Virus record (IMG/VR): IMGVR_UViG_3300029953_000012
Coordinates: 1-64,000 of that record
Source: a virus
Length of the DNA: 64,000 bases
Reading direction: 5' to 3' (one strand)
Below the pieces are notes generated by a model. It was given only the letters and a program-made list of their open reading frames with translations, did not search any database and had not been told where the DNA came from. Positions 1-64,000 of the stretch are shown here, piece after piece. Within the stretch, counting starts at the first letter, position 1. Every line of letters begins with the position of its first letter. The position numbers and the translations under genes were made by a program.

Positions 1-39
1 CCGCCGAATCACCCGAAGACCCGTTTCTCTAAAATTTAG
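1..39 (+). CDS. 3' end of an upstream gene (partial, uncertain)
   Basis: Frame 1 is open from the window edge to a TAG at 37-39 and reads PPNHPKTRFSKI. Twelve codons are too few to identify a product. The call rests only on the dense plus-strand gene packing that follows. It may equally be non-coding leader of the next gene. Confidence 0.25.
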   Translation, partial: PPNHPKTRFSKI

Positions 40-62
40 TTAGCTCAATAAAAATACCAAAT

Positions 63-86
63 AGGGGGCTTGAAATACAGCCTCCT
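63..86 (+). other. Stem-loop in leader of the first gene
   Basis: AGGGGGCT (63-70) can pair with AGCCTCCT (79-86), giving 8 pairs including one G-U, around an 8-base loop. It is followed by AT-rich sequence but not by a clean T-run, so a terminator of the upstream gene is possible but not canonical. It lies 17 bases before the ATG at 104 and could also influence that gene. Confidence 0.4.
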
Positions 87-103
87 AATTTAAATTTAAA
101 AAT

Positions 104-400
104 ATGAAAATACTAACCGAAGGTTATAAATACGAATTGGAAAATCACGAACATCCAATTAATGTTCCAAACCAAACTTTACAATTCATAGAGAAACAAC
201 CCGCTCCAGAAATGTTCCCTAGCGGTTCTCTTATAACAGTTAATGAAGGTACTACAAATGAAGATATTCTTGCTGTTTTAATTGACCGTATGAATTATTT
301 GCAGAATAAATTCTCGTGTCGCGAAAATGCTATTGTTTTAACTCACCTTGAAACGGCTTTGCTTTGGTTAGGAAAGCGTACTGCCGACCGAAAAGCCTGA
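104..400 (+). CDS. Acb2/Tad1-like hairpin protein (putative cyclic-nucleotide sponge)
   Basis: A 98-residue acidic protein. Its C-terminal half (about residues 58-96) reads as a helical hairpin ending in ENAIVLTHLETALLWLGKRT. This resembles the recurring 'RE.AL..THLEEA.MWL.KR' hairpin of the Acb2/Tad1 family, phage proteins that sequester cyclic di- and trinucleotides or gcADPR and so block CBASS and Thoeris defence. The N-terminal half (YELENHEHP, QTLQFIEKQP, NEGTTNEDILAVLIDRM) matches my memory of a short domain that precedes this hairpin in many phage proteins. The start has AT-rich upstream sequence and no clear Shine-Dalgarno. It stands directly before the glycan operon, 30 bases from the next gene. 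The family call comes from motif recognition only, and sponge activity is inferred. Many hairpin-family members are uncharacterised. Confidence 0.6.
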   Translation: MKILTEGYKYELENHEHPINVPNQTLQFIEKQPAPEMFPSGSLITVNEGTTNEDILAVLIDRMNYLQNKFSCRENAIVLTHLETALLWLGKRTADRKA

Positions 401-430
401 AAGGTAGAAGGAATGAATTTAAAATAATTT

Positions 431-1546
431 ATGCAAAAAATAGCATTTGAACTACCGTTAAATTCCGTTTCATTTGGAGATGTAAGTATCTTAATTTTAA
501 GGACAATCTTTGAACAAGAAAGGATTAATGGCCAGAAATATGATATTTCTCTGTTTCCTATTGGTCATGTAGATTTTAGTGCTCAAACTCAAAACTTAGA
601 ATTCCAAAAATGGATTAATTCTAAAATCCAAAATGGACTTGAAAACCATTCTAAGGATACTAATATTTTCAAATTGTGGCATTTATCCAATGGAATTCAA
701 TCTTACTCAAAAAACCAGACTCTACTTTCATTCTATGAATTAGACGAGCCAACAAAGATTGAACTTAATGCCGCCAAAAATAACAAAACCCTCTTTTCGT
801 CCAAATATACCTGCGAAATTTTCCGACAATTTGGGGTGGAAACGGGTCATATAAATTTAGCGTTTGACTCTTACAATTTTAATCAAAAACTTAAAAAGAT
901 TCACTCTGACGGGAGAATCGTTTTTAATGTTTTGGGAAAATTCGAAAAGAGAAAAGGTCATGAAAAGGTTATTAAGGCTTGGATTCGTAAATACGGAAAT
1001 AATCCAAAATATGCACTCCAATGTGCTATCTTCAACCCATTTCTAGGGCGTACATCAGAAGAAATTAATAATAATAACCAACAAATAGCCTCCAGATTGG
1101 TTGATGGTAAAAAACCCTACAATGTATCTTTTTATCCTAAAATGCAAGAAACTAGCGTCTATAATGAGTTTCTAAATTCCTCTGATATAGTTTTAGGACT
1201 CTCAGGTGGTGAGGGGTGGGGTCTTGGTGAGTTTCAAAGCGTTGCATTAGGCAAACACGCCGTTTTATTAAAGGCTCACTCTTATAAAGACTGGGCAACT
1301 GACGAAATGGTAACTTGGGTAAATCCGAGTGGTAAAATACCCGCTTACGATGGATTATTCTTTCAAAAGGGTCAGTCTATTAATCAAGGTAATATCTTTA
1401 ACTTTAATGAGGAAGAGTTTTTGGCGGCATGTGATACTGCCGTTCGTAAAGTCGAAAATAATAGAGTCAACCAATCTGGTTTGACGCTTCAAACTACTTA
1501 TACTAAAGAAAAATTAGTGGATAATATAATTTCTCACTTAACTTAG
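431..1546 (+). CDS. Glycosyltransferase, GT4-like (GT-B fold)
   Basis: A 371-residue soluble glycosyltransferase. The C-terminal nucleotide-sugar domain begins near residue 163 with FNVLGKFEKRKGHEKVIKAW, the typical 'G+....KG.d..i.A' entry strand of GT4 enzymes. Residues 259-274 (GGEGWGLGEFQSVALG) carry the donor-binding EGWGLG...E segment that corresponds to the family E-x7-E motif. The N-terminal half is the more divergent acceptor domain. An AAGGA lies about 15 bases before the ATG, a long spacing. The next gene begins one base after the stop, so the pair is cotranscribed. It probably adds a sugar during synthesis of a virion or surface glycan. Donor and acceptor cannot be told from sequence. 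Confidence 0.85.
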   Translation: MQKIAFELPLNSVSFGDVSILILRTIFEQERINGQKYDISLFPIGHVDFSAQTQNLEFQKWINSKIQNGLENHSKDTNIFKLWHLSNGIQSYSKNQTLLSFYELDEPTKIELNAAKNNKTLFSSKYTCEIFRQFGVETGHINLAFDSYNFNQKLKKIHSDGRIVFNVLGKFEKRKGHEKVIKAWIRKYGNNPKYALQCAIFNPFLGRTSEEINNNNQQIASRLVDGKKPYNVSFYPKMQETSVYNEFLNSSDIVLGLSGGEGWGLGEFQSVALGKHAVLLKAHSYKDWATDEMVTWVNPSGKIPAYDGLFFQKGQSINQGNIFNFNEEEFLAACDTAVRKVENNRVNQSGLTLQTTYTKEKLVDNIISHLT

Positions 1547-1547
1547 A

Positions 1548-2243
1548 ATGCTCCCAGAAATAACAACCCGCTCTTTTTCCAACGATTCTCAAATCTTTGA
1601 CGAGGTTTTTTTTGCTAATAAGTATAAAATCAAAGGAAACAAAGACCCAAATTCACCTCAAAAGGTGTTTTTAGACATCGGTGCTCACGCAGGATTTTTC
1701 TCTTTTTTAGCTTTAAACCTCAACGTTCGTGTGTATGCCTTTGAACCTTTTGTTGATAACTTTAACCTTCTTTTAAAGAATTGCTATAATCATAATTTCG
1801 CGGCAAACTTCACCCCCTATAACGTCGGCGTATATACCGAAAAACTACTTGGAAAGTTTAGTTCCCCCGAACTTATTGGTAATGCTTATCTGGATTTCGC
1901 ATATATCGGTTTATCGACTAATAGCCATAATAAAAGAGAATATCCATGTAACTGTGAAAGACTAGACGAAATATTAGCCACTTTTTGCTTCGGTGATAAA
2001 ATCGACGTGCTGAAAATTTCAATAGGATATTCTGAAAGAGAGATTTTAACAGGCTCACTACTTCTAAGAGACCAAGTTAACTCAATTTGCGGTGAGATAA
2101 CCGCTAATGATGTTCAGCTTTCTGAATTCAAAAAATCAATTGGAATTGCCGGTTTTGCGAGTTTTTTCTCTGAACCAGTGAAAAACGAACGTGTTGTATT
2201 TTGGGCATCTAAAACGAATTTGTCAGATAACTTTATAATATAA
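1548..2243 (+). CDS. FkbM family methyltransferase
   Basis: A 231-residue class I SAM-dependent methyltransferase. Residues about 40-75 contain VFLDIGAHAGFFSFLAL followed by VYAFEPF, which are motif I and the acidic motif II of FkbM-type enzymes. Proteins of this family usually O-methylate sugars or glycan termini, which fits its place right behind a glycosyltransferase. After the core the fold continues with RLDEILATF and DVLKISIGYSE; in typical FkbM proteins the last segment reads 'D.iKiDvEG.E', so the usual acidic and glycine positions are altered here. It starts one base after the preceding stop. Methyl acceptor unknown. Confidence 0.8.
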   Translation: MLPEITTRSFSNDSQIFDEVFFANKYKIKGNKDPNSPQKVFLDIGAHAGFFSFLALNLNVRVYAFEPFVDNFNLLLKNCYNHNFAANFTPYNVGVYTEKLLGKFSSPELIGNAYLDFAYIGLSTNSHNKREYPCNCERLDEILATFCFGDKIDVLKISIGYSEREILTGSLLLRDQVNSICGEITANDVQLSEFKKSIGIAGFASFFSEPVKNERVVFWASKTNLSDNFII

Positions 2244-2244
2244 T

Positions 2245-2549
2245 ATGAACAAGATATTACTTTTATTATTAAGAAAATGGTGGAATCCTATTTCTATCAA
2301 AAGAATTGAAAGAACGAGTTGTTTTACAATACCAGTTTCTGATAAAAACATTATTAAAGACGCACAACAAAAAGTTTATTATATTAGAGATTTTGAAGAC
2401 TTTATGAAGACTTTAAAAATTTGTATTTCTTTCCAGAATTAGCTTTAAAATTAATATTGGCTAATAAAAAAGAATTAGATATAGATATTAAAAATATAAA
2501 ATCTTATAAAGTAGAATCCTTTGAAGATGTTATTAAAGGAAGAAATTAA
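2245..2549 (+). CDS. Small unknown protein, apparently frameshifted
   Basis: The ATG at 2245 opens a 65-codon frame that stops at 2440-2442. The reading continues naturally in the -1 frame as NLYFFPELALKLILANKKEL and onward to a TAA at 2547-2549, giving about 101 residues in total. The shift point coincides with ACT TTA AAA at 2410-2418, where T TTA AAA (2412-2418) is a textbook -1 slippery heptamer. One extra A in the A5 run (2415-2419) would also restore a single frame. So this is either programmed -1 frameshifting, a real indel mutation, or a homopolymer sequencing error. No convincing downstream stimulatory structure is seen. The product is basic at its N-terminus and not recognised. It follows the FkbM gene by one base. 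Confidence 0.55.
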
Positions 2550-2555
2550 AAATTT

Positions 2556-2741
2556 ATGAACATTAAAATAACTGCCGAAACCACGGGCGATGAAATCTCC
2601 CAAACTATCGTAAATCAATTGGCTGCTAACCAACCTCCAATAACAGCCTCCGCTACTGATATTAAAGCTTTTGTCCTTAATAAGGATAATAAGTGGATTG
2701 AAGTAGATTATAATAAAGTTAAATTTGTATATAATAAGTAA
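2556..2741 (+). CDS. Small unknown protein (61 aa)
   Basis: Opens 6 bases after the end of the frameshifted frame before it and ends directly before the next ATG (TAA then ATG at 2742). The sequence MNIKITAETTGDEISQTIV suggests a beta strand followed by an amphipathic helix, then FVLNKDNKWIEVDYNKVKF as a likely second strand pair. No family is recognised. Expression is supported by tight packing with both neighbours and by a compositionally ordinary protein. Confidence 0.6.
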   Translation: MNIKITAETTGDEISQTIVNQLAANQPPITASATDIKAFVLNKDNKWIEVDYNKVKFVYNK

Positions 2742-3104
2742 ATGCCCATTTATCTTTTCATAGATAACCGCACTGGAAAAGTTAGTGAAATTGTCCAAAA
2801 AATGGACGACAAACATGAAGCTTTTGCCGAAGACGGTTATAAATTAGATAGAATTTTTACGAAGCCGAGAGCGTCCGTGGATACTCAGGTAGACCCCAAT
2901 TCTTCAAAAGACTTCATACGTAGAACCGCCAAAAATGGAATGACAATAGGCGAAATGATGGATTTATCGGCGGAATTAAGTGAAAAACGTTCAGGAACTT
3001 CCGGTCAAGACGAAATTAGACACAAAGCCGAAACTTCGTACTCGAAACGCTGCGGCGGTAAAAAGCATCCACACGCCAAGAAGCAAAAGACTTTTTTTGC
3101 TTGA
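2742..3104 (+). CDS. FmdB-like small phage protein lacking the N-terminal zinc cysteines
   Basis: A 120-residue protein whose first 45 residues (MPIYLFIDNRTGKVSEIVQK, then M-D-D...EDGYKLDRIFTKPR) follow the pattern of small FmdB-type phage proteins, which begin 'MP.Y.......' and run to a conserved 'TxPx'. The zinc-ribbon cysteines expected in FmdB are absent from the N-terminal part; a single Cys sits near residue 105 within a Lys/His-rich tail (KRCGGKKHPHAKKQK). The tail could bind nucleic acid. Similar proteins occur in T4-like and cyanophage genomes without assigned function. The start codon follows the previous stop without a spacer. Confidence 0.55.
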   Translation: MPIYLFIDNRTGKVSEIVQKMDDKHEAFAEDGYKLDRIFTKPRASVDTQVDPNSSKDFIRRTAKNGMTIGEMMDLSAELSEKRSGTSGQDEIRHKAETSYSKRCGGKKHPHAKKQKTFFA

Positions 3105-3145
3105 AATAGTTTGAATTTTAGTCATAAATAAGCATCTAACTTTAA

Positions 3146-3904
3146 ATGACTAAACCACGCGTCTCTATAATTACATCTTTATATAAAAGTGAATCTTTTA
3201 TCGAGCACTTTCTTAATGATGTTGCGCGTCAGTCAATCTTTCCTGAGTGCGAAATTTTGCTTCTAAATGCTCAATCGCCGGAAAATGAGGAAAAATATAT
3301 TTTAGATTTTCAAAAAGTTTTCCCAAATAACGTTGTTTATAAAAAACTAGACAAAAGGTATTCTGTAAATGAAACTTGTAATATGGGTATAGATTTGGCA
3401 TCGTCTGATATTTTGACTATTTGGAATGTTGACGATAGAAGAGTTTTTAATTCTCTTGAATTTCAGGTTGATGAATTCGAAAAAGACCCTGCTCTTGATG
3501 TTTGTTATGGTCCGACCCTAACCACCAATATACCCAACGAATTAGTTGAAAATTGTACTTCTAATACTGGTTTTGGATGTTTTGATGCCACCTTAACTTC
3601 AATGCTGGAAAATAACTCCCCGCATTGTTTGCCAATGTGGAGAAAAGACCTTAATAAGCGTTTTGGTTATTTCAACACATCGTATACTATTGCGGCTGAC
3701 TACGAAATGTGGTTAAGGGCTTTAGTTGGTGGTGCCAAATTTAAAATGATAAAAAGACTTGTGGGTTCATATTATAGAAACCCAACGGGATTATCTTCTG
3801 ACCCACAGCACCTTGAAAGAGCTTGGAAAGAGATAACTGAGATTAGAAATATATACAAAAGTCCTATAGTACATCAAACTGATTTAAGAAACGAATTAGT
3901 ATGA
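3146..3904 (+). CDS. Glycosyltransferase family 2 (GT-A fold)
   Basis: A 252-residue GT2 enzyme. It starts with KPRVSIITSLYKSESFIEHF, the standard first strand and nucleotide-binding loop. The acidic metal-binding motif appears as WNVDDRRV near residue 95 (a DxD-like VDD). The acceptor side contains AADYEMWLRAL near residue 188, the typical 'DyelwLR' motif with its catalytic acid. The short gap before it (3105-3145) holds AT-rich sequence, including CATAAATAAG, that could be a promoter; nothing decisive. It overlaps the next gene by four bases (ATGA-type), so translation is coupled. Donor sugar not predictable. Confidence 0.88.
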   Translation: MTKPRVSIITSLYKSESFIEHFLNDVARQSIFPECEILLLNAQSPENEEKYILDFQKVFPNNVVYKKLDKRYSVNETCNMGIDLASSDILTIWNVDDRRVFNSLEFQVDEFEKDPALDVCYGPTLTTNIPNELVENCTSNTGFGCFDATLTSMLENNSPHCLPMWRKDLNKRFGYFNTSYTIAADYEMWLRALVGGAKFKMIKRLVGSYYRNPTGLSSDPQHLERAWKEITEIRNIYKSPIVHQTDLRNELV

Positions 3905-4641
3905 ACAAAAAAGAGTTAATGTCGTGTATTTTGACTACCGCCTTTAAAAATAAAGAAGGGCATATTGCTAGTGCATTTTCAATTTTGGATTTTATGCTTA
4001 GTCTCTATAATGGTGTTATCACCAATGATGACGAATTTATCTTAAGTAAAGGACATTCCAGCCTAGCATTATACGCTATTATGTTGGCAAAAAAACAAAT
4101 TTCTATTGAAGATTTTTTTTTATTTTGTGAATTTGATTCTAAACTAGGAGGACATCCATCTTCTAAGAAACTACCTAATGTAAAAATATCAACAGGCTCA
4201 TTGGGTCATGGATTTCCATATGCTGTTGGAGTAGCAATGGCAAAAAAAATGAAAAAAGAAAAGGGTATCGTTTATTGTCTAATAGGAGATGGAGAAGCGA
4301 ACGAAGGAACTATTTGGGAATCCGCTTTATTGGCGGGTTCTCAAAAATTAGATAATTTAGTATGTGTTATGGATTTTAATGGTTCTGGGGAAAGAGCTAT
4401 TAAATTAGTTTCTTGTGTAGAGAAATTTAGGTCTTTTTTTTGGAATTCTATCGCGGTTGACGGCCATAAAGAATCAGAAATAAAAAATAGTCTTTTATTT
4501 AAAAGTAATATTCCAAAATTTATTGAACTAAGAACTATAAAAGGAAAAGGTTGTCCAATTATGGAAAATAATCCTGAATGGCATCACAAGCAGCCGTCAT
4601 CTGAACAAGAACTATCTACTCTAATAGAGTCGCTATACTAA
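3901..4641 (+). CDS. Transketolase-like, N-terminal (TPP pyrophosphate-binding) subunit
   Basis: A 246-residue protein matching the first half of transketolase. FILSKGHSSLALYAIM near residue 45 is the substrate and TPP-site 'KGHas.alYa' motif. KISTGSLGHGFPYAVGVAMA follows near residue 97 and GDGEANEGTIWESALLA near residue 129. In the last, GDGE begins the thiamine-diphosphate fold, although the usual N of 'GDGE..EG..wEA....' is followed by a variant spacing. Split transketolases of this size occur in archaea, many bacteria and in polysaccharide clusters. It overlaps the C-terminal subunit gene by one base (TAATG). Its presence in a sugar operon suggests two-carbon transfer to make an unusual or heptose-type sugar. 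Confidence 0.9.
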   Translation: MNKKELMSCILTTAFKNKEGHIASAFSILDFMLSLYNGVITNDDEFILSKGHSSLALYAIMLAKKQISIEDFFLFCEFDSKLGGHPSSKKLPNVKISTGSLGHGFPYAVGVAMAKKMKKEKGIVYCLIGDGEANEGTIWESALLAGSQKLDNLVCVMDFNGSGERAIKLVSCVEKFRSFFWNSIAVDGHKESEIKNSLLFKSNIPKFIELRTIKGKGCPIMENNPEWHHKQPSSEQELSTLIESLY

Positions 4642-5525
4642 TGAGAAAACAATTCTATAAACACTTATCTAATCTGTTTGTTTCAAATCCAAAGGTCGCT
4701 ATTATTTTGGGTGATATTGGAGTATTTTCTTTTCAAGGGTGCTTTTCTCATGATAGTAAGCGTATTTTTAATCTTGGGATTATGGAGCAGACCATGATTG
4801 GTGTTTCTAGTGCTCTATCCGCCAATGGATTTATACCATTTGTCCATTCCATTGCTCCATTTGTAACTGAACGTTGCTATGAACAGTTGAAATTGGATTT
4901 AGGATATGAAAGCCAAAATGTGTTTGTTGTAAGCGTCGGTAATTCATATGACTATTCTGCGCTTGGTTCTACTCATCATTGCCCAAATGATTTATTAATC
5001 ACTAGCGCCATTCCCAATTTTAAGACATTTTGCCCCGGAAATTCATTCGATGTAGAACAAATTATTGAAGAAAATTTAAACATCAGTCAACCAAAATATA
5101 TTAGATTATCTGAACAGGAAAATAATCTAGGTAGAAGAACGGAAGATTTGGAAATATTAGACAGTTGTTCTTTTAATGGTCTTGTTATTATTGTTGGAAA
5201 CGCAATTAAAGATATAAATAAATTTATTAAAAGCGATATTGATGCTTGTATATTGTACACTTATAATATATCGGATTTTAATATTGATAAATTAAATAAA
5301 ATTATTTTAGAATTGGCTGTTAGGAAAAATATCATAGTTGTAGAACCATCGGCTGATTCAGGTATTATAACTAAAATAAGCCTTGGCGTTAGAAATATTT
5401 CTAAGTTAAGTCATATTGGATTTCCAAAAATCTTTCTTGATAAGTATGGTTCTAAACAAGAATTAGACAGACACTTGGGACTAGACGACGAATCAATAAT
5501 CCAAAAAATCAAAAAAATATTATGA
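4641..5525 (+). CDS. Transketolase-like, C-terminal subunit
   Basis: A 294-residue protein matching the pyrimidine-binding and C-terminal domains of split transketolase. Near residue 45 it reads FNLGIMEQTMIGVSSALSAN, with the glutamate that activates the TPP aminopyrimidine ring. HSIAPFVTERCYEQLKLDLG follows, then the substrate-facing SALGSTHHCPNDL and the C-terminal domain (SFNGLVIIVGNAI onward). It would form a heterotetramer with the product of 3901-4641. The TAATG overlap gives translational coupling and near-equal synthesis. It overlaps the next gene by four bases. Confidence 0.88.
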   Translation: MRKQFYKHLSNLFVSNPKVAIILGDIGVFSFQGCFSHDSKRIFNLGIMEQTMIGVSSALSANGFIPFVHSIAPFVTERCYEQLKLDLGYESQNVFVVSVGNSYDYSALGSTHHCPNDLLITSAIPNFKTFCPGNSFDVEQIIEENLNISQPKYIRLSEQENNLGRRTEDLEILDSCSFNGLVIIVGNAIKDINKFIKSDIDACILYTYNISDFNIDKLNKIILELAVRKNIIVVEPSADSGIITKISLGVRNISKLSHIGFPKIFLDKYGSKQELDRHLGLDDESIIQKIKKIL

Positions 5526-6238
5526 ATATAAGCGCCTACATGTCCTCTGTCAAAACCTACAGATGGCTTCCCATTCATGAGCAGTTAAAAAAGACGGGTC
5601 TTTCATTTGAAATATCTGTTATTGGCCCTATTGAACCCGACTTCGCGTTACCGCCTGAAATAAAGTTTTTAAAGAGTGACGTAAAACCATCTCAATGTTT
5701 TCAAATTGCTGGTCAGAATTGTTCTGGCGAGGTGATGTTTCAATTAGTTGATGATTTAGAGTATTCGGACGGTGCTATTAAAAATATGTTTGAGGCTGTT
5801 ATTTCAGCAGATAACGTTATGTCAACCTCCCACCATTTTGAGGATTCAGCAGACCTGACTCTTCAACAAAATATCGCCGGTGTTTCAGCCAATCACCTTC
5901 CTCTTTTGCCTGTTTGCGGCATGTTTCCACGCAAGGCATGGTTGGACAATAGGGGTCTAGATGTAAGATTTGATGGTATAATGAGCGAACTCGACTTTTA
6001 TATGAGGCTATCAATTAATGGATATCAAACTCAATTTATAAATGGAATCGTAACAGAAATGTCATCTCACAGAAAATCTGATACTAATGGCCGTCTTAGT
6101 CATAGGTATTGGGAAAAAGACAGGGGTTCCTTTGTTAAATTATGGTCTAGTAATGGAAAATTATATCCAATTCGTAAAGATATTATGAGGCCATACAAAA
6201 ACGAAGATTTGTTAACAGTTAATCAATATTATGGATAA
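5522..6238 (+). CDS. Glycosyltransferase-like protein (GT-A, GT2-type)
   Basis: A 238-residue protein with the layout of a short GT-A enzyme: an N-terminal strand region (ISAYMSSVKTYRWLPIHEQL, then FEISVIGPIEP), a predicted nucleotide-binding segment, and GEVMFQLVDDLEYSDGAI near residue 68, whose VDDLEYSDGA resembles the family DxD followed by 'y.dgai'. Later MSELDFYMRLSINGYQ matches the acceptor-side 'E.Df..Rl...Gy' motif. Divergent from classical GT2, so the family call is moderate. It overlaps genes on both sides (four and eight bases), firmly inside the operon. Confidence 0.7.
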   Translation: MNISAYMSSVKTYRWLPIHEQLKKTGLSFEISVIGPIEPDFALPPEIKFLKSDVKPSQCFQIAGQNCSGEVMFQLVDDLEYSDGAIKNMFEAVISADNVMSTSHHFEDSADLTLQQNIAGVSANHLPLLPVCGMFPRKAWLDNRGLDVRFDGIMSELDFYMRLSINGYQTQFINGIVTEMSSHRKSDTNGRLSHRYWEKDRGSFVKLWSSNGKLYPIRKDIMRPYKNEDLLTVNQYYG

Positions 6239-7169
6239 TTTTTTTAATGGAAAGAAAATCCTAATTACAGGAGCTACTGGAGTAGTTGGAGCCAACCTAT
6301 ATCTTGCTCTAAAAAATAGTGGCGCGATAATACATCTTAATCACCTTCATGATATAGATGAAAGATTATACACTGCTTTCGATGGATTTACTTCTATAAA
6401 ATTTGATATTTGTGATGTCAAGGCTATATCAAAACTTGATGAATACGATATTATTTTCCATTGTGCTGGGTATGGCCAGCCCCAAAAATTCATTAAAAAT
6501 CCAGAAAAAACTTTCTTACTTAATACTTCGTCGCTAGTGGCTTTAGCCAACAAAGTCAAAGTTGGAGGTTATTTTCTATTTATTAGCACTAGCGAAATTT
6601 ACATTAATAATACTACCACCGAAGAGGACGTGTTTATTAATATAAACCCAAATAACATTAGAAATTGTTATATACTTGGTAAATTGTGTGGTGAAAATCT
6701 TCTGGAATGGACATCAAAATCGCGGGGTATAAATTTCAAAAATATTAGGCTCTGTCTTGCTTTTGGACCTTATTTCCGCCGTTCTGATACTAGAGTATTA
6801 AACGAATTGATTTTTAAGGCGATTACCCATAAAAGAATCTCTCTTATTGATGATGGTTCGGCTATACGTCAATATATCTACGTAGACGATGCTATAAAAA
6901 TGATGTTAAATATCCTCATAAATGGCAAACAAAATACCTATAATATAGGTGGAAAAGAAGTGGTATCTATTTTGGATTTAGCAAAAATTATATCCAAAAA
7001 AATAAACTGTGAAATTATAGTCGGCAATTCTAAAAATAAATTAAAAAACAGTCCATCTTTCGCTGGAGTTTGTATAAAAAGATACGAGCAAGAATTTGGA
7101 GAAGTATCACTTACTAAAATTGAAGAAGGAATTGATAAATGTATCAATTGGGCTAATAAAATAATATGA
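6231..7169 (+). CDS. NAD-dependent epimerase/dehydratase (extended SDR)
   Basis: A 312-residue extended short-chain dehydrogenase. The Rossmann glycine motif GKKILITGATGVVGANLY begins at residue 7 (GxxGxxG). The catalytic Ser appears in FLFISTSEIY near residue 117 and the Tyr-Lys pair as CYILGKLCGE near residue 143 (YxxxK). RQYIYVDDAIKMML near residue 213 is the typical 'R.fiyVdDav' substrate-domain motif. Such enzymes act on nucleotide sugars (4-epimerases, 4,6-dehydratases or 4-reductases). Together with the RmlC-like and GMD-like proteins downstream it could complete a deoxy-sugar pathway. Exact reaction not assignable. It overlaps both neighbours. Confidence 0.88.
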   Translation: MDNFFNGKKILITGATGVVGANLYLALKNSGAIIHLNHLHDIDERLYTAFDGFTSIKFDICDVKAISKLDEYDIIFHCAGYGQPQKFIKNPEKTFLLNTSSLVALANKVKVGGYFLFISTSEIYINNTTTEEDVFININPNNIRNCYILGKLCGENLLEWTSKSRGINFKNIRLCLAFGPYFRRSDTRVLNELIFKAITHKRISLIDDGSAIRQYIYVDDAIKMMLNILINGKQNTYNIGGKEVVSILDLAKIISKKINCEIIVGNSKNKLKNSPSFAGVCIKRYEQEFGEVSLTKIEEGIDKCINWANKII

Positions 7170-8077
7170 AAATAGTAACAATATCAGACATAGAAAGTAA
7201 TGTTGGATTCGAGATAAATCCGCTGGTTAAATCAAGGATTCTTAAAGATAGACTCCTTTATTATCCGCTTGAAGGTCAGGAGTATGACTCTTATATTTTA
7301 GAGTACCTCAAAGTATTGTCTCTAGACTTATCAAAAACCGGCGAACACCGTAAGGGAGAATGGGAAAAAGGATGGAAGGAGAACTTAGATATATTCCGCT
7401 CCAATGGTAATATTGAATCTCTAGTTCCTAAATACCACGTAAAATCAAACATTGCCAGACTTAACAATCGAATCGTGAAGAGCATTCATCCCCAATTCGA
7501 TTTTAAATTACACTCTTATTTTGTTGACGCCGTTTTAACAAAATATATTCCAGACTACCAAAAAGTATGCGAATTTGGATGCGGAACAGGATACCATCTT
7601 TTTCGTTTGGAAAAATATTTTCCATTAGTTACTTTTTTAGGGTTGGATTGGTCCAAAACATCTCAAGAAATTATAAAAGAAGTGGCTCAATTTACTAAAG
7701 CTGATGTTTTTGGTCTTAATTTCGATTACTATAATCCCGATTACTCTTTTGATATAGAAGGAAACTTAATTTATACCGTCGCCTCTCTTGAACAGGTTGG
7801 AGAAAGACACGAAGAATTTTTGAAGTATCTTATTGAGAAGAAACCGGGTCTATGTGTTCATTTTGAACCCATCTCCGAAGTTTTCGATAAAGATAACAAT
7901 TTATTAGATTTCCTTACAGCAAAATATTTTGAAAAACGAAATTACCTAAAAAAGTTTCTGTCTAGACTTGAAGAACTCGAACGACTTAATAAAATTAAGA
8001 TTTTAGAAGTTCGCCGTCTTAATTATGGAAGCAAGTTCATTGAAGGACATACTCTAATTATATGGAAGCCTCTTTAA
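7166..8077 (+). CDS. SAM-dependent methyltransferase (class I)
   Basis: A 303-residue protein. The SAM-binding motif is KVCEFGCGTGYHLFRLEKY near residue 133 (E/DxGxGxG), followed by FLGLDWSKTSQEII (motif II with Asp). A long N-terminal region of about 130 residues precedes the methyltransferase core and may bind the carbohydrate acceptor. LEQVGERHEEFLKYLIEKKP and CVHFEPISEVF resemble sugar or peptide methyltransferases of surface-glycan clusters. It overlaps the genes on both sides by 4 and 16 bases. Confidence 0.8.
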   Translation: MKIVTISDIESNVGFEINPLVKSRILKDRLLYYPLEGQEYDSYILEYLKVLSLDLSKTGEHRKGEWEKGWKENLDIFRSNGNIESLVPKYHVKSNIARLNNRIVKSIHPQFDFKLHSYFVDAVLTKYIPDYQKVCEFGCGTGYHLFRLEKYFPLVTFLGLDWSKTSQEIIKEVAQFTKADVFGLNFDYYNPDYSFDIEGNLIYTVASLEQVGERHEEFLKYLIEKKPGLCVHFEPISEVFDKDNNLLDFLTAKYFEKRNYLKKFLSRLEELERLNKIKILEVRRLNYGSKFIEGHTLIIWKPL

Positions 8078-8544
8078 ACGACATTCAAGAATTTTCACTT
8101 TACTCTACCGAAGATTTTCGTGGAGAAATTTACACCATCTACAAAGATGGGTCTTTGCCGATTAAATTTAACCATGATAAGATTTGTATTAGATACAAGG
8201 ATGTTCTTGTTGGAATTCATGGAGACGCCAATACTTGGAAATTAATTAATTGTCTTTACGGTAGAGTTTTCTGTGTTTTGGTTGATAATCGCAAAGAGTC
8301 CAAAGATTACCTTAAGCATAAGACATATATTTTAAGTCACGAAAATAAAAAGCAACTCCTAATACCGCCGAATGTTGGTAATAGTTTCTTGGTTTTGTCT
8401 GACTTTTGTGTTTATAGTTATAAATTAAGTTATGTGGGCGAATATACTGACTGCGACAAACAATTTACTCTTCCATGGAATTCCTCAACTTTGAATATAA
8501 AATGGCCAATAACAAATCCTATTCTAAGCGAAAGAGATGCTTAA
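8062..8544 (+). CDS. RmlC-like cupin, sugar 3,5-epimerase family
   Basis: A 160-residue cupin related to dTDP-4-dehydrorhamnose 3,5-epimerase. Visible family landmarks are FSLYSTEDFRGEIYTIY at the start (with the conserved 'D.RG...' turn), VLVGIHGDANTWKLINCLYG near residue 50 (family 'RGlH......K.v.c..G', with His-56 as the candidate catalytic base) and LIPPNVGNSFLVLSD ('ipp.faHgf.vl', where the usual His is Asn here). The missing second His suggests altered chemistry, for example epimerisation at only one carbon as in the GDP-heptose enzymes of Campylobacter, or a ketoisomerase. It starts inside the end of the methyltransferase gene, so translation is coupled. Confidence 0.78.
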   Translation: MEASLNDIQEFSLYSTEDFRGEIYTIYKDGSLPIKFNHDKICIRYKDVLVGIHGDANTWKLINCLYGRVFCVLVDNRKESKDYLKHKTYILSHENKKQLLIPPNVGNSFLVLSDFCVYSYKLSYVGEYTDCDKQFTLPWNSSTLNIKWPITNPILSERDA

Positions 8545-8577
8545 ATAAATACTTTGGTTTAATTTACACATTTAACA

Positions 8578-8583
8578 TATAAT
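8578..8583 (+). promoter_or_regulatory. -10 box directly in front of HNH endonuclease
   Basis: A perfect TATAAT lies 6 bases before the ATG at 8590, so transcription would start at or next to the start codon. The -35 region (TTGGTT at 8554-8559, 18-base spacing) is weak. The arrangement matches several other genes in this window and predicts a leaderless mRNA for the endonuclease, independent of the sugar operon. Confidence 0.55.
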
Positions 8584-8589
8584 AAGTAT

Positions 8590-9144
8590 ATGGGTAGAAA
8601 ATCGACATTTGAAAATTATCGTGGTAAAATTATAAATGGAGTTCAACTTTTAGATAAAAAAGGAATTATTAATGGTAGATTAATAGTAAATTGTAAATGT
8701 ATCCCATGTGGGAAAATATTTGAAGAACAATTTCATAATGTCTATCATGGCGGCAGAAGAAGCTGTGGTTGTTTGGTCGGAGCCAAAAAATCAAAAAGTG
8801 TCAGGTGGAAGGGTTTTGGAGAAATAGGAAAAAGTTATTTTACCTCTCTTAAGAGGGGTGCGAAATCACGCAATTTAATTTTCGATATCTCTTTAGAATA
8901 TATGTGGGAACTTTTTTTACAACAAAATAGAAAATGTATCATGACAGGAGAAGTGTTAAAATTTTCTGATTCGAGGATAAGCTGTAATGGAACGGCATCT
9001 TTAGATAGAAAAGACCCAAAAATTGGATATGTAAAAGGAAACATCCAGTGGATTAGGAAAGATATAAATTTCATGAAACAAACCAAGAATGATTTAGAAT
9101 TTTTAGATATAGTGGGAAAAATATCAAAATATAGAAATTTATGA
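8590..9144 (+). CDS. HNH-type homing endonuclease (freestanding)
   Basis: A 184-residue protein of a common phage HNH family. The N-terminal 70 residues hold a zinc-binding-like region (CKCIPCGKIFEEQF, then RRSCGCLVG). The middle has KGFGEIGKSYFTSLKRGAKS and the 'fdis.eymWelFlqQnrkC' helix near residue 112. The C-terminal part has ASLDRKDPKIGYVKGNIQWI near residue 137, the LDR...GY..GN.qWv signature that ends the HNH finger, then DINFMK. It lies between the RmlC-like and GMD genes, with its own -10 box upstream and an ATGA overlap with the GMD gene. The surrounding sugar genes make sense as one unit without it, so it looks like an inserted selfish element. Confidence 0.85.
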   Translation: MGRKSTFENYRGKIINGVQLLDKKGIINGRLIVNCKCIPCGKIFEEQFHNVYHGGRRSCGCLVGAKKSKSVRWKGFGEIGKSYFTSLKRGAKSRNLIFDISLEYMWELFLQQNRKCIMTGEVLKFSDSRISCNGTASLDRKDPKIGYVKGNIQWIRKDINFMKQTKNDLEFLDIVGKISKYRNL

Positions 9145-10295
9145 GTAAAATAAAAAATGTTATCATCACTGGCGTCTCTGGTCAGGATGGTTCTTATATG
9201 TCGGACTACTTATTGGAAAATACAGACTGTAAAGTTTTTGGCATGATTCGTCGTTCATCTAAACCCGACTATTCTAATCTTCAAAAAGCACTAAAAAATC
9301 CAAGATTTGAGTTTGTAATTGGAGATTTATCCGATTCAAACTCAATTGAAAATCTTGTAAGGGAAATTCAGCCTGATTATTTTATTAATTTTGCCGCTCA
9401 GTCTTTTGTAGGTGCTAGTTGGCAAATTTCAGAACAAACTTTTGACGTTACTGCCACTGGAGTTTTAAGAATTCTTGAGTCTATTCGTAAACACACACCA
9501 CACTGCCGCTTCTATAGCGCCGGGAGTTCGGAAGAGATGGGGGACGTAATTTACTCACCACAAGATATAAATCATCCAATACGACCTCGCAGCCCCTACG
9601 CCGCCGCCAAAGCAGCCAGTCGATTTCTTACCAAGGTCTATAGAGAGTCTTATAATCTTTATGCTGTTCACTGCATTCTTTACAATCATGAATCAGAAAG
9701 ACGTGGAGAAGAGTTTGTTACCCGCAAAATAACAAAAAATGTAGCCAGAATCAAGTATGCTATCGATAATAGAATTAATTTTGGTCCACTCGAATTAGGA
9801 AACATTGATTCAAAGAGGGATTGGTCACATGCTAAAGATTTTGTAGAGGGTATTTGGCTTATGATGAATCAACCAATCCTTATTGAGACTGATGGCGTCA
9901 AGCATCAAAAAGGAACTTGCTGCGGCACAATCATTGACCACAAGCCAAAAGAATACATCCTTTCCTCTGGAGAAACCCATTCTATTAGGGAGTTTGTTGA
10001 AAAGGCTTTTAAAGTAGCAGGGATTAATGGTACTTGGATTGGCAAAGGCCAAGAAGAGGTATTTATTAGAACATTAAATTATCCTAATGCTACTTTAGGT
10101 GGTGGCTGTTTAGTGAAAATTAATCCTAAATTTTATCGTCCTGCTGAAGTTGACATTCTTTTAGGTGATTCAGCTCCCGCTCGTGAAGAATTAGGCTGGA
10201 AACCAAAGATTTCGTTTGACAAACTTGTGTCTGGTATGGTATTATCAGATATAGATGAGTTCCGAAAAGCCCAAAAAGCCGCGCAAACCCAGTAA
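9141..10295 (+). CDS. gmd: GDP-mannose 4,6-dehydratase
   Basis: A 384-residue extended SDR of GMD type. It has the NADP-binding ITGVSGQDGSYM at residues 9-20 (TGxxGQDGS is diagnostic), GMIRRSSKPDYSNL, the D..D loop GDLSDSNSIENLV, the strongly conserved NFAAQSFVGASWQISEQTF, the catalytic FYSAGSSEEMGDV with RPRSPYAAAKAAS (Ser, Glu and YxxxK), then LYNHESERRGEEFVTRKIT and LGNIDSKRDWSHAKDFVEGI. All catalytic elements look intact. The enzyme makes GDP-4-dehydro-6-deoxymannose, precursor of fucose, rhamnose, perosamine or, with heptose substrates, GDP-6-deoxyheptoses. It starts in an ATGA overlap with the HNH gene. GMD genes are known from cyanophages and other large phages. Confidence 0.93.
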   Translation: MSKIKNVIITGVSGQDGSYMSDYLLENTDCKVFGMIRRSSKPDYSNLQKALKNPRFEFVIGDLSDSNSIENLVREIQPDYFINFAAQSFVGASWQISEQTFDVTATGVLRILESIRKHTPHCRFYSAGSSEEMGDVIYSPQDINHPIRPRSPYAAAKAASRFLTKVYRESYNLYAVHCILYNHESERRGEEFVTRKITKNVARIKYAIDNRINFGPLELGNIDSKRDWSHAKDFVEGIWLMMNQPILIETDGVKHQKGTCCGTIIDHKPKEYILSSGETHSIREFVEKAFKVAGINGTWIGKGQEEVFIRTLNYPNATLGGGCLVKINPKFYRPAEVDILLGDSAPAREELGWKPKISFDKLVSGMVLSDIDEFRKAQKAAQTQ

Positions 10296-10656
10296 TCAAC
10301 AGGTACTGATTGGTAAATTTGTTGACCCATCATCATTTTCTAATAAGTACTTCTGGCCAAGGGAGATGAAAATGGCCAACAAACTCGTTGCGGAGTATAA
10401 TTTGGAGTTTCTCCTCTGGGTAATCCCACCATACGGCAAGAAAGTACCTTCATTGGCATATTTTATGGCTGATTATGGTAAACAATATTTAAGTGAACAA
10501 TATTTTAATTATTTAAAACAAACCACCGACCTTTCACCAAAAAACGAAAAGATTGTGCTATCTGACACTAAAATAGGAGAGGACGCGCCAATTATCAGTA
10601 GTGGGCCTAAAACATTAAAAGAATTTCTAAGTTTATTTACAAATAAAACAACATAA
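10255..10656 (+). CDS. Unknown phage protein (133 aa)
   Basis: A 133-residue protein with a basic, proline-rich N-terminus (SSEKPKKPRKPSNQQ) followed by a globular part (FSNKYFWPREMKMANKLVAE, then LEFLLWVIPPYGKKVPSLAY). The ATG at 10255 lies within the end of the GMD gene (41-base overlap). The next in-frame ATG would remove over a third of the protein and the conserved-looking aromatic segment, so the long form is preferred. It ends just before the RecA-like gene and may be a replication or recombination accessory protein by position only. No family recognised. Confidence 0.6.
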   Translation: MSSEKPKKPRKPSNQQVLIGKFVDPSSFSNKYFWPREMKMANKLVAEYNLEFLLWVIPPYGKKVPSLAYFMADYGKQYLSEQYFNYLKQTTDLSPKNEKIVLSDTKIGEDAPIISSGPKTLKEFLSLFTNKTT

Positions 10657-10660
10657 AATT

Positions 10661-11821
10661 ATGGCAAAAAAAGAAAAAGAAGAGTTTATTGATTCCGTAA
10701 AAATTGCAGCAGAGAACTTTTTTAAGGCAAATAAAGATAATATTTATAGCCCCGACCAAGTATCAGAACCATTTACCGTCTCTACTGGCGTAATTGGACT
10801 TGATACTATGCTGGGAGGAGGCGTCCCTAGTGGTATTTTATGTCGTTTACTTGGGCCTCCTTCTACCGGAAAATCGTCCGAAGGTCTTTTGATTATAAAG
10901 AATTTCTTGGAAACTCGCAAGAAATCTCGTGGTTTGATTATACCTACTGAAGCTCGTCTTACCGAAAAACTTCAAAATCGTTCTGGCGTAAAATTTGTTC
11001 ATAGTCCAGAGGAATGGGTTAATGGAACCTGTTTGATTTTGCCAATGAATATTTACGAAAAAATTGCTAATTTTATTTGGACTTTGGTAAAAACCAATGA
11101 ACTTCATAAAAAAGAAGATAGAGAAAATTTTATTATCATGATTGATTGTATGGACTATTTAGTTCTTGCAGATGATATGAAAAAAGAACTAGGCGAATCT
11201 AATAAAGTAGCTGGTCCTCAATATTTAACCAAAATGATGTGGACAAAAATAGCTCTTCCTTTTAACGCTGGACAACATATTTTATTGGCTACTTCTCAAC
11301 AAAGTGCCGCTCCTAAGATAGACAAATATGCAAAAGACCCGCTTCGTCAAGGTGGTTCTAGTGGTGGTACGAATGTCCAGTATCAAGCTTCTTTGGTGTT
11401 AGATTTTAGTTTGCGTTATGAAGGAGACTATATTCTTGCTGATGAAAATCTTGAAAAATATGACGAAAAGAAAAACCCAAAAATTGGTCATATTGTTAAG
11501 GGATTTATTCGTAAATCTGACAATGAAAAGTATGATGCAAAATTTGAATATGCCGTAAAATATGGACGTAATAATGGTAACAGTATTTGGGTCGAAAAAG
11601 ATGTGCTTGACCAATTACTTACTTGGGGTCTCTTAAAAAGAGAGGGTAACAAGGAAAAAGGTTCTTTATTATTTGATGAATCCTTAATAAAAGAATTAGA
11701 ATCTATAGATAAAGACATTCCTAATAAATTCAGAGGAATAAATGCTGCTTTGAAATATTTAGAATCAAACGCTGCTATTACCAACTTTTTAAATGAAAAG
11801 CTAAAAGCTAGTCTTTGCTAA
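10661..11821 (+). CDS. RecA/UvsX-like recombinase
   Basis: A 386-residue RecA-family ATPase. It has STGVIGLDTMLGGGVPSGIL near residue 41, Walker A GPPSTGKS at 65-72, an acidic Walker B strand FIIMIDCMDYLVLADDM near residue 158, and a later glycine-rich KDPLRQGGSSGGTNVQYQAS region near 227 that matches the DNA-binding L2/sensor segment ('GG.al.y.as'). A long N-terminal helix (residues 1-30) could mediate polymerisation. The length is similar to UvsX and phage RecA. It should drive strand exchange in recombination-dependent replication and repair. No Shine-Dalgarno is seen before the ATG. Its stop overlaps the next start (TAATG), coupling it to the nuclease gene. Confidence 0.88.
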   Translation: MAKKEKEEFIDSVKIAAENFFKANKDNIYSPDQVSEPFTVSTGVIGLDTMLGGGVPSGILCRLLGPPSTGKSSEGLLIIKNFLETRKKSRGLIIPTEARLTEKLQNRSGVKFVHSPEEWVNGTCLILPMNIYEKIANFIWTLVKTNELHKKEDRENFIIMIDCMDYLVLADDMKKELGESNKVAGPQYLTKMMWTKIALPFNAGQHILLATSQQSAAPKIDKYAKDPLRQGGSSGGTNVQYQASLVLDFSLRYEGDYILADENLEKYDEKKNPKIGHIVKGFIRKSDNEKYDAKFEYAVKYGRNNGNSIWVEKDVLDQLLTWGLLKREGNKEKGSLLFDESLIKELESIDKDIPNKFRGINAALKYLESNAAITNFLNEKLKASLC

Positions 11822-12237
11822 TGAGACTTTATGATGTAAATGGCCGACTTGTTAATAGAAATGTTAGCAAGTATTCGATAAAATGGGACGGCAAGTGTCG
11901 TTCTAATATACAATTTACTGTAAAGAAATTTCTGCGTCCTTACTGGGAGCCACACATTATGTTCGAAGAGTTTCCGGTATTTGGCACCAAATTAAAGGTA
12001 GATATCTTAAATTTGACCATGAAAATAGCCATTGAAGTTAATGGCAATCAACACGAATCTTATAATTCTTTTTTTCATAAAGGTAATCCGGCTAATTTCT
12101 TAAAAGGATTTAAGAATGATGATAAAAAAATAAAATGGCTGGAATTAAATGGATTCAAAGTAATAGAAATATACGAAAATGAAGTCCCACACCTATCCCG
12201 CGAATTCTTCAAAGAGAAATTTGACATTACACTTTAA
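11821..12237 (+). CDS. Restriction-fold / VSR-like nuclease
   Basis: A 138-residue protein with a compact endonuclease core. MFEEFPVFGTKLKVDILNLT is followed by KIAIEVNGNQHESY, i.e. a D (in KVDI) then E-x-N-G-x-Q-H, the PD-(D/E)XK-like pattern seen in VSR and DUF559 nucleases ('.lDf......aiEvdG.qH'). The C-terminal part KIKWLELNGFKVIEIYENEV matches the 'R...L...Gy.Virf.e.ev' helix-strand that closes this fold. The start at 11821 is chosen because the ATG overlaps the RecA stop (TAATG); an in-frame TTG lies two codons upstream. It probably processes recombination intermediates or acts as a freestanding endonuclease. Confidence 0.75.
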   Translation: MRLYDVNGRLVNRNVSKYSIKWDGKCRSNIQFTVKKFLRPYWEPHIMFEEFPVFGTKLKVDILNLTMKIAIEVNGNQHESYNSFFHKGNPANFLKGFKNDDKKIKWLELNGFKVIEIYENEVPHLSREFFKEKFDITL

Positions 12238-12284
12238 TTTTTTTTATATAAAAAATATTATTTAATAAGTGATTAAATATCCCT

Positions 12285-12290
12285 TATAAT
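12285..12290 (+). promoter_or_regulatory. -10 box upstream of 12306 gene
   Basis: A perfect TATAAT in the 68-base gap after the nuclease gene, 15 bases before the ATG at 12306. It is followed by AAGAAGG, a good Shine-Dalgarno. A -35 candidate (TTAATA, 12262-12267, 17-base spacing) is weak. Confidence 0.45.
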
Positions 12291-12305
12291 AAAGAAGGTG
12301 TAATT

Positions 12306-12608
12306 ATGCTTAAGATGTCAAACACAAAAAAAATTGAACCATCAGATGGCACGATACCATTACCTGTTATTAATCAACTTAATGAACATACTGCCGGTGG
12401 ATTTATATTATTTTATTTTAATAGCAAGGATGGAACCCCAGAAGAATTTATTACATTCGATTCTCCCGCTCATTGTTTAGCCCTTGAACAACATGTAGGA
12501 AACTGGTCTACAGCCATCAAAGAAATAAATATTGATATGGAAAAACACCATATTATAAGTTCCTGTCAATCTGAAAAAAAACAAGATGGTGAAGGTCAGG
12601 AAGTTTAA
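12306..12608 (+). CDS. Unknown small protein (100 aa)
   Basis: A 100-residue protein preceded by TATAAT and AAGAAGG. FILFYFNSKDGTPEEFITFD, followed by AHCLALEQHVGNWSTAIKEI, suggests a strand pair plus a helix. The C-terminus is polar (QSEKKQDGEGQEV). A second in-frame ATG three codons in (12315) is possible, but the Shine-Dalgarno spacing favours 12306. No family recognised. It lies just before the helicase promoter and may be a replication accessory protein. Confidence 0.6.
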   Translation: MLKMSNTKKIEPSDGTIPLPVINQLNEHTAGGFILFYFNSKDGTPEEFITFDSPAHCLALEQHVGNWSTAIKEINIDMEKHHIISSCQSEKKQDGEGQEV

Positions 12609-12610
12609 TC

Positions 12611-12641
12611 TTGACATTTTTGGAAGTATTAGGCATACTAT
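12611..12641 (+). promoter_or_regulatory. Promoter of dnaB-intein gene
   Basis: TTGACA at 12611-12616 is a perfect -35. The -10 is either CATACT (12634-12639, 17-base spacer) or TACTAT (12636-12641, 19-base spacer). The ATG at 12650 follows 8-10 bases later, so the transcript would have almost no leader, although AAAGGA lies right before the ATG. The TTGAC(A/T)...TAnnnT layout recurs at 17116, 19419 and 37356. Confidence 0.7.
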
Positions 12642-12649
12642 AAAGGAAT

Positions 12650-15127
12650 ATGCCCTTACAATCTCTTCAAATAGAAAAACATGTTATAGGTGGTCTAATA
12701 AATAATCAAGACGTAATCGCTGAAATTGATGGATTCGTTAAGGGAAATGACTTCGTTGCACAGCCTCATTCGACTATTTTTAATATTTTAGTTTCTTCTT
12801 ATCTTGCAAAAGAGACTATTGACAAGGTTATTCTTGCTCAAAAGATTAAAAATTTAGGTATTTCATTTAAAGATAACATAAATATTTATGATTATATTGA
12901 AAGTATTTCGTTTGCTCCTATTACTAAAGAAGCTACAATTCGAGCCTGTAAAGAGTTAGTTAGGTACCGAGTTCTTAGAGATATTGATTCTACTCTTTCT
13001 GTTATGAAAGAGAAGATAAATAATAGCGGTAATGATGATTTAACCGAAACCATTTCTTCTATTGACGCTGTATATGGCCACAGAATGAATGCTTTCGAGG
13101 CCACAGACGAACCAAAAATTCTTTTTGAGGGATTTTATGATGAAGTAGAAGAACGAGGTAATAATCCAGTTAATGAAACTGGTCTAGCTACTCCATATGC
13201 GGAATTCAATCGTTTTTATGGAGGTTTTAGAAGGAAAAATCTTTATATTATAGCTGCTAGGGCCAAGGCTGGCAAAGCCCTTGAAGAAAATACTCCAATC
13301 CCAACTCCGAAAGGATTTACAAAAATAAAAGACCTTGTTATTGGAGATGAAGTGTTTGCTGTTGATGGCAGTATTACTACAGTTACAAACATAGCGAAAT
13401 GGAATAATAGAAATTTATTTAAAGTAAATACTTGTGATAATCAACATGTAATTTGCGATGAAGAACACGAGTGGACTATCAAAAAACGAGTTGATTATAA
13501 ATGGGAAACAATAAACACAAAATTATTATATCAATACAACAAATCACAAGAAAATAAAAAACGTCCACAAACTCCATCTTTACCTATTTCTGGTGCATTA
13601 CGTCTTCCAGAAATATCTTTACCAATTGACCCATATATTTTAGGTATATGGTTGGGAGACGGAACTTCTGCTACAACACATATTACGACATCCGACAAAT
13701 TTATTGTAAATAAATTAAAGGAATTTGCTGTAAAAAATAATTTAACCGTTAAAAATCCAGAAAAATATAAATATACTCTATCAAATAATTGGAAGGGAAA
13801 TGTTTTTCTTGATAATCTTAAAAATCTTAATTTAATAAACAACAAACATATCCCTAGTATCTATCTAAGGGCATCCATCGACCAAAGAAAATCCCTGCTT
13901 CAAGGGCTAATTGATAGCGATGGATGTACCTCTAAAAGAAATGGCAGAGTAGAATTCTGTAATAAAAATGAAATATTATCCATTCAAACACTAGAATTAG
14001 TACATTCTATTGGTATTAAGGCTTCTATGCGAGCCAATAAATCCTCTTTATATGGAAAGGATTGTGGAATACGATATAGAATATGTTTCTTTTATAATGA
14101 AGCGTGTCTTTTACCCAGAAAAAAGATTAATTTTTCAAAAAGGAAAGAAAAATTTTCTAATAGACACATAAAGGCGGTTCCTTATGGTACCGGAAATACC
14201 GTATGTATTGAAATTAAACATAACTCTCATTTGTATCTATGCGGAAACGCCATGATTCCTACCCATAATAGTACTCTCTTAGCCGAAATGGGATGTGAAA
14301 TGAGTCGTATTCATGATTGTCCTGTTTTAATATTAGATACAGAAATGTCCCGTGAAGAAGTAAAGTATCGTTCTGGTGCAGCCAAATCAGAAGTCCCACT
14401 CTGGTATCTTAAAACTGGAAATTGGCGTAAGAATCCAGAGTATGTCAGAAAAGTCAGAGAAGGGTCGGTTAAGGGTCTGCATAATAAATACCCCAAAGTA
14501 TATCACATGTCGGTTGGTAATAAGTCTATTGAAGAAATAGCCTCTATCTGCCGCCGTTGGTACTTGAGAATAGTTGGTCGTGGCAAAGATTGCTTGGTTA
14601 TTTATGACTATGTAAAAATGGTAGGTAATGACGAAAGACAGCGTAAGGAATATCAGGAAATGGGCGATAAAGTTGATTTCTTAAAGAAGTTGGCTGAAGA
14701 ATTAGATTTGCCTATTGTAACTGCATGTCAAAATAATAGAGAGGGTGTGGTCGGTGGTCGTGAAGCCTCAGAAATCTCTGATGACGAAAGGTCAATTGGT
14801 ATTTCCGACCGTATTACCCATTTCGCTTCTGGTGTGTGGATTTTCAGAAGAAGAACTCCAGAAGAAATTATTCTAGACACAGTGGAAAGTGGAACTCACA
14901 AATTAATTGAAGTAGTCTGTCGCGAACAAGGAAAGGATGCGGCTGGACACCAAGATAATATTAGACGAGTTTTTCCTGATGATAAAGTGAAATATGTTAA
15001 GAATTTCATTAATTTCAATATCAATAACTTTAGCGTTGAAGAGAGAGGGTCATTGTTAGATTCTATAGCTAGACAAAATGCCCAGTTTCGAGTAGCCAAT
15101 CCCGAACCCGCCGAATTAACCTTATGA
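12650..15127 (+). CDS. dnaB: DnaB-type replicative helicase with intein
   Basis: An 825-residue precursor: extein 1-209, intein 210-540, extein 541-825. The spliced helicase would be 494 residues, normal for DnaB. The N-terminal domain (MPLQSLQIEKHVIGGLINN, 'lE..vLg.ll.') is the DnaB helical collar. The intein splits the P-loop: ARAKAGK (203-209) joins S541 to give A-R-A-K-A-G-K-S, with Ala in place of the first Gly of Walker A. After the intein come LILDTEMSREEVKYRSGA, LVIYDYVKMVG (Walker B), LKKLAEELDLPIVTACQNNR and the RecA-core end. It should unwind DNA at the fork with the primase, whose gene overlaps its end by four bases. It has its own promoter. Confidence 0.93.
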   Translation: MPLQSLQIEKHVIGGLINNQDVIAEIDGFVKGNDFVAQPHSTIFNILVSSYLAKETIDKVILAQKIKNLGISFKDNINIYDYIESISFAPITKEATIRACKELVRYRVLRDIDSTLSVMKEKINNSGNDDLTETISSIDAVYGHRMNAFEATDEPKILFEGFYDEVEERGNNPVNETGLATPYAEFNRFYGGFRRKNLYIIAARAKAGKALEENTPIPTPKGFTKIKDLVIGDEVFAVDGSITTVTNIAKWNNRNLFKVNTCDNQHVICDEEHEWTIKKRVDYKWETINTKLLYQYNKSQENKKRPQTPSLPISGALRLPEISLPIDPYILGIWLGDGTSATTHITTSDKFIVNKLKEFAVKNNLTVKNPEKYKYTLSNNWKGNVFLDNLKNLNLINNKHIPSIYLRASIDQRKSLLQGLIDSDGCTSKRNGRVEFCNKNEILSIQTLELVHSIGIKASMRANKSSLYGKDCGIRYRICFFYNEACLLPRKKINFSKRKEKFSNRHIKAVPYGTGNTVCIEIKHNSHLYLCGNAMIPTHNSTLLAEMGCEMSRIHDCPVLILDTEMSREEVKYRSGAAKSEVPLWYLKTGNWRKNPEYVRKVREGSVKGLHNKYPKVYHMSVGNKSIEEIASICRRWYLRIVGRGKDCLVIYDYVKMVGNDERQRKEYQEMGDKVDFLKKLAEELDLPIVTACQNNREGVVGGREASEISDDERSIGISDRITHFASGVWIFRRRTPEEIILDTVESGTHKLIEVVCREQGKDAAGHQDNIRRVFPDDKVKYVKNFINFNINNFSVEERGSLLDSIARQNAQFRVANPEPAELTL
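13277..14269 (+). mobile_element. Class 3 intein with LAGLIDADG homing endonuclease
   Basis: 331 residues (A210-N540 of the precursor). Block A reads ALEENTPIPTPKGFTKIKDL, so the first residue is Ala instead of Cys or Ser. The class 3 triad is visible: Trp275 in block B (DEEHEWTI), Cys519 in block F (NTVCIEI) and Thr538 in block G (MIPTHN), with the terminal His539-Asn540 and Ser541 as the +1 extein residue. In class 3 inteins the block F Cys forms the first branched intermediate. Between the splicing blocks lies a two-motif LAGLIDADG endonuclease: LGIWLGDG (331-338) and LLQGLIDSDG (416-425), both with the catalytic acidic residue. It appears intact for splicing and homing. The insertion point is within the P-loop of the helicase. 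Confidence 0.9.
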
Positions 15128-16023
15128 GTGTTTTAGAAGTATTAAATAACATTGGTTACGTCCAACTTAATGACTTCGGTCTTCATTGGCGTTGCGACCC
15201 CTTGTACCGTCAGTGTCGCAGTCGTAATTCTTTAGCCATTAAAAAAGACACCGGACAGTGGTTTGACCATTCAGAACGTATTGGAGGTAGTCTCGCCCAG
15301 TTAATTCAGACTACTCTTAATTTGCCTTCAATTGAAGCCACTAAACAATATTTGGGAGACTTACCTATTACCGTAGATACCAGAGAGTTGGTTGAACTTA
15401 GTGATATAAAGAAGTTCCCAATAGATATCTTAGTAAAACTCCAAAAAGACAACTCTTATTGGCGTTCTCGTGGTATTAGTGATGCTACCTTAGACCTATT
15501 TAAAGGTGGAGTGGTTAATACCAAAGGAAGGATGATAGGAAGATATGTCTTTCCTATTTTTGACGAACGAAAAGACCTCATAGGTTTTGCAGGAAGATTA
15601 CTCTATAAAAGTGATACGGCTCCTAAATGGAAGTTATTGGGTCAGAAAAAGAACTTTATTTTTCCATTAGATAATGATTCCGATATTCGCAAACAGAATT
15701 CCGTTATTCTAGTTGAATCCATTGGAGATTGTTTAAAAATTATGGATTGTGGAATTTTTAATGTCTTAGTTACCTTTGGAGTTAGTCTTAGTACCAAAGT
15801 TATTCAACATCTTTTAAAACTCGACGTGGGGAAGATACTTATATCTCTTAATAATGACGAAGACGCGGGATTTGTCGGAAATCAGGCTTCAGAAGAATAT
15901 AGGGCTGAATTACATAAATATTTTGATGCAAACCAAATCATTGTAGCACTGCCTACAGCCAAAGATTTCGGAGAGATGTCCTGCGAAGAAATTAAAGTCT
16001 GGAAGGAAAAGTATTTGGCATGA
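15124..16023 (+). CDS. DNA primase, DnaG-like with Toprim domain
   Basis: A 299-residue short primase. The N-terminus (GLHWRCDPLYRQCRSRNSLA, then G-Q-W-F-D-H) resembles the partially degraded zinc/CHC2-like domain of phage primases; only some Cys remain. The catalytic core has YWRSRGISDATLDLFKGGVV and GRYVFPIFDERKDLIGFAGR ('i.fPi.d..g.i.gf.gR'), then the Toprim Glu at E198 in VILVESIGDCLKIM and the acidic NNDEDAGFVG for metal binding. It makes primers for the phage replisome. It overlaps dnaB by four bases and the following nuclease gene by four bases (ATGA), so helicase, primase and nuclease form one operon. Confidence 0.88.
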   Translation: MSVLEVLNNIGYVQLNDFGLHWRCDPLYRQCRSRNSLAIKKDTGQWFDHSERIGGSLAQLIQTTLNLPSIEATKQYLGDLPITVDTRELVELSDIKKFPIDILVKLQKDNSYWRSRGISDATLDLFKGGVVNTKGRMIGRYVFPIFDERKDLIGFAGRLLYKSDTAPKWKLLGQKKNFIFPLDNDSDIRKQNSVILVESIGDCLKIMDCGIFNVLVTFGVSLSTKVIQHLLKLDVGKILISLNNDEDAGFVGNQASEEYRAELHKYFDANQIIVALPTAKDFGEMSCEEIKVWKEKYLA

Positions 16024-17093
16024 AAATAGAAACAGATGCAACATTTTACAAGTCTGACGAAATTTTCCAGAGAAGTTCGGCTTTAAAGACGTTTGACTCC
16101 TGTAGTTGGTCATACTACTGCAATTACGTCCTTAAATTGCCTCATATGGATAATCAGGGGGCATTAATGGGTAATTGTTGTCATTCATTCTTTGAATGTA
16201 TGTTGCATCCAAGGCACAAGAAGTCATTTAAGCCAATAATTAGGGAGGAAACCGTTTGCGCCGTTCCAGCCGCAGAAAGATACGTAAGGAAATTAATAAT
16301 TAAAAATAAGCTCCCCCAAACCGATACCATCTTTAATAAGATAAATGCAATGATACTTGTGGGTTTAAAGACTGATTTTTATGTAAAAGGTGGTAAAATA
16401 GTAGGAAACGAATTTAGATTTAAATGGAAAAATGAATCTCCTAGATATTCTATTTATGGTACAATTGATAAGGTTTCGCTTATTGAGAAGGGAAAAATTG
16501 TTCAAATTGATGATTTTAAGTCTTCTAAGATGAAATATTCAGGTGAAGATAAAGATTCTGGCGTCCAAGCTCTTCTATATTCATTAGCTTGCAAAAAACT
16601 ATGGCCCGAATATAAACCAAAAGTTAGGTTCTTTTTCTTGCAGTTTCCTGAAGACCCAATTCAATATGCTGAATTTAGTGATGATGTTTTAAAAGGATTC
16701 GAATATTATCTAGAAAATACTCAAAAAAAGTTCGAACAATTTACCGAACGAGACGCTTATTTAAATTTCGCAGCCGACCAAGGTATGCCTTCAGATGGCT
16801 CATTCGGCGGTAAATTGTCTTGTGGATTTGCAAAAAAACCCGGCCAATTAAAGAAAGATGGGACTTCAATGTACCACTGTCCGTTTAAATTTAAATACAA
16901 TTACTATGTTTTGGTTAGAGATGGAAAAGATATCAAATCTTCATTAAAAAAAGAAGAACTAATTCCTCAAGATGAAGAAACGATAGAAACTAGGTATTAC
17001 GATGGCTGTCCGCGTTTTAGGGACAAATTAGATAGTATGACTGCCCCCAAAATAATTAGACCAGTACAGGTGTGTTTGTTGGACGACTTCTAA
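16020..17093 (+). CDS. RecB/Cas4-like PD-(D/E)XK nuclease
   Basis: A 357-residue nuclease of the RecB-like superfamily. It starts with RSSALKTFDSCSWSYYCNYV ('S.l..f..CP..y.y...l'), then MGNCCHSFFECML (the 'G...H...e' helix with the first metal-binding His). It continues with SIYGTIDKVSLIEKGKIVQI ('G.iD.v') and DDFKSSKM (D-x-K motif), and GVQALLYSLACKKL (the QxxxY helix). Several Cys (CSWSYYC, LSCGF, YHCPF, YDGCP) could ligate an iron-sulphur cluster as in Cas4/AddB, but this is inference. Such phage enzymes serve as recombination exonucleases alongside RecA-like or annealing proteins. It overlaps the primase gene by four bases. Confidence 0.85.
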   Translation: MKIETDATFYKSDEIFQRSSALKTFDSCSWSYYCNYVLKLPHMDNQGALMGNCCHSFFECMLHPRHKKSFKPIIREETVCAVPAAERYVRKLIIKNKLPQTDTIFNKINAMILVGLKTDFYVKGGKIVGNEFRFKWKNESPRYSIYGTIDKVSLIEKGKIVQIDDFKSSKMKYSGEDKDSGVQALLYSLACKKLWPEYKPKVRFFFLQFPEDPIQYAEFSDDVLKGFEYYLENTQKKFEQFTERDAYLNFAADQGMPSDGSFGGKLSCGFAKKPGQLKKDGTSMYHCPFKFKYNYYVLVRDGKDIKSSLKKEELIPQDEETIETRYYDGCPRFRDKLDSMTAPKIIRPVQVCLLDDF

Positions 17094-17115
17094 TTGGGTT
17101 TTGAGAAATAAAAAC

Positions 17116-17144
17116 TTGACAATTAAAGAAAAAACCTTTACTAT
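17116..17144 (+). promoter_or_regulatory. Promoter of Pol III PHP gene
   Basis: TTGACA (17116-17121), 17-base spacer, TACTAT (17139-17144), in the 63-base gap after the nuclease gene. The ATG at 17157 is 12 bases beyond the -10, so the mRNA leader would be about 5 bases. No Shine-Dalgarno is present. Confidence 0.72.
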
Positions 17145-17156
17145 ATAGAGAATGAT

Positions 17157-17915
17157 ATGCAAAAGATTGCTCTATACAAATCCCATTATAGCCTCGGAAA
17201 ATCAATTTTAACTCTCAACAAACCAGTCGGGGATATCGAGAAGCATCCAGTCTCAATTATCGACCTTGTTGTGCATTCTAAGCAAGATAGTTTGACGTTA
17301 GTAGAGAATAATATGACTAGTTTCTTGGAGGCTAGTTCTCGTTGTCAAGAAAAGAAAATAAAACTCATTTATGGATTGAGACTTGAATTCACGCAGGACA
17401 TCTCTGCTCAGGACGAGGCTTCGCTTAAAAAGCGGGCAAAATACATAATATTTGCCAAAAATAATTTGGGGTACAAGGCTCTCATAAAAATTTGGAGCAC
17501 AGCCGCAAAAGAAGGATTCTACTACAATAGCTGTATCGATTTCAAAAATCTAAAGCGTTTTTGGTGTGAAGGTTTAGTGCTTGTGGTGCCATTTTATGAT
17601 TCCTTCCTGCATCTTAATTCTCTGGAAGGACACTCTCATGTGCCAGAATTTGATGGTATAAAGCCCATACTCTTTTTAGAAGATAACCAACTTCCATTTG
17701 ACCCACTACTGCGTTCTAAAGCATTATTCTATGCGGAACAGAATGGATTGGATACGCTAGAAGTACAGAGTATTTTTTACAAATCTAAACTTGACTTTAT
17801 TGCTTACAATACCTTCCGCTGTATTAGCGATAGAACTAATATAGAGAAACCCGAGCTAAACAATTTTGGTAGCGATTTATTCTCCTATGATAGATGGTTA
17901 CAAAATAATTTATGA
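17157..17915 (+). CDS. DNA polymerase III alpha, separate PHP-domain protein
   Basis: A 252-residue protein matching the N-terminal PHP domain of bacterial DnaE. IALYKSHYSLGKSILTL corresponds to the family 'fv.LhvHS.ySlldg', LVENNMTSFLEASSRCQEKK with KLIYGLRLEF to 'ltDhgnl.g...F...a...gikpi.G.E', and ALIKIWSTAAKEGFYYNSCI, followed by FKNLKRFWCEGLVLV, to 'L..l.s.a..egfyykPrid...l....egli'. Metal ligands of active PHP domains are lost (H-x-H becomes K-S-H, D-H becomes E-N), so it is probably structural, perhaps docking the proofreading exonuclease. The polymerase part is a separate gene at 21123-23765. The two lengths sum to 1,132 residues, close to intact DnaE. It overlaps the methyltransferase gene by four bases. 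Confidence 0.82.
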   Translation: MQKIALYKSHYSLGKSILTLNKPVGDIEKHPVSIIDLVVHSKQDSLTLVENNMTSFLEASSRCQEKKIKLIYGLRLEFTQDISAQDEASLKKRAKYIIFAKNNLGYKALIKIWSTAAKEGFYYNSCIDFKNLKRFWCEGLVLVVPFYDSFLHLNSLEGHSHVPEFDGIKPILFLEDNQLPFDPLLRSKALFYAEQNGLDTLEVQSIFYKSKLDFIAYNTFRCISDRTNIEKPELNNFGSDLFSYDRWLQNNL

Positions 17916-18418
17916 ACAAAACTTTAAAATTAAATCTGGGGTGCGGAAAAGACATCAAAGAGAATTATATCAATGTTGACGATAATTCCATGTGGCCAGA
18001 TAAATTACCCGCCAATGTTGTACCACATAATCTTAGCGTTTTTCCTTGGCCATTCAAAGATTACAGTTCCGAAGAAATCTATATGAGTCACGTACTAGAA
18101 CATCTTCCAGACACCACTCGCACTTTAAAGGAAATTAAACGAATCCTAAAAATAGGAGGAATATTTTGGGGAGTAGTTCCCGTAGGTAATTCTTTAAACG
18201 GCCAAACTCATTGGCAACATTGTCGTTATTTTAACAAGTGGTCTTTCTGTGATATATCAAAAGATTTTGGTATGGAATTAATTTATTCTAAATTTGATGT
18301 CTTGCACGATACCACATTTAAACGAATTAGGAATTTAGTTCCTTTTAAAGAAGTTCTCTACAAAGCAGGATGGAATAATGCTTATGATTTGGTTCATTTT
18401 AAACTAAAGAAAATATGA
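17912..18418 (+). CDS. SAM-dependent methyltransferase (small, class I)
   Basis: A 168-residue methyltransferase of the kind common in surface-polysaccharide clusters. LKLNLGCGKDIKENYINVDD opens the protein (motif I GCGxD, then an acidic residue), MSHVLEHLPDTTRTLKEIKR holds the post-motif 'S.vLEHl.d....l.ei.R', and ILKIGGIFWGVVPVGN is the 'vLkpGG.l...vP' strand. Its place between the two halves of the DNA polymerase is unexpected. Substrate unknown. Four-base overlaps at both ends indicate coupled translation. Confidence 0.82.
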   Translation: MNKTLKLNLGCGKDIKENYINVDDNSMWPDKLPANVVPHNLSVFPWPFKDYSSEEIYMSHVLEHLPDTTRTLKEIKRILKIGGIFWGVVPVGNSLNGQTHWQHCRYFNKWSFCDISKDFGMELIYSKFDVLHDTTFKRIRNLVPFKEVLYKAGWNNAYDLVHFKLKKI

Positions 18419-18525
18419 AGGCATTTAAAGAAGAAAAAAATGCTGTTATTTTTACGATTACTTTTATAATAGTAATTTTTACAATTATCCGATTACTTGG
18501 ACTATATGCCTCTTATCATTTATGA
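18415..18525 (+). CDS. 36-residue single-pass membrane peptide
   Basis: A short frame starting at an ATG that overlaps the methyltransferase stop (ATGA) and ending in a stop that overlaps the Nudix ATG (ATGA). The product has a charged N-terminus (MKAFKEEKN) and a hydrophobic helix (VIFTITFIIVIFTIIRLLGL), a plausible one-pass membrane protein. The double ATGA overlap is the main evidence that it is translated. No function assigned. Confidence 0.6.
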   Translation: MKAFKEEKNAVIFTITFIIVIFTIIRLLGLYASYHL

Positions 18526-18959
18526 AAACTCATTATACTCTTGGTTTCTTATTTAGCAATGATTTTAAAAAGGTGGTGCTCATTAAGAAAAAGCGTCCAA
18601 CTTGGCAAGCTGGACGACTTAATGGTGTCGGAGGACATATGGAAGAAGGAGAACGTCCTGAATTTTGTATGTATCGAGAATTCCATGAGGAAATTTGGTA
18701 TAATTATCTTTCCGCTCCTACGTGGAAAGAATACGCTAGATTAGAGGCAGAAGATTTCGTTGTTGACTGTTTTGCGACCACTGGTCAGGTAGATGCATGT
18801 AATGCTAGAACCGACGAAGAAATAGTAATTATAGATACCGAATTAATTCATTCCATGAGGATTTATGACATGGTAGAAAATGTACCTTGGTTGGTTTCAA
18901 TGGCAATAGATTTTCTTAAGGACGGACGCCCTTCATTTGCAACAATAAAATATGAGTAA
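18522..18959 (+). CDS. Nudix hydrolase
   Basis: A 145-residue MutT-type pyrophosphohydrolase. The Nudix box spans residues 38-60: G38, E44, R52-E53, E56-E57, with GHMEEGERPEFCMYREFHEE matching Gx5Ex7REUxEE. The Gly that normally follows EE is Trp59. The preceding segment KRPTWQAGRLNGVGG is the typical 'kp.w..g.wn.pGG' substrate strand. It could clean oxidised or non-canonical nucleotides or act on nucleotide sugars or ADP-ribose derivatives. The substrate cannot be read from the motif. It overlaps the preceding 36-residue gene and the next gene (8 bases). Confidence 0.88.
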   Translation: MKTHYTLGFLFSNDFKKVVLIKKKRPTWQAGRLNGVGGHMEEGERPEFCMYREFHEEIWYNYLSAPTWKEYARLEAEDFVVDCFATTGQVDACNARTDEEIVIIDTELIHSMRIYDMVENVPWLVSMAIDFLKDGRPSFATIKYE

Positions 18960-19422
18960 AAAAACATTCAATAAAATCTTTAACTTCCAAACTCAGATGG
19001 CGGTTGGAGACGTGGGAGAACAGGCTTTTATAAAAGCTTATTCTAATCTAGGTCCAGTAAAAAGCAAAGACCGCGCTTTTGACTTTCACTTAAAAGATGG
19101 TAAAACCGTAGAATTAAAGAGTGATTCATATGCCATGGAAGATACCGAAAATTTCTTTATGGAAATAAGCGCCCACGGAGGACTTGGAGGACCATATAGA
19201 GCCTTAAATGATAATGTAGATTTTTTTATTTATTATTTTCTTAAAAATAAAACGTTTTTTTGGTTTGATACCAAGAAGTTATGCGCGAAACTAGACGAGT
19301 TAATATTAACTAAAAAATACAAAATAAAATCCATTCGTAGCACTTCTTGGGTGGTTGAAGGTTATACTATTCCTCGTTCTGACTTAGAGTGTGTCTTACA
19401 GAGAAAAGACGTTTTTTCTTGA
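18952..19422 (+). CDS. PD-(D/E)XK-type endonuclease / resolvase-like
   Basis: A 156-residue protein with the small restriction-fold core. GDVGEQAFIKAYSNLG near residue 18 gives the 'G..gE..f...' helix. AFDFHLKDGKTVELKSDSYA near residue 44 gives the D...E-x-K catalytic signature (D in FDF, E-L-K). FFMEISAHGGLGGPYRAL, followed by VDFFIYYFL, matches the 'n.f.E......gGp.ra......y..y' extension of phage nucleases that look like Holliday-junction resolvases. It is in the replication block, just before the exonuclease promoter. Substrate not established. Confidence 0.75.
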   Translation: MSKKTFNKIFNFQTQMAVGDVGEQAFIKAYSNLGPVKSKDRAFDFHLKDGKTVELKSDSYAMEDTENFFMEISAHGGLGGPYRALNDNVDFFIYYFLKNKTFFWFDTKKLCAKLDELILTKKYKIKSIRSTSWVVEGYTIPRSDLECVLQRKDVFS

Positions 19423-19447
19423 CTTTAAAGTAAAAGTATGGTAATCT
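19419..19447 (+). promoter_or_regulatory. Promoter of DnaQ-like exonuclease gene
   Basis: TTGACT (19419-19424), 17-base spacer, TAATCT (19442-19447). The ATG at 19455 follows after 7 bases, so the start point would fall on or beside the ATG. No Shine-Dalgarno. Confidence 0.6.
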
Positions 19448-19454
19448 ATATAAA

Positions 19455-20102
19455 ATGAGTGAAGAAAATTGGCTAAGATTTAGCAAAACCACCAAATATG
19501 CAGTTATTGACACAGAAACCTTTAATTTAGGTCTGACGTTTCAAACTAATAGACCTTGGCAGGTAGCAGCACTTCAGGTAGTTGGAGAAACTATTCAAAA
19601 GGAAGTTAACTGTTTTGTTAAATGGGAAGATTGTAAATTTAAAATTGGTGATGGAGCGGCTTTTGTTAATCATTTCAATCAACACGAGTTCGATAGTAAA
19701 TGTATTTCTCCAGATGACGCATTCCCACAATTCTGGCCCCTATTAAAATGGGCTGACCGTATTATCTGGCATAATGGTTTACGTTTCGATATGTATATGC
19801 TGAAGGGCTATGCTGAATTTATGGGTGAGGACTGGTCATTTATTCTTCCAAAAGTCATTGATACTAAAGCCGTAGCTCAAGGAATCAAACTTGGCCGTCC
19901 GTATCAACCAAGTCAAGATAATTGGATTGATTATCAATATCGAATGGCCTCTGACCATACGAAGGGGATTAAAACCAATCTCACCACTCTTGGAAAAGAA
20001 TTTGCCATCCCTTTTGATTACGAAACCTTGCACGATGGGGTCAATGACTGCCGCCTAAATCTTCTGGTTTGGAACAAATTAAAATATCAATTAGAACTTT
20101 AG
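19455..20102 (+). CDS. 3'-5' exonuclease, DnaQ-like (DEDDh)
   Basis: A 215-residue exonuclease. Exo I is KYAVIDTETFNL with D19 and E21. Exo II is IIWHNGLRFDMYMLKGY (HN..FD). Exo III is LHDGVNDCRLNLLVW with H193 and D198, the DEDDh spacing. All catalytic acids are present. It probably provides proofreading for the phage Pol III alpha, which has no exonuclease domain of its own. It lies between the PHP gene and the polymerase gene, in the same orientation, and has its own promoter. Confidence 0.9.
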   Translation: MSEENWLRFSKTTKYAVIDTETFNLGLTFQTNRPWQVAALQVVGETIQKEVNCFVKWEDCKFKIGDGAAFVNHFNQHEFDSKCISPDDAFPQFWPLLKWADRIIWHNGLRFDMYMLKGYAEFMGEDWSFILPKVIDTKAVAQGIKLGRPYQPSQDNWIDYQYRMASDHTKGIKTNLTTLGKEFAIPFDYETLHDGVNDCRLNLLVWNKLKYQLEL

Positions 20103-20114
20103 TTCACGAAGGCG

Positions 20115-20120
20115 TATAAT
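20115..20120 (+). promoter_or_regulatory. -10 box of LAGLIDADG endonuclease
   Basis: A perfect TATAAT lying 6 bases before the ATG at 20127, the same distance as at 8578 and 37379. A weak -35 (TTAGAA, 20091-20096) lies 18 bases upstream. This box decides the start of the endonuclease gene in favour of 20127. Confidence 0.5.
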
Positions 20121-20126
20121 ATGTAT

Positions 20127-20942
20127 ATGAAACCATATACCAAAACAGAAGAAAATATCCTAAAAGAACATTATAGTCTTACGGGCGTTAGTGGCGTCCA
20201 AAAATATATTAAACGCTCTGCTGATTCCATAAGGCACAAAGCAAAATCTTTAGGTATTACTAGAAAAGTCGGATTTAGACACTCCAACCTTAATTTAGAC
20301 GAATTTTATGTAAAAATTACACCTAATGGAGCATACTTTCTTGGACTATTGTGGGGAGATGGGAACTTAAAGATTAACAAAAGACACAATTCTATTTCTA
20401 TCACTTTGCAAGAGAAAGACTTTAATAATTTAAGATATATTTTTAATAAATTTCATATTCATAAAGTTAAAAAGAAAAAACAGAGTTGGCAACAATGTTT
20501 CAAGGCTTATATTGGTCATTTTGATTTTGCCACATTCCTTTTTGAGAACGACTATGTTGAAAAAAGCACCCTTTCTCCTTACAAGATACTATCTTTTATT
20601 AAAGATAAATACCATCATTATTTTTTAAGAGGCTGGTTTGATGCAGATGGGGCATGCAATGAACTTCCAAAAGGAAAATATCATATTTCCTTATCTGGCT
20701 CGTTCAATCAAGATTGGACGGCCTTTACAAGATTGTGCGAAAATTTAGATATAAAAACTAGAATTTATTTTGCAAATGCAAAAAACGGAAATAAGTCTTC
20801 GCACGTTTCAATAATTGGATTTAACAATATCATTCGTTTTAGAGATTTCTTATATTCGGGCAAGAAGATTGGACTTGACAGAAAAAGAAATAAATTTTAC
20901 TCTATAAGACCTCCTTTGAGAGAAGGAGCGTTGAATCCATGA
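20127..20942 (+). CDS. Freestanding LAGLIDADG homing endonuclease
   Basis: A 271-residue protein. The N-terminal 45 residues (YTKTEENILKEHYSLTGVSG, then RSADSIRHKAKSLGI) look like a SANT/Myb or winged-helix DNA-binding segment. Two LAGLIDADG helices follow: AYFLGLLWGDGNLKI near residue 70 and HYFLRGWFDADGACN near residue 170, each with its acidic catalytic residue. The gene stands between the exonuclease and polymerase genes, inside the region that separates the two parts of DnaE. An in-frame ATG at 20121 directly abuts TATAAT; the second ATG (20127) gives the spacing used by other leaderless genes here. It overlaps the next small gene by ATGA. Confidence 0.87.
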   Translation: MKPYTKTEENILKEHYSLTGVSGVQKYIKRSADSIRHKAKSLGITRKVGFRHSNLNLDEFYVKITPNGAYFLGLLWGDGNLKINKRHNSISITLQEKDFNNLRYIFNKFHIHKVKKKKQSWQQCFKAYIGHFDFATFLFENDYVEKSTLSPYKILSFIKDKYHHYFLRGWFDADGACNELPKGKYHISLSGSFNQDWTAFTRLCENLDIKTRIYFANAKNGNKSSHVSIIGFNNIIRFRDFLYSGKKIGLDRKRNKFYSIRPPLREGALNP

Positions 20943-21118
20943 GCTACATCATTATCAACCATACAATGCGTCAAATAGAACGCGCCAAGCGCGGTGAAAT
21001 TTCGTGGAACTCTCTCAAACAAACCAGTGGAGAAAGATGGTTCTGTCTAATTTTTGGAACCTTTTTCCTTACATTATTCGTTCTATCAATCGTAAAACAA
21101 ATAATTTGCGCCAATTAA
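20939..21118 (+). CDS. 59-residue single-pass membrane protein
   Basis: A short gene whose ATG overlaps the endonuclease stop (ATGA) and whose TAA lies four bases before the polymerase ATG. The N-terminal half is polar and basic (MRQIERAKRGEISW). The C-terminal half is a hydrophobic segment (WFCLIFGTFFLTLFVLSIVK) followed by a short tail ending in CAN. Probably a small membrane protein. No function assigned. Confidence 0.6.
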   Translation: MSYIIINHTMRQIERAKRGEISWNSLKQTSGERWFCLIFGTFFLTLFVLSIVKQIICAN

Positions 21119-21122
21119 CATC

Positions 21123-23765
21123 ATGCTAATAGAACAATTTACATCACAATTTTCTGGTATAGAAAACCCTATTCGCGGGGTAAGATTGCCTCAAATTACC
21201 TTTGAAGAACGTCATCGTAAGGAATTAAAACTCGCTGACGATTGTAGTAACTTCGAATTCCTACGGGCCTTGTGTTTAAAAGGTTTCGCTAACCTAAAAC
21301 TAGACAAGGGTTCAAATAAATACAAAGAATATTCTGCTCGCGTTAAATCAGAGTTAGATACCCTTAATGAACTGGGGTTTGTGGATTATATCCTTCTAGT
21401 TTGGGATGTAGTTAACTTCTGCCGCGAAAACAATATTCCAACAGGTCCGGGGCGTGGTTCCGCTGCTGGTAGCCTAGTACTTTACCTTATTGGGGTTACA
21501 AAGATTGATTCCGTCAAATATGGCCTCTATTTTGAGCGTTTTGTGTCCAAGACTCGCGCCAAAAAAACGGTTATTGATGGAATCACCTATCTTGATGGTT
21601 CTCTTATGCCTGACATCGACGTTGACTTTGATTATTACCAGCGGCAGAAGGTATTGGAGTACGTAGATTTAAAATATAAAGGTAGAACAGCTAAGATTTT
21701 AACGCTAAATAGTCTCTCTTCTAAGCTTTGTATCAAAGAAGTAGGCAAAGTACTCGGAATGAAATCTGAGGACGAAATGAGCATGGTTACAAGTATGATT
21801 CCCAAGACCCACGGAATTGTTGTTGGAATTAAAGAGTCCATTAATGGTCTCAAAGATGAAAAAACTGGTAAATGGAAAATTCAACCAACAGTCGAACTTC
21901 AGGACTGGTTTCAAGAAAATCCAATGATATTGGATAACGCTTATAAATTAGAAGACCTTGTTAAAAATAAGGGCGTCCATCCTTCAGGTATCCTAATTTC
22001 CTATGACCCGCTAGATGAATGCTGCCCAATTGAAATGTCTTCTGACAAGGAAGCGGTTTCGGGTTATGATATGAATTGGGTGTCTCTTTTCTCGGTTAAA
22101 TTGGACGCCTTGGGACTCAGAAGCGTGTCTGTGGTTGATGACTGTTGTAAGTCTATTGGCATTAAAGCTGAGGATATTGATATTGATGACCCAATGATTT
22201 ATCGTCAACTTCAAGATTTGAAAAATCCTCACGGACTATTTCAAATTGAAGCAGATGTCAATTATAAGGTAACTCAAAAGGTAAAACCAAGGAATCTAGA
22301 AGAATTATCAGCGGTTTTAAGTTTGGGTAGGCCCGGAGCCATTCAATTCGTTGACCAATACGCCACATTTACTAATACGGGAGTTATTAAAATGTCCAGT
22401 GGTTCCGACGCGCTTGATAAAATACTTGCTGAAACGGGAGGATGTTGTTTGTTTCAAGAAACGATGATGCGTTGTTGTAAAGAAGTGTTTGGTCTATCTC
22501 TTGAAGAGGCTGAATTAGTTCGTCGTGCCTGTGGAAAGAAGAAAAAAGAAGACATGATGAAGTTTGAAAAAATCATCAAAGAAAGCGCCAAACAAAAGAA
22601 TATTGAATCTGCGGGTGAGTTTTTCTGGCAATTAATGCTTGATTCGGCTGATTATAGTTTTAACAAATCTCACGCTGTTTCGTATGCTGTTCTATCTGCC
22701 CAGACAATTTATCTCAAATTTAAATATCCTGTCCAATTTTACTTGTCATTACTTAAGATGACAAGACATGAACCAGACCCAATTGGAGAAATATCCAAGA
22801 TTCACAAGGAAATGCTGGCTTTAGGAGTACAGTTACTACCGCCTAGTTTAACTGAATCAGAGGTGGGTTTCTCTATTCAGAATGGTAATATTCGTTTTGG
22901 ACTTTCTTCCATAAAGGGTATTAGTGAAAAGACTATGGAGAAATTGAATGATTTTGAAAGAGTCCAATCAGATAAATTAACTCTATTTATATCTGCCAAA
23001 GCAGCGGGAATTGGTATTGGGGTTCTATCTGCGCTAATTCAAGCTGGTACTTTGGATTCTATATCTAAGAATCGTGTATTTTTGGTTTATGAAGCTCAAA
23101 TCTGGAATGAGTTAACTGACCGAGAAAAAAAATATGTGCTAAATTACGCCAAGGATTATAACGGTAGTGTCGTAAAAACTGTAAAAGCACTAGTAGAAAC
23201 TATTAAGGATGATAAGAGCAAACCCATTATCAAAGCTTCCAGACTCGAAACTATTAGGCGTGATACAGACCGTTTTAAAAAGATTTACGAACAAAATAGT
23301 ATTAGTCAACCGTTTGCCAACTGGTGGTACGAAAATAAGTTACTTGGCTATACCCATCAACAAACATTAATGGAAATATTCCATGACAAAATTGACTCTT
23401 TAGAAAGCGTTTCTCAAATTAAAACATATCCCGCAAAAACAGAATGTGATTTTATTGGTATCGTAGATGAAGCCGGAAAAACTTCTAAATCTAAAGCCGG
23501 AACTCCATACGCTAAATTCCAAATTTCTGATGAAACTGGTTCATTGAGGGTTATGATTTTTGGTATATCTGATAAACAGAAGACTTCAAAAGGAAGATTT
23601 AATAGAGATAAGTTACAGGAATGTAAGGACTTAAATGGCTCCCTTCCAAAAGAAGGCGACATAGTCATTGTCAAAGGACAAAAAATGGAAGATGATTGTT
23701 TGTTCGCAGATACAATCGCATGTCAGCAAAATAAAATCTATACCAAGCTATCTGAAATAAAATAA
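21123..23765 (+). CDS. dnaE: DNA polymerase III alpha subunit, catalytic part (no PHP domain)
   Basis: 880 residues covering everything of DnaE except the PHP domain. GFVDYILLVWDVVNFCREN is the palm entry. GPGRGSAAGS at 108-117 binds the incoming nucleotide phosphates. PDIDVDFD at 163-170 carries the catalytic Asp pair (D166 and D168), with the third acid in VKLDALGLRS. Fingers (LSLGRPGAIQFVDQY, CCLFQETMMRCCKEVFGLSL, FNKSHAVSYAVLS), the HhH region (RFGLSSIKGIS) and a C-terminal OB fold (ECDFIGIVDEAGKTSKSKAG, SLRVMIFG) are all recognisable. It is the replicative polymerase, presumably working with the separate PHP protein and exonuclease. The start at 21123 has AT-rich upstream sequence without a clear Shine-Dalgarno. 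Confidence 0.94.
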   Translation: MLIEQFTSQFSGIENPIRGVRLPQITFEERHRKELKLADDCSNFEFLRALCLKGFANLKLDKGSNKYKEYSARVKSELDTLNELGFVDYILLVWDVVNFCRENNIPTGPGRGSAAGSLVLYLIGVTKIDSVKYGLYFERFVSKTRAKKTVIDGITYLDGSLMPDIDVDFDYYQRQKVLEYVDLKYKGRTAKILTLNSLSSKLCIKEVGKVLGMKSEDEMSMVTSMIPKTHGIVVGIKESINGLKDEKTGKWKIQPTVELQDWFQENPMILDNAYKLEDLVKNKGVHPSGILISYDPLDECCPIEMSSDKEAVSGYDMNWVSLFSVKLDALGLRSVSVVDDCCKSIGIKAEDIDIDDPMIYRQLQDLKNPHGLFQIEADVNYKVTQKVKPRNLEELSAVLSLGRPGAIQFVDQYATFTNTGVIKMSSGSDALDKILAETGGCCLFQETMMRCCKEVFGLSLEEAELVRRACGKKKKEDMMKFEKIIKESAKQKNIESAGEFFWQLMLDSADYSFNKSHAVSYAVLSAQTIYLKFKYPVQFYLSLLKMTRHEPDPIGEISKIHKEMLALGVQLLPPSLTESEVGFSIQNGNIRFGLSSIKGISEKTMEKLNDFERVQSDKLTLFISAKAAGIGIGVLSALIQAGTLDSISKNRVFLVYEAQIWNELTDREKKYVLNYAKDYNGSVVKTVKALVETIKDDKSKPIIKASRLETIRRDTDRFKKIYEQNSISQPFANWWYENKLLGYTHQQTLMEIFHDKIDSLESVSQIKTYPAKTECDFIGIVDEAGKTSKSKAGTPYAKFQISDETGSLRVMIFGISDKQKTSKGRFNRDKLQECKDLNGSLPKEGDIVIVKGQKMEDDCLFADTIACQQNKIYTKLSEIK

Positions 23766-23780
23766 CAATTTAAATAATTT

Positions 23781-23849
23781 TTGGGGGCGTAAGCAAAGTA
23801 CATCCTACGAAAAAATTCGTATTGGCACTGCGTATCTTACGTTCCCCAA
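23781..23849. terminator. Long stem-loop at convergent gene ends (bidirectional terminator or structured RNA)
   Basis: The 95-base gap between the polymerase (plus) and the giant structural gene (minus) holds an imperfect inverted repeat, TTGGGGGCGTAAG (23781-23793) with CTTACGTTCCCCAA (23836-23849). It encloses a perfect inner hairpin, TACGAA-AAAA-TTCGTA (23806-23821). There is a short T-run before and an AT-rich run after, so it could stop transcription from both sides. The inner region between the arms (about 42 bases) is longer than in a simple terminator. Confidence 0.6.
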
Positions 23850-23860
23850 CTTAAATTTAT

Positions 23861-26800
23861 TTACACCTTGAAATTTTGCAAATTAACAGCCATTGTCAAT
23901 GAGTTTCCCTCGCTCGTTAATATGCCAGAAAGATTTCCAGAATCCAGAATATTAGTCGTGCCTTCTCCAGAAAAAATACATACTCCAGTGTTATAAATCG
24001 AATTTGTGGATGTGGAATCTATAAAACCATATTGGGCAATCGCTTTATATGTAACATTTTCCGATAAATTAAAGCCAGTGGCGCTAATTTTTTGGCCTTG
24101 AGATGCGCTAAACGTTAAATAACTCCCCATAAAGACATTTCCATCATCAGGCGGCATTTGTTCATATATAAGTTCAGGATTTAATAGTCCTAAGTCACTC
24201 CAAGCTGGCCACAAGAAAGAATTATAACCAGAATCAAAATATGGCGAGGCGTTGGTATAAATATCTCCACCAGTAATATAAAAATAATTTTGACGAGACT
24301 TCATATATGATGGCGCTGGCAAAACCGGCTGATAACCACTTCCAGAAGGGATATTAAAAATACCAGTCGGTATTCTACTAAGAACATCTGAAACATAAAT
24401 CGGTTGAAATAGTCCAGATAAAGACCTTGCTCCAGAAATACCGGAGAGACATATCCCGTCACTTATGACGGCACTTTCAGCTTGTCCCGTATATCCAAAT
24501 ATTCCACTAACAATACATTCACCAGAAGGTACAATTATTTGTTGACTTTGATAAGGAATTTGTCCTATTCCCGAAATTAACAAATTATTAATTGTGAAAG
24601 AAATCCTTGTAACATCCCTAATACCAGTAAAATATGCATTAGGTGTTTTTTTTGACCAATAATATGCCGTTGGATTTCTGGGATAAGTAGTGTTACCGAA
24701 CGCATCTACACCAGTAGGAACAATGCTATAAAAATCAATATCTGGTTGAGGATAAAAAATAGTACTATTTATTGCTGTTTCGTATGTGAATGATTGTCCT
24801 ACAAGACTTTGAAAATCAAAATTTTGGAATGGAACACTAAACTGACTTTCAGCATTATTATTAATAAATCTTGAAAAATCCAAATACCTAGAGTCACCAA
24901 ATTGAGAAGAGTGCTCTTCTCCATTAACTGGGTCGTCAAAAGAATTAGAAGCAAAAATTTTTCTTGCCCTAATAGTAGCTAAAGATTTTGACGAAAATCC
25001 CATTAGTGTTCCAGTATTTCCTGAAATATTAATATTAGCTATAGTACCTTCTGGAATTAATCCAAAAGTAGTAATAACAGGACTTCTATTATTAATACCG
25101 GGGGCAATACCAGAGTCTAATACGAAATTTTGTGCAATTGTAGGGCAAACTCCAACAGAACCAGTTTGAGTTATTGGAATATTATTTAATAACAAAACTC
25201 CACTAGGAAATAATAAATTTCCTGTTGCTACACATAATTCTACATCTCTATCAAAAGGTCCAATATTTAGACCCCCACTAGAATATAAGACTCCGGTATT
25301 ATAAAAAAGTGGAAATGACGTAGATAAATCAAAATCAAAATAATATTCTGTCCCAATCCACCTAGAATTAAAATTAATACCCTGAGACGAAATGATACTT
25401 GTGAACGGCTGAACATTATAATTGTAGTAATAAGGGTAATAATTTAAATTTTTAGAATAAATATTTAATCCAGAAGATGTTAATCCCAAGACAAACAGGT
25501 AGTTGTCGTTTTCTGGTGCTCTTACATGATAAAATGAATCGGAATTTGCTCCTATGAAACAAGGATTACAGTCTTCTGCTATTCTAGTCCCCCATTGAAA
25601 AATATTTACATCATACCAAGCGTCTCCGATTATTCCATGAGGATGATTTCCTCCTTCTGACTCGGCACCACTACCAATTCTGCCCCCAATATATTTATAA
25701 AAAATTGGGTCTTGTCCACTAAAAAACGTATTTCCATCTAAAAGTGCCCCACTGTCTCCATTTAATGATATTGTTTGATTTCCTTCAAAACACGATACAC
25801 CAGCTCCATTTGTATAATTATTTATTCCTGAGTCAAGTACTAAAGAAGATATAAGTTCCCCAGATTCTAAATTAAAAATCGGAAACGTATAATTCATTGT
25901 GCCACTCATTGTTTTCCCAGTGTAACCCCAAAATAATGGCTTTTGGGCAGGACTTAAAATATAGATAGAACCACTTTTGTTTATTCCTGTCATTACAGTC
26001 TTTGTAGTTGTCCCTGAAATAGCTTTGACTCCGCAGTTCCATCTAGATGTTATATAATCAGTACCGAAATTTGAATTATATAAAAAAGAATTTAACGAAG
26101 GGTCTGAAGTAAAATTTATTGAAGGAACATAATTTGAATCCACCATATTAAAACCAAGATAAGCAGAATATTGGAAACCCCCATTTTGAAGGTAAAAACC
26201 AGTATTAGAGAAGGAATACGAGGAGTCAAAATTATGATTATCTGGAACAAAAGGCTCAGCCATACTACTTTTTAATTTTCCCGTTAAAGAATAGCCGGTC
26301 GCTCTTATTGCATTTGGATAAATGTATTGTCCGTATTGATTTTTTAAACAATAGACTTCGGTTACTGTTTCTTCGTTAACTTGTATATTGTAATTTACTG
26401 ATGTAGGAAAACCGTTAATAGAAGCCGAATAGTCCTGAAATACCGCTTGAGCGTTAGGATAAAGAAATGTATTTTCATAACTTAAATAAGGCCCACTAGA
26501 GTAACGAGGAATAAAATTTTCTACTTTTTGGGTATTATATATTGCTCCATAATTAGAAGGATTTCCAATCACAGAACTAGGAATAGGAGCAAAAATAGAC
26601 CAACCAGTATTGACCGCGCCCAATGTTCCATCTGGATAATAAGAATATAAAATAGGTTTGCCAAAATAATTAACACCAGTAGATGTATCTCCTGTAATAA
26701 TAAATGCATATTGTTGAACCAAAGGATATACTATCCCACCAACGCCAGTAAATCCAGAAATATAGTTTATTTTTGAATAAGAAGAACCAATGGTGTTTGA

Positions 26801-28621
26801 ATATTCTAATAATAGTTGATTCAAGGAAACTAAATTTCCACTTAAATAGTATTGATATCCAGTATATGAATAACCCGCATTTAATTCTAAACTTTGAGAA
26901 CCAGAAACCCCACTCCCTCCAAAATTATCACCAATAGCTAAACATTTTTTTGTTACATCGTCGTAAGTTGAAATTCCAGAAGAAGTTATTATATTATAAA
27001 TCGGTATGCTTGTCTGGGCTGAAAACACAGGATAATGAACGGAAGATTCTCCGGTAGATATTAGATTATAGTTGGAGATGTTATAACTACCCCCAGACAA
27101 CATTGCGGCTCTCATTACTATAGAAGGATAACTAGGAAATGATATATTATCAAACGTTTGATAAAAGGCAAACCCCGGCAACGTAGGATTATTGTTACTT
27201 AATTGAGGAGGACCAACAACTCCAGTACAAGTTAAAGTCCCATCTCCTGTATCAGTTGCGTTATTATAAGGAGATGTATTTATATTTAATGCTCTTTTTG
27301 TTACTCTTCCAGTGTCCATTTCTGGATTCATTTGTAAAAACTCATAATTTTTTGCTAAAGAATCCTTTAATTCTAATGGTGCAAATTTCCAACCCGTCCA
27401 ATTATTGAGCCAGCCAGTATATCCACAACCAGCAGAACAATGTCCCATTCCATCAGTTCCTAGACAATATTTATAAAGAACCCATTTAGGACTATTATCC
27501 CCTTGGTGCATACTCATAAAAGGTAAACCAGTTCCAGTATAATCCGCCCAAATAAATAACTCTTGATTGGTATTAGTAAAATCACCAAGTCCCCAAGAAC
27601 AATAAAAATCATTAGTTAAAATATTCGTCCTTCCATTTCCATATTCATTATTCGAACTAAAAAATCCTTGTGAATCTACCTGACCACCACTAATAAGATA
27701 TTGGAAATATCCACTAGAATTTCTTTCATTTGAATATAAAATATCGTTATTAGAGTGGTAGTCATTATAATTTAAAACAGCTTCATCAAAAGACACATAT
27801 GCTGCTTCTGTAGCAGAATCAAAATAACCCGAACTATCAGGCCCGTCATTAAATTCTCTAAAAAATTTTATACCAGAAATTGGGCCTATATAGGTATCTG
27901 GATTGATACATGGAGAGTTTGTAATAACTGACAATACTAAAGTCCCAGTATTTGTCGTAATATTCTGGTTAAACTGAATACATGGAGTCAAACCCGATGG
28001 AATAGATGGATAAATAAATTCCCCAGATACAAAATAGTATTGGTTTTCAGAATCTTTTATATTCTGGGCTAAACTATTAAAATTAGGATTGGCAAAAAGT
28101 ACTGATGAATCATACCAATTATAATTAATGGCTTTTTGAATATCTCCCGAACTTCCTGATATTTGTGCTAATGCACCGTTGACCCCAGATAAACTAAAAC
28201 TTTCTATCGCGGCTGAAACGCCAGAATTTGTTACCGAATAAAACGGACCTCCATAATAATAATTAAGAACACCACAAAAAGAATTAATATATCCAACCAC
28301 CATCGACTCTTCAATATTTGGGAAATTAGCGTAAGAATAGATTATTGCAGCAGTGCCAATTAATGCATTTCCATTCATCCCCAAAATATTCCCTACTGAA
28401 TCTTCTAATAAACTGGTATAAGCATCAGAAGAACCAAATCCAGAAGTTGTAAATCCTGTTTGGGCGTTAAATATGTTATAAACGTAAATTCCGTCGCCAG
28501 TCGTTGCACCAAAACCCGATGCCAGAGACGATAATACCGCCAAAGCATTATTCCCAGAACCACCACAACGAGCATACGCTGCCGCACTCGCTACCCCAAA
28601 CATTTGACTGACTATACTCAT
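23861..28621 (-). CDS. Giant virion structural protein (1,586 aa)
   Basis: A very long protein rich in Ser, Gly, Asn and Tyr, with the phrases 'YNTGV', 'SSG' and 'SGxxG' spread over its whole length. The same style appears in the other minus-strand tail proteins, so a beta-rich tail fibre, tail-tip or virion-decoration role is likely. The N-terminal 130 residues are more alpha-helical and small-residue rich (MSIVSQMFGVASAAAYARCG). No catalytic domain is recognised. It follows the similarly sized upstream gene by eight bases (ATG at 28621, preceded by TATAATATAAC). Being at the 3' end of the late block it ends at the stem-loop shared with the polymerase gene. Confidence 0.7.
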   Translation of the reverse strand: MSIVSQMFGVASAAAYARCGGSGNNALAVLSSLASGFGATTGDGIYVYNIFNAQTGFTTSGFGSSDAYTSLLEDSVGNILGMNGNALIGTAAIIYSYANFPNIEESMVVGYINSFCGVLNYYYGGPFYSVTNSGVSAAIESFSLSGVNGALAQISGSSGDIQKAINYNWYDSSVLFANPNFNSLAQNIKDSENQYYFVSGEFIYPSIPSGLTPCIQFNQNITTNTGTLVLSVITNSPCINPDTYIGPISGIKFFREFNDGPDSSGYFDSATEAAYVSFDEAVLNYNDYHSNNDILYSNERNSSGYFQYLISGGQVDSQGFFSSNNEYGNGRTNILTNDFYCSWGLGDFTNTNQELFIWADYTGTGLPFMSMHQGDNSPKWVLYKYCLGTDGMGHCSAGCGYTGWLNNWTGWKFAPLELKDSLAKNYEFLQMNPEMDTGRVTKRALNINTSPYNNATDTGDGTLTCTGVVGPPQLSNNNPTLPGFAFYQTFDNISFPSYPSIVMRAAMLSGGSYNISNYNLISTGESSVHYPVFSAQTSIPIYNIITSSGISTYDDVTKKCLAIGDNFGGSGVSGSQSLELNAGYSYTGYQYYLSGNLVSLNQLLLEYSNTIGSSYSKINYISGFTGVGGIVYPLVQQYAFIITGDTSTGVNYFGKPILYSYYPDGTLGAVNTGWSIFAPIPSSVIGNPSNYGAIYNTQKVENFIPRYSSGPYLSYENTFLYPNAQAVFQDYSASINGFPTSVNYNIQVNEETVTEVYCLKNQYGQYIYPNAIRATGYSLTGKLKSSMAEPFVPDNHNFDSSYSFSNTGFYLQNGGFQYSAYLGFNMVDSNYVPSINFTSDPSLNSFLYNSNFGTDYITSRWNCGVKAISGTTTKTVMTGINKSGSIYILSPAQKPLFWGYTGKTMSGTMNYTFPIFNLESGELISSLVLDSGINNYTNGAGVSCFEGNQTISLNGDSGALLDGNTFFSGQDPIFYKYIGGRIGSGAESEGGNHPHGIIGDAWYDVNIFQWGTRIAEDCNPCFIGANSDSFYHVRAPENDNYLFVLGLTSSGLNIYSKNLNYYPYYYNYNVQPFTSIISSQGINFNSRWIGTEYYFDFDLSTSFPLFYNTGVLYSSGGLNIGPFDRDVELCVATGNLLFPSGVLLLNNIPITQTGSVGVCPTIAQNFVLDSGIAPGINNRSPVITTFGLIPEGTIANINISGNTGTLMGFSSKSLATIRARKIFASNSFDDPVNGEEHSSQFGDSRYLDFSRFINNNAESQFSVPFQNFDFQSLVGQSFTYETAINSTIFYPQPDIDFYSIVPTGVDAFGNTTYPRNPTAYYWSKKTPNAYFTGIRDVTRISFTINNLLISGIGQIPYQSQQIIVPSGECIVSGIFGYTGQAESAVISDGICLSGISGARSLSGLFQPIYVSDVLSRIPTGIFNIPSGSGYQPVLPAPSYMKSRQNYFYITGGDIYTNASPYFDSGYNSFLWPAWSDLGLLNPELIYEQMPPDDGNVFMGSYLTFSASQGQKISATGFNLSENVTYKAIAQYGFIDSTSTNSIYNTGVCIFSGEGTTNILDSGNLSGILTSEGNSLTMAVNLQNFKV

Positions 28622-28629
28622 ATGTTATA

Positions 28630-31600
28630 TTATAGATTAACCGACGCCGATGCCAAAACCGAATTAGACATGAAACTTGAGCGTTGTGATTCCTGATACA
28701 TCGATGAACCATAATTTAGAGTCGGTGTAATATAATTACAGTGGTCAGCCCCACCATCAAAACATGGAGAAAAACCATTCAATTCAACCCCCGAAAGACT
28801 ATATCCCCCAGCAAAAAGTGCCCCTGTTAAATATTGTAAGTGAGGAGTTCCAAAAGCTCCTCTAAAATATGTTCCAGATGCATCTATTAAAGTCATATTT
28901 TGGGTTGTATTACCAATTACTGGACTATTTGCTACAATTCGATATCCATGACCACTGGGATAATTAGTTGTTAATTCTTGTTGTTTTCCTCCTGCTAAAA
29001 AACCAAATTGATATCTCATACTTAAACATGGGTCGAAACAGTCTCCATTTTTTAAATCAGAATCTGAACATCCATATAATTGAAATTCTTGATTTTGAGC
29101 AAAATAAATTCCAGACTGAACATACTCTGATGTTATTCCTGAATTATCTGGTAAATACCCCAAAAATACATCACCATAAGCCCTACCTTCTTGTCCAGAA
29201 TCGGCGATTACACCAAATCGCGTTGTTTTAACTCCCTGTAGATTTTCAGGACCAAATACTTGTAATCTGGCATTGTTCATTGTTGCGATGTCTTTTGTCG
29301 ATTGGCCATATTTAATACTTAAACCATAAATTGCCGGAGCATCATATTGTTGTGAATAATTCTGGTTCCATCCATAAGAATAGAAACCTTGTGATACTCC
29401 ATTTCCATTTCTGTCTCTATTCTGAGGGCGAGTCTTCCAATGATAAGCATATGGTCCAAACAAAGGATATCTTTCTAAGTAAGTATTATTAGGCTTACCA
29501 AGCCAAAAATACTGCATTGAACTATTAGTACTTCTTAGCCCCGGACTCATATAATTTAAATTAACTACGTTTTTCTTTTTAAGCGTATCGCAATAATCAT
29601 AAAAAGAACTAAAACCCTCAATCCAATAAATCATATTTCTTCCAAGGCCATTTTTATGCCAACCACAGTTATCTCCCGCTAAAACCCCATCACTAAGAAG
29701 ATTTTTCTTAAGCGTTTCAAAATCTGATGCAGATAATTGATAAGGAGTCTGAGAAAGTATGGATTGTGGAGAGTTCCAACCAAATAAATGAATGGTGCCT
29801 AAGTTATTACCCCATTGCCATTGGCCAATTCCCGGTGATATTGTTACTTGTCCAGCGTTTGTAATTTCCACAGAAGGGACATATAATTCACCAGCGTTTC
29901 CTAATTGGTTCCATTCGACTCCATATTTTCCATCGGTATCAACTATCGGATATTGCATATTAGCCCAATGAACAACACCATTTATGACTACCCTTATACC
30001 ATCCTGCATAGAAGCCATTTCATAATTCGTACATACCGGCAAATGATTTCTTCCATAAAGGAAATCTCCATCTGTTTGAGTTAACGTCTTTGTATACTTT
30101 GCTAAAGAACCATAATGTAACATTCTTCCCCAATCTTCAATAAGTCCCCTTGTATCATATAAAGTTCCGGGTGTATAACTTTGACCCGCTCCTCTATATC
30201 CCCACAAACCCAAAAATTTATAAGAATATACATCTCCCCATCCAGCGTTAGGAGGAGGTAATTGTTCTTCTACCACATCTTCTGGAATAGCGTATGGGTC
30301 ATTGACAAAACCGGCATAATTTTCAACACCTGAAGATTCCATATTAACTGAATAACTATTAGTACTATCTTGGAATGAAACCGTTGGAGCCGCTCCGACA
30401 TTACCACCATTTAAAATACTTAAATCAAATTTTAACCAATTTTCAATAAATAATTTTGATGGTTCACTAATTCTAATTCCAAACCTACCTTTAACCATAC
30501 AAAAGTAATAATATTGGTCGTCTATCCCTTTTTCAGCCCCTTTAATAAAGGTCATGTAAAAATTATTCTGTTTGGCCGTTTGATAATTCGAATCATTAAT
30601 AAATTCATAAGACCAAGCGGGATTGTATGAATTATAGGGTGGTATACATGCTTGAGGATGAATTAATGTACAAACTGGTCCATTACCCTCTAATGGGCAC
30701 CAATTTCCAGTAGGACTAGCTGGGTCAAGAGCACCCCAATTAGGATTAAGAAGAAAATTTCTAAAATCATTTCCAGCGAATGTTCCTATACACGAACTAA
30801 TTGGAATACGATACCACTGATAAGATAGCGGGTAAAGATTGTTGTAATTTTCATCAACCATTTTGAGTTTGGTAGTCCAATAAACAATTTCGGGATAGCG
30901 AATATTTATCTTATCTTCGGGGATAGTGTGATAATCTACTGCTAAAGCACGAAAAGTGGGTGATTGACCTATTTTACAGTATGTTGTATTAAATGGCTGT
31001 TGAATAAAAATTGGAGTAAAGCACGAAAAATTTCCCTGAAGTTTCCCAATGCCATTATATCCCATAGCCAACCATCCATTACCCACATATCCTTCTCCCA
31101 TGACTGTTCCTGTAACAACTGGTTCATAAGTTGGGATTGGTAACTCTGCGCTGATATTAGAATTGAAATATCCGGGATAGAATGATGAATTATTTATATT
31201 TGCCACTTCTCCGATAAAACTACTTAGTCCAGATACGTTTTGCCCATTACCATAAGTACCCAAAAAGAATGACCTTGTTAAACCGCTATCTGCAAAGTAA
31301 TGATTCAAACCAAAACCACCGTAAGCTTTCCCCCAATTAATACTGTTAATAAAATTACCAGCTTTGTCGTAACTAAAGGCTATTTTATTAGTAGGGTATA
31401 GGTCTATTGGATTTCCTTTAATATAATTTTCCAAATATCTCGACGACATTCTTTGTTGTTTCGCCGACGCCAAACCACTATAAAAATTTGTGTCAATATT
31501 CCCAACGGATTGCAATACTACATATCCATATGTATTTTCTATATTAGTCCAATGATAATTATCACCGGCTCCGGTTAAAATTCCATTTAAACTTTGTTTA

Positions 31601-33393
31601 AAATTCATGTATACATCATTATTACTTAGAATAGGATATATCATCCCGGTAGCGTATAGCACAGAGGCCGCGCCACTTTCAAATAATGGTTGGCCATTTA
31701 ACAAAGAGTAAATTCCACTAGGGAAAACAGCACTTAATCCATTAAATAAATTATTATACAACACTAAGAAACTCTGATTACCAGTTAACGCATTATAATC
31801 AGAAGATTGAGCTATTAAACCTGAATTAGCCCATAGAAATAATGCCATATTCAAACTATAGAAATCAGAACTATCTTGTTCGGCTTGTGCAACATTAAGT
31901 AGATTGGCGTATGCGGCAAAACTCCAATTAATTCCTGCGTCACCATTTAAAACGGTGTCAGTGGTTCCATCCGTAGAGGTATAAGTCACTCCTGTATCTA
32001 TTTCCACGGCATCTGGATAAGCTGGATTACCACTAACCGCATAATCAAAAGGTAAACTAACACAGCCATTAAAAAACCTTGTTCCATAAAAGCCAAATTT
32101 GTTTAATGCGGCATAATAGGGAATATCAAAGTAATAGGACGGACAAGCATAAATTGAAGCACCAAATGTATGTGGGAGAAAATTTACTGTTTCTGGACAT
32201 TGACGCCTAGCCCAATAATCATCAGAATCAGCTAAGGTATAATTAAACAATTCGCTTCCAAATGCTGGTTGATTAGAAGTGGCTGCGATACCTACATTAC
32301 CTCCATTATTATCTTGTCCATTACTAAATGGAAAACCGTCAGAGTTTTCTTTATAGAGTAGGTGCCATATATTCCACCAATTAAAAAAATCAAAATTAGA
32401 AGTCGAATCTGTATTATCAACATCAGGAGCGTCTAACAGAAAACTTTCTACAGAAGTTCCAACACCATTTAAGGAACCTTCTGCTACTAATCCCGGACAC
32501 GTAGGCATAACATTAAAAATAGAATACTGTTGAGATATAGTATAATAAGGAACTGGTCTACCTGAGATATAGGAAACTATATTTTCGTTTTGAGCAGAAG
32601 TAGTACCATCGCCATTTGGTACATTAGGAAGACCGCTAGAAGTAAAAGCATAACGATACACCGTGTTAATAGCAAAATTATCTAACGATGTTGGAATTGG
32701 GTTGGTATTGTAATAAGTATTACCGGCGACTGAAGATGCTGTTCCGCCAATTATGTTATATTGAACTTCGTCCCAATAAAACGCCACACTTAAATCTTGT
32801 GGACACGCAATAGCAGGAGAATTGATAAAAGCGGTTGCACTAGTAGAAGACGCACTAATACCGGGGTCAAGTTGGGTGTTAATTCCGAATAAATCATTAT
32901 ATTCGCTATTCGTTAATGTCGAACAAGAACCGTTTTCGGCTAAAGCATCTGTACCGTCTTGGTTCATTTGATAAATACTGGCGTTTTGACCAAAAGGTGG
33001 GGCGAAATATCCGTCTTGACAAAAGGCGTTGTAGAAGTTGTAACCTGAATACCAACAATTTGAATCTGAGCCGACTCCATGGCAAACGCCTATTAATGGC
33101 TGAGAGATTCGATAGTAGAGGTATCCGCTTAGGTCAGAAGCATTTGCTGTCGCACCAGAAATTACACCCGTTGGACTTTGCAGGTACCCTGAATCGATGT
33201 TAGCGTTCCCAGATTGGAAGAATACTAAAATTCCGGTAACACCTGTTGCGTTAAGGCCGTTTGCGATTAAACTCGGAGCTATATTATCATCAAGAATTGA
33301 ATTACCTGTGGACAACCCACTTTGGGATAACCATAAAGAGTAATTTCCATCGAAAATATTATTAACGATGACGCCTGAACCTGTGATATTCAT
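28630..33393 (-). CDS. Giant virion structural protein (1,587 aa), Cys-rich with Ig-like segment
   Basis: Nearly the same length as its downstream neighbour but different in sequence. The N-terminal third contains many Cys (GVCHGVGSDSNCWYSGYNFY, CPSYYFDIPYYAAL) and aromatic-Gly repeats. Around the middle, LYPLSYQWYRIPISSCIGTF with, further on, DQYYYFCMVKGRFG looks like an Ig-type beta sandwich ('YqWy' and 'Y.C.v'). The C-terminal third has further Gly/Tyr-rich segments. A tail fibre or host-surface-binding role is inferred from size, composition and position among the structural genes. It is the first minus-strand gene of its block, with AGTGTATTA (33401-33409) 8 bases before the ATG. Confidence 0.68.
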   Translation of the reverse strand: MNITGSGVIVNNIFDGNYSLWLSQSGLSTGNSILDDNIAPSLIANGLNATGVTGILVFFQSGNANIDSGYLQSPTGVISGATANASDLSGYLYYRISQPLIGVCHGVGSDSNCWYSGYNFYNAFCQDGYFAPPFGQNASIYQMNQDGTDALAENGSCSTLTNSEYNDLFGINTQLDPGISASSTSATAFINSPAIACPQDLSVAFYWDEVQYNIIGGTASSVAGNTYYNTNPIPTSLDNFAINTVYRYAFTSSGLPNVPNGDGTTSAQNENIVSYISGRPVPYYTISQQYSIFNVMPTCPGLVAEGSLNGVGTSVESFLLDAPDVDNTDSTSNFDFFNWWNIWHLLYKENSDGFPFSNGQDNNGGNVGIAATSNQPAFGSELFNYTLADSDDYWARRQCPETVNFLPHTFGASIYACPSYYFDIPYYAALNKFGFYGTRFFNGCVSLPFDYAVSGNPAYPDAVEIDTGVTYTSTDGTTDTVLNGDAGINWSFAAYANLLNVAQAEQDSSDFYSLNMALFLWANSGLIAQSSDYNALTGNQSFLVLYNNLFNGLSAVFPSGIYSLLNGQPLFESGAASVLYATGMIYPILSNNDVYMNFKQSLNGILTGAGDNYHWTNIENTYGYVVLQSVGNIDTNFYSGLASAKQQRMSSRYLENYIKGNPIDLYPTNKIAFSYDKAGNFINSINWGKAYGGFGLNHYFADSGLTRSFFLGTYGNGQNVSGLSSFIGEVANINNSSFYPGYFNSNISAELPIPTYEPVVTGTVMGEGYVGNGWLAMGYNGIGKLQGNFSCFTPIFIQQPFNTTYCKIGQSPTFRALAVDYHTIPEDKINIRYPEIVYWTTKLKMVDENYNNLYPLSYQWYRIPISSCIGTFAGNDFRNFLLNPNWGALDPASPTGNWCPLEGNGPVCTLIHPQACIPPYNSYNPAWSYEFINDSNYQTAKQNNFYMTFIKGAEKGIDDQYYYFCMVKGRFGIRISEPSKLFIENWLKFDLSILNGGNVGAAPTVSFQDSTNSYSVNMESSGVENYAGFVNDPYAIPEDVVEEQLPPPNAGWGDVYSYKFLGLWGYRGAGQSYTPGTLYDTRGLIEDWGRMLHYGSLAKYTKTLTQTDGDFLYGRNHLPVCTNYEMASMQDGIRVVINGVVHWANMQYPIVDTDGKYGVEWNQLGNAGELYVPSVEITNAGQVTISPGIGQWQWGNNLGTIHLFGWNSPQSILSQTPYQLSASDFETLKKNLLSDGVLAGDNCGWHKNGLGRNMIYWIEGFSSFYDYCDTLKKKNVVNLNYMSPGLRSTNSSMQYFWLGKPNNTYLERYPLFGPYAYHWKTRPQNRDRNGNGVSQGFYSYGWNQNYSQQYDAPAIYGLSIKYGQSTKDIATMNNARLQVFGPENLQGVKTTRFGVIADSGQEGRAYGDVFLGYLPDNSGITSEYVQSGIYFAQNQEFQLYGCSDSDLKNGDCFDPCLSMRYQFGFLAGGKQQELTTNYPSGHGYRIVANSPVIGNTTQNMTLIDASGTYFRGAFGTPHLQYLTGALFAGGYSLSGVELNGFSPCFDGGADHCNYITPTLNYGSSMYQESQRSSFMSNSVLASASVNL

Positions 33394-33497
33394 CCATTAT
33401 TAATACACTTTTTTGACTTTAAAGAGGTTTTTTTGAATTATTTGTTTCTAAAACACTCTAATCTAGTATAATAAATAAAACTAAAATTATTAAAAAT
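33394..33497. promoter_or_regulatory. Divergent promoter region
   Basis: This 104-base gap separates divergent genes. For the plus strand there is a perfect TATAAT at 33467-33472, 25 bases before the ATG at 33498, and a second candidate TTGACT (33413-33418) with AATTAT (33436-33441) at 17-base spacing. For the minus strand AGTGTATTA (33409-33401) lies 8 bases before the ATG of the giant gene. A 16-base sequence at 33443-33458 is repeated at 38232. Confidence 0.6.
33443..33458 (+). repeat. 16-base direct repeat, copy 1
   Basis: TGTTTCTAAAACACTC occurs here and again at 38232-38247. Both copies lie in intergenic regions at the two ends of the plus-strand island (33498-38188). The sequence has internal dyad character (GTTT...AAAAC). 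Function unknown. It may mark the borders of an inserted gene block or be a protein-binding site. Confidence 0.45.
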
Positions 33498-34004
33498 ATG
33501 CAAAAAATTCTCGCCTTTTACAAACCAAATTCAAAAAACAGCGGCCACTGCGCCAGCTTTAGTCAATCCCCCAAAGACGGAACCATTTTTGCGTCAATCC
33601 TCAAACAATCAGGGTGGAATGACGAAAAGAAAATTGGTTCTTTCTTGGAAAGTCGTAATGACCCCCTTAAAAACGTTAACGTTAAACTCTCTCAAACTGA
33701 AGCCGCTGCTATTTTAGACTGCTTAGAAAGAAATAGACCGCTATCTACCGTCCATGATTCGGACACATCACTTAAGACAATTCAGTTCACGCCTTGGATG
33801 AATAAACCCTTAAATCCAGAAGATAAGGCTACTCAAAAAGGTTTCTCTTTTTCAATATCAATAACAAACAAGCAGGATTCTACTTCACCAAAATTAGCTT
33901 TTTATATTGGTTTTTCATTTTCTGAGGGCAGACTTATTCGCTCATACTTAGACGAATCCTTAAGAAGGTCGTTTGAAAGTGTGGAAGTAGTTGATTCAAT
34001 TTAA
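33498..34004 (+). CDS. Conserved-looking phage protein, possible ssDNA-binding (168 aa)
   Basis: A 168-residue protein starting KILAFYKPNSKNSGHCASFS and DGTIFASILKQSGW, then VNVKLSQTEAAAILDCLERN and GFSFSISI, LAFYIGFSFSEGRLIRSYL. The alternation of four or five strands with a final helix resembles Whirly/PC4-type nucleic-acid-binding folds, and I recall similar phage proteins of unknown function. That resemblance is weak. It is first in the plus-strand island, preceded by a TATAAT promoter, and the next gene begins two bases after its stop. No Shine-Dalgarno is seen. Confidence 0.6.
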   Translation: MQKILAFYKPNSKNSGHCASFSQSPKDGTIFASILKQSGWNDEKKIGSFLESRNDPLKNVNVKLSQTEAAAILDCLERNRPLSTVHDSDTSLKTIQFTPWMNKPLNPEDKATQKGFSFSISITNKQDSTSPKLAFYIGFSFSEGRLIRSYLDESLRRSFESVEVVDSI

Positions 34005-34006
34005 AT

Positions 34007-36163
34007 ATGGAAACTTCTAGAAAAAAAAGAGTGATGATTCACTCAGATTTTCCGCTCGCACTCACTGGCTTCGGAAAACATTGCCGCAACATAATGGAAT
34101 ATCTCCATGCAACAAATAAATATGAACTTTGTAATCTGGCGGTTGGTAGTATGGCAAATGCTCCTGACCTAACTAGAACCCCTTGGAAAACAATGGGTAC
34201 AGTTGAACCACAAAAAATCGAAGCATTAAGAAGTCAAAATGACCCAAAAAATTGGGACGGTATTTTGAGGATGGCTGGTTATGGCCAATTTATAATTCAA
34301 GACGCGGTAAAAGAATTTAAGCCAGATGTTCTATTTAGTATTCAGGATATTTGGGGTATTGATTTTTGTCTTCAAGCTCCTTGGTTTGATAAAATAACAT
34401 GTGTTCAATGGACCACTCTTGACTCACTTCCTATTTTAGACAAAGCTATTCTAGCTGCAAAGAAATCCAAAAACTTTTGGTCTTGGGCAGAATTCGCCAC
34501 TAAAGCTCTTCACGACGTAAACCATAAACACGTTAAAACTGTTCGTGGTTCACTAAATGTAAAGAATTTTTTTAAGTTAGATAATTCCAAAAGACTTTCT
34601 TTGCGTGAAAAATTTGGTATTTCTCCTGATACTTTTGTGATTGGATTTGTATTTAGAAATCAACTAAGAAAAAGCGTCCCAAATCTTATTAAAGGATTCA
34701 AGTTATTTAGGCAAAATAATCCTACAACCAAAACCAAGTTACTACTTCACACGCATTGGAATGAAGGTTGGAATATCAAGAAACTCTGCGAGGAACATCA
34801 GGTTCCTTTATCTGACATTTTAACAACTTATGTTTGTCGTGGATGCCGTAAATATGAAATTAAAAACTTCAGCAATAATGAAGTAGATTGTAAATTTTGT
34901 AATGGTAAAAATACCCAAATAACTACAGGACCGGGATTTGGGGTATCAGAAGAACAATTAAATGAAGTCTATAATCTAATGGATTGTTATGCTCACCCGT
35001 TTACTAGTGGAGGAATGGAAATTCCATGTTTTGAAGCTAAGTTAGTGGAATTAGTGACTCTCGTTACTAATTATAGTTGTGGAGAAGATTTGTGTGAAGA
35101 CCCCGCTGGTTCATTACCATTGGAGTGGAACGAATATCGAGAACCAGACACGATGTTTATTAAAGCGAGTACGAATCCTAATTCTATCTGCAAACAACTA
35201 ACCAAAGTACTCAATATGAAACCTGAGACTAAAAAAGAATTTGGGAAAAAGGGTCGTCAATGGGTGATTGACAATTTTTCAATTGAAGTAATAGGAAAGT
35301 TTCTTGAAGAATTTATTGATAATGCTCCTGCGATTACTGACGAATCGATATTCGAACCAATAAAAATAAACCCCAATCCGTATTATGTCATGCCAGCTAA
35401 TATTTTGGATGACTCTCAATGGATAACCCACCTTTATCATAATATCTTAGACCGTAAAGAAATTGACGCTATAGACGAGGGTCACAAACACTGGATGGGT
35501 AGAATAAACAAGGAATTAAGTAGAGAACATATTGAAAAATATTTCCGCGAAGTTGCATTTAAAACTTTGCAAGAGCAAAAAGCTGGTGGGGTAAAATTCG
35601 AAGACTTACTTAATCCCAATGATAAAGGGCGCGTATTAGTTGTTATTAATGGCGATGACAAAGACGTTTTTAATGCTACTTCTATTTTCGAGTCCATAAA
35701 ATCCAGATATCCAGACTGGAAATTATATGTATCGACTCACGCACAATATGGTCCTATTTTGGATGGAAATTTGCTTGTAGATAAATGGATTCCTCACAAT
35801 CCAATCCTTGAGAATTATATTTTCACAGAAGGCAATAATCAAAGTAAGGGATTTTTTAATGTTTGCTATAATTTACCCTGCCAGCCAACTCCTCATAATG
35901 ACTTAGATAAAATAGATTCAAATCTTATAACTACCACACCCCCTCTAGGTAGTATTAATTATTCCTCAACTCAGATTGAAAAGTCTCTAGAAGACCCTTC
36001 TGTGAGAATTTTTCCTTATATTCCACAAATTCAAATGACGGGTATTCCACCCAAAATTTCTGATTTGAGAAAAAATGGAACTGCCGGATTAGGAACAATA
36101 GGTTATTTCTATGATGATTCTGGTAATTTAATAAATGCCAGTAAAATAAATTCGTTTCTTTAA
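34007..36163 (+). CDS. Large composite glycosyltransferase: GT4 with zinc-ribbon insert, DUF4214-like and GT9-like N-domain
   Basis: 718 residues in three parts. Residues 1-430 are a GT-B enzyme: MIHSDFPLALTGFGKHCRNI at the N-terminus, FVIGFVFRNQLRKSVPNLIK near 210 and PFTSGGMEIPCFEAKLVELV near 330 (donor-site E...E). Inside it, Cys277, Cys280, Cys295 and Cys298 form a two-CxxC zinc-ribbon-like insertion. Residues about 465-495 (WITHLYHNILDRKEIDAIDE) resemble the DUF4214 helical module. From about 540 (GRVLVVINGDD, then IFESIKSRYPDWKLYVST) the pattern is the N-terminal half of a GT9 enzyme. The next gene, in the same frame after TAA-TAT, supplies a GT9 C-terminal half. It probably builds a surface or virion glycan. 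Donors unknown. Confidence 0.75.
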   Translation: METSRKKRVMIHSDFPLALTGFGKHCRNIMEYLHATNKYELCNLAVGSMANAPDLTRTPWKTMGTVEPQKIEALRSQNDPKNWDGILRMAGYGQFIIQDAVKEFKPDVLFSIQDIWGIDFCLQAPWFDKITCVQWTTLDSLPILDKAILAAKKSKNFWSWAEFATKALHDVNHKHVKTVRGSLNVKNFFKLDNSKRLSLREKFGISPDTFVIGFVFRNQLRKSVPNLIKGFKLFRQNNPTTKTKLLLHTHWNEGWNIKKLCEEHQVPLSDILTTYVCRGCRKYEIKNFSNNEVDCKFCNGKNTQITTGPGFGVSEEQLNEVYNLMDCYAHPFTSGGMEIPCFEAKLVELVTLVTNYSCGEDLCEDPAGSLPLEWNEYREPDTMFIKASTNPNSICKQLTKVLNMKPETKKEFGKKGRQWVIDNFSIEVIGKFLEEFIDNAPAITDESIFEPIKINPNPYYVMPANILDDSQWITHLYHNILDRKEIDAIDEGHKHWMGRINKELSREHIEKYFREVAFKTLQEQKAGGVKFEDLLNPNDKGRVLVVINGDDKDVFNATSIFESIKSRYPDWKLYVSTHAQYGPILDGNLLVDKWIPHNPILENYIFTEGNNQSKGFFNVCYNLPCQPTPHNDLDKIDSNLITTTPPLGSINYSSTQIEKSLEDPSVRIFPYIPQIQMTGIPPKISDLRKNGTAGLGTIGYFYDDSGNLINASKINSFL

Positions 36164-36166
36164 TAT

Positions 36167-37351
36167 ATGAATAAATTAACTAAAATTTCTCTATCTACTG
36201 GTTCTAAAATTAGCAAGCCATATATTTATACTCAGTTTTTCCCACTGCCATTTGACAAGTATATTACTTTTCATTCTGATAACGTAGGAACTGCTAAGAA
36301 TTATGATTATATTCAAGATGTTATTAATATTTTATTACCCGTTTTAAATAAAGAAAACATTAAAATCGTTCAACTCGGTGCGGCGACCGATAGACAGTTC
36401 TCTAATTGTGTTTCTTTACGTGGTAATACTAGCGTCAATCAAACCGCTTATATCATTCAAAATTCCATGTTGCATTTTGGGGTAGATGGATTTTCTACCC
36501 ATATCGCGGCTAGTTTTGATATTCCACTAGTTAGTTTATTTTCTAATAATTTTGTAGGTTGTGATAAACCTTATTTTGGTTCTCCAGAAAAACAAGTTCT
36601 GATAACGTCGTATGACCGAACCGAAAGTAAGAAACCTTCATTTGCCAATGACGAAATGCCTAAGAGTATTAATCTTATAAAGCCAGAAGAAATTGCGGCT
36701 GCGGTTTTTAAATTACTTAAAATTAATTTCGAAATTCCTTTTGAAACTGTTTTTACAGGTAAAAAATATTCTAATATGATGATTCAGGAATCTTATCCAA
36801 ATCACCGCCGCTCCCTATTTAAAGATGATTTATTGGTTGAAATTAGGGCTGATAAGGGTCAATTCAACGAGGAAGATATGTTTTATCAGTTAGCTCAGTA
36901 CAAGAAATCCATCCTTGTTCTGGACAAACCCATTAATTTAAATGTCGTTCGTCAATTCCGCCCGCATGTTCAGATGATTGCTTTTAAAATCACCGAGATT
37001 GATTATAGGCCATTTCTTTCAGAACTAGAGGCGTTGGGATGTAAATTGATGTTAATTTCAGACCTTCCCACCGAAACCATTAACTCACTCAAGATAAAAT
37101 ACTACGATATTGGTATGATTCAGCCATTTAATAATGTTTTGGATGACAAAATTAACGAATTAAAAAAAGATGCGGATAATCTTTATTACCGCTCTTGTAA
37201 AATCACAGCCTCCAAGGATAAATTGTTTTCAAGCCAAGCGGGGGAAGAGAGTGATTTGCCCATGCAGAATCTTGATTCGTATCAAAAAGTTATTGATTTA
37301 CCCGTGTTTTGGAAAGAATTGGATTTTTATACCATCATTCGTAAGAAATAA
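36167..37351 (+). CDS. GT9-like glycosyltransferase, C-terminal half plus extra domain
   Basis: A 394-residue protein. IKIVQLGAATDRQFSNCVSL, followed by GNTSVNQTAYIIQNSMLHFG and VDGFSTHIAASFDIPLVSLF (residues 65-140), reproduces the C-terminal donor domain of heptosyltransferase-like GT9 enzymes ('d..G..sl.e.a.li..a.l.vg.dsg..HlAaa.g.p.v.Lfg'). The matching N-terminal domain is missing here but is visible at the end of the preceding gene, in the same reading frame, separated only by TAA TAT. Residues 200-394 form an additional domain of unknown type. It may act together with the upstream protein, or the two may descend from one gene. Confidence 0.72.
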   Translation: MNKLTKISLSTGSKISKPYIYTQFFPLPFDKYITFHSDNVGTAKNYDYIQDVINILLPVLNKENIKIVQLGAATDRQFSNCVSLRGNTSVNQTAYIIQNSMLHFGVDGFSTHIAASFDIPLVSLFSNNFVGCDKPYFGSPEKQVLITSYDRTESKKPSFANDEMPKSINLIKPEEIAAAVFKLLKINFEIPFETVFTGKKYSNMMIQESYPNHRRSLFKDDLLVEIRADKGQFNEEDMFYQLAQYKKSILVLDKPINLNVVRQFRPHVQMIAFKITEIDYRPFLSELEALGCKLMLISDLPTETINSLKIKYYDIGMIQPFNNVLDDKINELKKDADNLYYRSCKITASKDKLFSSQAGEESDLPMQNLDSYQKVIDLPVFWKELDFYTIIRKK

Positions 37352-37355
37352 ATAC

Positions 37356-37384
37356 TTGACTTTTTCCGAAAAGTGTTATATTCT
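37356..37384 (+). promoter_or_regulatory. Promoter of 37391 gene
   Basis: TTGACT (37356-37361), 17-base spacer, TATTCT (37379-37384). The ATG at 37391 follows after 6 bases, so the transcript should be leaderless. This is one of the clearest examples of the layout seen at 17116 and 19419. Confidence 0.72.
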
Positions 37385-37390
37385 TAATTC

Positions 37391-38188
37391 ATGAGTGAAA
37401 TTGTTTCTGAAACCGTTGCCGAAATTAAACCAGAAGAAGTCGCAACAGATTTTGCCTCGACAGCCATGCCACCAAGATTATTTGCCCGAAATGGTCATGG
37501 TCTTATAAGAGATGGTAGTATTAAATATGTTTATGATTCTGATGGGTTAGTTAACTGGAGGGCTATGATTGACCCAAAATATCTCGCTATTAACAAATCA
37601 AATTTCGAGAAAAGACAACGCCCCATTCCTGATTCTATTATTGGTCTTGAAGACAAAGACCTTCTTATACTTTTGCCCGGAGTAAAAAAACTCTCTCAGG
37701 TCAGGGGATATGACTCAGTTACTTATTCTGTTGTTTCTCCATCAAAAGATTATGTTGTGGCAACGTGTGAAATAAATTGGATTCCTAATTACGAGACAGA
37801 AAACAAGTCAATAAAATTTAGTGCAATTGGTGATGCTAGTCCCGAAAATACCACAAGTTTTGGTAAGAATTATCTTGGCCCTATTGCTGAAAATCGTGCT
37901 TTTGTCCGCGCCGTGAGGAACTTTTTGAAGATTAATATTGTTTCACAAGAAGAATTAGGCCAAAACGCCATGTCCTCAGACTCCAACACTATCGACCCAA
38001 GTCTTGAAAGTATGTTGGCTGTAATGGACGCATTTGGAATTACGTTCGAGAAGATTAAGGCAACTTTAATTAAAGACGGATTCCCTGATGCAGATAAATT
38101 AGAGAGACTATCTGATATTCCTGCTATAACTAGATTTTCCTTGGTCGGTCGCATTAAGAAGAAAGCTAAAGAGAAGGCGGTAAGTTAA
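37391..38188 (+). CDS. Putative recombination / ssDNA-annealing protein (265 aa)
   Basis: A 265-residue protein with the central segment VRGYDSVTYSVVSPSKDYVV, then ATCEINWIPNYETE, FSAIGDASPENTTSFGKNYL and AENRAFVRAVRNFLKINIVS. The 'GDAs..n......i...AE.RA.aRAlr.fl.i....eEl' pattern recalls phage Rad52/DdrA-like annealing or repair proteins. The C-terminal 70 residues (LESMLAVMDAFGITFEKIKA, LSDIPAITRFSLVGRIKKK) look like a small helical DNA-binding (HhH/SAP-like) tail. The family link is tentative. It has its own leaderless-type promoter and ends at the convergent pseudoknot-like element. Confidence 0.5.
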   Translation: MSEIVSETVAEIKPEEVATDFASTAMPPRLFARNGHGLIRDGSIKYVYDSDGLVNWRAMIDPKYLAINKSNFEKRQRPIPDSIIGLEDKDLLILLPGVKKLSQVRGYDSVTYSVVSPSKDYVVATCEINWIPNYETENKSIKFSAIGDASPENTTSFGKNYLGPIAENRAFVRAVRNFLKINIVSQEELGQNAMSSDSNTIDPSLESMLAVMDAFGITFEKIKATLIKDGFPDADKLERLSDIPAITRFSLVGRIKKKAKEKAVS

Positions 38189-38195
38189 TCATAAT

Positions 38196-38287
38196 CTTTC
38201 TGCGCTGCGTAAATATACGTTGGTAGAAGTGTGTTTCTAAAACACTCACAGAAAGAAAATATAAATTTACAAAACATACTTTACGCA
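38196..38287. other. Pseudoknot-like structured element between convergent genes
   Basis: In the 131-base gap between the 37391 gene (plus) and the 38320 gene (minus), three pairings are visible: CTTTCTG (38196-38202) with CAGAAAG (38249-38255); TGCGTAAA (38206-38213) with TTTACGCA (38280-38287); and a hairpin AGTGT (38228-38232) with ACACT (38242-38246). The first two interleave (A-B-A'-B'), which is pseudoknot topology. It may serve as a terminator, a transcript-end stabiliser or a protein site. All pairs are Watson-Crick, so either strand could fold. Confidence 0.5.
38232..38247 (+). repeat. 16-base direct repeat, copy 2
   Basis: Second copy of TGTTTCTAAAACACTC, identical to 33443-33458. 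Here it forms the loop side and 3' arm of the central hairpin of the pseudoknot-like element. Confidence 0.45.
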
Positions 38288-38319
38288 TAGATAATTACGC
38301 ACAAAATTATGTTTGTGAA

Positions 38320-39252
38320 TTAAGATTTTACGAAATATGTCGGGGAATAGTTTATCAAACTCGAAGCTCTTGAAGCTGGAACAGTGACTGGATTCGAGAG
38401 TACAATGAGCGGAATGCAGTTCGTTATACTTTCACGGGCCTTCAACCCAAAGTTTACATCCTCATACTTACAGAAATTAAACGGCAAAGTTGTATTGTTA
38501 TAGAAAGCGTAACCACCGTTCGAGGAATAATAAAACTTGAAATTTGACGACCCATTAAATAAACTAATTAGTGAAGTTGCTTGGTCTGGGAAAATTGAAA
38601 GTTCGAACGCCTCATATTGCAATTTATTTAACTGAATTGAATAATTAGTATTTGTCCCATCTGTCGGTAAAATTGTTTTAATTTCCAACACGCTGGCTCC
38701 GTTGCTGTTTACGATGTAAGGATTACTGTTCAAGCCTTGATTATGCCATCCTTGATAATATCCAATGGCGGAACTATTAGCATCCCAAATATTGCATTGC
38801 GAACTAAAAAATGCGTTCTGATTCAATAAATAATAAAAATCATCATCCTTAATTAATTTAACCTTAATTTTCTCACCGAGTTGGTATGGATTATTGATTG
38901 GTGCGATGGCGTTGACCGAGTAGTTGACCGCTGTTCCAACATTAGTGTTTAGGTTTGCGTCTACCCTCTGTTGTGTCGCTGGGTTATTCTGCCAACCGCC
39001 CTGATAATTTATCCAAAGTGATTCTGGCCTCTTCACAACGATAACCATGTTTTTGTACTTATCACTCGTTAAAACGCGGTTGGAGGATTCCAATTTGCAG
39101 ATAACATATCTACTTAACAAATCCGCCTGATAGTCTTCTTGAAGACCGGGGTCGCCGTAATTAGCAATAACGGTTGCGTCATAAATAGCGTCTTTGGATT
39201 CCAAATTTCTATTCGTTGTAGTAAGATAATTAAATGTTGTATCGGTTGCCAT
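38320..39252 (-). CDS. Virion-associated protein of unknown type (310 aa)
   Basis: A 310-residue protein at the 3' end of the late block. It starts MATDTTFNYLTTTNRNLESK and has a mixed alpha/beta composition with polar loops (YVICKLESSNRVLTSDKYKN, GEKIKVKLIKDDDFYYLLNQ) and aromatic-Asn-rich stretches. It begins two bases after the preceding stop, so it is cotranscribed with the tail genes. A role in the tail tip or as an attachment protein is inferred from position only. Its end faces the pseudoknot-like element. Confidence 0.6.
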   Translation of the reverse strand: MATDTTFNYLTTTNRNLESKDAIYDATVIANYGDPGLQEDYQADLLSRYVICKLESSNRVLTSDKYKNMVIVVKRPESLWINYQGGWQNNPATQQRVDANLNTNVGTAVNYSVNAIAPINNPYQLGEKIKVKLIKDDDFYYLLNQNAFFSSQCNIWDANSSAIGYYQGWHNQGLNSNPYIVNSNGASVLEIKTILPTDGTNTNYSIQLNKLQYEAFELSIFPDQATSLISLFNGSSNFKFYYSSNGGYAFYNNTTLPFNFCKYEDVNFGLKARESITNCIPLIVLSNPVTVPASRASSLINYSPTYFVKS

Positions 39253-39254
39253 AA

Positions 39255-41225
39255 TTAAAATGTAATAATATTATCTACAGTGCCTCCGTCATAACTTCCT
39301 TGATAGGTTGAGTCTAATGGGTCTGTGTTCAAGATGTATGATAGGTCTGTCAAAGGAAAATACGAAATAACAGGAGAGGAATAAGGTAGCAATGCCCCAG
39401 TATTTAAATTAAATGACCTAGTTTGGTAAATGACTTGTTGGTTTGTGATTGTTTGAGAACCTCCAGAAATGATAACTGTTAATAGTCCAGAAACAGCCGA
39501 TGTATTATCAAGACCAGAACAGTTTATTTGAATCCCCATGTTTCCGTCCCCATAAAGACCAATTCCAGTTCCTGAGTAATATCCGGTATAATCAGTTAAT
39601 ACTTGATTTCCGCTTCCTAGATTAAAAGAAATGTCCCAAAATTGGTCAAACTGATAAAGCCCAGTTGTTTTATATAAAAATAAACCACTAGCATCATTTT
39701 CACTACCTTCAACATAAATAATTCCACCCATTAAATCATATACTATACCTCCAGTGAGGTCATAAAGAGGCTGAAGACCCAAACTATCTCCAGTCGCCCT
39801 CAGAAAACTAACATTAGGAGGGTATCCCGTTGAATATCCAAACCCTATATTTGTTATTTCAAGACCCGTCACATAATAAAGGGTACCATCAAAATAAGTC
39901 TGGACAAGACCCGTAAGCCCTGCTGCTTGAGCATAAACAGCCCCAAGACCGTTTGCGAATTTGAATTGCGCGGTTTGATATCCCGATAAATCAGGAACGC
40001 TGTAGCAGCCTCCTCCGGTTCCAAGAATAAAATTTGGGGGTTGTTGATACCCTTTTCCGCTAGAAATCCCAAAAAAGCCGCTTACGACCATAAAATTTGC
40101 TATACCAGTATTATAAATACCGCTTAAAAGAACAGGTTTTAGATATAAAATACCACTTGCTCCTGAAATTGGGCTTCCTCCAGTAAAAGAAACCGGAATT
40201 GTACCCGTACACCCAGAACTGAAAAGAAAACTCTGTAATTGATTTTGAATACCCGTTACATAATAATATTGTGAAAATTCTGCCGTCGGTGGAACAGCGT
40301 ATTCTCCAGAAGCCATTATATTAACTCCAGTTATATATTGAGATAAATATACACCAGTTTCAATTGGGTTAAGGGGTTGAAATACAATACTTAATAACGA
40401 ATTATTAGATATTCCAATATAGGTATGATTGCTGTATTTATAACCCAAATTATAGTTCAACGGATTATCTACATAAACAAATTGATTGCCGCTCCAATAT
40501 CCATTAAATAAAGACGTTTGAGTATAAACGTTTTCGGTAGACGGCGTTAATAATAAAATAGATTGGCTAAGTACGCCTCCGCGATAAGAACTTGAATTAA
40601 CCCCAATATTACCAAAAGTTGTTGGTAAAGAAATGTAAAAATTATTTTGGTATTCAAATAAAGATGGGTCAGCATCTGGCAAAAGGAGATAATTATTACC
40701 GGAATTCGCCACAAGCCCAGTATTATAATTATTGGTTAGCAATGTCTGATTAGAACTTAAAAACTGCAAACTAGGAGGATTTATTGGGAAAACCGTATCG
40801 GAAATGAGAGTCCCAGTTAAAGTCTGGTAATATTCATAGACTGGGTTAAAAGTTAAAGAATAATTTATTTGTTGTGAAGATAAACTCAAATCACATACGA
40901 CATTTGAAGAATTAGCTTGTATAGTTACCTGATTTAACTTTGTAAATGATATATTTTCTTGACCAAAAATACCATTAACTAAATAATTTAAAACTCCACT
41001 TTGATAATACCCAGAGATAGAATTTGCATCTATGGTATTATATGTGCAGACTGGACTTTTTGCAGATAATATACCACCAGAAAAGATAAAAGAAAACACT
41101 CCGCTACCTGTATCATAAAAATTAAAATTTATAATACCAGTATCTGAGACCCTTATCCCAGTGAGACAAAAACTAAAATGACTCACTTGAGGTAAAAATA
41201 CCGAACTTGTTCCCGTAAACTGCAT
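39255..41225 (-). CDS. Large Gly/Ser/Tyr-rich tail protein (656 aa)
   Basis: The start is taken as the ATG at 41225, one base after the preceding stop, giving MQFTGTSSVFLPQVSHFSFC. An upstream in-frame ATG at 41309 would add 28 basic residues but overlap the preceding gene by 83 bases. The protein is full of 'SG', 'TGV' and 'YNTG' phrases (SGVFSFIFSGGIL, LTNNYNTGLVANSGNN), like its neighbours, and probably forms an extended beta-rich fibre or baseplate component. No enzymatic motif. AAGGA lies 14 bases upstream of the chosen ATG. Confidence 0.65.
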   Translation of the reverse strand: MQFTGTSSVFLPQVSHFSFCLTGIRVSDTGIINFNFYDTGSGVFSFIFSGGILSAKSPVCTYNTIDANSISGYYQSGVLNYLVNGIFGQENISFTKLNQVTIQANSSNVVCDLSLSSQQINYSLTFNPVYEYYQTLTGTLISDTVFPINPPSLQFLSSNQTLLTNNYNTGLVANSGNNYLLLPDADPSLFEYQNNFYISLPTTFGNIGVNSSSYRGGVLSQSILLLTPSTENVYTQTSLFNGYWSGNQFVYVDNPLNYNLGYKYSNHTYIGISNNSLLSIVFQPLNPIETGVYLSQYITGVNIMASGEYAVPPTAEFSQYYYVTGIQNQLQSFLFSSGCTGTIPVSFTGGSPISGASGILYLKPVLLSGIYNTGIANFMVVSGFFGISSGKGYQQPPNFILGTGGGCYSVPDLSGYQTAQFKFANGLGAVYAQAAGLTGLVQTYFDGTLYYVTGLEITNIGFGYSTGYPPNVSFLRATGDSLGLQPLYDLTGGIVYDLMGGIIYVEGSENDASGLFLYKTTGLYQFDQFWDISFNLGSGNQVLTDYTGYYSGTGIGLYGDGNMGIQINCSGLDNTSAVSGLLTVIISGGSQTITNQQVIYQTRSFNLNTGALLPYSSPVISYFPLTDLSYILNTDPLDSTYQGSYDGGTVDNIITF

Positions 41226-41226
41226 T

Positions 41227-44200
41227 TTAGTTGTATGTTCCTTTGATTCTTGCCCCAATTTTATTAAGGATAGTCTCTGGTTTTGGTAAAACTTTCGGTC
41301 TATCTGCAAAAATCAAGTCTGTTTTTACTCCATTATCAGATACACTTAACGTAAGGGACTGTAGTCCAGCAGCCGGTGTTAAATAATTAATAAATGCCCC
41401 AAACTGACTAGGAGGACCAGCCAAAGTTAAACTAACCTCCTTAGTGGGTGTAGTTAAATTGTAGTTGTTGAGATTTTTAACATATTCATAATATGCATCT
41501 GGCGTATTAATAATACTACTTCCTGTCCCATCCAAAACCGTTATATAGGGTCTGATTTGACTAGTTAATGGGTCAAGAATTGGGTCTAGTAGATTATCTA
41601 CGGTATTTTGGACAAACTTAAACGAAGAAGTATTATTTCCTGTTTGGTTAACTGGTGTACCAAATACTTGAGCAAAAGCTGGAATACGAAATTCAGTTGT
41701 TATATCTGATGTCATAATCCCAGAATAATTAGCAATACCACTTGGAAAAGATTGTATCGGATATACGATTTGATTAAAAACAGTAGTATTATCTAACACT
41801 AAATTACCCAAATTCAAATCGGCATAATAATAGTCTCCATTTTCATCAAAAGTCGGATAGATGTTTCGATTAGGATTTTTGGTTATTGTAATGTCAAGGC
41901 ATCTCGAATTTATACCATAAATAACACCAGTATTAAAACCTTCTAACATTATGTTATTTTTATCTTCTATAATAACGCATCCAGTTTGTTGGGTTGTTAA
42001 AGGAGGATTAAATATCTGACTAAATCCAGAAGCCCCAGATTGAATATTTCTACACATTTCATCTAATAAAGAAATAGAACAAATACTTGGTGTTTCTGTT
42101 GTATCTTTCCTATATTGGGCCTCAAATAATTTCTGGGTATAAGCCTGAAGCACCTGATTGTTATTTACGCTAACTGGTTGGGGGGCAAAAACTAATTCTA
42201 TGTTAGGGTGATTTAATGTATCTGGAATAATTATGAGATGTAATTTCTTACATTCTTTTTTCTCAATAAAATGAAGGGTAGTATAAGTTGTCCAAATTTG
42301 GTCTGCGATGCCAGAAAAATTAACCGCATCACTTTGAATAAATTCTGCTACACTGGATAGGTCTGCAATAACTTTTGGTTTAAAATAATCTAGTTTCCAA
42401 TCTTGTAATGTAGCATTGGTATCTGTTAAAATTTTAGAAACGCTCGGGTCCAAAGAATAATTATCAGCACATGGGTCTCCTAAATTATAAGATAAACCAG
42501 CTTGAAAATAAATAGGTAAAGTTCCCCAACGATTATCTAATGTCGAACTCCATAATCCGGTTGGTAATCTACCGGGATAATCAGAATATCCCGGTGGAAT
42601 AAATGGAAAATATTTATTGCTTCCACTATAATAAACACCTGATGAACCCGGAGTGACAACATAGCCAGAGTATAACATTACATCAACGTATGGAGTATGT
42701 CTAACATCCAAATAGCGTTGGGTTTCTGGAATAAAAGAACTCTGTATCCTATTGTAAACTAGTCCACTTGCGCCATAAAATCCAGCCGTAGGAGAAATAT
42801 CGGTTAAAGTATCTATTGATGAAAATGGAGCTTCTATTAGTGGTCCCTGTGTAATAACTCCGTATTTATACATAGCTTCAGCAGCTATTTTTTCCCAAGT
42901 AGTTATATCGGATTTCAAATCCTCGTAATAATACCCCAAAAATACACGGAAATATTTCTGGTCACTATTGATATTAGCAATTCCATCGTGTTCTGCGTCT
43001 TTAAAATTTTCAAGGACAATATTTGTTTTAAGTTCTGAATCTGTGATTTCCATTATTGGGAACAGACCCAAGGCTGCAAAGTTCGCACGACAATATGCAT
43101 TTTCCAAAGGCCAAAAAGTGTCGGCGGTATTATCGGATGGTGTCCAGTTAATTTGGGTAGTAGCAACCCCGTCTAAATCCCAAGCATTAAATAAACATCT
43201 TTGAGCAACAAATAATTCCCTTAATGTTTCATCAAAGTTACTTAAAGCAATCGCTGCGTCCAAATCACTATAACTTCTACCATCCAATCTAGCAAAATTG
43301 GCAAAATATCCATCAGTGAACCAACTTGAGCCTTGTGCATCTACCCCAGAATCAAACCATGGAATTTCTAATCCAGTTCTTTGAAATGGTGTTCCATAAA
43401 TATTAATATCATTAACCATCCCGGTATAAATCTGATTTAATGAACAAGGATGAAGAGGAGTAATACCCACAAATTTTTTAACGCTTTTCTCTACCGTCTT
43501 TTCTGTTACCGGATAACTATTGTCACAAATAACAGACTGAATAAAAGTATTATCCAGAGATGTTTTTGATTTAAAATTTAATATAGCTGTATTGCCTCCA
43601 CTAGTTATACTGCCAGAAGAATTAATTTCAAAATATTGACCAACCGAACTAGTCGGGTCGGCGATTTGAGTTATAGCCGTTATATCAATTGGATTTTGAA
43701 GATTTATACCCACAAAAGTTCTTCCGCTGGTATAGAAGGTGTATGCTAAGTCAGACATCCAACTTTGTAAAACTTCTCTCAGGCTACCATTATAACTAGT
43801 TCTATAAACATAATCTGAATCTCCCGTGCCCGATGGAAAACTTCCCGCGAATTGAATGCCGTTTAATCTCAACGCCGAAATAAGTTCAATAAAACTATAA
43901 TTAATATTTGGAGCCGAATTACATCTTTCTTCCGTGGCGGCATCTGTTCCTAAAATAAGATATCCTCCATTTAAGTCAAATTGATTTAATACTTGTCCAT
44001 TTTGAGCCGGTATAATAATGTTTTGTTCCCACGTATTAAAAACATTGGTCGGAGTGTAATAAACGTTTTGCATTAAGTCAAAAGTATTTCCATTATTACC
44101 AGCATAACACGCGAAATTAATGTCTCGATAAGCAAATCCCGTTCCGGTGAATGCAGAACCAGTATATTCACAACTTAAACAGGATACTGGAAGTTGTAAT

Positions 44201-44655
44201 TGACAACTAACGGAATGTGGATATGTATAACCCTGTTTCCTAAAAAGACCCACATATATTTTATCCAAAAGAACAGAATAATCTTTAAAAGTTACATTAA
44301 GAATCTTCTGTCCGGCCTCTATTGCAAAGTCATATGAGTATAGAAGGAAGTTCTTCAACTCAAACCCATCTAAATTAATATCAAACCATATTTCATTAGA
44401 CAATCCTCCTACACCTCCGTCGCAATGCAAATCCGTCTCTCGGATATCAAAGTATGCTGCCGATTGAGAAAATGTGGAGGTTTCTAAAACACAACTTATC
44501 GTAATTTCTGTGGGTTTCTGGTCGAATCCAAGAGTTGTAGATGCGTTATAAATCCAAGAATTAAAGGCTTGGGATGGTACCCAGTTCTGTGCGACAAATC
44601 TGTTATTACCACCTTGTGGTGTTATAGTTATTCCTTTTAATATTTGAATGGACAT
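41227..44655 (-). CDS. Large tail-tip / baseplate-hub-like protein (1,142 aa)
   Basis: 1,142 residues, first gene after a group of two large tail genes. The N-terminus (MSIQILKGITITPQGGNNRF) and the mixed alpha/beta content with a Cys-rich patch (SCQLQLPVSCLSCEYTG) differ from the repetitive fibre-like proteins, and the size suits a tail-tip or hub protein. The C-terminal segment KEVSLTLAGPPSQFGAFINY with LTLSVSDNGVKTDLIFADRP resembles the end of hub/distal-tail proteins. The upstream sequence contains TATATAATAATATATAAATA, with a possible -10 or T4-like late box (TATAAATA). No catalytic motif recognised. Confidence 0.6.
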   Translation of the reverse strand: MSIQILKGITITPQGGNNRFVAQNWVPSQAFNSWIYNASTTLGFDQKPTEITISCVLETSTFSQSAAYFDIRETDLHCDGGVGGLSNEIWFDINLDGFELKNFLLYSYDFAIEAGQKILNVTFKDYSVLLDKIYVGLFRKQGYTYPHSVSCQLQLPVSCLSCEYTGSAFTGTGFAYRDINFACYAGNNGNTFDLMQNVYYTPTNVFNTWEQNIIIPAQNGQVLNQFDLNGGYLILGTDAATEERCNSAPNINYSFIELISALRLNGIQFAGSFPSGTGDSDYVYRTSYNGSLREVLQSWMSDLAYTFYTSGRTFVGINLQNPIDITAITQIADPTSSVGQYFEINSSGSITSGGNTAILNFKSKTSLDNTFIQSVICDNSYPVTEKTVEKSVKKFVGITPLHPCSLNQIYTGMVNDINIYGTPFQRTGLEIPWFDSGVDAQGSSWFTDGYFANFARLDGRSYSDLDAAIALSNFDETLRELFVAQRCLFNAWDLDGVATTQINWTPSDNTADTFWPLENAYCRANFAALGLFPIMEITDSELKTNIVLENFKDAEHDGIANINSDQKYFRVFLGYYYEDLKSDITTWEKIAAEAMYKYGVITQGPLIEAPFSSIDTLTDISPTAGFYGASGLVYNRIQSSFIPETQRYLDVRHTPYVDVMLYSGYVVTPGSSGVYYSGSNKYFPFIPPGYSDYPGRLPTGLWSSTLDNRWGTLPIYFQAGLSYNLGDPCADNYSLDPSVSKILTDTNATLQDWKLDYFKPKVIADLSSVAEFIQSDAVNFSGIADQIWTTYTTLHFIEKKECKKLHLIIIPDTLNHPNIELVFAPQPVSVNNNQVLQAYTQKLFEAQYRKDTTETPSICSISLLDEMCRNIQSGASGFSQIFNPPLTTQQTGCVIIEDKNNIMLEGFNTGVIYGINSRCLDITITKNPNRNIYPTFDENGDYYYADLNLGNLVLDNTTVFNQIVYPIQSFPSGIANYSGIMTSDITTEFRIPAFAQVFGTPVNQTGNNTSSFKFVQNTVDNLLDPILDPLTSQIRPYITVLDGTGSSIINTPDAYYEYVKNLNNYNLTTPTKEVSLTLAGPPSQFGAFINYLTPAAGLQSLTLSVSDNGVKTDLIFADRPKVLPKPETILNKIGARIKGTYN

Positions 44656-44674
44656 AAATTTTATTTATATATTA

Positions 44675-46735
44675 TTATATAAAAAAACCAACAGAATCAG
44701 TTGCTGTATTATATAGACTGAAAGCAAATTGCGGGTCAACGTAATTCCCGCTGCACGTTCTGCATCTTGGGTATTGAAAATAATCTAATCCTTTATATTG
44801 TCTTAAGCCGTTTATCCACACTTGAGAACTAAAACCCGACACCCCGCTAATATAAGAACCACTTCCAGAAAATTCAACAAAAGTTCTAATTAAACCTAAA
44901 TATTGAGGAATGAACTTGATTTCCAAAAAATCTCCTGAAGGGTCATTTATATCGCCTAAATCATTGCCAGAAACTGAAATATAAGATGAATTTGTGAAAA
45001 AGGTATATATTGGACCATTAAATTCAAATCCTGTTTCTGTCCATTGACCCGTCGGAACAGAACTTGGTACTCCAGAAGCTGTATAAAGTGTTGAAAATGC
45101 AGTATAAATCCATTCAGAACCATTATAAGTTATACTTCCAGCGTTATTAGAAGCTTCATATTCCAATGAACCACCAACTCCTGTTCCGTTTATATAGTAA
45201 GTTCCATTAAACGCTGCTGAACCACCAACGCCTCCGCTTACATTTAGAATATTTTGACTCTGGACTGAATAGTTCAATCCACTAGCCATTTTTTGCCCAT
45301 TTAAATATATATCTGAAGCAAAATTAGCAAGAGACATACCACTAACGCCCGTTATATTAACAAAATTACTACCTGTAGTACCAGTTTGGATATATCCGGT
45401 ATTATACGGCATGGTGTAAGTGGCTGGATAAATATCATACTGTAAAATATCATTTCCATCAAACCCTATAATTAAATTATTAAATGCCACACTAAAATCT
45501 ACTCCGCTTGTTTCTGCCAAGCCGTTGCCATAAATTTGGACCACTGAATTCGAACTGGGATATTGAAGATTAGTTGGTTGGAAACCGACATTAGTGTTAA
45601 ATGGAGAATAGGTATAAATTTCTACTATATCACCAGAAGTAAAACCTTGAGGGAAATAATAATCAAATAAAATTCCACTTGCTGCTTGAGTAGAATTATA
45701 TCCAAAAGAAATTCCGCTATTATATACCGTCCCACTTATTATTTCAGATAATGGAATTAATACTTTACCCACTTGTATTAAACCAGAAATACCAGAATCT
45801 ACATAAACATATCCTGTCCCACCACCAACCAATGGATAAGGAGTTTGGACTTGAGTTGTTGAAATTAACCCACTTTCATAAATTCCTGACCAAATTGAGC
45901 CAGTAATTTGGGTTTCTGTGTAATTAATAGGCGTGGAAGTGGTAACATAGCCAGTGACAAAAGCGCAATTAATACAACCACCCATGAAACTGTTATTTAA
46001 TAAACCGCTAAATAAGTAGGCTTCGTTTATTTTACCAGAATAACCAGTAAGACTTGTGGAATAAGATAATGCTCCTCCAATTGTCAAATCAACAACATTT
46101 ATAATTTGACTTCCTTCGTCATAGCCCTTAGAATAAAAAATATTGTCAGCGACACTAAATAATCCAAAATTTACAAATCTATTTCCTAAAACACTAAAAT
46201 AAGCGAAATCTCCAAACCCAATCTCTTTTGTAATCGTGTAAGCATAATCTGGTGTTTGTAAAAATAATCTATTAGATGGCGTTATGCCTAATATGGCACC
46301 AGAAACAGAACTTGTTTGAATTAATAATTGATTTTTGGTTCCGGTATAATTACATCCACTATAACCGAGATAAAGAATTATCGAAAAATCCTCGGTAAAA
46401 ATATCGGAAATTTGGTAAAAGTAATTTCCGGTTAGGTTTCCGCTTGTTTGAGAACCCACTCCATTGTATATCATTGGCAGGGCATCATTGTAAGGGAAAG
46501 ATGTGGAAGATGAAGATGAGTCATCTAAAACACTTCCACCAGCATCAGTAATAGGAGAATCTTCTGGGTCGTAAATTTGATTGCCGCTACTAAACACAAA
46601 ATAATGATAGCCCGTTGGATAAATTTGGTTCCAGACAATCAAACTATCTCCGCTAGAAAAGTCGTATAGACCCAACGCTGTGCCAGTGTTGATTCCTGTA
46701 GCCCCTAAACAATTTATAAATGGGAGAAATTTCAT
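44675..46735 (-). CDS. Tail protein with LamG/concanavalin-like segment (686 aa)
   Basis: A 686-residue protein. Residues about 95-250 (IFTEDFSIILYLGYSG, ILGITPSNRLFLQTPDYAYT, then YFSVLGNRFVNFGLFSVAD, YSGKINEAYLFSGLLNN) follow the strand order and 'G.idev.ifs..L' ending of LamG/concanavalin-type beta sandwiches, often carbohydrate-binding in phage fibres. The remainder is SG/TG-rich. Upstream are TGTGTAATTA (46762-46753) and TAGGA before the ATG. A receptor or surface-glycan-binding function is plausible. Confidence 0.62.
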   Translation of the reverse strand: MKFLPFINCLGATGINTGTALGLYDFSSGDSLIVWNQIYPTGYHYFVFSSGNQIYDPEDSPITDAGGSVLDDSSSSSTSFPYNDALPMIYNGVGSQTSGNLTGNYFYQISDIFTEDFSIILYLGYSGCNYTGTKNQLLIQTSSVSGAILGITPSNRLFLQTPDYAYTITKEIGFGDFAYFSVLGNRFVNFGLFSVADNIFYSKGYDEGSQIINVVDLTIGGALSYSTSLTGYSGKINEAYLFSGLLNNSFMGGCINCAFVTGYVTTSTPINYTETQITGSIWSGIYESGLISTTQVQTPYPLVGGGTGYVYVDSGISGLIQVGKVLIPLSEIISGTVYNSGISFGYNSTQAASGILFDYYFPQGFTSGDIVEIYTYSPFNTNVGFQPTNLQYPSSNSVVQIYGNGLAETSGVDFSVAFNNLIIGFDGNDILQYDIYPATYTMPYNTGYIQTGTTGSNFVNITGVSGMSLANFASDIYLNGQKMASGLNYSVQSQNILNVSGGVGGSAAFNGTYYINGTGVGGSLEYEASNNAGSITYNGSEWIYTAFSTLYTASGVPSSVPTGQWTETGFEFNGPIYTFFTNSSYISVSGNDLGDINDPSGDFLEIKFIPQYLGLIRTFVEFSGSGSYISGVSGFSSQVWINGLRQYKGLDYFQYPRCRTCSGNYVDPQFAFSLYNTATDSVGFFI

Positions 46736-46752
46736 TTACCGTTTTCCTACTG

Positions 46753-46762
46753 TAATTACACA
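46753..46762 (-). promoter_or_regulatory. TGTGTAATTA motif before 44675-46735 gene
   Basis: Read on the minus strand, TGTGTAATTA ends 17 bases before the ATG at 46735. The same 9-10 base word precedes two other late genes on this strand (48420-48429 and 57815-57824), and the related TGTGTATAAT precedes the 59510-59782 gene and, on the plus strand, the GIY-YIG gene. It could be a late -10 element. Confidence 0.4.
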
Positions 46763-48409
46763 TTAATAACCAAAGAAAAATCCCGAATTTCTTGTTGGGA
46801 CGCTTATAGTGTTACTACCAACAGCCTGTAGTGATAATAGACCCGCGCTAATACCATTATCCTGACCAATCCAAGTTTGAGTATGTGAAACATCAAATAC
46901 TCCAGTGGTGATTTCAGCATTAACTAAAAATGCGGTCACATTACTTTCAGAACCGGATTGAACGTAAGTAGAAGATATTCCCTGTAAATATCCACTCAAA
47001 ATACTAAGTCCACTGGCGGTATTATAGGTATTTCCTTCAAATGTAAATTTTTGTTTAGGTCTGGTTGCTGCTTGTAAATTTTGCACAACGTAGTCGCCTT
47101 CTATTGTAGCTCCAGCTAATAATTCATAAATCCATCTAGAAGGTTCTGAATCCATCGCATATTTCAAACTATCAAGACCCATAGGTTCAAATCCGTCTTC
47201 CATATTTAAGGATAATTTTAGTTCTGCCAATTGACTATTCTCGGTGACTTCTACATCACAATTAGGAGAAAAGTTAACAGCATTATTGTGATTACCCGAA
47301 AAAACAGGTGAACTTATAATTAAACCTGTTAAAAAGGTTCTCCAATTATTCCCACCGTTGGTATTTTTGAAGATTTGGATTTGATTTAGGCGATAGTCGA
47401 GAGGGCCGAACGTTCGAAAATCACCTTCTATCTTCCAATTTTCTGTATTGTTTAGAAAGTTTTGTGTGCAAGTCACGCTGTAATCTAGGAAACCTGAAGG
47501 ATTAGCTCCAGACACATATCCGACTTTAATATCAATAGTTGCCGCGCCAGAATCTACACTTGCATTATAAGTGTTCTTAATCCAATTCGTAGTGTTATAT
47601 CCAAACTCATTCTGTATGTCCGCCAACATTCCATAATTCAGATTATTAGTAATAATAGAATTAAGATTATTGTTTATGGGAGAACCTTGAATTTTTAAAT
47701 TATAATCCACCACCCTAAATTCTTCAGTTATACCGTCAGAAATTTCTAATGAAGTTTTTTTGACGAAAGGAGAAATAACTCCAGTATTATAAAGATAGTT
47801 CTCTGTAACTGAATAAATTGCTTCTGCACGATTAATATTTTCAGAGACAGATAATAATACCCCGGAACCCGAAGGGACAAGATAAGGAATACACGAGCCA
47901 AAAGCATCCTGACCCGTAAAAGTTTGAACAAATGAGATAGCGTTTTGAAAAGCGGGATTGGAATTTCTTACTCCTTGAGCACTGATTGAATGCAAAACTG
48001 AAACTGAACCATCTTCTCGTTCGGTGAAACTATAGGCGTTGCTAGGTTGTAAAATTCCTGATGGCATCGCCCATGATTTTAGTTTTATATTATACTTAAC
48101 GAATGAGCCTTGGAAATAAGTATTTTGGTCTAAACTAATAGACTCTACTGTAATTCCAGACCAGTTATATAGAACATTATTTTGGTCGTCTTGGACTAAT
48201 AAATCTTGGAACTGATTAGAAAAAATTCCGGTTAGATAATTTATTACTTGTCCTGTGTTTGTAATTCCTGTTACAAAACCTTGTAAATCAATGGCGGTTT
48301 CGTAAGAATATAAATATCCAAATTGTATAGGAATTTGTGAAAAATTACATAGGGGTGTCGGTGGCCCTAGGGTCACGCCGCCATAACTGATATAAATTCC
48401 AGTAGTCAT
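46763..48409 (-). CDS. Distal tail protein-like (548 aa)
   Basis: A 548-residue protein starting MTTGIYISYGGVTLGPPTPL. It has beta-rich segments with alternating hydrophobics (GYLYSYETAIDLQGFVTGIT, QDDQNNVLYNWSGITVESIS), a middle CTQNFLNNTENWKIEGDFRT and a C-terminal EGDYVVQNLQAATRPKQKFT. The next gene upstream in the late direction (49374-51143) has a comparable plan, and the two may be paralogous tail-tip rings. No enzymatic motif. AGGA stands directly before the ATG and AGTGTAATTA (48429-48420) is 10 bases away. Confidence 0.55.
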   Translation of the reverse strand: MTTGIYISYGGVTLGPPTPLCNFSQIPIQFGYLYSYETAIDLQGFVTGITNTGQVINYLTGIFSNQFQDLLVQDDQNNVLYNWSGITVESISLDQNTYFQGSFVKYNIKLKSWAMPSGILQPSNAYSFTEREDGSVSVLHSISAQGVRNSNPAFQNAISFVQTFTGQDAFGSCIPYLVPSGSGVLLSVSENINRAEAIYSVTENYLYNTGVISPFVKKTSLEISDGITEEFRVVDYNLKIQGSPINNNLNSIITNNLNYGMLADIQNEFGYNTTNWIKNTYNASVDSGAATIDIKVGYVSGANPSGFLDYSVTCTQNFLNNTENWKIEGDFRTFGPLDYRLNQIQIFKNTNGGNNWRTFLTGLIISSPVFSGNHNNAVNFSPNCDVEVTENSQLAELKLSLNMEDGFEPMGLDSLKYAMDSEPSRWIYELLAGATIEGDYVVQNLQAATRPKQKFTFEGNTYNTASGLSILSGYLQGISSTYVQSGSESNVTAFLVNAEITTGVFDVSHTQTWIGQDNGISAGLLSLQAVGSNTISVPTRNSGFFFGY

Positions 48410-48419
48410 TCCTAATCAT

Positions 48420-48429
48420 TAATTACACT
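48420..48429 (-). promoter_or_regulatory. AGTGTAATTA motif before 46763-48409 gene
   Basis: Minus-strand AGTGTAATTA ends 10 bases before the ATG at 48409, in the gap between the structural gene and the inserted GIY-YIG gene. If it is a -10 box the transcript would be nearly leaderless. It would restore transcription of the downstream late genes past the inserted endonuclease. Confidence 0.4.
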
Positions 48430-48453
48430 ATTTTGTTATTTTTTTCTATTTTA

Positions 48454-48463
48454 TGTGTATAAT
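48454..48463 (+). promoter_or_regulatory. Promoter of GIY-YIG endonuclease
   Basis: TGTGTATAAT with a perfect TATAAT at 48458-48463, about 105 bases before the ATG at 48568. The identical ten bases occur on the minus strand at 59805-59814. Transcription from here includes the whole structured leader. Confidence 0.55.
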
Positions 48464-48478
48464 ATTATGTACAGATAA

Positions 48479-48563
48479 TATGAGATTAGTTAGACCATTT
48501 TGGGCTTTTCGTGAGCGTTTTGGAAACGCACTTCTTCTCATAGAACTGTACAGCACGAAAGGC
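48479..48563 (+). promoter_or_regulatory. Pseudoknot leader that can hide the GIY-YIG ribosome binding site
   Basis: Three pairings are visible: TATGAGA (48479-48485) with TCTCATA (48536-48542); hairpin GCGTTT (48515-48520) with AAACGC (48524-48529); and GCTTTTCGTG (48504-48513) with CACGAAAGGC (48554-48563), ten consecutive pairs with one G-U. The first and third interleave, giving a pseudoknot. The last arm contains AAAGG, the only Shine-Dalgarno before the ATG at 48568, so folding would block translation. RNA hairpins that mask ribosome binding sites are established for T4 homing endonucleases; here the inference is from base pairing alone. Confidence 0.6.
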
Positions 48564-48567
48564 TTTT

Positions 48568-49377
48568 ATGAATAAAATATCGGGGATATACCAAATAATA
48601 AATACAAAAAATGGCAAATTTTACGTTGGAAGCTTAAAGGATTGTTACGCAAGAAAAGGGAGGCATTTTAGGCACTTAAAAAATAGAACTCATTATAATG
48701 ATTATTTACAAAGGTCTTTTGATAAATACGGGGAATCTTCGTTTGTATTTTTAGTCTTGGAAGAAGATATACCTGAAAATAGTTTGCTTTCTATAGAGCA
48801 ATTATATTTAGACGAAATATCTAAAGATAAACAACATTCTATGAATGCTGGTTTTATAGCTGGTAGAGTAGAAATGACAGACGAAATTAAACAAAAAATA
48901 AGAATAACAAGGATAGGGAAGAAAATGAGTGAAGTTACAAAAAAGAAACTTTCTGAATTGGGGTTGGGGGAAAAGAATCACTTTTTTGGGAAACACCATA
49001 CACAAGAATCAAAAAAGAAAATTGGTAAAAAGGGAGAAAAACATCCATTTTTTGGTAAACGTCATTCTGAAGCAAGTAAAAGAAAAATATCCAAAGCTAA
49101 TAAGGGAAGAGTCCTGTCGGTCTTGACTAGAAAAAATATATCTCTTGCTAAAAAAGGAGTTCCTCGTTCAAAAGAGGCTATAAGGAAAACACAATTAGCG
49201 ATAATGATTCCAATAAAACAATTAGACAAAATAACTGGAAATATTATTAAAATTTGGCCGTCTATGAAGGATGCATCAATATCATTAGGAATTAGCAATG
49301 GTTATACTGGCAATATTAGTAGAGCATGTTCAAAAATAAAACCATCTGCCTACGGTTTCAAATGGGAATACGCTTAA
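48568..49377 (+). CDS. GIY-YIG homing endonuclease with NUMOD repeats
   Basis: A 269-residue endonuclease. GIY at residues 6-8 and YVG at 19-21 begin the catalytic domain, with Arg in YARKGRHFRHL and Glu77 in SIEQLYLDE completing the site. A linker of NUMOD3 copies follows (GEKNHFFGKHHTQESKKKIG at 134-153, GEKHPFFGKRHSEASKRKIS at 156-175), then a C-terminal NUMOD1-type DNA-binding segment (217-268: IKQLDKITGNIIKIW...AYGFKWEY). It lies on the opposite strand to all neighbours, between two tail genes, and its TAA shares bases with the stop of the 49374 gene (TTAA). It has its own promoter and a structured leader. Appears intact. Confidence 0.93.
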   Translation: MNKISGIYQIINTKNGKFYVGSLKDCYARKGRHFRHLKNRTHYNDYLQRSFDKYGESSFVFLVLEEDIPENSLLSIEQLYLDEISKDKQHSMNAGFIAGRVEMTDEIKQKIRITRIGKKMSEVTKKKLSELGLGEKNHFFGKHHTQESKKKIGKKGEKHPFFGKRHSEASKRKISKANKGRVLSVLTRKNISLAKKGVPRSKEAIRKTQLAIMIPIKQLDKITGNIIKIWPSMKDASISLGISNGYTGNISRACSKIKPSAYGFKWEYA

Positions 49378-51143
49378 GGATTATTTGCCGAAAGCCGCTT
49401 TTTCCAAGTATATACGTAATTGATTTCTACGACCAATTTTCCATCTGAGTTAAACGAGTAACGAGAAGATTCTAGAAACCAGTTTAACGTTAGATTAGGA
49501 GTATTCAATTGATTTAAAAAAGTTGTCCCTCCGTACTGATATAGAGCCGTCAAGTAATTCGCCAAAGGAATCCCGTTTATAGTAGAAAAATTTCCAGATG
49601 GAAGAGCGAATTGATTACTCTGTTTTCCTAACTGAGTATTAAAACTGATGGAGATTTCCCCTTTCTCTGTTTGATAAGCGTAAGATAGGACTGATAAATT
49701 GTTTGGCCTATTTACAATTTTAAATTCATTTACAATATCCACGGGTTTTTTATTTGAAATTTTCACATCCAACACATTAAACTCCAACCCATTTACGGTA
49801 ACAAAATAAGAAGGGTTGTTTGAATATTCGAACTTACAAGACCCCCTAGTTTTTATATTGGGCCACGTAAATTCCCGTGAAACCATGTTCATTTCTGGCA
49901 ACTCCGAGTCAATAACAGAAAAATTATTAGTGTAGTAGTTACTAATAGTTGTTGGACTAATCCCGGTTGTGTTATTCATTAGTGTCTGAAAATATCCCGA
50001 ATTATTTATAATACGGTTTACTGTATAATCAAAAGTATGTGATGCCTCAATAAGATTGTAAGTTCCTATCTTAAATTCTATCAATTGGGCAGTAATTGTT
50101 CCGTCTCCAGAAAATGTTGGATTGTTGGTAAACGATGTTTCGTAAGAGGCCGACAGACTTCTAGCATCATAAGTCTTAATGGTCTTCACTGGCGTATTTA
50201 TTAGTGGGAGTAAACCAGAATTACTTATAACTAAATATTGACTATCTTGGTTAATCACGCCGCTATTATAAAATCCACTATAAATATTAACACATCTGCC
50301 ATAAGAGTTAGATAGGTAATAATCTAATGTAGTTTCTGCCACCGCGAAATTGATTTTCCCAAAGGTAGAAGTTCTCTCTGAAACTTGGATAACACCATCC
50401 GTGCCCATCTCCAGAGAGTTAGTCAGGTTATAGATTATACCAGAACCATCGAAAGGTAGTTCCTCTCTCTTACGCGAAAAGGAATATTGGTTTTTAAATA
50501 GGTCTACTGACTCAGTATAGTAGTTTCTGAATATACCAGTATTTCCTACTCCACTTATCTGGTTGACCATAGTATATAGGCCGAATGAAGTTCCAGTATC
50601 TCCAGCGAAAATCCCGCTGGCTATCTGAGCCGCCAAAGCCCTTCTTCCCGTGGCTGTATTCGTACCAGAAATACCCGTTCTAATTCCGAAAGATAAAGCA
50701 TGATTAAAGTTTCTATTTCCATCAGCATTAGTAGCAAACGAAAAATCTTCCTTGAAGTCTAGAATCGTTGTTCCAAAATTTATGAAAAAACCCGTATCCA
50801 AACCTTCATAATAATTCCCTGTTAGTTCAGGAAACATTGATACAATATTAGTTACTGGGGAATGTACTTCCACCGTAACATTAAATTTAGATGCCTTTAA
50901 AGAGTCCGACGGGAAAGCGTATGTGTTTTGTGTTTGGAATACGGTAGTATTAATATCCCCGCTATAAACTTGCAAAAATTGCTGTTGTATTTGACTTTGA
51001 ATTGTCTGAGCAGAAACCAGATAATCCGTGCTATAAATTTCAAAACTATAAACAGAGACATCCTTTAAAGCAATAGAATTAGCTAAAAATTGCCTCGAAA
51101 CTTGCACTCCCAAAGAACCCGTTACCAAGCCAGAAATATTCAT
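49374..51143 (-). CDS. Tail-tip protein next to tape measure (589 aa)
   Basis: A 589-residue protein encoded directly after the tape measure, the usual place of the distal tail protein (Dit). It starts MNISGLVTGSLGVQVSRQFL and contains beta-rich stretches (DVSVYSFEIYSTDYLVSAQT, FGKINFAVAETTLDYYLSNS, EKGEISISFNTQLGKQSNQF). The C-terminal LNWFLESSRYSFNSDGKLVV ends in VEINYVYTWKKR, typical of a beta sandwich. The junction with the tape-measure gene is TAA-TAT-ATG, in frame. Its stop overlaps the GIY-YIG stop on the other strand. Confidence 0.6.
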   Translation of the reverse strand: MNISGLVTGSLGVQVSRQFLANSIALKDVSVYSFEIYSTDYLVSAQTIQSQIQQQFLQVYSGDINTTVFQTQNTYAFPSDSLKASKFNVTVEVHSPVTNIVSMFPELTGNYYEGLDTGFFINFGTTILDFKEDFSFATNADGNRNFNHALSFGIRTGISGTNTATGRRALAAQIASGIFAGDTGTSFGLYTMVNQISGVGNTGIFRNYYTESVDLFKNQYSFSRKREELPFDGSGIIYNLTNSLEMGTDGVIQVSERTSTFGKINFAVAETTLDYYLSNSYGRCVNIYSGFYNSGVINQDSQYLVISNSGLLPLINTPVKTIKTYDARSLSASYETSFTNNPTFSGDGTITAQLIEFKIGTYNLIEASHTFDYTVNRIINNSGYFQTLMNNTTGISPTTISNYYTNNFSVIDSELPEMNMVSREFTWPNIKTRGSCKFEYSNNPSYFVTVNGLEFNVLDVKISNKKPVDIVNEFKIVNRPNNLSVLSYAYQTEKGEISISFNTQLGKQSNQFALPSGNFSTINGIPLANYLTALYQYGGTTFLNQLNTPNLTLNWFLESSRYSFNSDGKLVVEINYVYTWKKRLSANNP

Positions 51144-51146
51144 ATA

Positions 51147-54100
51147 TTATTGTACCTTTGCTGGCAGCGGCTGATTACTAGTTACACTCTTAATTAAATC
51201 CAGTATCCCTGCCGCATTTGGAGTAACTGTAATATTAATTGGTGCCAAACCTTTAGACAATATCTCTGCCGCTGCCGTCATCAATTTTGCGGCTGTCATT
51301 AAATCAACTGCTCCCGTTTGCAAATTCTTAAATCCTTCCTGATTTTTCTGGAGTTCATCCTGTCTATTATCTTTCGTGGCAGTAAGATTTTGTTTATCCA
51401 AAATACTTTGTGGAGTTTGATTTCCAAATTGTTTCTGAGTAAGACTAGAAGCAGATTTTGATGCCAAGTCGTCGTTATATTTTAGATATGCCAATCCCGC
51501 ACTACTCTTAGTTAAATTGCGCTCAATCATCTGCCTCTGGGCTTCTCTGTCCTTCTGATACTTAGCCTCTAATTCTGGAGAATCTTTACCCAAGGCAGAA
51601 TAACTTTGGTTTCCTAATCCTCCTTTATAACCATATAAATAGCCGTTTCTATTAATGGTGTGTTCAGGTAAAATTCTGTTTTGGAAAATATTACTTTTTG
51701 TTTGGTTAAAATAGTTATTGGCGTCCTTATCGGTTAGGGCTTTTTCTATTCTGGCACTTTTTGAATGCATACCCGTCGCGTGTTCGTAATTTTGATTAAA
51801 TACTTCGTCGGTAGAAGTCCTATATTTGTCTCCATACTTTTTGATAAAATTCATTCTATCATCAAGTCTTTTGCCGCGAACTTCTTCTGTTTCAATTTGG
51901 GAACCGTATTGCATCCTTTCACTATTTTTATCAACCAAATATCTTCCCGCCATAGCTACATAGCTTAATGGACTCTTGCTAACCCCTAATAAGCCAAGAC
52001 CCATATTACCAATTCCTTCTGAATAGTGTCCTTGTTTAAAATCGTCATATGATTCCTTAGCAGCAAATCCGACTCCTACCGCTCCTAACGCAGTACCTCC
52101 CACTCTGGCAAATTTACCAAGTTTACCAGCGTTTTTCCATCCAGAAAGTGGGTTTAGAGAATCTGCTAATGAGCCAAATTTAAGTGAAAAAGCCTCCTTT
52201 ACTCCACTAGAGGTTGAAGAAACGTTTTTTGCTAATGAATCACGTAAAGAAACTCTTCTTGCTATTTCAGTGTCATAAGCTGTTCCACTGCCATAACGTA
52301 AAGGTTCTACTTTAAGTGATTTTCCAATTTTTTGAGATTCTTGACTATTTATGGTTGAAATTCTATCATTCAAAACTCCTTCACGAGCAGAATTTCCTAA
52401 TAATAAATTCCTAGCTCTTGTATATTCCCTTAAGGCTGTTTTTCCTCCCTTTAGAGAAGAGGTATTAACTTGACCAGCGAGTATATCATAATGTTCTGGA
52501 AGAAGACCTTTTTCTTGACCACCAAGATATGTTTGTTTAATATATTCCGGCATTCTTTCCTGACGAACCTTAAGAATCTTATCATAGGCATCCTGCATTC
52601 TTTTTTCATAAATAGCTTTATTTGACGCTAAAGTTTTAAGTTCTGCTTTGGCGTCTTCAATAGGACTAAAAGCGGTTCCTGTTGGTGCGGCAAGTTTAGA
52701 ATTCGAATTTATAGCGAAATTAGATTGTTTCTCTAATGTTGGAATACCAAAATTTCCTTTAATTTCTTGAGCTACTTTTGAGGCAGCTTTTTCTCCAGCA
52801 GCAATCGCAGACTCACCAGCTTGAGCCGTTTTAGGATTTATAATTGCTTCTTTAAGTCCTTTAAATTCTGTTACTAATTCCTTTGTGGCTTCTCCCCCTC
52901 CACGACCCTTGAACATTGCCCCAATAGATAAAATTAATGCACCCGCAGATAACATAGCCCCACCAGACGGAATGGCGTTCATTCCCAATGTTTGATACCA
53001 CTTAGCAGGGGGTGGTGTCGGAGGAGGTGTAGAATTATCTGTTCCGTTAGGAGTATATTTATTAGACTCGGCGGTTTTAGCGTCTTCTGACTTTTGAATT
53101 AAGTCCTGAAAAGTTTTAAAATTAGTACCTAGTGTTTCAAGACTATGAGAAAAAATATCCAAATCACCAGAAGCGCGTTTTACTGAGGTATCCAATGGAC
53201 TAATATCCAAACCACTTTGTCCTCCGGGTATAGGGCTATTAATATCCAAAGATGGCGTATTAACCCCCTTATACTTTCCAAAAGTTCTATCGAATGACCT
53301 TTCATCACTATTAGCAAATTGCTGTAAACCAGAACCAGCGTAAATATAATTATAAGCCGCTCTTGAACCAGCTTGAGCAGTGTCATACAAACCTCGTATT
53401 TGAGGATTATTATAATCTCTCTCGTCAGAAGGTATGAAATTAAGCAAATCTCTAGCTGCCTCACCTCGGCGTATGGTGCTGCGACTGTGAGTCATTGTAT
53501 ATTCATCTCGGCGAAGTTCTATACGAGCACTTCTAGCACCCCCACGAGCCAATTCATCAATACCTTTAATACCATCCGCTAGTTCGCTAAATCTGGCAGT
53601 CTTAATCTCAGCAAGTAAGTCATACAAAGCCTTAGTTTGTTCTTCGGCGTTCTTTTCTGCAATAGTCTTGGATTCAAGAAGGATATTACCGATATCTTCG
53701 GTTTTGCTTGAAAGTGCGCTGCTTAAAGAACTCTGTAAACCACTAAATTGAACGGGTTTAAACATCTCATTTCCCGTTTCTCCAACAGTAGCTCCAGCCC
53801 CCAAAAAGTTCTTAATAAAAGAATCTTTGTCCGTTACTCCACTGAGAATATTTTGTGGGTTTTTGGAAAACTCAGATAACCTCGAAGCAAGATATTCATT
53901 TTGTCTTTGTTTGTCTGGTAATAACGTAGCAAGACCGGAGGCGTCTGTTGAATTTGTCAAAGTTGGACGAATAAATTCTTGAGTAACCTTTTGTAGACTT
54001 TCGCTAATAGATTTTTTGCCAGCAATATTATTTAATGACGAATCTCTCTGAAATTGGTCATTTAAGTCTTGGATTTTCAACGCATAACGCTGTTGAATTG

Positions 54101-57100
54101 TTGACGAGTCAGAAGTAGTTAAAGATGATAATTCGTTTTGTTTTCCACCTTTGTAAGTAGCCAAGGAAGCGGTTCTATAAGTTGACTCCGCGCCCGCCAC
54201 ACCAGATGCTAAATTGAAATTGGATATTAATGCACCTTTGGAAATAACATTTTGAAGTTCTTGGTTGTACTTTTGGCGGATTGCCATTTCTTGAATGTTA
54301 ATTTCATTAAGAGCCTTGATATGTCTATCCCATTCGTCAACTCCAACACCTTTTGGAATTTTAAATTTATTAATCTCGTAAGAAAGTTGTTTAAATAATT
54401 GAGCGGCAGATTGGGTTCCTAAATCTGTATAGATAGGATTTTTAACCGCTTCACTCATATAAGAACTTATGTCATTATCATTCAAAGCCCCTTTCTTCAT
54501 TCTGTCCGAAAACCCTTGAGGCATTAAATCAGAGTCCATAACCCTTTGACCAATTGCTACTGCTGCTTGACTTAATGTATTCTGTTTCTCTAATATGTCT
54601 GTCGGGTTTGTTCCTCCAAAAAGACCAGTATCAGTAGCAAAAATTCCACCCGCCCTAGACTCAGCGAAACTATGACCGGCAATAGAATTATTAGCCACCA
54701 TTTGGGCTAAATTCATTCGTATTTCAGTTTCGCTCTTGTCGGCGGATTGTGTGTTGATAGCCTGACTAAGAATATTCCTCTTTTCTTCCGATGTTCCTGC
54801 TCCTTCTAGTTTTTGAACGATTTCTGCACCGCCACCTTTTCCAGAGGCATCAGGATTTATTCCCGCTAAAGCTATTAGAGATTTGGAATACTTACTCTGA
54901 AGGGATTGGTATTCATCAAGGGTGACGGCTGTATCATTTGCTGCGGCTTTTAATTTATCAAAAGAATCAAGAACGTCATTACCCGCGCTTGATAGATTTT
55001 CAGCCCTCGTACTTGCCAAATCATAGGCTCTTTCAAAAGTCCCGAATTTAGAAGCAGTAATAGATAATGCATTTGACAAAGAATTTGCCGCTACTCCAGC
55101 GGCGGTGATTACTCCCAATTTATTTGGGAAAGTTAATAATAATTGACTAGCAGTTACTATTCCATTAGAAAACTCTTCTAAACCTTTTGAAGCATCAACG
55201 GCACCAAAGTTTTTTGAAAAACTAGCCGCCTGTTCTATTGCCATGGGCGCGGCAATCATACCATATATAGAACCGCTACTTATTTTTCCAGATATTCCAG
55301 AAACTCTTTGCCTATAGTTTTGGTATTCAGCATTTTGAGCAGCTTGAACGGTCGGGTCTTTTGAAAACGAACTGTTTTTAGATTTTATAGCATCAGCTAA
55401 TTTATCTACGTCATTATATTCTTGACCATTATATTTAGTAGAACCTTCAACTTGAATATTCTTTTGAAGAATGGCAAATTGTTCGTTAGTTTTTCTAATT
55501 AACTCGATTTGTTTTTCGTATCCGAAAGAAAGGGAGTTTAATATTCCTCCCATCTTATTTCCTAAAACACCCTGTAAAGAACCTAAAATTAAAGAATCGG
55601 TAATACCGAAATTCGGAACAAATCCACCTCCCATGTTTTTAACATCTGTTTGTCCAATTGTAGCGTGTTGATTTATTGCATCCTGTGGGCTATTCTGATA
55701 AGATTTATCATATACCATGGCTCCTAATGGATTGTTGGTGGAAACGGCTTCTGGAGAAAATCCGATAGTAGCAGAAGAAGAATTTTCTCTTATTAATGCT
55801 TTTCTAACGGCTTCTCGTTCGTAAAACCACTCTAAAATTTCTTTTCCTGCCAGTCTCTTATCCCCCACAACAATTTGTGCATTTGGATTTTTTGACATTG
55901 CAAGATAACTTGATAGTTCTATATCAGAACCCAATTTAGTAGTATATCTATATGCTCCATAATTTTGATTTTTTCTTTCTGCTGAAGCTTGCAATCCCCT
56001 TTTGTTGGCATAAACTCCCCTCTTAACAATATTTTGATTTTGGGTGTCCCAAATATGATATGGTTCGCTTGGGTCTGGCATTGCTGCATTTGGAACAGAA
56101 AAACCACCAGCAGGAGTTACCGATATATTTGCACCAATTTCTTTTCCAACAGCACTTACTATATTAGCTGAGAAAGCTTGATTAACATTTCCTTCATATA
56201 CCCTTTGCATTACTCCACTAGAAAGTTCTGTTAGAGCTTGTCTTTTTAATTGTACTCCTTTAGCTCCACCAATAGAATTAGCCTCATTAAGAAGGGCGAT
56301 ATATTTTTCCATCAATCCATTATTCTGAGAAAGAACTTGTCCAATTCCCTGTTGAATCATTTTCTGTTTTTCGGCTGGTTCGTTATAACCTAATTCAGTT
56401 TTTCCAGAAGCGATAGCGAACGCCCCGAATCCTTTTGTAATTTTAGCAATCAAAGCCGCTGCTATTTGAATACCGGGACCAGAAATAATATCTCCAAGAC
56501 CTTTCGCAAAACCTTGACCAATACTTTTACTAATCTTATCCCCCGTGTCGGATTTTTCAGTAATTGAATCTAGACTGTCTGCGATTTTTTGTATTTGACT
56601 ATTAAAAGAGTCTAACTGACTTTTTGCTCCACTACCCATACTTACATTTCCTAAAGACGAAACTAGTTTTGTGAATGTTAAAACTGTGGTATTAAGTTTG
56701 GAAGCGATAGTATCATTAAGAGATACCATACGTTGTTCGATAAGACCAGTTGATTGACCGGCAGCAATTACAGCCTTGTCGTAAATAGAAAATCCATGTC
56801 CCAAATCATTTAAAGAAGCCTTTAAAATGTTAACTTGATAAACACCACCAACAGCTTCTGTGACGAATGACTTTTGAGCATAATTAAGGTTATTGTATTG
56901 AGACGCGAGATTCTTTAAAATACTAATTAAAGGAAGAACTTGTCCTGCCGCATTTTTTGTTTGCACTCCAACGGCTTCCAAATCGTTTATAACTTCTGGT
57001 CTTCCTAACCTTGTAAAAATAGACTTGAAAGCGTTACCAATAACGGCACCACCACGAGCCGTAGCGGTCTGGACAGCGGTAACTAATCCCAATAATTGAT

Positions 57101-57785
57101 TAAACTGAACTCCAGCTTCTGTTGCAGTAGAACCGACACGACCAATGGCTTTTGCCAAGTCTTGTGCGCTAACAGCAAATTTAGTATCAACGGCGGTTAA
57201 TCTGCTAACAATATCATTAGCAGAAAGTCCTTCTTTACTAAAGGCGTTAATAGCCGCCGTAATTGCATTAACGGAATCAGCAGCGTCTAATCCTGAAATT
57301 CTCATTAACTGCATGGCTGCGGTCATACGATTAGCTGTCTCGGTAGCACTAACACCGTGACGAGCAAATTCCAACGCCACCTTACTAGCTGTTTGGAATG
57401 TCTGTCCAGTTTGTGCGGCGGCTTTAAACATATTAGCCGAAAACTGGTTAAGCCCGCTAGAACCAAGTTTTAAGATTGTATTTATATTTGCTAGACTCTG
57501 TTCAACCTCAATGGTAGAAGATACCATTTTTTTGAAGGCGTTATATACCAAATAAATACTTCCTGCTGATGCTCCGAAGGCTAACACACGAGCATTAGCG
57601 GCTGACATGGACTTTTGGAAATCTGAAGATTGGCCAGTTATCTTGCCCAATGGTTGCGAAGCCGCGTTCATCCCAGCACTAATATTCTGGGATAAACTTG
57701 CTCCTATCTTTTTTGCACTTGCATTAGCTGTAGCTTCATCAAAATGAGGCACAACCAACACGCCCAATTGCATTAAATCTGCCAT
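51147..57785 (-). CDS. Tail tape-measure protein (2,212 aa)
   Basis: The longest gene. The N-terminal region (residues about 50-350) matches the TP901-type tape-measure domain: VEQSLANINTILKLGSSGLN, TGQTFQTASKVALEFARHGV, LMRISGLDAADSVNAITAAI, VDTKFAVSAQDLAKAIGRVG and NAFKSIFTRLGRPEVINDLE. The rest is long helical, Ala/Gln/Lys-rich sequence with short hydrophobic segments around 1640 (AIPSGGAMLSAGALILSIGA) and 1910 (VGGTALGAVGVGFAAKESYD). By the usual scale of about 0.15 nm per residue the tail would be roughly 330 nm long. No lytic domain is recognised. AGGA precedes the ATG, and TGTGTAATTA lies 29 bases upstream. Confidence 0.95.
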   Translation of the reverse strand: MADLMQLGVLVVPHFDEATANASAKKIGASLSQNISAGMNAASQPLGKITGQSSDFQKSMSAANARVLAFGASAGSIYLVYNAFKKMVSSTIEVEQSLANINTILKLGSSGLNQFSANMFKAAAQTGQTFQTASKVALEFARHGVSATETANRMTAAMQLMRISGLDAADSVNAITAAINAFSKEGLSANDIVSRLTAVDTKFAVSAQDLAKAIGRVGSTATEAGVQFNQLLGLVTAVQTATARGGAVIGNAFKSIFTRLGRPEVINDLEAVGVQTKNAAGQVLPLISILKNLASQYNNLNYAQKSFVTEAVGGVYQVNILKASLNDLGHGFSIYDKAVIAAGQSTGLIEQRMVSLNDTIASKLNTTVLTFTKLVSSLGNVSMGSGAKSQLDSFNSQIQKIADSLDSITEKSDTGDKISKSIGQGFAKGLGDIISGPGIQIAAALIAKITKGFGAFAIASGKTELGYNEPAEKQKMIQQGIGQVLSQNNGLMEKYIALLNEANSIGGAKGVQLKRQALTELSSGVMQRVYEGNVNQAFSANIVSAVGKEIGANISVTPAGGFSVPNAAMPDPSEPYHIWDTQNQNIVKRGVYANKRGLQASAERKNQNYGAYRYTTKLGSDIELSSYLAMSKNPNAQIVVGDKRLAGKEILEWFYEREAVRKALIRENSSSATIGFSPEAVSTNNPLGAMVYDKSYQNSPQDAINQHATIGQTDVKNMGGGFVPNFGITDSLILGSLQGVLGNKMGGILNSLSFGYEKQIELIRKTNEQFAILQKNIQVEGSTKYNGQEYNDVDKLADAIKSKNSSFSKDPTVQAAQNAEYQNYRQRVSGISGKISSGSIYGMIAAPMAIEQAASFSKNFGAVDASKGLEEFSNGIVTASQLLLTFPNKLGVITAAGVAANSLSNALSITASKFGTFERAYDLASTRAENLSSAGNDVLDSFDKLKAAANDTAVTLDEYQSLQSKYSKSLIALAGINPDASGKGGGAEIVQKLEGAGTSEEKRNILSQAINTQSADKSETEIRMNLAQMVANNSIAGHSFAESRAGGIFATDTGLFGGTNPTDILEKQNTLSQAAVAIGQRVMDSDLMPQGFSDRMKKGALNDNDISSYMSEAVKNPIYTDLGTQSAAQLFKQLSYEINKFKIPKGVGVDEWDRHIKALNEINIQEMAIRQKYNQELQNVISKGALISNFNLASGVAGAESTYRTASLATYKGGKQNELSSLTTSDSSTIQQRYALKIQDLNDQFQRDSSLNNIAGKKSISESLQKVTQEFIRPTLTNSTDASGLATLLPDKQRQNEYLASRLSEFSKNPQNILSGVTDKDSFIKNFLGAGATVGETGNEMFKPVQFSGLQSSLSSALSSKTEDIGNILLESKTIAEKNAEEQTKALYDLLAEIKTARFSELADGIKGIDELARGGARSARIELRRDEYTMTHSRSTIRRGEAARDLLNFIPSDERDYNNPQIRGLYDTAQAGSRAAYNYIYAGSGLQQFANSDERSFDRTFGKYKGVNTPSLDINSPIPGGQSGLDISPLDTSVKRASGDLDIFSHSLETLGTNFKTFQDLIQKSEDAKTAESNKYTPNGTDNSTPPPTPPPAKWYQTLGMNAIPSGGAMLSAGALILSIGAMFKGRGGGEATKELVTEFKGLKEAIINPKTAQAGESAIAAGEKAASKVAQEIKGNFGIPTLEKQSNFAINSNSKLAAPTGTAFSPIEDAKAELKTLASNKAIYEKRMQDAYDKILKVRQERMPEYIKQTYLGGQEKGLLPEHYDILAGQVNTSSLKGGKTALREYTRARNLLLGNSAREGVLNDRISTINSQESQKIGKSLKVEPLRYGSGTAYDTEIARRVSLRDSLAKNVSSTSSGVKEAFSLKFGSLADSLNPLSGWKNAGKLGKFARVGGTALGAVGVGFAAKESYDDFKQGHYSEGIGNMGLGLLGVSKSPLSYVAMAGRYLVDKNSERMQYGSQIETEEVRGKRLDDRMNFIKKYGDKYRTSTDEVFNQNYEHATGMHSKSARIEKALTDKDANNYFNQTKSNIFQNRILPEHTINRNGYLYGYKGGLGNQSYSALGKDSPELEAKYQKDREAQRQMIERNLTKSSAGLAYLKYNDDLASKSASSLTQKQFGNQTPQSILDKQNLTATKDNRQDELQKNQEGFKNLQTGAVDLMTAAKLMTAAAEILSKGLAPINITVTPNAAGILDLIKSVTSNQPLPAKVQ

Positions 57786-57814
57786 AAACTCTTATTCCTG
57801 TGTGTTGTTACCAC

Positions 57815-57824
57815 TAATTACACA
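57815..57824 (-). promoter_or_regulatory. TGTGTAATTA motif before tape-measure gene
   Basis: Minus-strand TGTGTAATTA, 29 bases before the ATG at 57785. It overlaps the stop codon of the 57818 gene (GTG-TAA), so its conservation is partly constrained by coding. Same word as at 46753 and 48420. Confidence 0.35.
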
Positions 57825-58678
57825 GTTTCTTGTTGATTTCTCTTACCAATATTTAAAGAATAATGAAGGTCATACCAAGCAGCTACGTCTTTGATTTTTG
57901 CATCAAGGTTCAAATCTGGAGGACTTCCCTTGGTATTTTCACGGACGTTTAGATTACGTGTGCCCAAAGAAAACAGATAACTCTGATGATGGGACATTGA
58001 AGATATGGACTTATTTAAGAACTTACTTATATCGTTTTTTACATAAGTTAATTTATTGAGAAACATTGGTAAAGATGCTATACCTTTAAGATTGTCTTCT
58101 GAAAACTTTTTGTATTGTTCGGATAAAGAAGCGCCTAATTCATTGATATTAGTAGGCTCCCATAGTTGAAAATCTTCATATGTTTTTTCAACATGTTCGG
58201 TTAATTCTGAATCCTTGTAAAAGGACAGGTAAATTACATAATCATTTACGTCATCATCAATTAAGTCTTCGATATTCCTTCCCAGAACCTGCTTTCTCTC
58301 AAATAAGATTTCTGAAAGTTGTTTTTTTCTTTCGTTGATGATTTTTTCAATAATAGGACGCTGTTGGTAAATAAGATTGGGAAGATTTCTCTCGTTATCT
58401 GAAATTTCGTATTTTAATTGAAGGATTTGTTCTTCTTTATCTTTAGACCACTCCTCATTATCAATGGCTGTTTTTAGTAAGTAGGATTCGTGAGGAACAC
58501 CTTCTTTTTCGTAATAATAGAATAGTTCAGTTCTTTTTTTTAAAATTGAATGGCTGTCTTTATCCGAAAAGTGTTTGATGTATAAAGAAGACTTAGGGTC
58601 ATAACTAAAACCATCAAGAATTTCAAAATAAATTAATTTTAAAACGTCAATTTCTGAGATATTGATGACCTGAGACAC
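57818..58678 (-). CDS. Putative tail assembly chaperone (paralogue 2, 286 aa)
   Basis: A 286-residue, highly charged helical protein between the tail tube and the tape measure, the position of tail assembly chaperones. Its segment KRTELFYYYEKEGVPHESYL aligns with RLSYFLKEGLLPHSLVSKRY of the upstream protein, each followed by an acidic stretch and a long helix, so the two look like paralogues. The start is a GTG at 58678, two bases after the upstream TAA; an ATG two bases earlier is out of frame. AAGG lies about 10 bases upstream. I checked for a lambda-type -1 frameshift joining the two and found no slippery site in the available stretch. Confidence 0.6.
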   Translation of the reverse strand: MSQVINISEIDVLKLIYFEILDGFSYDPKSSLYIKHFSDKDSHSILKKRTELFYYYEKEGVPHESYLLKTAIDNEEWSKDKEEQILQLKYEISDNERNLPNLIYQQRPIIEKIINERKKQLSEILFERKQVLGRNIEDLIDDDVNDYVIYLSFYKDSELTEHVEKTYEDFQLWEPTNINELGASLSEQYKKFSEDNLKGIASLPMFLNKLTYVKNDISKFLNKSISSMSHHQSYLFSLGTRNLNVRENTKGSPPDLNLDAKIKDVAAWYDLHYSLNIGKRNQQETV

Positions 58679-58680
58679 AT

Positions 58681-59499
58681 TTAAGCAGCCTTGGCTTCAA
58701 CCACTTCGGTCGTTACTGGCGGAATTTCTTTTTCTTCCTTAATTGCATACTCGGTTACGCTAAGATTATAGTTTTCTTCAGCAGATTTAAAGTCGTCAAG
58801 TTTGACTTCTGTTCCTACGGTTTGCCAAAAAGATACAAAATATGAGAGTTTCTTTATAACTTCATTCATAAATGGGTCACTTTTTTCCTCAATTTCATCA
58901 AGAGTTTTCATTCTAGCATCGAAGTCACCCTCACCGAAAACCGGCTTATATCCCTTATCATCCAAATCGACTAAACTAATATTCAATATCCAAAATTCTA
59001 TCGTTTCAGCCCTACTCTTAGCTTCGGCGGTATTAGAGAAAATTTCCGAATAGTTGTTTTGAATATCGCGGATGGTTTTGTTAATTTCATTTAACTCAAA
59101 AATAATAGCCGCTCGACGTTCAGTTTGAAAGTCGGTAAGTGGAGATTTCATGGCAAAGTACTCTTCCTGAAGTTTTACGTAAGTATCTCGTAATGATTGC
59201 ATTAACCGCTTCTCATCTTCACTCAATGGACCACCATCATTAAGATAACGCTTCGACACTAGAGAATGAGGTAGGAGTCCTTCTTTGAGAAAATAACTTA
59301 GTCTTTTGGCGTAAAATATTTCAGCCTCTTTATACTTTTTGCGGTCGGGTTTAAGAACGGCAATTTTAAAAGGTTTATTTTTTTTGACAGTCTTGATAAC
59401 TTCGATAGTCTCGCCATTTTCAATGCGGGTTTCTGGGACTTTTTCCTCGATTTCCTTTAGTACTGTCGATTCGTAGATGTATTTTTGAACTTTTTCCAT
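58681..59499 (-). CDS. Putative tail assembly chaperone (paralogue 1, 272 aa)
   Basis: A 272-residue charged protein. The N-terminus has VLKEIEEKVPETRIENGETI and NKPFKIAVLKPDRKKYKEAE, followed by FYAKRLSYFLKEGLLPHSLV and a long helical part (TERRAAIIFELNEINKTIRD). Location between tail-tube and tape-measure genes and resemblance to the next protein suggest a chaperone that coats the tape measure. The C-terminus (PPVTTEVVEAKAA) is flexible. It ends in TAA followed two bases later by the GTG start of its neighbour. Confidence 0.6.
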   Translation of the reverse strand: MEKVQKYIYESTVLKEIEEKVPETRIENGETIEVIKTVKKNKPFKIAVLKPDRKKYKEAEIFYAKRLSYFLKEGLLPHSLVSKRYLNDGGPLSEDEKRLMQSLRDTYVKLQEEYFAMKSPLTDFQTERRAAIIFELNEINKTIRDIQNNYSEIFSNTAEAKSRAETIEFWILNISLVDLDDKGYKPVFGEGDFDARMKTLDEIEEKSDPFMNEVIKKLSYFVSFWQTVGTEVKLDDFKSAEENYNLSVTEYAIKEEKEIPPVTTEVVEAKAA

Positions 59500-59509
59500 A
59501 GTAGTAGTA

Positions 59510-59782
59510 TTATAGTATAATTGGGGTTGATGTGATAGTCTTTCGATAGATAATTCTTTTAGACGCTTCCTCTACGCGTTGCGCGTTGATAACGAAATCA
59601 AAATAACTTAAAAATTGAAGTATTTCTCTGAGGGTGTCGTTGGAAGAATCTAGAACTTTCTTGCGAATAGCAGCGTGTTTTTCATCGTCTAATTTTAAGT
59701 CCTCTACTAAACCAAGGTAGTATTTAAATAAAGCCTTAATTTCCTTTTCCATCTGTAATTTAATAATACAATCTTCAACCAT
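59510..59782 (-). CDS. Small helical protein after tail tube (90 aa)
   Basis: A 90-residue helical protein (MEKEIKALFKYYLGLVEDLK, RKKVLDSSNDTLREILQFLS). It begins after the strong terminator that ends the tail-tube gene and has its own TGTGTATAAT promoter and an AAGGA Shine-Dalgarno. It is first in the chaperone and tape-measure transcript. A tail assembly role is inferred from position. Confidence 0.6.
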   Translation of the reverse strand: MVEDCIIKLQMEKEIKALFKYYLGLVEDLKLDDEKHAAIRKKVLDSSNDTLREILQFLSYFDFVINAQRVEEASKRIIYRKTITSTPIIL

Positions 59783-59804
59783 AATTATTCCTTTATCCTA
59801 TATT

Positions 59805-59814
59805 ATTATACACA
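59805..59814 (-). promoter_or_regulatory. Promoter of chaperone/tape-measure transcript
   Basis: Minus-strand TGTGTATAAT with a perfect TATAAT (59810-59805), 22 bases before the ATG at 59782 and directly behind the terminator at 59821-59846. AAGGA lies in the leader. The same ten bases precede the GIY-YIG gene on the plus strand. Confidence 0.65.
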
Positions 59815-59820
59815 TTAAAA

Positions 59821-59846
59821 CAAAAAAACCCCGCCGAAGCGGGGTT
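59821..59846 (-). terminator. Rho-independent terminator of the tail-tube gene
   Basis: Read on the minus strand: AACCCCGC, loop TTCG, GCGGGGTT, then a run of Ts. The stem is 8 pairs with an extra-stable UUCG tetraloop, 20 bases after the stop of the tail-tube gene. On the plus strand the loop is CGAA and no T-run of similar quality follows, so it acts on minus-strand transcripts. Confidence 0.9.
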
Positions 59847-59865
59847 GTAAATTTCACTATTACGA

Positions 59866-60777
59866 TTAAGCACCGTATGCAGGACCGAATCCAGTAATAT
59901 TGATACCAGTCTGAACATATCCACTGATAACTATATCAGTAAGGGTGGCAGAAACGTCTTCGGCGGAATAACTAAAGGACGCACTAACCTGACCAGCGGC
60001 GTTGCTGAACGAACGAGAATTAACCTTACCGTGAGGAAGGATGATGTTAATAGTTCCAATAGAAACACCTTGAGCCAAAACAGCATCAAGAATTGTTGGG
60101 TCAACGCCGTAACCTTCTACGGTCATACTTGTCTTGTAAGGAGCTTTAGTAGCGATAATGCTAATCAAATTACCCTGAGTAGCATTAGGGTTGTCACCCA
60201 AAGCGGAAAGATTTTCTGTTGGTAAATCATAGGAAAATTTAACAGATGTCGCAGCGACACCACTCAATAAGCCAGAACTTCCAACAGACATTGTAGTAAT
60301 AGGCGAAATAGCAAGAGGAGCAGCGCCAGCTACCAATCCAGTAGCTCCACTAGGCTGCACGATATAAGGATTACCAACACCAGCGAATCCAAGGTCAAAC
60401 ATACCAAGAGCACCCATTGAAATATCAAGACCCAAATTTGTAAGAACACCAGTCATTGAAAAACCATCAGGAGCCACGGTAATAACAATACCACCCGCAC
60501 CAGTGCCGGTTTGAGTAGCAGAAATTAAAGCGTTAATAACAGCAGCAGAAAGGGTTGTGATACCGGAACCTGAACCCAAATAACCCTTTAAACTAGATTT
60601 ACAAGTGGTTAATGCGGTTTGAGCTAAGTTTAATGAATTAAACGAACCGAATGAAGTAATAGCTTCAACCGGACGATTAACTTCGATGTTTGCGTGGTTG
60701 ATTGGGAGAACAACTGTTGTCCCACCATAAGTAAGACTACCACTTTGAGCGAAATATGCGATTCTATTTATTGCCAT
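59866..60777 (-). CDS. Major tail tube protein (putative)
   Basis: A 303-residue protein rich in Gly, Ala, Ser and Thr. The N-terminus (MAINRIAYFAQSGSLTYGGT) and repeated beta segments (KSSLKGYLGSGSGITTLSAA, IVITVAPDGFSMTGVLTNLG, YKTSMTVEGYGVDPTILDAV, ASFSYSAEDVSATLTDIVIS) suit a tail-tube subunit. It is followed by the strongest terminator of the window and preceded by AGGA and an AT-rich leader (TAAATAAACC), as expected for an abundant virion protein. Its place between neck proteins and chaperones agrees. A decoration or capsid-associated protein is the main alternative. Confidence 0.65.
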   Translation of the reverse strand: MAINRIAYFAQSGSLTYGGTTVVLPINHANIEVNRPVEAITSFGSFNSLNLAQTALTTCKSSLKGYLGSGSGITTLSAAVINALISATQTGTGAGGIVITVAPDGFSMTGVLTNLGLDISMGALGMFDLGFAGVGNPYIVQPSGATGLVAGAAPLAISPITTMSVGSSGLLSGVAATSVKFSYDLPTENLSALGDNPNATQGNLISIIATKAPYKTSMTVEGYGVDPTILDAVLAQGVSIGTINIILPHGKVNSRSFSNAAGQVSASFSYSAEDVSATLTDIVISGYVQTGINITGFGPAYGA

Positions 60778-60853
60778 AATGAAATTTTCCTATTTTAGTA
60801 TCTAGGTTTATTTACAGTAAAATTGTCGTCTTGGGAAATCATTATTTGATTTT

Positions 60854-61684
60854 TTATTGGTGTGTGGCCCATAGGGAGATAGAAAAATCTACGGTACTAA
60901 ATTGGCGAGTTGAATCGGTATATGACTCGCTATTTGGCATGTCAGTAATTGTTACCTTACGAACAAATGGGGAATACGCACCATAATAAGACGAACCAAA
61001 GTAATTATAATTAATTCCTGTATAATTTCCAAGGTAATCAAAACTTGTGCTCGCAATAAGGGGGAATTGTTTTAGTTTGAGGTTTTTTAATATATTACTT
61101 ATACCCACTCGTTGGTAGGCGTTTTGACATACTATGACGCCGCGAATCCTCATAAAATTATCATCTAGCCCAGCAAACGCAAGGTCTTTTGCTTCTTGTG
61201 TTTTTGGAATTAGAAATATAGCTGGCATGACTTTTTCACCTAATGGTACACCCGTCGCTTGTTGTGAATATTTTGGATTTGATGAAAATTTTGTATCCAT
61301 AACTACCTTGTAATCAAGTGAATCTGATAAATACACGTTAAAATCTTTTATAGAAAAATTTCCACTAATAATGGTTCCACTTGGTAAAGGATTACTAAAA
61401 CTTACATTTCCATCGTAATGGTTGATTTTAGAAAGCCCGCTGGTTCCAATACCCACAAATGTATTATTAAGATAAACACCGGACATAATATTAGCCCCCG
61501 AAATCGAAGTATCATTTACAAGTTGTAAATAACTACAAGAATAAGTATAATCTCCTATAAATTCATCATTATCAGGGAAAAAAAGTCCACTCTGGTTTGA
61601 GAAAGAGCTTCCTTGGGTAAGTATCTGATTATCAAGAAATAACATAAAACTTGATACGAGAAGGTTATCTAACATTGGTATCAT
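60854..61684 (-). CDS. Neck / tail-terminator-like structural protein (276 aa)
   Basis: A 276-residue protein. The start is placed at the ATG 61684 (MIPMLDNLLVSSFMLFLDNQ). An in-frame TTG two codons upstream is less likely. The C-terminal half (YQRVGISNILKNLKLKQFPL, FVRKVTITDMPNSESYTDST, STVDFSISLWATHQ) has the beta-rich pattern of tail-completion proteins. Minus-strand TATAAT (61695-61690) lies 5 bases before the ATG, suggesting a leaderless start. It is followed by the tail-tube gene, which fits a tail terminator. Confidence 0.55.
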   Translation of the reverse strand: MIPMLDNLLVSSFMLFLDNQILTQGSSFSNQSGLFFPDNDEFIGDYTYSCSYLQLVNDTSISGANIMSGVYLNNTFVGIGTSGLSKINHYDGNVSFSNPLPSGTIISGNFSIKDFNVYLSDSLDYKVVMDTKFSSNPKYSQQATGVPLGEKVMPAIFLIPKTQEAKDLAFAGLDDNFMRIRGVIVCQNAYQRVGISNILKNLKLKQFPLIASTSFDYLGNYTGINYNYFGSSYYGAYSPFVRKVTITDMPNSESYTDSTRQFSTVDFSISLWATHQ

Positions 61685-61689
61685 AATCA

Positions 61690-61695
61690 ATTATA
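61690..61695 (-). promoter_or_regulatory. -10-like box before 60854-61684 gene
   Basis: Minus-strand TATAAT five bases before the ATG at 61684, with GTGTAAG just upstream. It resembles the leaderless layout of the replication genes. No -35 is obvious. Confidence 0.4.
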
Positions 61696-61702
61696 CTTAC
61701 AC

Positions 61703-62344
61703 TTATGCAAGGAATTTACTGGATGAATTATTAATTCTATTTCTGAAATTTTTTAGAATTTCCGTAATATAAGGTGTCGGAGAAAAATTTTCCTCAGAAT
61801 ACTGGTCTTTAATTTGAAATCCCGACTGAGACCTACTTCCCGACCAAGCCCTAACTATAAAATGGCTTAGAGCCGCTCCACCACCAAAATCACCATTTTC
61901 GACTGCAAAAGCCCACCCTACTCCATTATCACCCCAATTTAATTCAGTGGCTTCCGAAATTTCAGATTTAGTAGGATAATTGGTTATTTTGTAATCAATT
62001 ATATTTCTTTTGGTTGAACTTTTTTCGTAATCAATTTCTCCTAATAATTTTTCCAATTCTTCTGTTGGGTCTTGTCCCTGCCAAAATCCCAAAAATCCAA
62101 ATAAATTACCTTCTCCATTTGTTGTTCCGCTGATATTGGCAGTATCTGGGTCTGACGCCCCGGCTTTAAGTTCTTGTGTCACGGGATGCTCTAAGAAGTT
62201 TTTCATTAGGCTTTGTGACGCTCTACCAAATAAGTTTGCTACGATTAAGTTAGCCTTAACTTGGACTTGTGGCGCAAAAGCGACCCTTTCTTCTAAGGCT
62301 TTTTGAATGGCATTGCGGTCTATGCGGAAGTAGAGAAGGCTCAT
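61703..62344 (-). CDS. Neck protein (213 aa)
   Basis: A 213-residue protein starting MSLLYFRIDRNAIQKALEER at the ATG 62344, one base after the upstream stop. A longer frame would begin at 62440 but overlap the preceding gene by 95 bases with an unlikely sequence. ALEERVAFAPQVQVKANLIV, then VANLFGRASQSLMKNFLEHP, a central acidic Gly-rich loop and LSHFIVRAWSGSRSQSGFQI suggest an HK97 gp10-like or head-closure-associated protein. The function is inferred from neighbours. Confidence 0.55.
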   Translation of the reverse strand: MSLLYFRIDRNAIQKALEERVAFAPQVQVKANLIVANLFGRASQSLMKNFLEHPVTQELKAGASDPDTANISGTTNGEGNLFGFLGFWQGQDPTEELEKLLGEIDYEKSSTKRNIIDYKITNYPTKSEISEATELNWGDNGVGWAFAVENGDFGGGAALSHFIVRAWSGSRSQSGFQIKDQYSEENFSPTPYITEILKNFRNRINNSSSKFLA

Positions 62345-62345
62345 T

Positions 62346-62801
62346 TTAGATTTTGGGCTTGAGTTGGTACATTGTATAAGTACTTCCAAGAAAAATTCTA
62401 GCCTCGGAAATCCCCTCAAAAACAAAGTCTCTTCCATCAAAACTAAATTTATCAGTTATACCGCTTTCTATAAAAGCCTGAGCATCAGGTCTAACCTTTA
62501 TCCTCACTGCTCCTTCTGGTATAAAAACATTCGTTTCTTTTAATAGGTCGGCTTCACCTATTTTGGTTCTTTCATAATAACGAATAACTGCTGGATATAT
62601 ACCGCTGACAGGCGTATATTGATATTGTTGTTCTTCTGGTGCGTTTCCAAATCCGAACAGTCCAGATGGCTGTTGTGATGCGGGAATGGGTACTTTAATA
62701 GGTGTCTTCCATACCACGACATTTCTTGTAAAAGTTTGAAAGACATTATCGAATAAACCTGTAAGAATACCCTGTTCAGTTGATGTTACGAGACTTGACA
62801 T
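62346..62801 (-). CDS. Head-closure / head-tail joining protein-like (151 aa)
   Basis: A 151-residue protein: NVVVWKTPIKVPIPASQQPS, IYPAVIRYYERTKIGEADLL, KVRPDAQAFIESGITDKFSF, then FDGRDFVFEGISEARIFLGS. The pattern of a small beta barrel ending in 'g..y.v..i.......g....y.v.l' is typical of head-closure proteins (gpFII or SPP1 gp16 type). AAGGA precedes the ATG with good spacing (cgatttaAGGAaaacgtATG). Confidence 0.58.
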   Translation of the reverse strand: MSSLVTSTEQGILTGLFDNVFQTFTRNVVVWKTPIKVPIPASQQPSGLFGFGNAPEEQQYQYTPVSGIYPAVIRYYERTKIGEADLLKETNVFIPEGAVRIKVRPDAQAFIESGITDKFSFDGRDFVFEGISEARIFLGSTYTMYQLKPKI

Positions 62802-62810
62802 ACGTTTTCC

Positions 62811-63338
62811 TTAAATCGGACCCGGCCTTATATACCCATTCCATTCTACTCCTTCAAAATGTCCCGGAATACAATCATCTGATGCAACCTGTTGAGGCTG
62901 ACCATGATATGAGCGATAAAAATGAATTTGCATTTGTAATTCTTGAAGTGTGTCTTTTTTAAGAGCGGTAAGTGTTTTTAACAATTCCGATTTATTAACT
63001 TTTTCAATACTGAATTCTTGGTCAGTAGCCTTTAAGACCGAGTCAGTTATGACAGAATTCAACATATTCCTGATGTCTAAATTCGCCTGATATACAAGGT
63101 ACATCAACTTAAAAATCGACGCCGCATTACGTCCTATATACTTAGGATTTCCATTGTTATCAAGGCAGTTTCCGTGTCTGATTTCTAGAGTGGTTGGTTC
63201 GACCCAGAAATCTTCGTAGAGTAACAGGTTTAATTTTGAAACATTAGCCCTCAGAAAAAACGCAATCGCCGCAATAGAAGTCGTCGTAGGCATTCCCTGC
63301 TCAATCCAAATTTCATTTGCTAAATCTACAATCTTCAT
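62811..63338 (-). CDS. Head-tail adaptor-like protein (175 aa)
   Basis: A 175-residue mostly helical protein: KIVDLANEIWIEQGMPTTTS, IAAIAFFLRANVSKLNLLLY, IFKLMYLVYQANLDIRNMLN and LLKTLTALKKDTLQELQMQI. This is the helical-bundle type of head-tail adaptor (gp6/gp15-like) placed next to the head-closure protein. It is preceded by AT-rich sequence with TAGTATAAAT. The C-terminal tail (PGHFEGVEWNGYIRPGPI) could embrace the neighbour subunit. Confidence 0.55.
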   Translation of the reverse strand: MKIVDLANEIWIEQGMPTTTSIAAIAFFLRANVSKLNLLLYEDFWVEPTTLEIRHGNCLDNNGNPKYIGRNAASIFKLMYLVYQANLDIRNMLNSVITDSVLKATDQEFSIEKVNKSELLKTLTALKKDTLQELQMQIHFYRSYHGQPQQVASDDCIPGHFEGVEWNGYIRPGPI

Positions 63339-63360
63339 ATATTTATACTAAATTAATTAT

Positions 63361-63783
63361 TTATTCGCTTATTCCACTACTACCGGATTGCCAACTATTA
63401 GCATATTCCCAAGCGTTACCATATTGCCCACTGGCACCCGACCAAATAGAGTATCCTAATCCCGGAGAAATAAAAACATAACCTTCACTAACGACATAAG
63501 AAAAACCGCTATTATTTACTGAAACGTTATATATTGCTTGAGTAACGGGTAGTTTTGCTGAACCAGAAGAGGTTAGGTTAACATACATCAGACCACTAAC
63601 AAAAGATGGGTCAATTGTAACATTTAATGGCATCAAAGATACATCAGAACCATAACCATAAAATATTTGACCTGTGGTATTATATCCCGATAAATTTATC
63701 ACATTTCCACTTTGGTCTGTGGCGATAACGGTTAGATTTAATGTCGTCCCCTGCTCTATTGAAATATCAAATGGATTTGCCAT
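63361..63783 (-). CDS. Small beta-sandwich virion protein (BppU-like N-domain, 140 aa)
   Basis: A 140-residue protein: FDISIEQGTTLNLTVIATDQ, SGNVINLSGYNTTGQIFYGY, MYVNLTSSGSAKLPVTQAIY, NVSVNNSGFSYVVSEGYVFI. The opening 'i..GdtL.l.v...d.dG..idLsgyt....i' is the pattern of BppU-type or Ig-like domains found in phage structural proteins. A Gly/Ser-rich tail follows. It sits next to the partial gene at the window edge. Confidence 0.6.
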   Translation of the reverse strand: MANPFDISIEQGTTLNLTVIATDQSGNVINLSGYNTTGQIFYGYGSDVSLMPLNVTIDPSFVSGLMYVNLTSSGSAKLPVTQAIYNVSVNNSGFSYVVSEGYVFISPGLGYSIWSGASGQYGNAWEYANSWQSGSSGISE

Positions 63784-63784
63784 A

Positions 63785-64000
63785 TTATGTGTTAGACGTT
63801 AAAAGACCATTGGTAAAAGTCATTGTTCCAGTTGCTCCACCCGTTTTAATATATGATATAGTAGTCGATTTACCAGAAACTCCCCCAATAGAATAACTGT
63901 TAGCATTTAATGAGGTAACGTTCCAACTACCCGAAATTATACCATTAAACCAATCAATTAAAACCAAAGAACCAGCTTTTAATTGTCTATTTTGCCAATC
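63785..64000 (-). CDS. Gene continuing beyond the window (partial, 5' end missing)
   Basis: The frame is open from the window edge without a stop, ending at TAA 63787-63785. It reads DWQNRQLKAGSLVLIDWFNG and then IISGSWNVTSLNANSYSIGG. The only in-window start candidate is a TTG at 63967, so the real start is probably outside. SG/TG-rich, like the other virion proteins. Confidence 0.6.
   Translation of the reverse strand, partial: DWQNRQLKAGSLVLIDWFNGIISGSWNVTSLNANSYSIGGVSGKSTTISYIKTGGATGTMTFTNGLLTSNT

Follow-up and report, generated by a model that had tools for sequence, protein, structure and literature searches.

The window analyzed here, a stretch of 64,000 nucleotides, belongs to a 100-kb viral record and carries on its plus strand two ORFs, 3,207 bp apart, whose products of 252 and 880 aa correspond to the PHP domain and to the remaining part of a DnaE-type DNA polymerase III alpha subunit. 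A sequence-only reading had proposed that the polymerase is split in this manner; both ORFs were present as described, and so were the genes that it had named between them (a methyltransferase, two tiny hydrophobic ORFs, a Nudix hydrolase, a nuclease-like protein, a DnaQ-like exonuclease, and a LAGLIDADG endonuclease). The PHP protein, the exonuclease, and the polymerase are referred to as PHP, EXO, and POL. The features of the locus are as follows.

17116..17144, plus strand: sigma70-like promoter site (TTGACA-17-TACTAT) upstream of PHP (scan, family enrichment)
17157..17915, plus strand: PHP subunit, stand-alone DnaE PHP domain, predicted to be catalytically degenerate, 252 aa (Pfam, phrog_405, PDB profile, AF2, Foldseek)
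17912..18418, plus strand: methyltransferase-like gene in the PHP-EXO slot (Methyltransf_11, 8.5e-8)
18415..18525, plus strand: 36-aa hydrophobic ORF (ORF translation)
18522..18959, plus strand: Nudix hydrolase in the PHP-EXO slot (NUDIX, 5.4e-9)
18952..19422, plus strand: 156-aa nuclease-like protein, optional cargo of the slot (no Pfam family at threshold)
19455..20102, plus strand: EXO subunit, DnaQ/PolC-like DEDDh exonuclease, 215 aa (phrog_192, PDB profile matches)
20121..20942, plus strand: free-standing LAGLIDADG endonuclease between EXO and POL (LAGLIDADG_3, 3.8e-11)
20939..21118, plus strand: 59-aa hydrophobic ORF (no family in Pfam or phrog profiles)
21123..23765, plus strand: POL subunit, DnaE minus the PHP domain, 880 aa (Pfam, phrog_405, AF2, Foldseek)
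21129..21164, plus strand: POL residues 3-14, counterpart of the last PHP-domain helix in fused DnaE (alignment with the E. coli helix at 255-267)
21564..21605, plus strand: 14-residue insert, POL 148-161, just ahead of the catalytic PDxD (alignment)

Assignment of PHP, POL, and EXO

The 252-aa ORF gave a Pfam PHP match over the cut-off (E value of 4e-11), and Taq DnaE (3e0d) was found in the PDB with the PHP profile at 5e-10. The AlphaFold model of PHP, built from 80 sequences, had a pLDDT of 88.7 and a pTM of 0.88. Its best 20 PDB matches in Foldseek were all Pol III alpha or PolC structures, with a clear match to 3e0d at the highest TMq of 0.75. The product of 17157-17915 is accordingly identified as a DnaE-type PHP domain. 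POL aligned to columns 330-1082 of phrog_405 (3e-158) and PHP to columns 62-249 of the same family, so that the two proteins jointly make up one DnaE, as had been claimed.

Palm, fingers, HhH, and OB domains were recognized in POL, and the C-terminal tau-binding part is missing; the Pfam matches comprised DNA_pol3_alpha, the finger domain, and HHH_6, with a weak OB fold. The AF2 model of POL (pLDDT 87.8) matched the DnaE proteins of Taq, M. tuberculosis, and E. coli in Foldseek. All three catalytic Asp residues are kept (D164, D166, and D328, aligned with E. coli D401, D403, and D555), and together with the DNA_pol3_alpha and finger domains they identify POL as the catalytic part of a C-family DnaE. 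Every split member that was aligned with fused DnaEs carried the insert at POL 148-161. No PHP can be hidden ahead of POL because the POL frame is open for just 886 codons. The window's own 100-kb record contained one PHP and one DNA_pol3_alpha match, and neither a second PHP, as would be fused to another polymerase, nor a second polymerase was detected in it.

EXO matched phrog_192 (1.3e-17) and, among PDB entries, the T. maritima PolC exonuclease (2p1j, 8.6e-10) and also E. coli epsilon. Its DEDDh residues D19, E21, D112, H193, and D198 were invariant in eight aligned sequences. Since EXO keeps this complete set and POL its three catalytic Asp residues, EXO is the simplest candidate for the proofreader. 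The protein has 215 aa in the window and 211-219 aa in 80 relatives; it ends approximately 17 residues past the last catalytic Asp and has no C-terminal PHP-binding tail.

Distribution and age of the split

IMG/VR and genome contigs were searched for relatives of PHP and POL. The POL-based scans involved no selection for a missing PHP, and each comprised the best 80 loci by similarity, so that a distant fused sister could escape. After removal of near-copies, 168 non-redundant complete cassettes were obtained, the window included; the 167 others were from uncultured viral contigs. The comparison of fused and split relatives that the sequence-only reading had proposed was one-sided: PHP and POL were separate genes in all 168 cassettes, with PHP never in the same chain as the polymerase, and the endonuclease expected at the break was found in 0 of 80 relatives inspected. 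At every locus with enough sequence, the gene order was PHP - DnaQ exonuclease - polymerase on a single strand. No reading frame in the collected loci held more than one of PHP, EXO, and POL, and no fused close relative was among the best matches of four POL-based IMG/VR scans.

The genes of the cassette are often tightly packed. PHP and EXO overlapped or were at most 30 nt apart in 95 of 168 cassettes, EXO and POL in 98 of 168, and both pairs were near-touching in 49 of 168. Optional genes fill both gaps, and the DnaQ gene alone is constant between PHP and the polymerase. The PHP-EXO gap held several unrelated genes across the relatives, among them homologues of the 156-aa protein at three loci (L005, L017, and L172, of 80 relatives inspected); 50 loci carried a conserved acidic ORF of ~72 aa in the EXO-POL gap. 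Neither a methyltransferase nor a Nudix match was obtained among the slot ORFs of the 80 relatives. As the LAGLIDADG, methyltransferase, and Nudix genes are missing from these relatives, they are taken as later insertions in the window, that of the LAGLIDADG gene between EXO and POL being recent. Jointly with the explanation preferred below, it is probable that these three genes and the tiny ORFs came later, as passengers of two gaps prone to insertion.

When 21 split and 11 fused polymerases were placed in a maximum-likelihood tree, the split ones formed one branch (100/100) with a stem of 1.88 changes per column. The split is old and fixed, and it is a single event on the POL tree. These results bear on the suggestion that a homing endonuclease drove the splitting, according to which insertion of the LAGLIDADG gene or of its relatives parted PHP from the polymerase and left the split as a recent scar. 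The LAGLIDADG gene does sit between both halves in the window, other phage DnaEs have a homing endonuclease at or beside a break (KLEB27-3, phage G), and in one relative (L024) POL is cut by a split intein. However, the 80 inspected relatives are all split without LAGLIDADG, the split maps to the stem of the family, and the breaks in KLEB27-3 and phage G, where PHP remains fused to the palm, are within the catalytic part. Because the breaks of other phage DnaEs fall within the catalytic part, the PHP/POL split is regarded as a separate event. The suggestion was not borne out, and a recent scar is highly improbable; for the LAGLIDADG gene of the window as the cause, it is refuted by the split relatives without endonuclease, no fused relative having been found. 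A homing element in a remote ancestor may have been the source of the split.

Members of the lineage are abundant among environmental viral contigs; in the 50,697 phage records searched, no close relative was present, with a best polymerase identity of ~30%. Of ten large related contigs, nine had the stand-alone PHP as the sole PHP found, and the tenth gave no Pfam match. Eight large contigs (100-211 kb, including the record of the window) each encoded one DnaE-type polymerase that lacked a fused PHP; neither a family A nor a family B polymerase was found in these eight, and no match to a phage-encoded beta clamp (PF02767) was obtained. The DnaE of the split lineage thus appears to be its sole DNA polymerase.

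Position of the break and the former metal site

By alignment, the break corresponds to residues 254-256 of E. coli DnaE, directly before the helix EALANTVEIAKRC (255-267), a mapping with an uncertainty of a few residues because local sequence similarity is low. Since the break precedes this helix, the last PHP helix opens the POL protein. The numbers of residues separating the PHP model from the POL model were equal in fused phage DnaEs and in the split sum (40/42, 64/65, and 66/66, fused versus split), so that nothing was lost at the break. No intein sequence was found there; the break is a domain border without extra residues, and trans-splicing was ruled out as no intein halves are present.

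In E. coli, alpha cut at residue 255 was insoluble, and the protein cut at 270 or 285 was well behaved and bound epsilon (Toste Rego and colleagues, PMC3642679). As E. coli 1-255 is insoluble and 1-270 well behaved, the phage PHP likely needs the N-terminus of POL. In the single-chain AF2 model of POL, residues 1-20 had a lower confidence (71-72), as expected if the POL N-terminus docks on another chain.

The metal ligands of an active PHP follow the motif HHDHEH[C/H]DH (PMC12926913). Their loss in the 252-aa protein, claimed from the window, was confirmed at the aligned positions of up to 168 cassettes: the set is gone family-wide, with an acidic E/D kept at the third position alone, which is not the pattern of an active nuclease. 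The replacements are themselves conserved, with K8 in 161, R75 in 153, and K95 in 167 of 168 sequences. PHP 145-149 read PFYDS (P145 and Y147 in 168/168, D148 in 167/168), and other former ligand positions hold E/D (50), S/T (205), and mostly Y/F (207). The position of the Cys ligand is sensitive to alignment shifts, and no Cys or His is nearby in either reading. The dN/dS values of PHP were 0.005-0.066 (14 pairs). From these sequence comparisons, PHP is predicted to be inactive; like EXO and POL, it is under purifying selection.

Pyrophosphate hydrolysis was reported for the isolated PHP domain of E. coli (PMC4822814). The residues to which this activity was attributed, E. coli H12, D19, and D201, are aligned with K/T, K, and S/T in the split family. 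With the required residues missing, a nuclease or pyrophosphatase activity of PHP was ruled out. The reported activity and the occurrence of PHP as a separate protein would fit an explanation in which PHP departed from the polymerase to an independent role, as a pyrophosphatase or as a scaffold elsewhere, and POL works alone. The replacement of the pyrophosphatase residues argues against it; moreover, the PHP gene is always within the POL cassette, PHP distances track those of POL best (see below), and a complete PHP seems to need the helix borne by POL (alignment, PMC3642679). We therefore regard an independent role as improbable.

Coupling and proposed assembly of the three proteins

The sigma70-like site of the window ends 12 nt ahead of the PHP ATG. 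Promoter-like sites before PHP were found in 62 of 80 cassettes at a threshold of at least 9/12 matches (shuffle mean 11.5, maximum 30), whereas sites before EXO and POL showed no excess over chance in the 80 cassettes. The distance from the end of the site to the PHP ATG is 6-7 nt in most cassettes, so that the PHP transcript would be nearly leaderless.

Protein distances of PHP correlated best with those of POL (r = 0.94, partial correlation 0.44), in comparison to EXO (0.88 and -0.10) and to a RecB-like neighbour (0.87 and -0.13); the partial correlation of EXO and POL was 0.70. The tracking of POL by PHP above the neighbours is supportive, not decisive, of a PHP-POL association. Part of the PHP-POL correlation may be due to POL being the longest and least noisy of the proteins. 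In column covariation between PHP, EXO, and POL (168 sequences, Neff ~87), the top scores equaled those of a phylogeny-preserving shuffle.

A further explanation assigns PHP chiefly to EXO, which it would tether as an adaptor to the polymerase or to host factors. The PHP and EXO genes overlap or nearly touch in more than half of the cassettes, epsilon is bound by the PHP of E. coli (PMC3642679), and EXO itself lacks a tail. In contrast, the negative partial correlation of PHP with EXO stands against the high one of EXO with POL. Such a tether is compatible with the explanation preferred here and does not exclude it; as the chief function of PHP, it is unlikely.

We consider it probable that PHP, EXO, and POL, encoded in one cassette, form a non-covalent core replicase in which PHP is an inactive scaffold. 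The three proteins would be co-produced from the cassette and would associate without covalent joining. The reassociation of PHP with POL, which the sequence-only reading had raised as a question, is likely from several indirect lines. Having lost catalysis, PHP would serve as a structural scaffold; it would dock on the N-terminus of POL, because the helix that closes the fold in other DnaEs sits there, and would thereby complete its own fold. EXO would provide 3'-5' proofreading, like E. coli epsilon or the inserted exonuclease domain of PolC, with a mode of docking that must differ from that of epsilon since the C-terminal PHP-binding tail is absent. A more specific model, to which we give slightly less than an even chance, is an obligatory three-chain Pol III core: an inactive, detachable PHP, in which a conserved core centred on Lys/Arg/Lys takes the place of the metal site, would be completed by the POL helix, act as the hub between exonuclease and polymerase, and be made first from a near-leaderless transcript.

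The PHP domain has been described as strictly conserved among the replicative polymerases of bacteria and as important for their stability, its role being unclear once catalysis is lost (PMC3666897). In the literature searched, no description was found of a replicase whose PHP is encoded by a gene of its own, though a prior mention in the earlier viral-replicase literature is possible. The phage lineage provides a natural separation of PHP that is kept under strong selection. Because PHP is separate yet selected, its roles in stability, proofreading, and exonuclease placement become testable protein by protein, and the split could show how DnaE-type enzymes are assembled.

The split family resembles the bacterial DnaE core (E. 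coli alpha-epsilon, T. aquaticus alpha) in its domains, its catalytic residues, and a separate DnaQ-type proofreader, and PHP is inactive in E. coli DnaE as predicted here for the phage protein. Unlike in bacterial DnaE, PHP is a gene of its own with the break within the PHP fold, before the last helix; POL has the 14-residue insert before PDxD and no tau-binding C-terminal part; and EXO, unlike E. coli epsilon, has no PHP-binding tail. PHP is part of the core common to DnaE and PolC, and in PolC the exonuclease is inserted into the PHP domain within a single chain (PMC3919608). The order PHP - exonuclease - polymerase is shared with PolC, and among solved structures EXO is nearest to the T. 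maritima PolC exonuclease. Unlike PolC, the family has three genes, an EXO gene after the PHP domain, and a DnaE-like polymerase sequence, and it is not classified as PolC.

Polymerases assembled from separate parts are known from group 2.2 jumbo phages, in which a minimal Pol III alpha is made as separate proteins that are predicted to reassociate (PMC7824862). In those phages, the split runs through the catalytic part, the genes lie far apart, PHP is absent, and a family B polymerase is present, whereas most members of the split family have an intact catalytic part, which is the sole A, B, or C polymerase found. The DnaEs of Bacillus phage G and KLEB27-3 and those with split inteins likewise arise from more than one reading frame; their breaks are in the catalytic part and tied to an endonuclease or intein, whereas the PHP/POL break is associated with neither.

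Breaks within the polymerase gene of relatives

On three uncultured viral contigs related to the window, the DnaE-type polymerase gene (POL) of the cassette is additionally broken at the same place, around residue 500:
L024:10802-14970, broken POL
L344:3983-6873, broken POL
L350:3992-7876, broken POL
The L024 break is a split intein with an endonuclease, as its flanks are SFNK/SHS, both POL frames have intein-like ends and the N-terminal part carries a NUMOD4/HNH endonuclease. The C-terminal part ends in the residues ...MVTSN.

Peculiarities of the polymerase sequence

The finger region (window:22395-22680, POL residues ~425-520) of the window and L002, a related locus, differed sharply from that of the six other family members aligned, which suggests from the alignment that this stretch is a mosaic segment. 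Immediately N-terminal to the catalytic PDxD motif lies a 14-residue insert (window:21564-21605, POL residues 148-161), present in every split member of the alignment with fused DnaEs.

Genes in the cassette gaps

Between the DnaQ-type exonuclease gene (EXO) and POL, 50 of the 80 relatives inspected gene by gene contained a conserved acidic ORF of ~72 amino acids (MASLDDIYDLLDKLEDSNIEYLLITIQKGKKQGKADVFYSLKD...), which was absent from the window and possibly encodes an accessory replication subunit:
L025:3505-3732, acidic ORF, with 49 other loci likewise
The gap between the stand-alone PHP gene and EXO is filled by an IMP dehydrogenase/GMP reductase-family gene in two related loci (L012:10764-11738 and L013:10764-11732).

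Further endonuclease-like sequences in the window

The DnaB helicase gene (window:12650-15127) has an intein-like insert with LAGLIDADG at residues ~211-540, not found in the relatives compared. Additional homing-endonuclease-like and HNH-like genes are located at window:48568-49377 and window:8590-9144.
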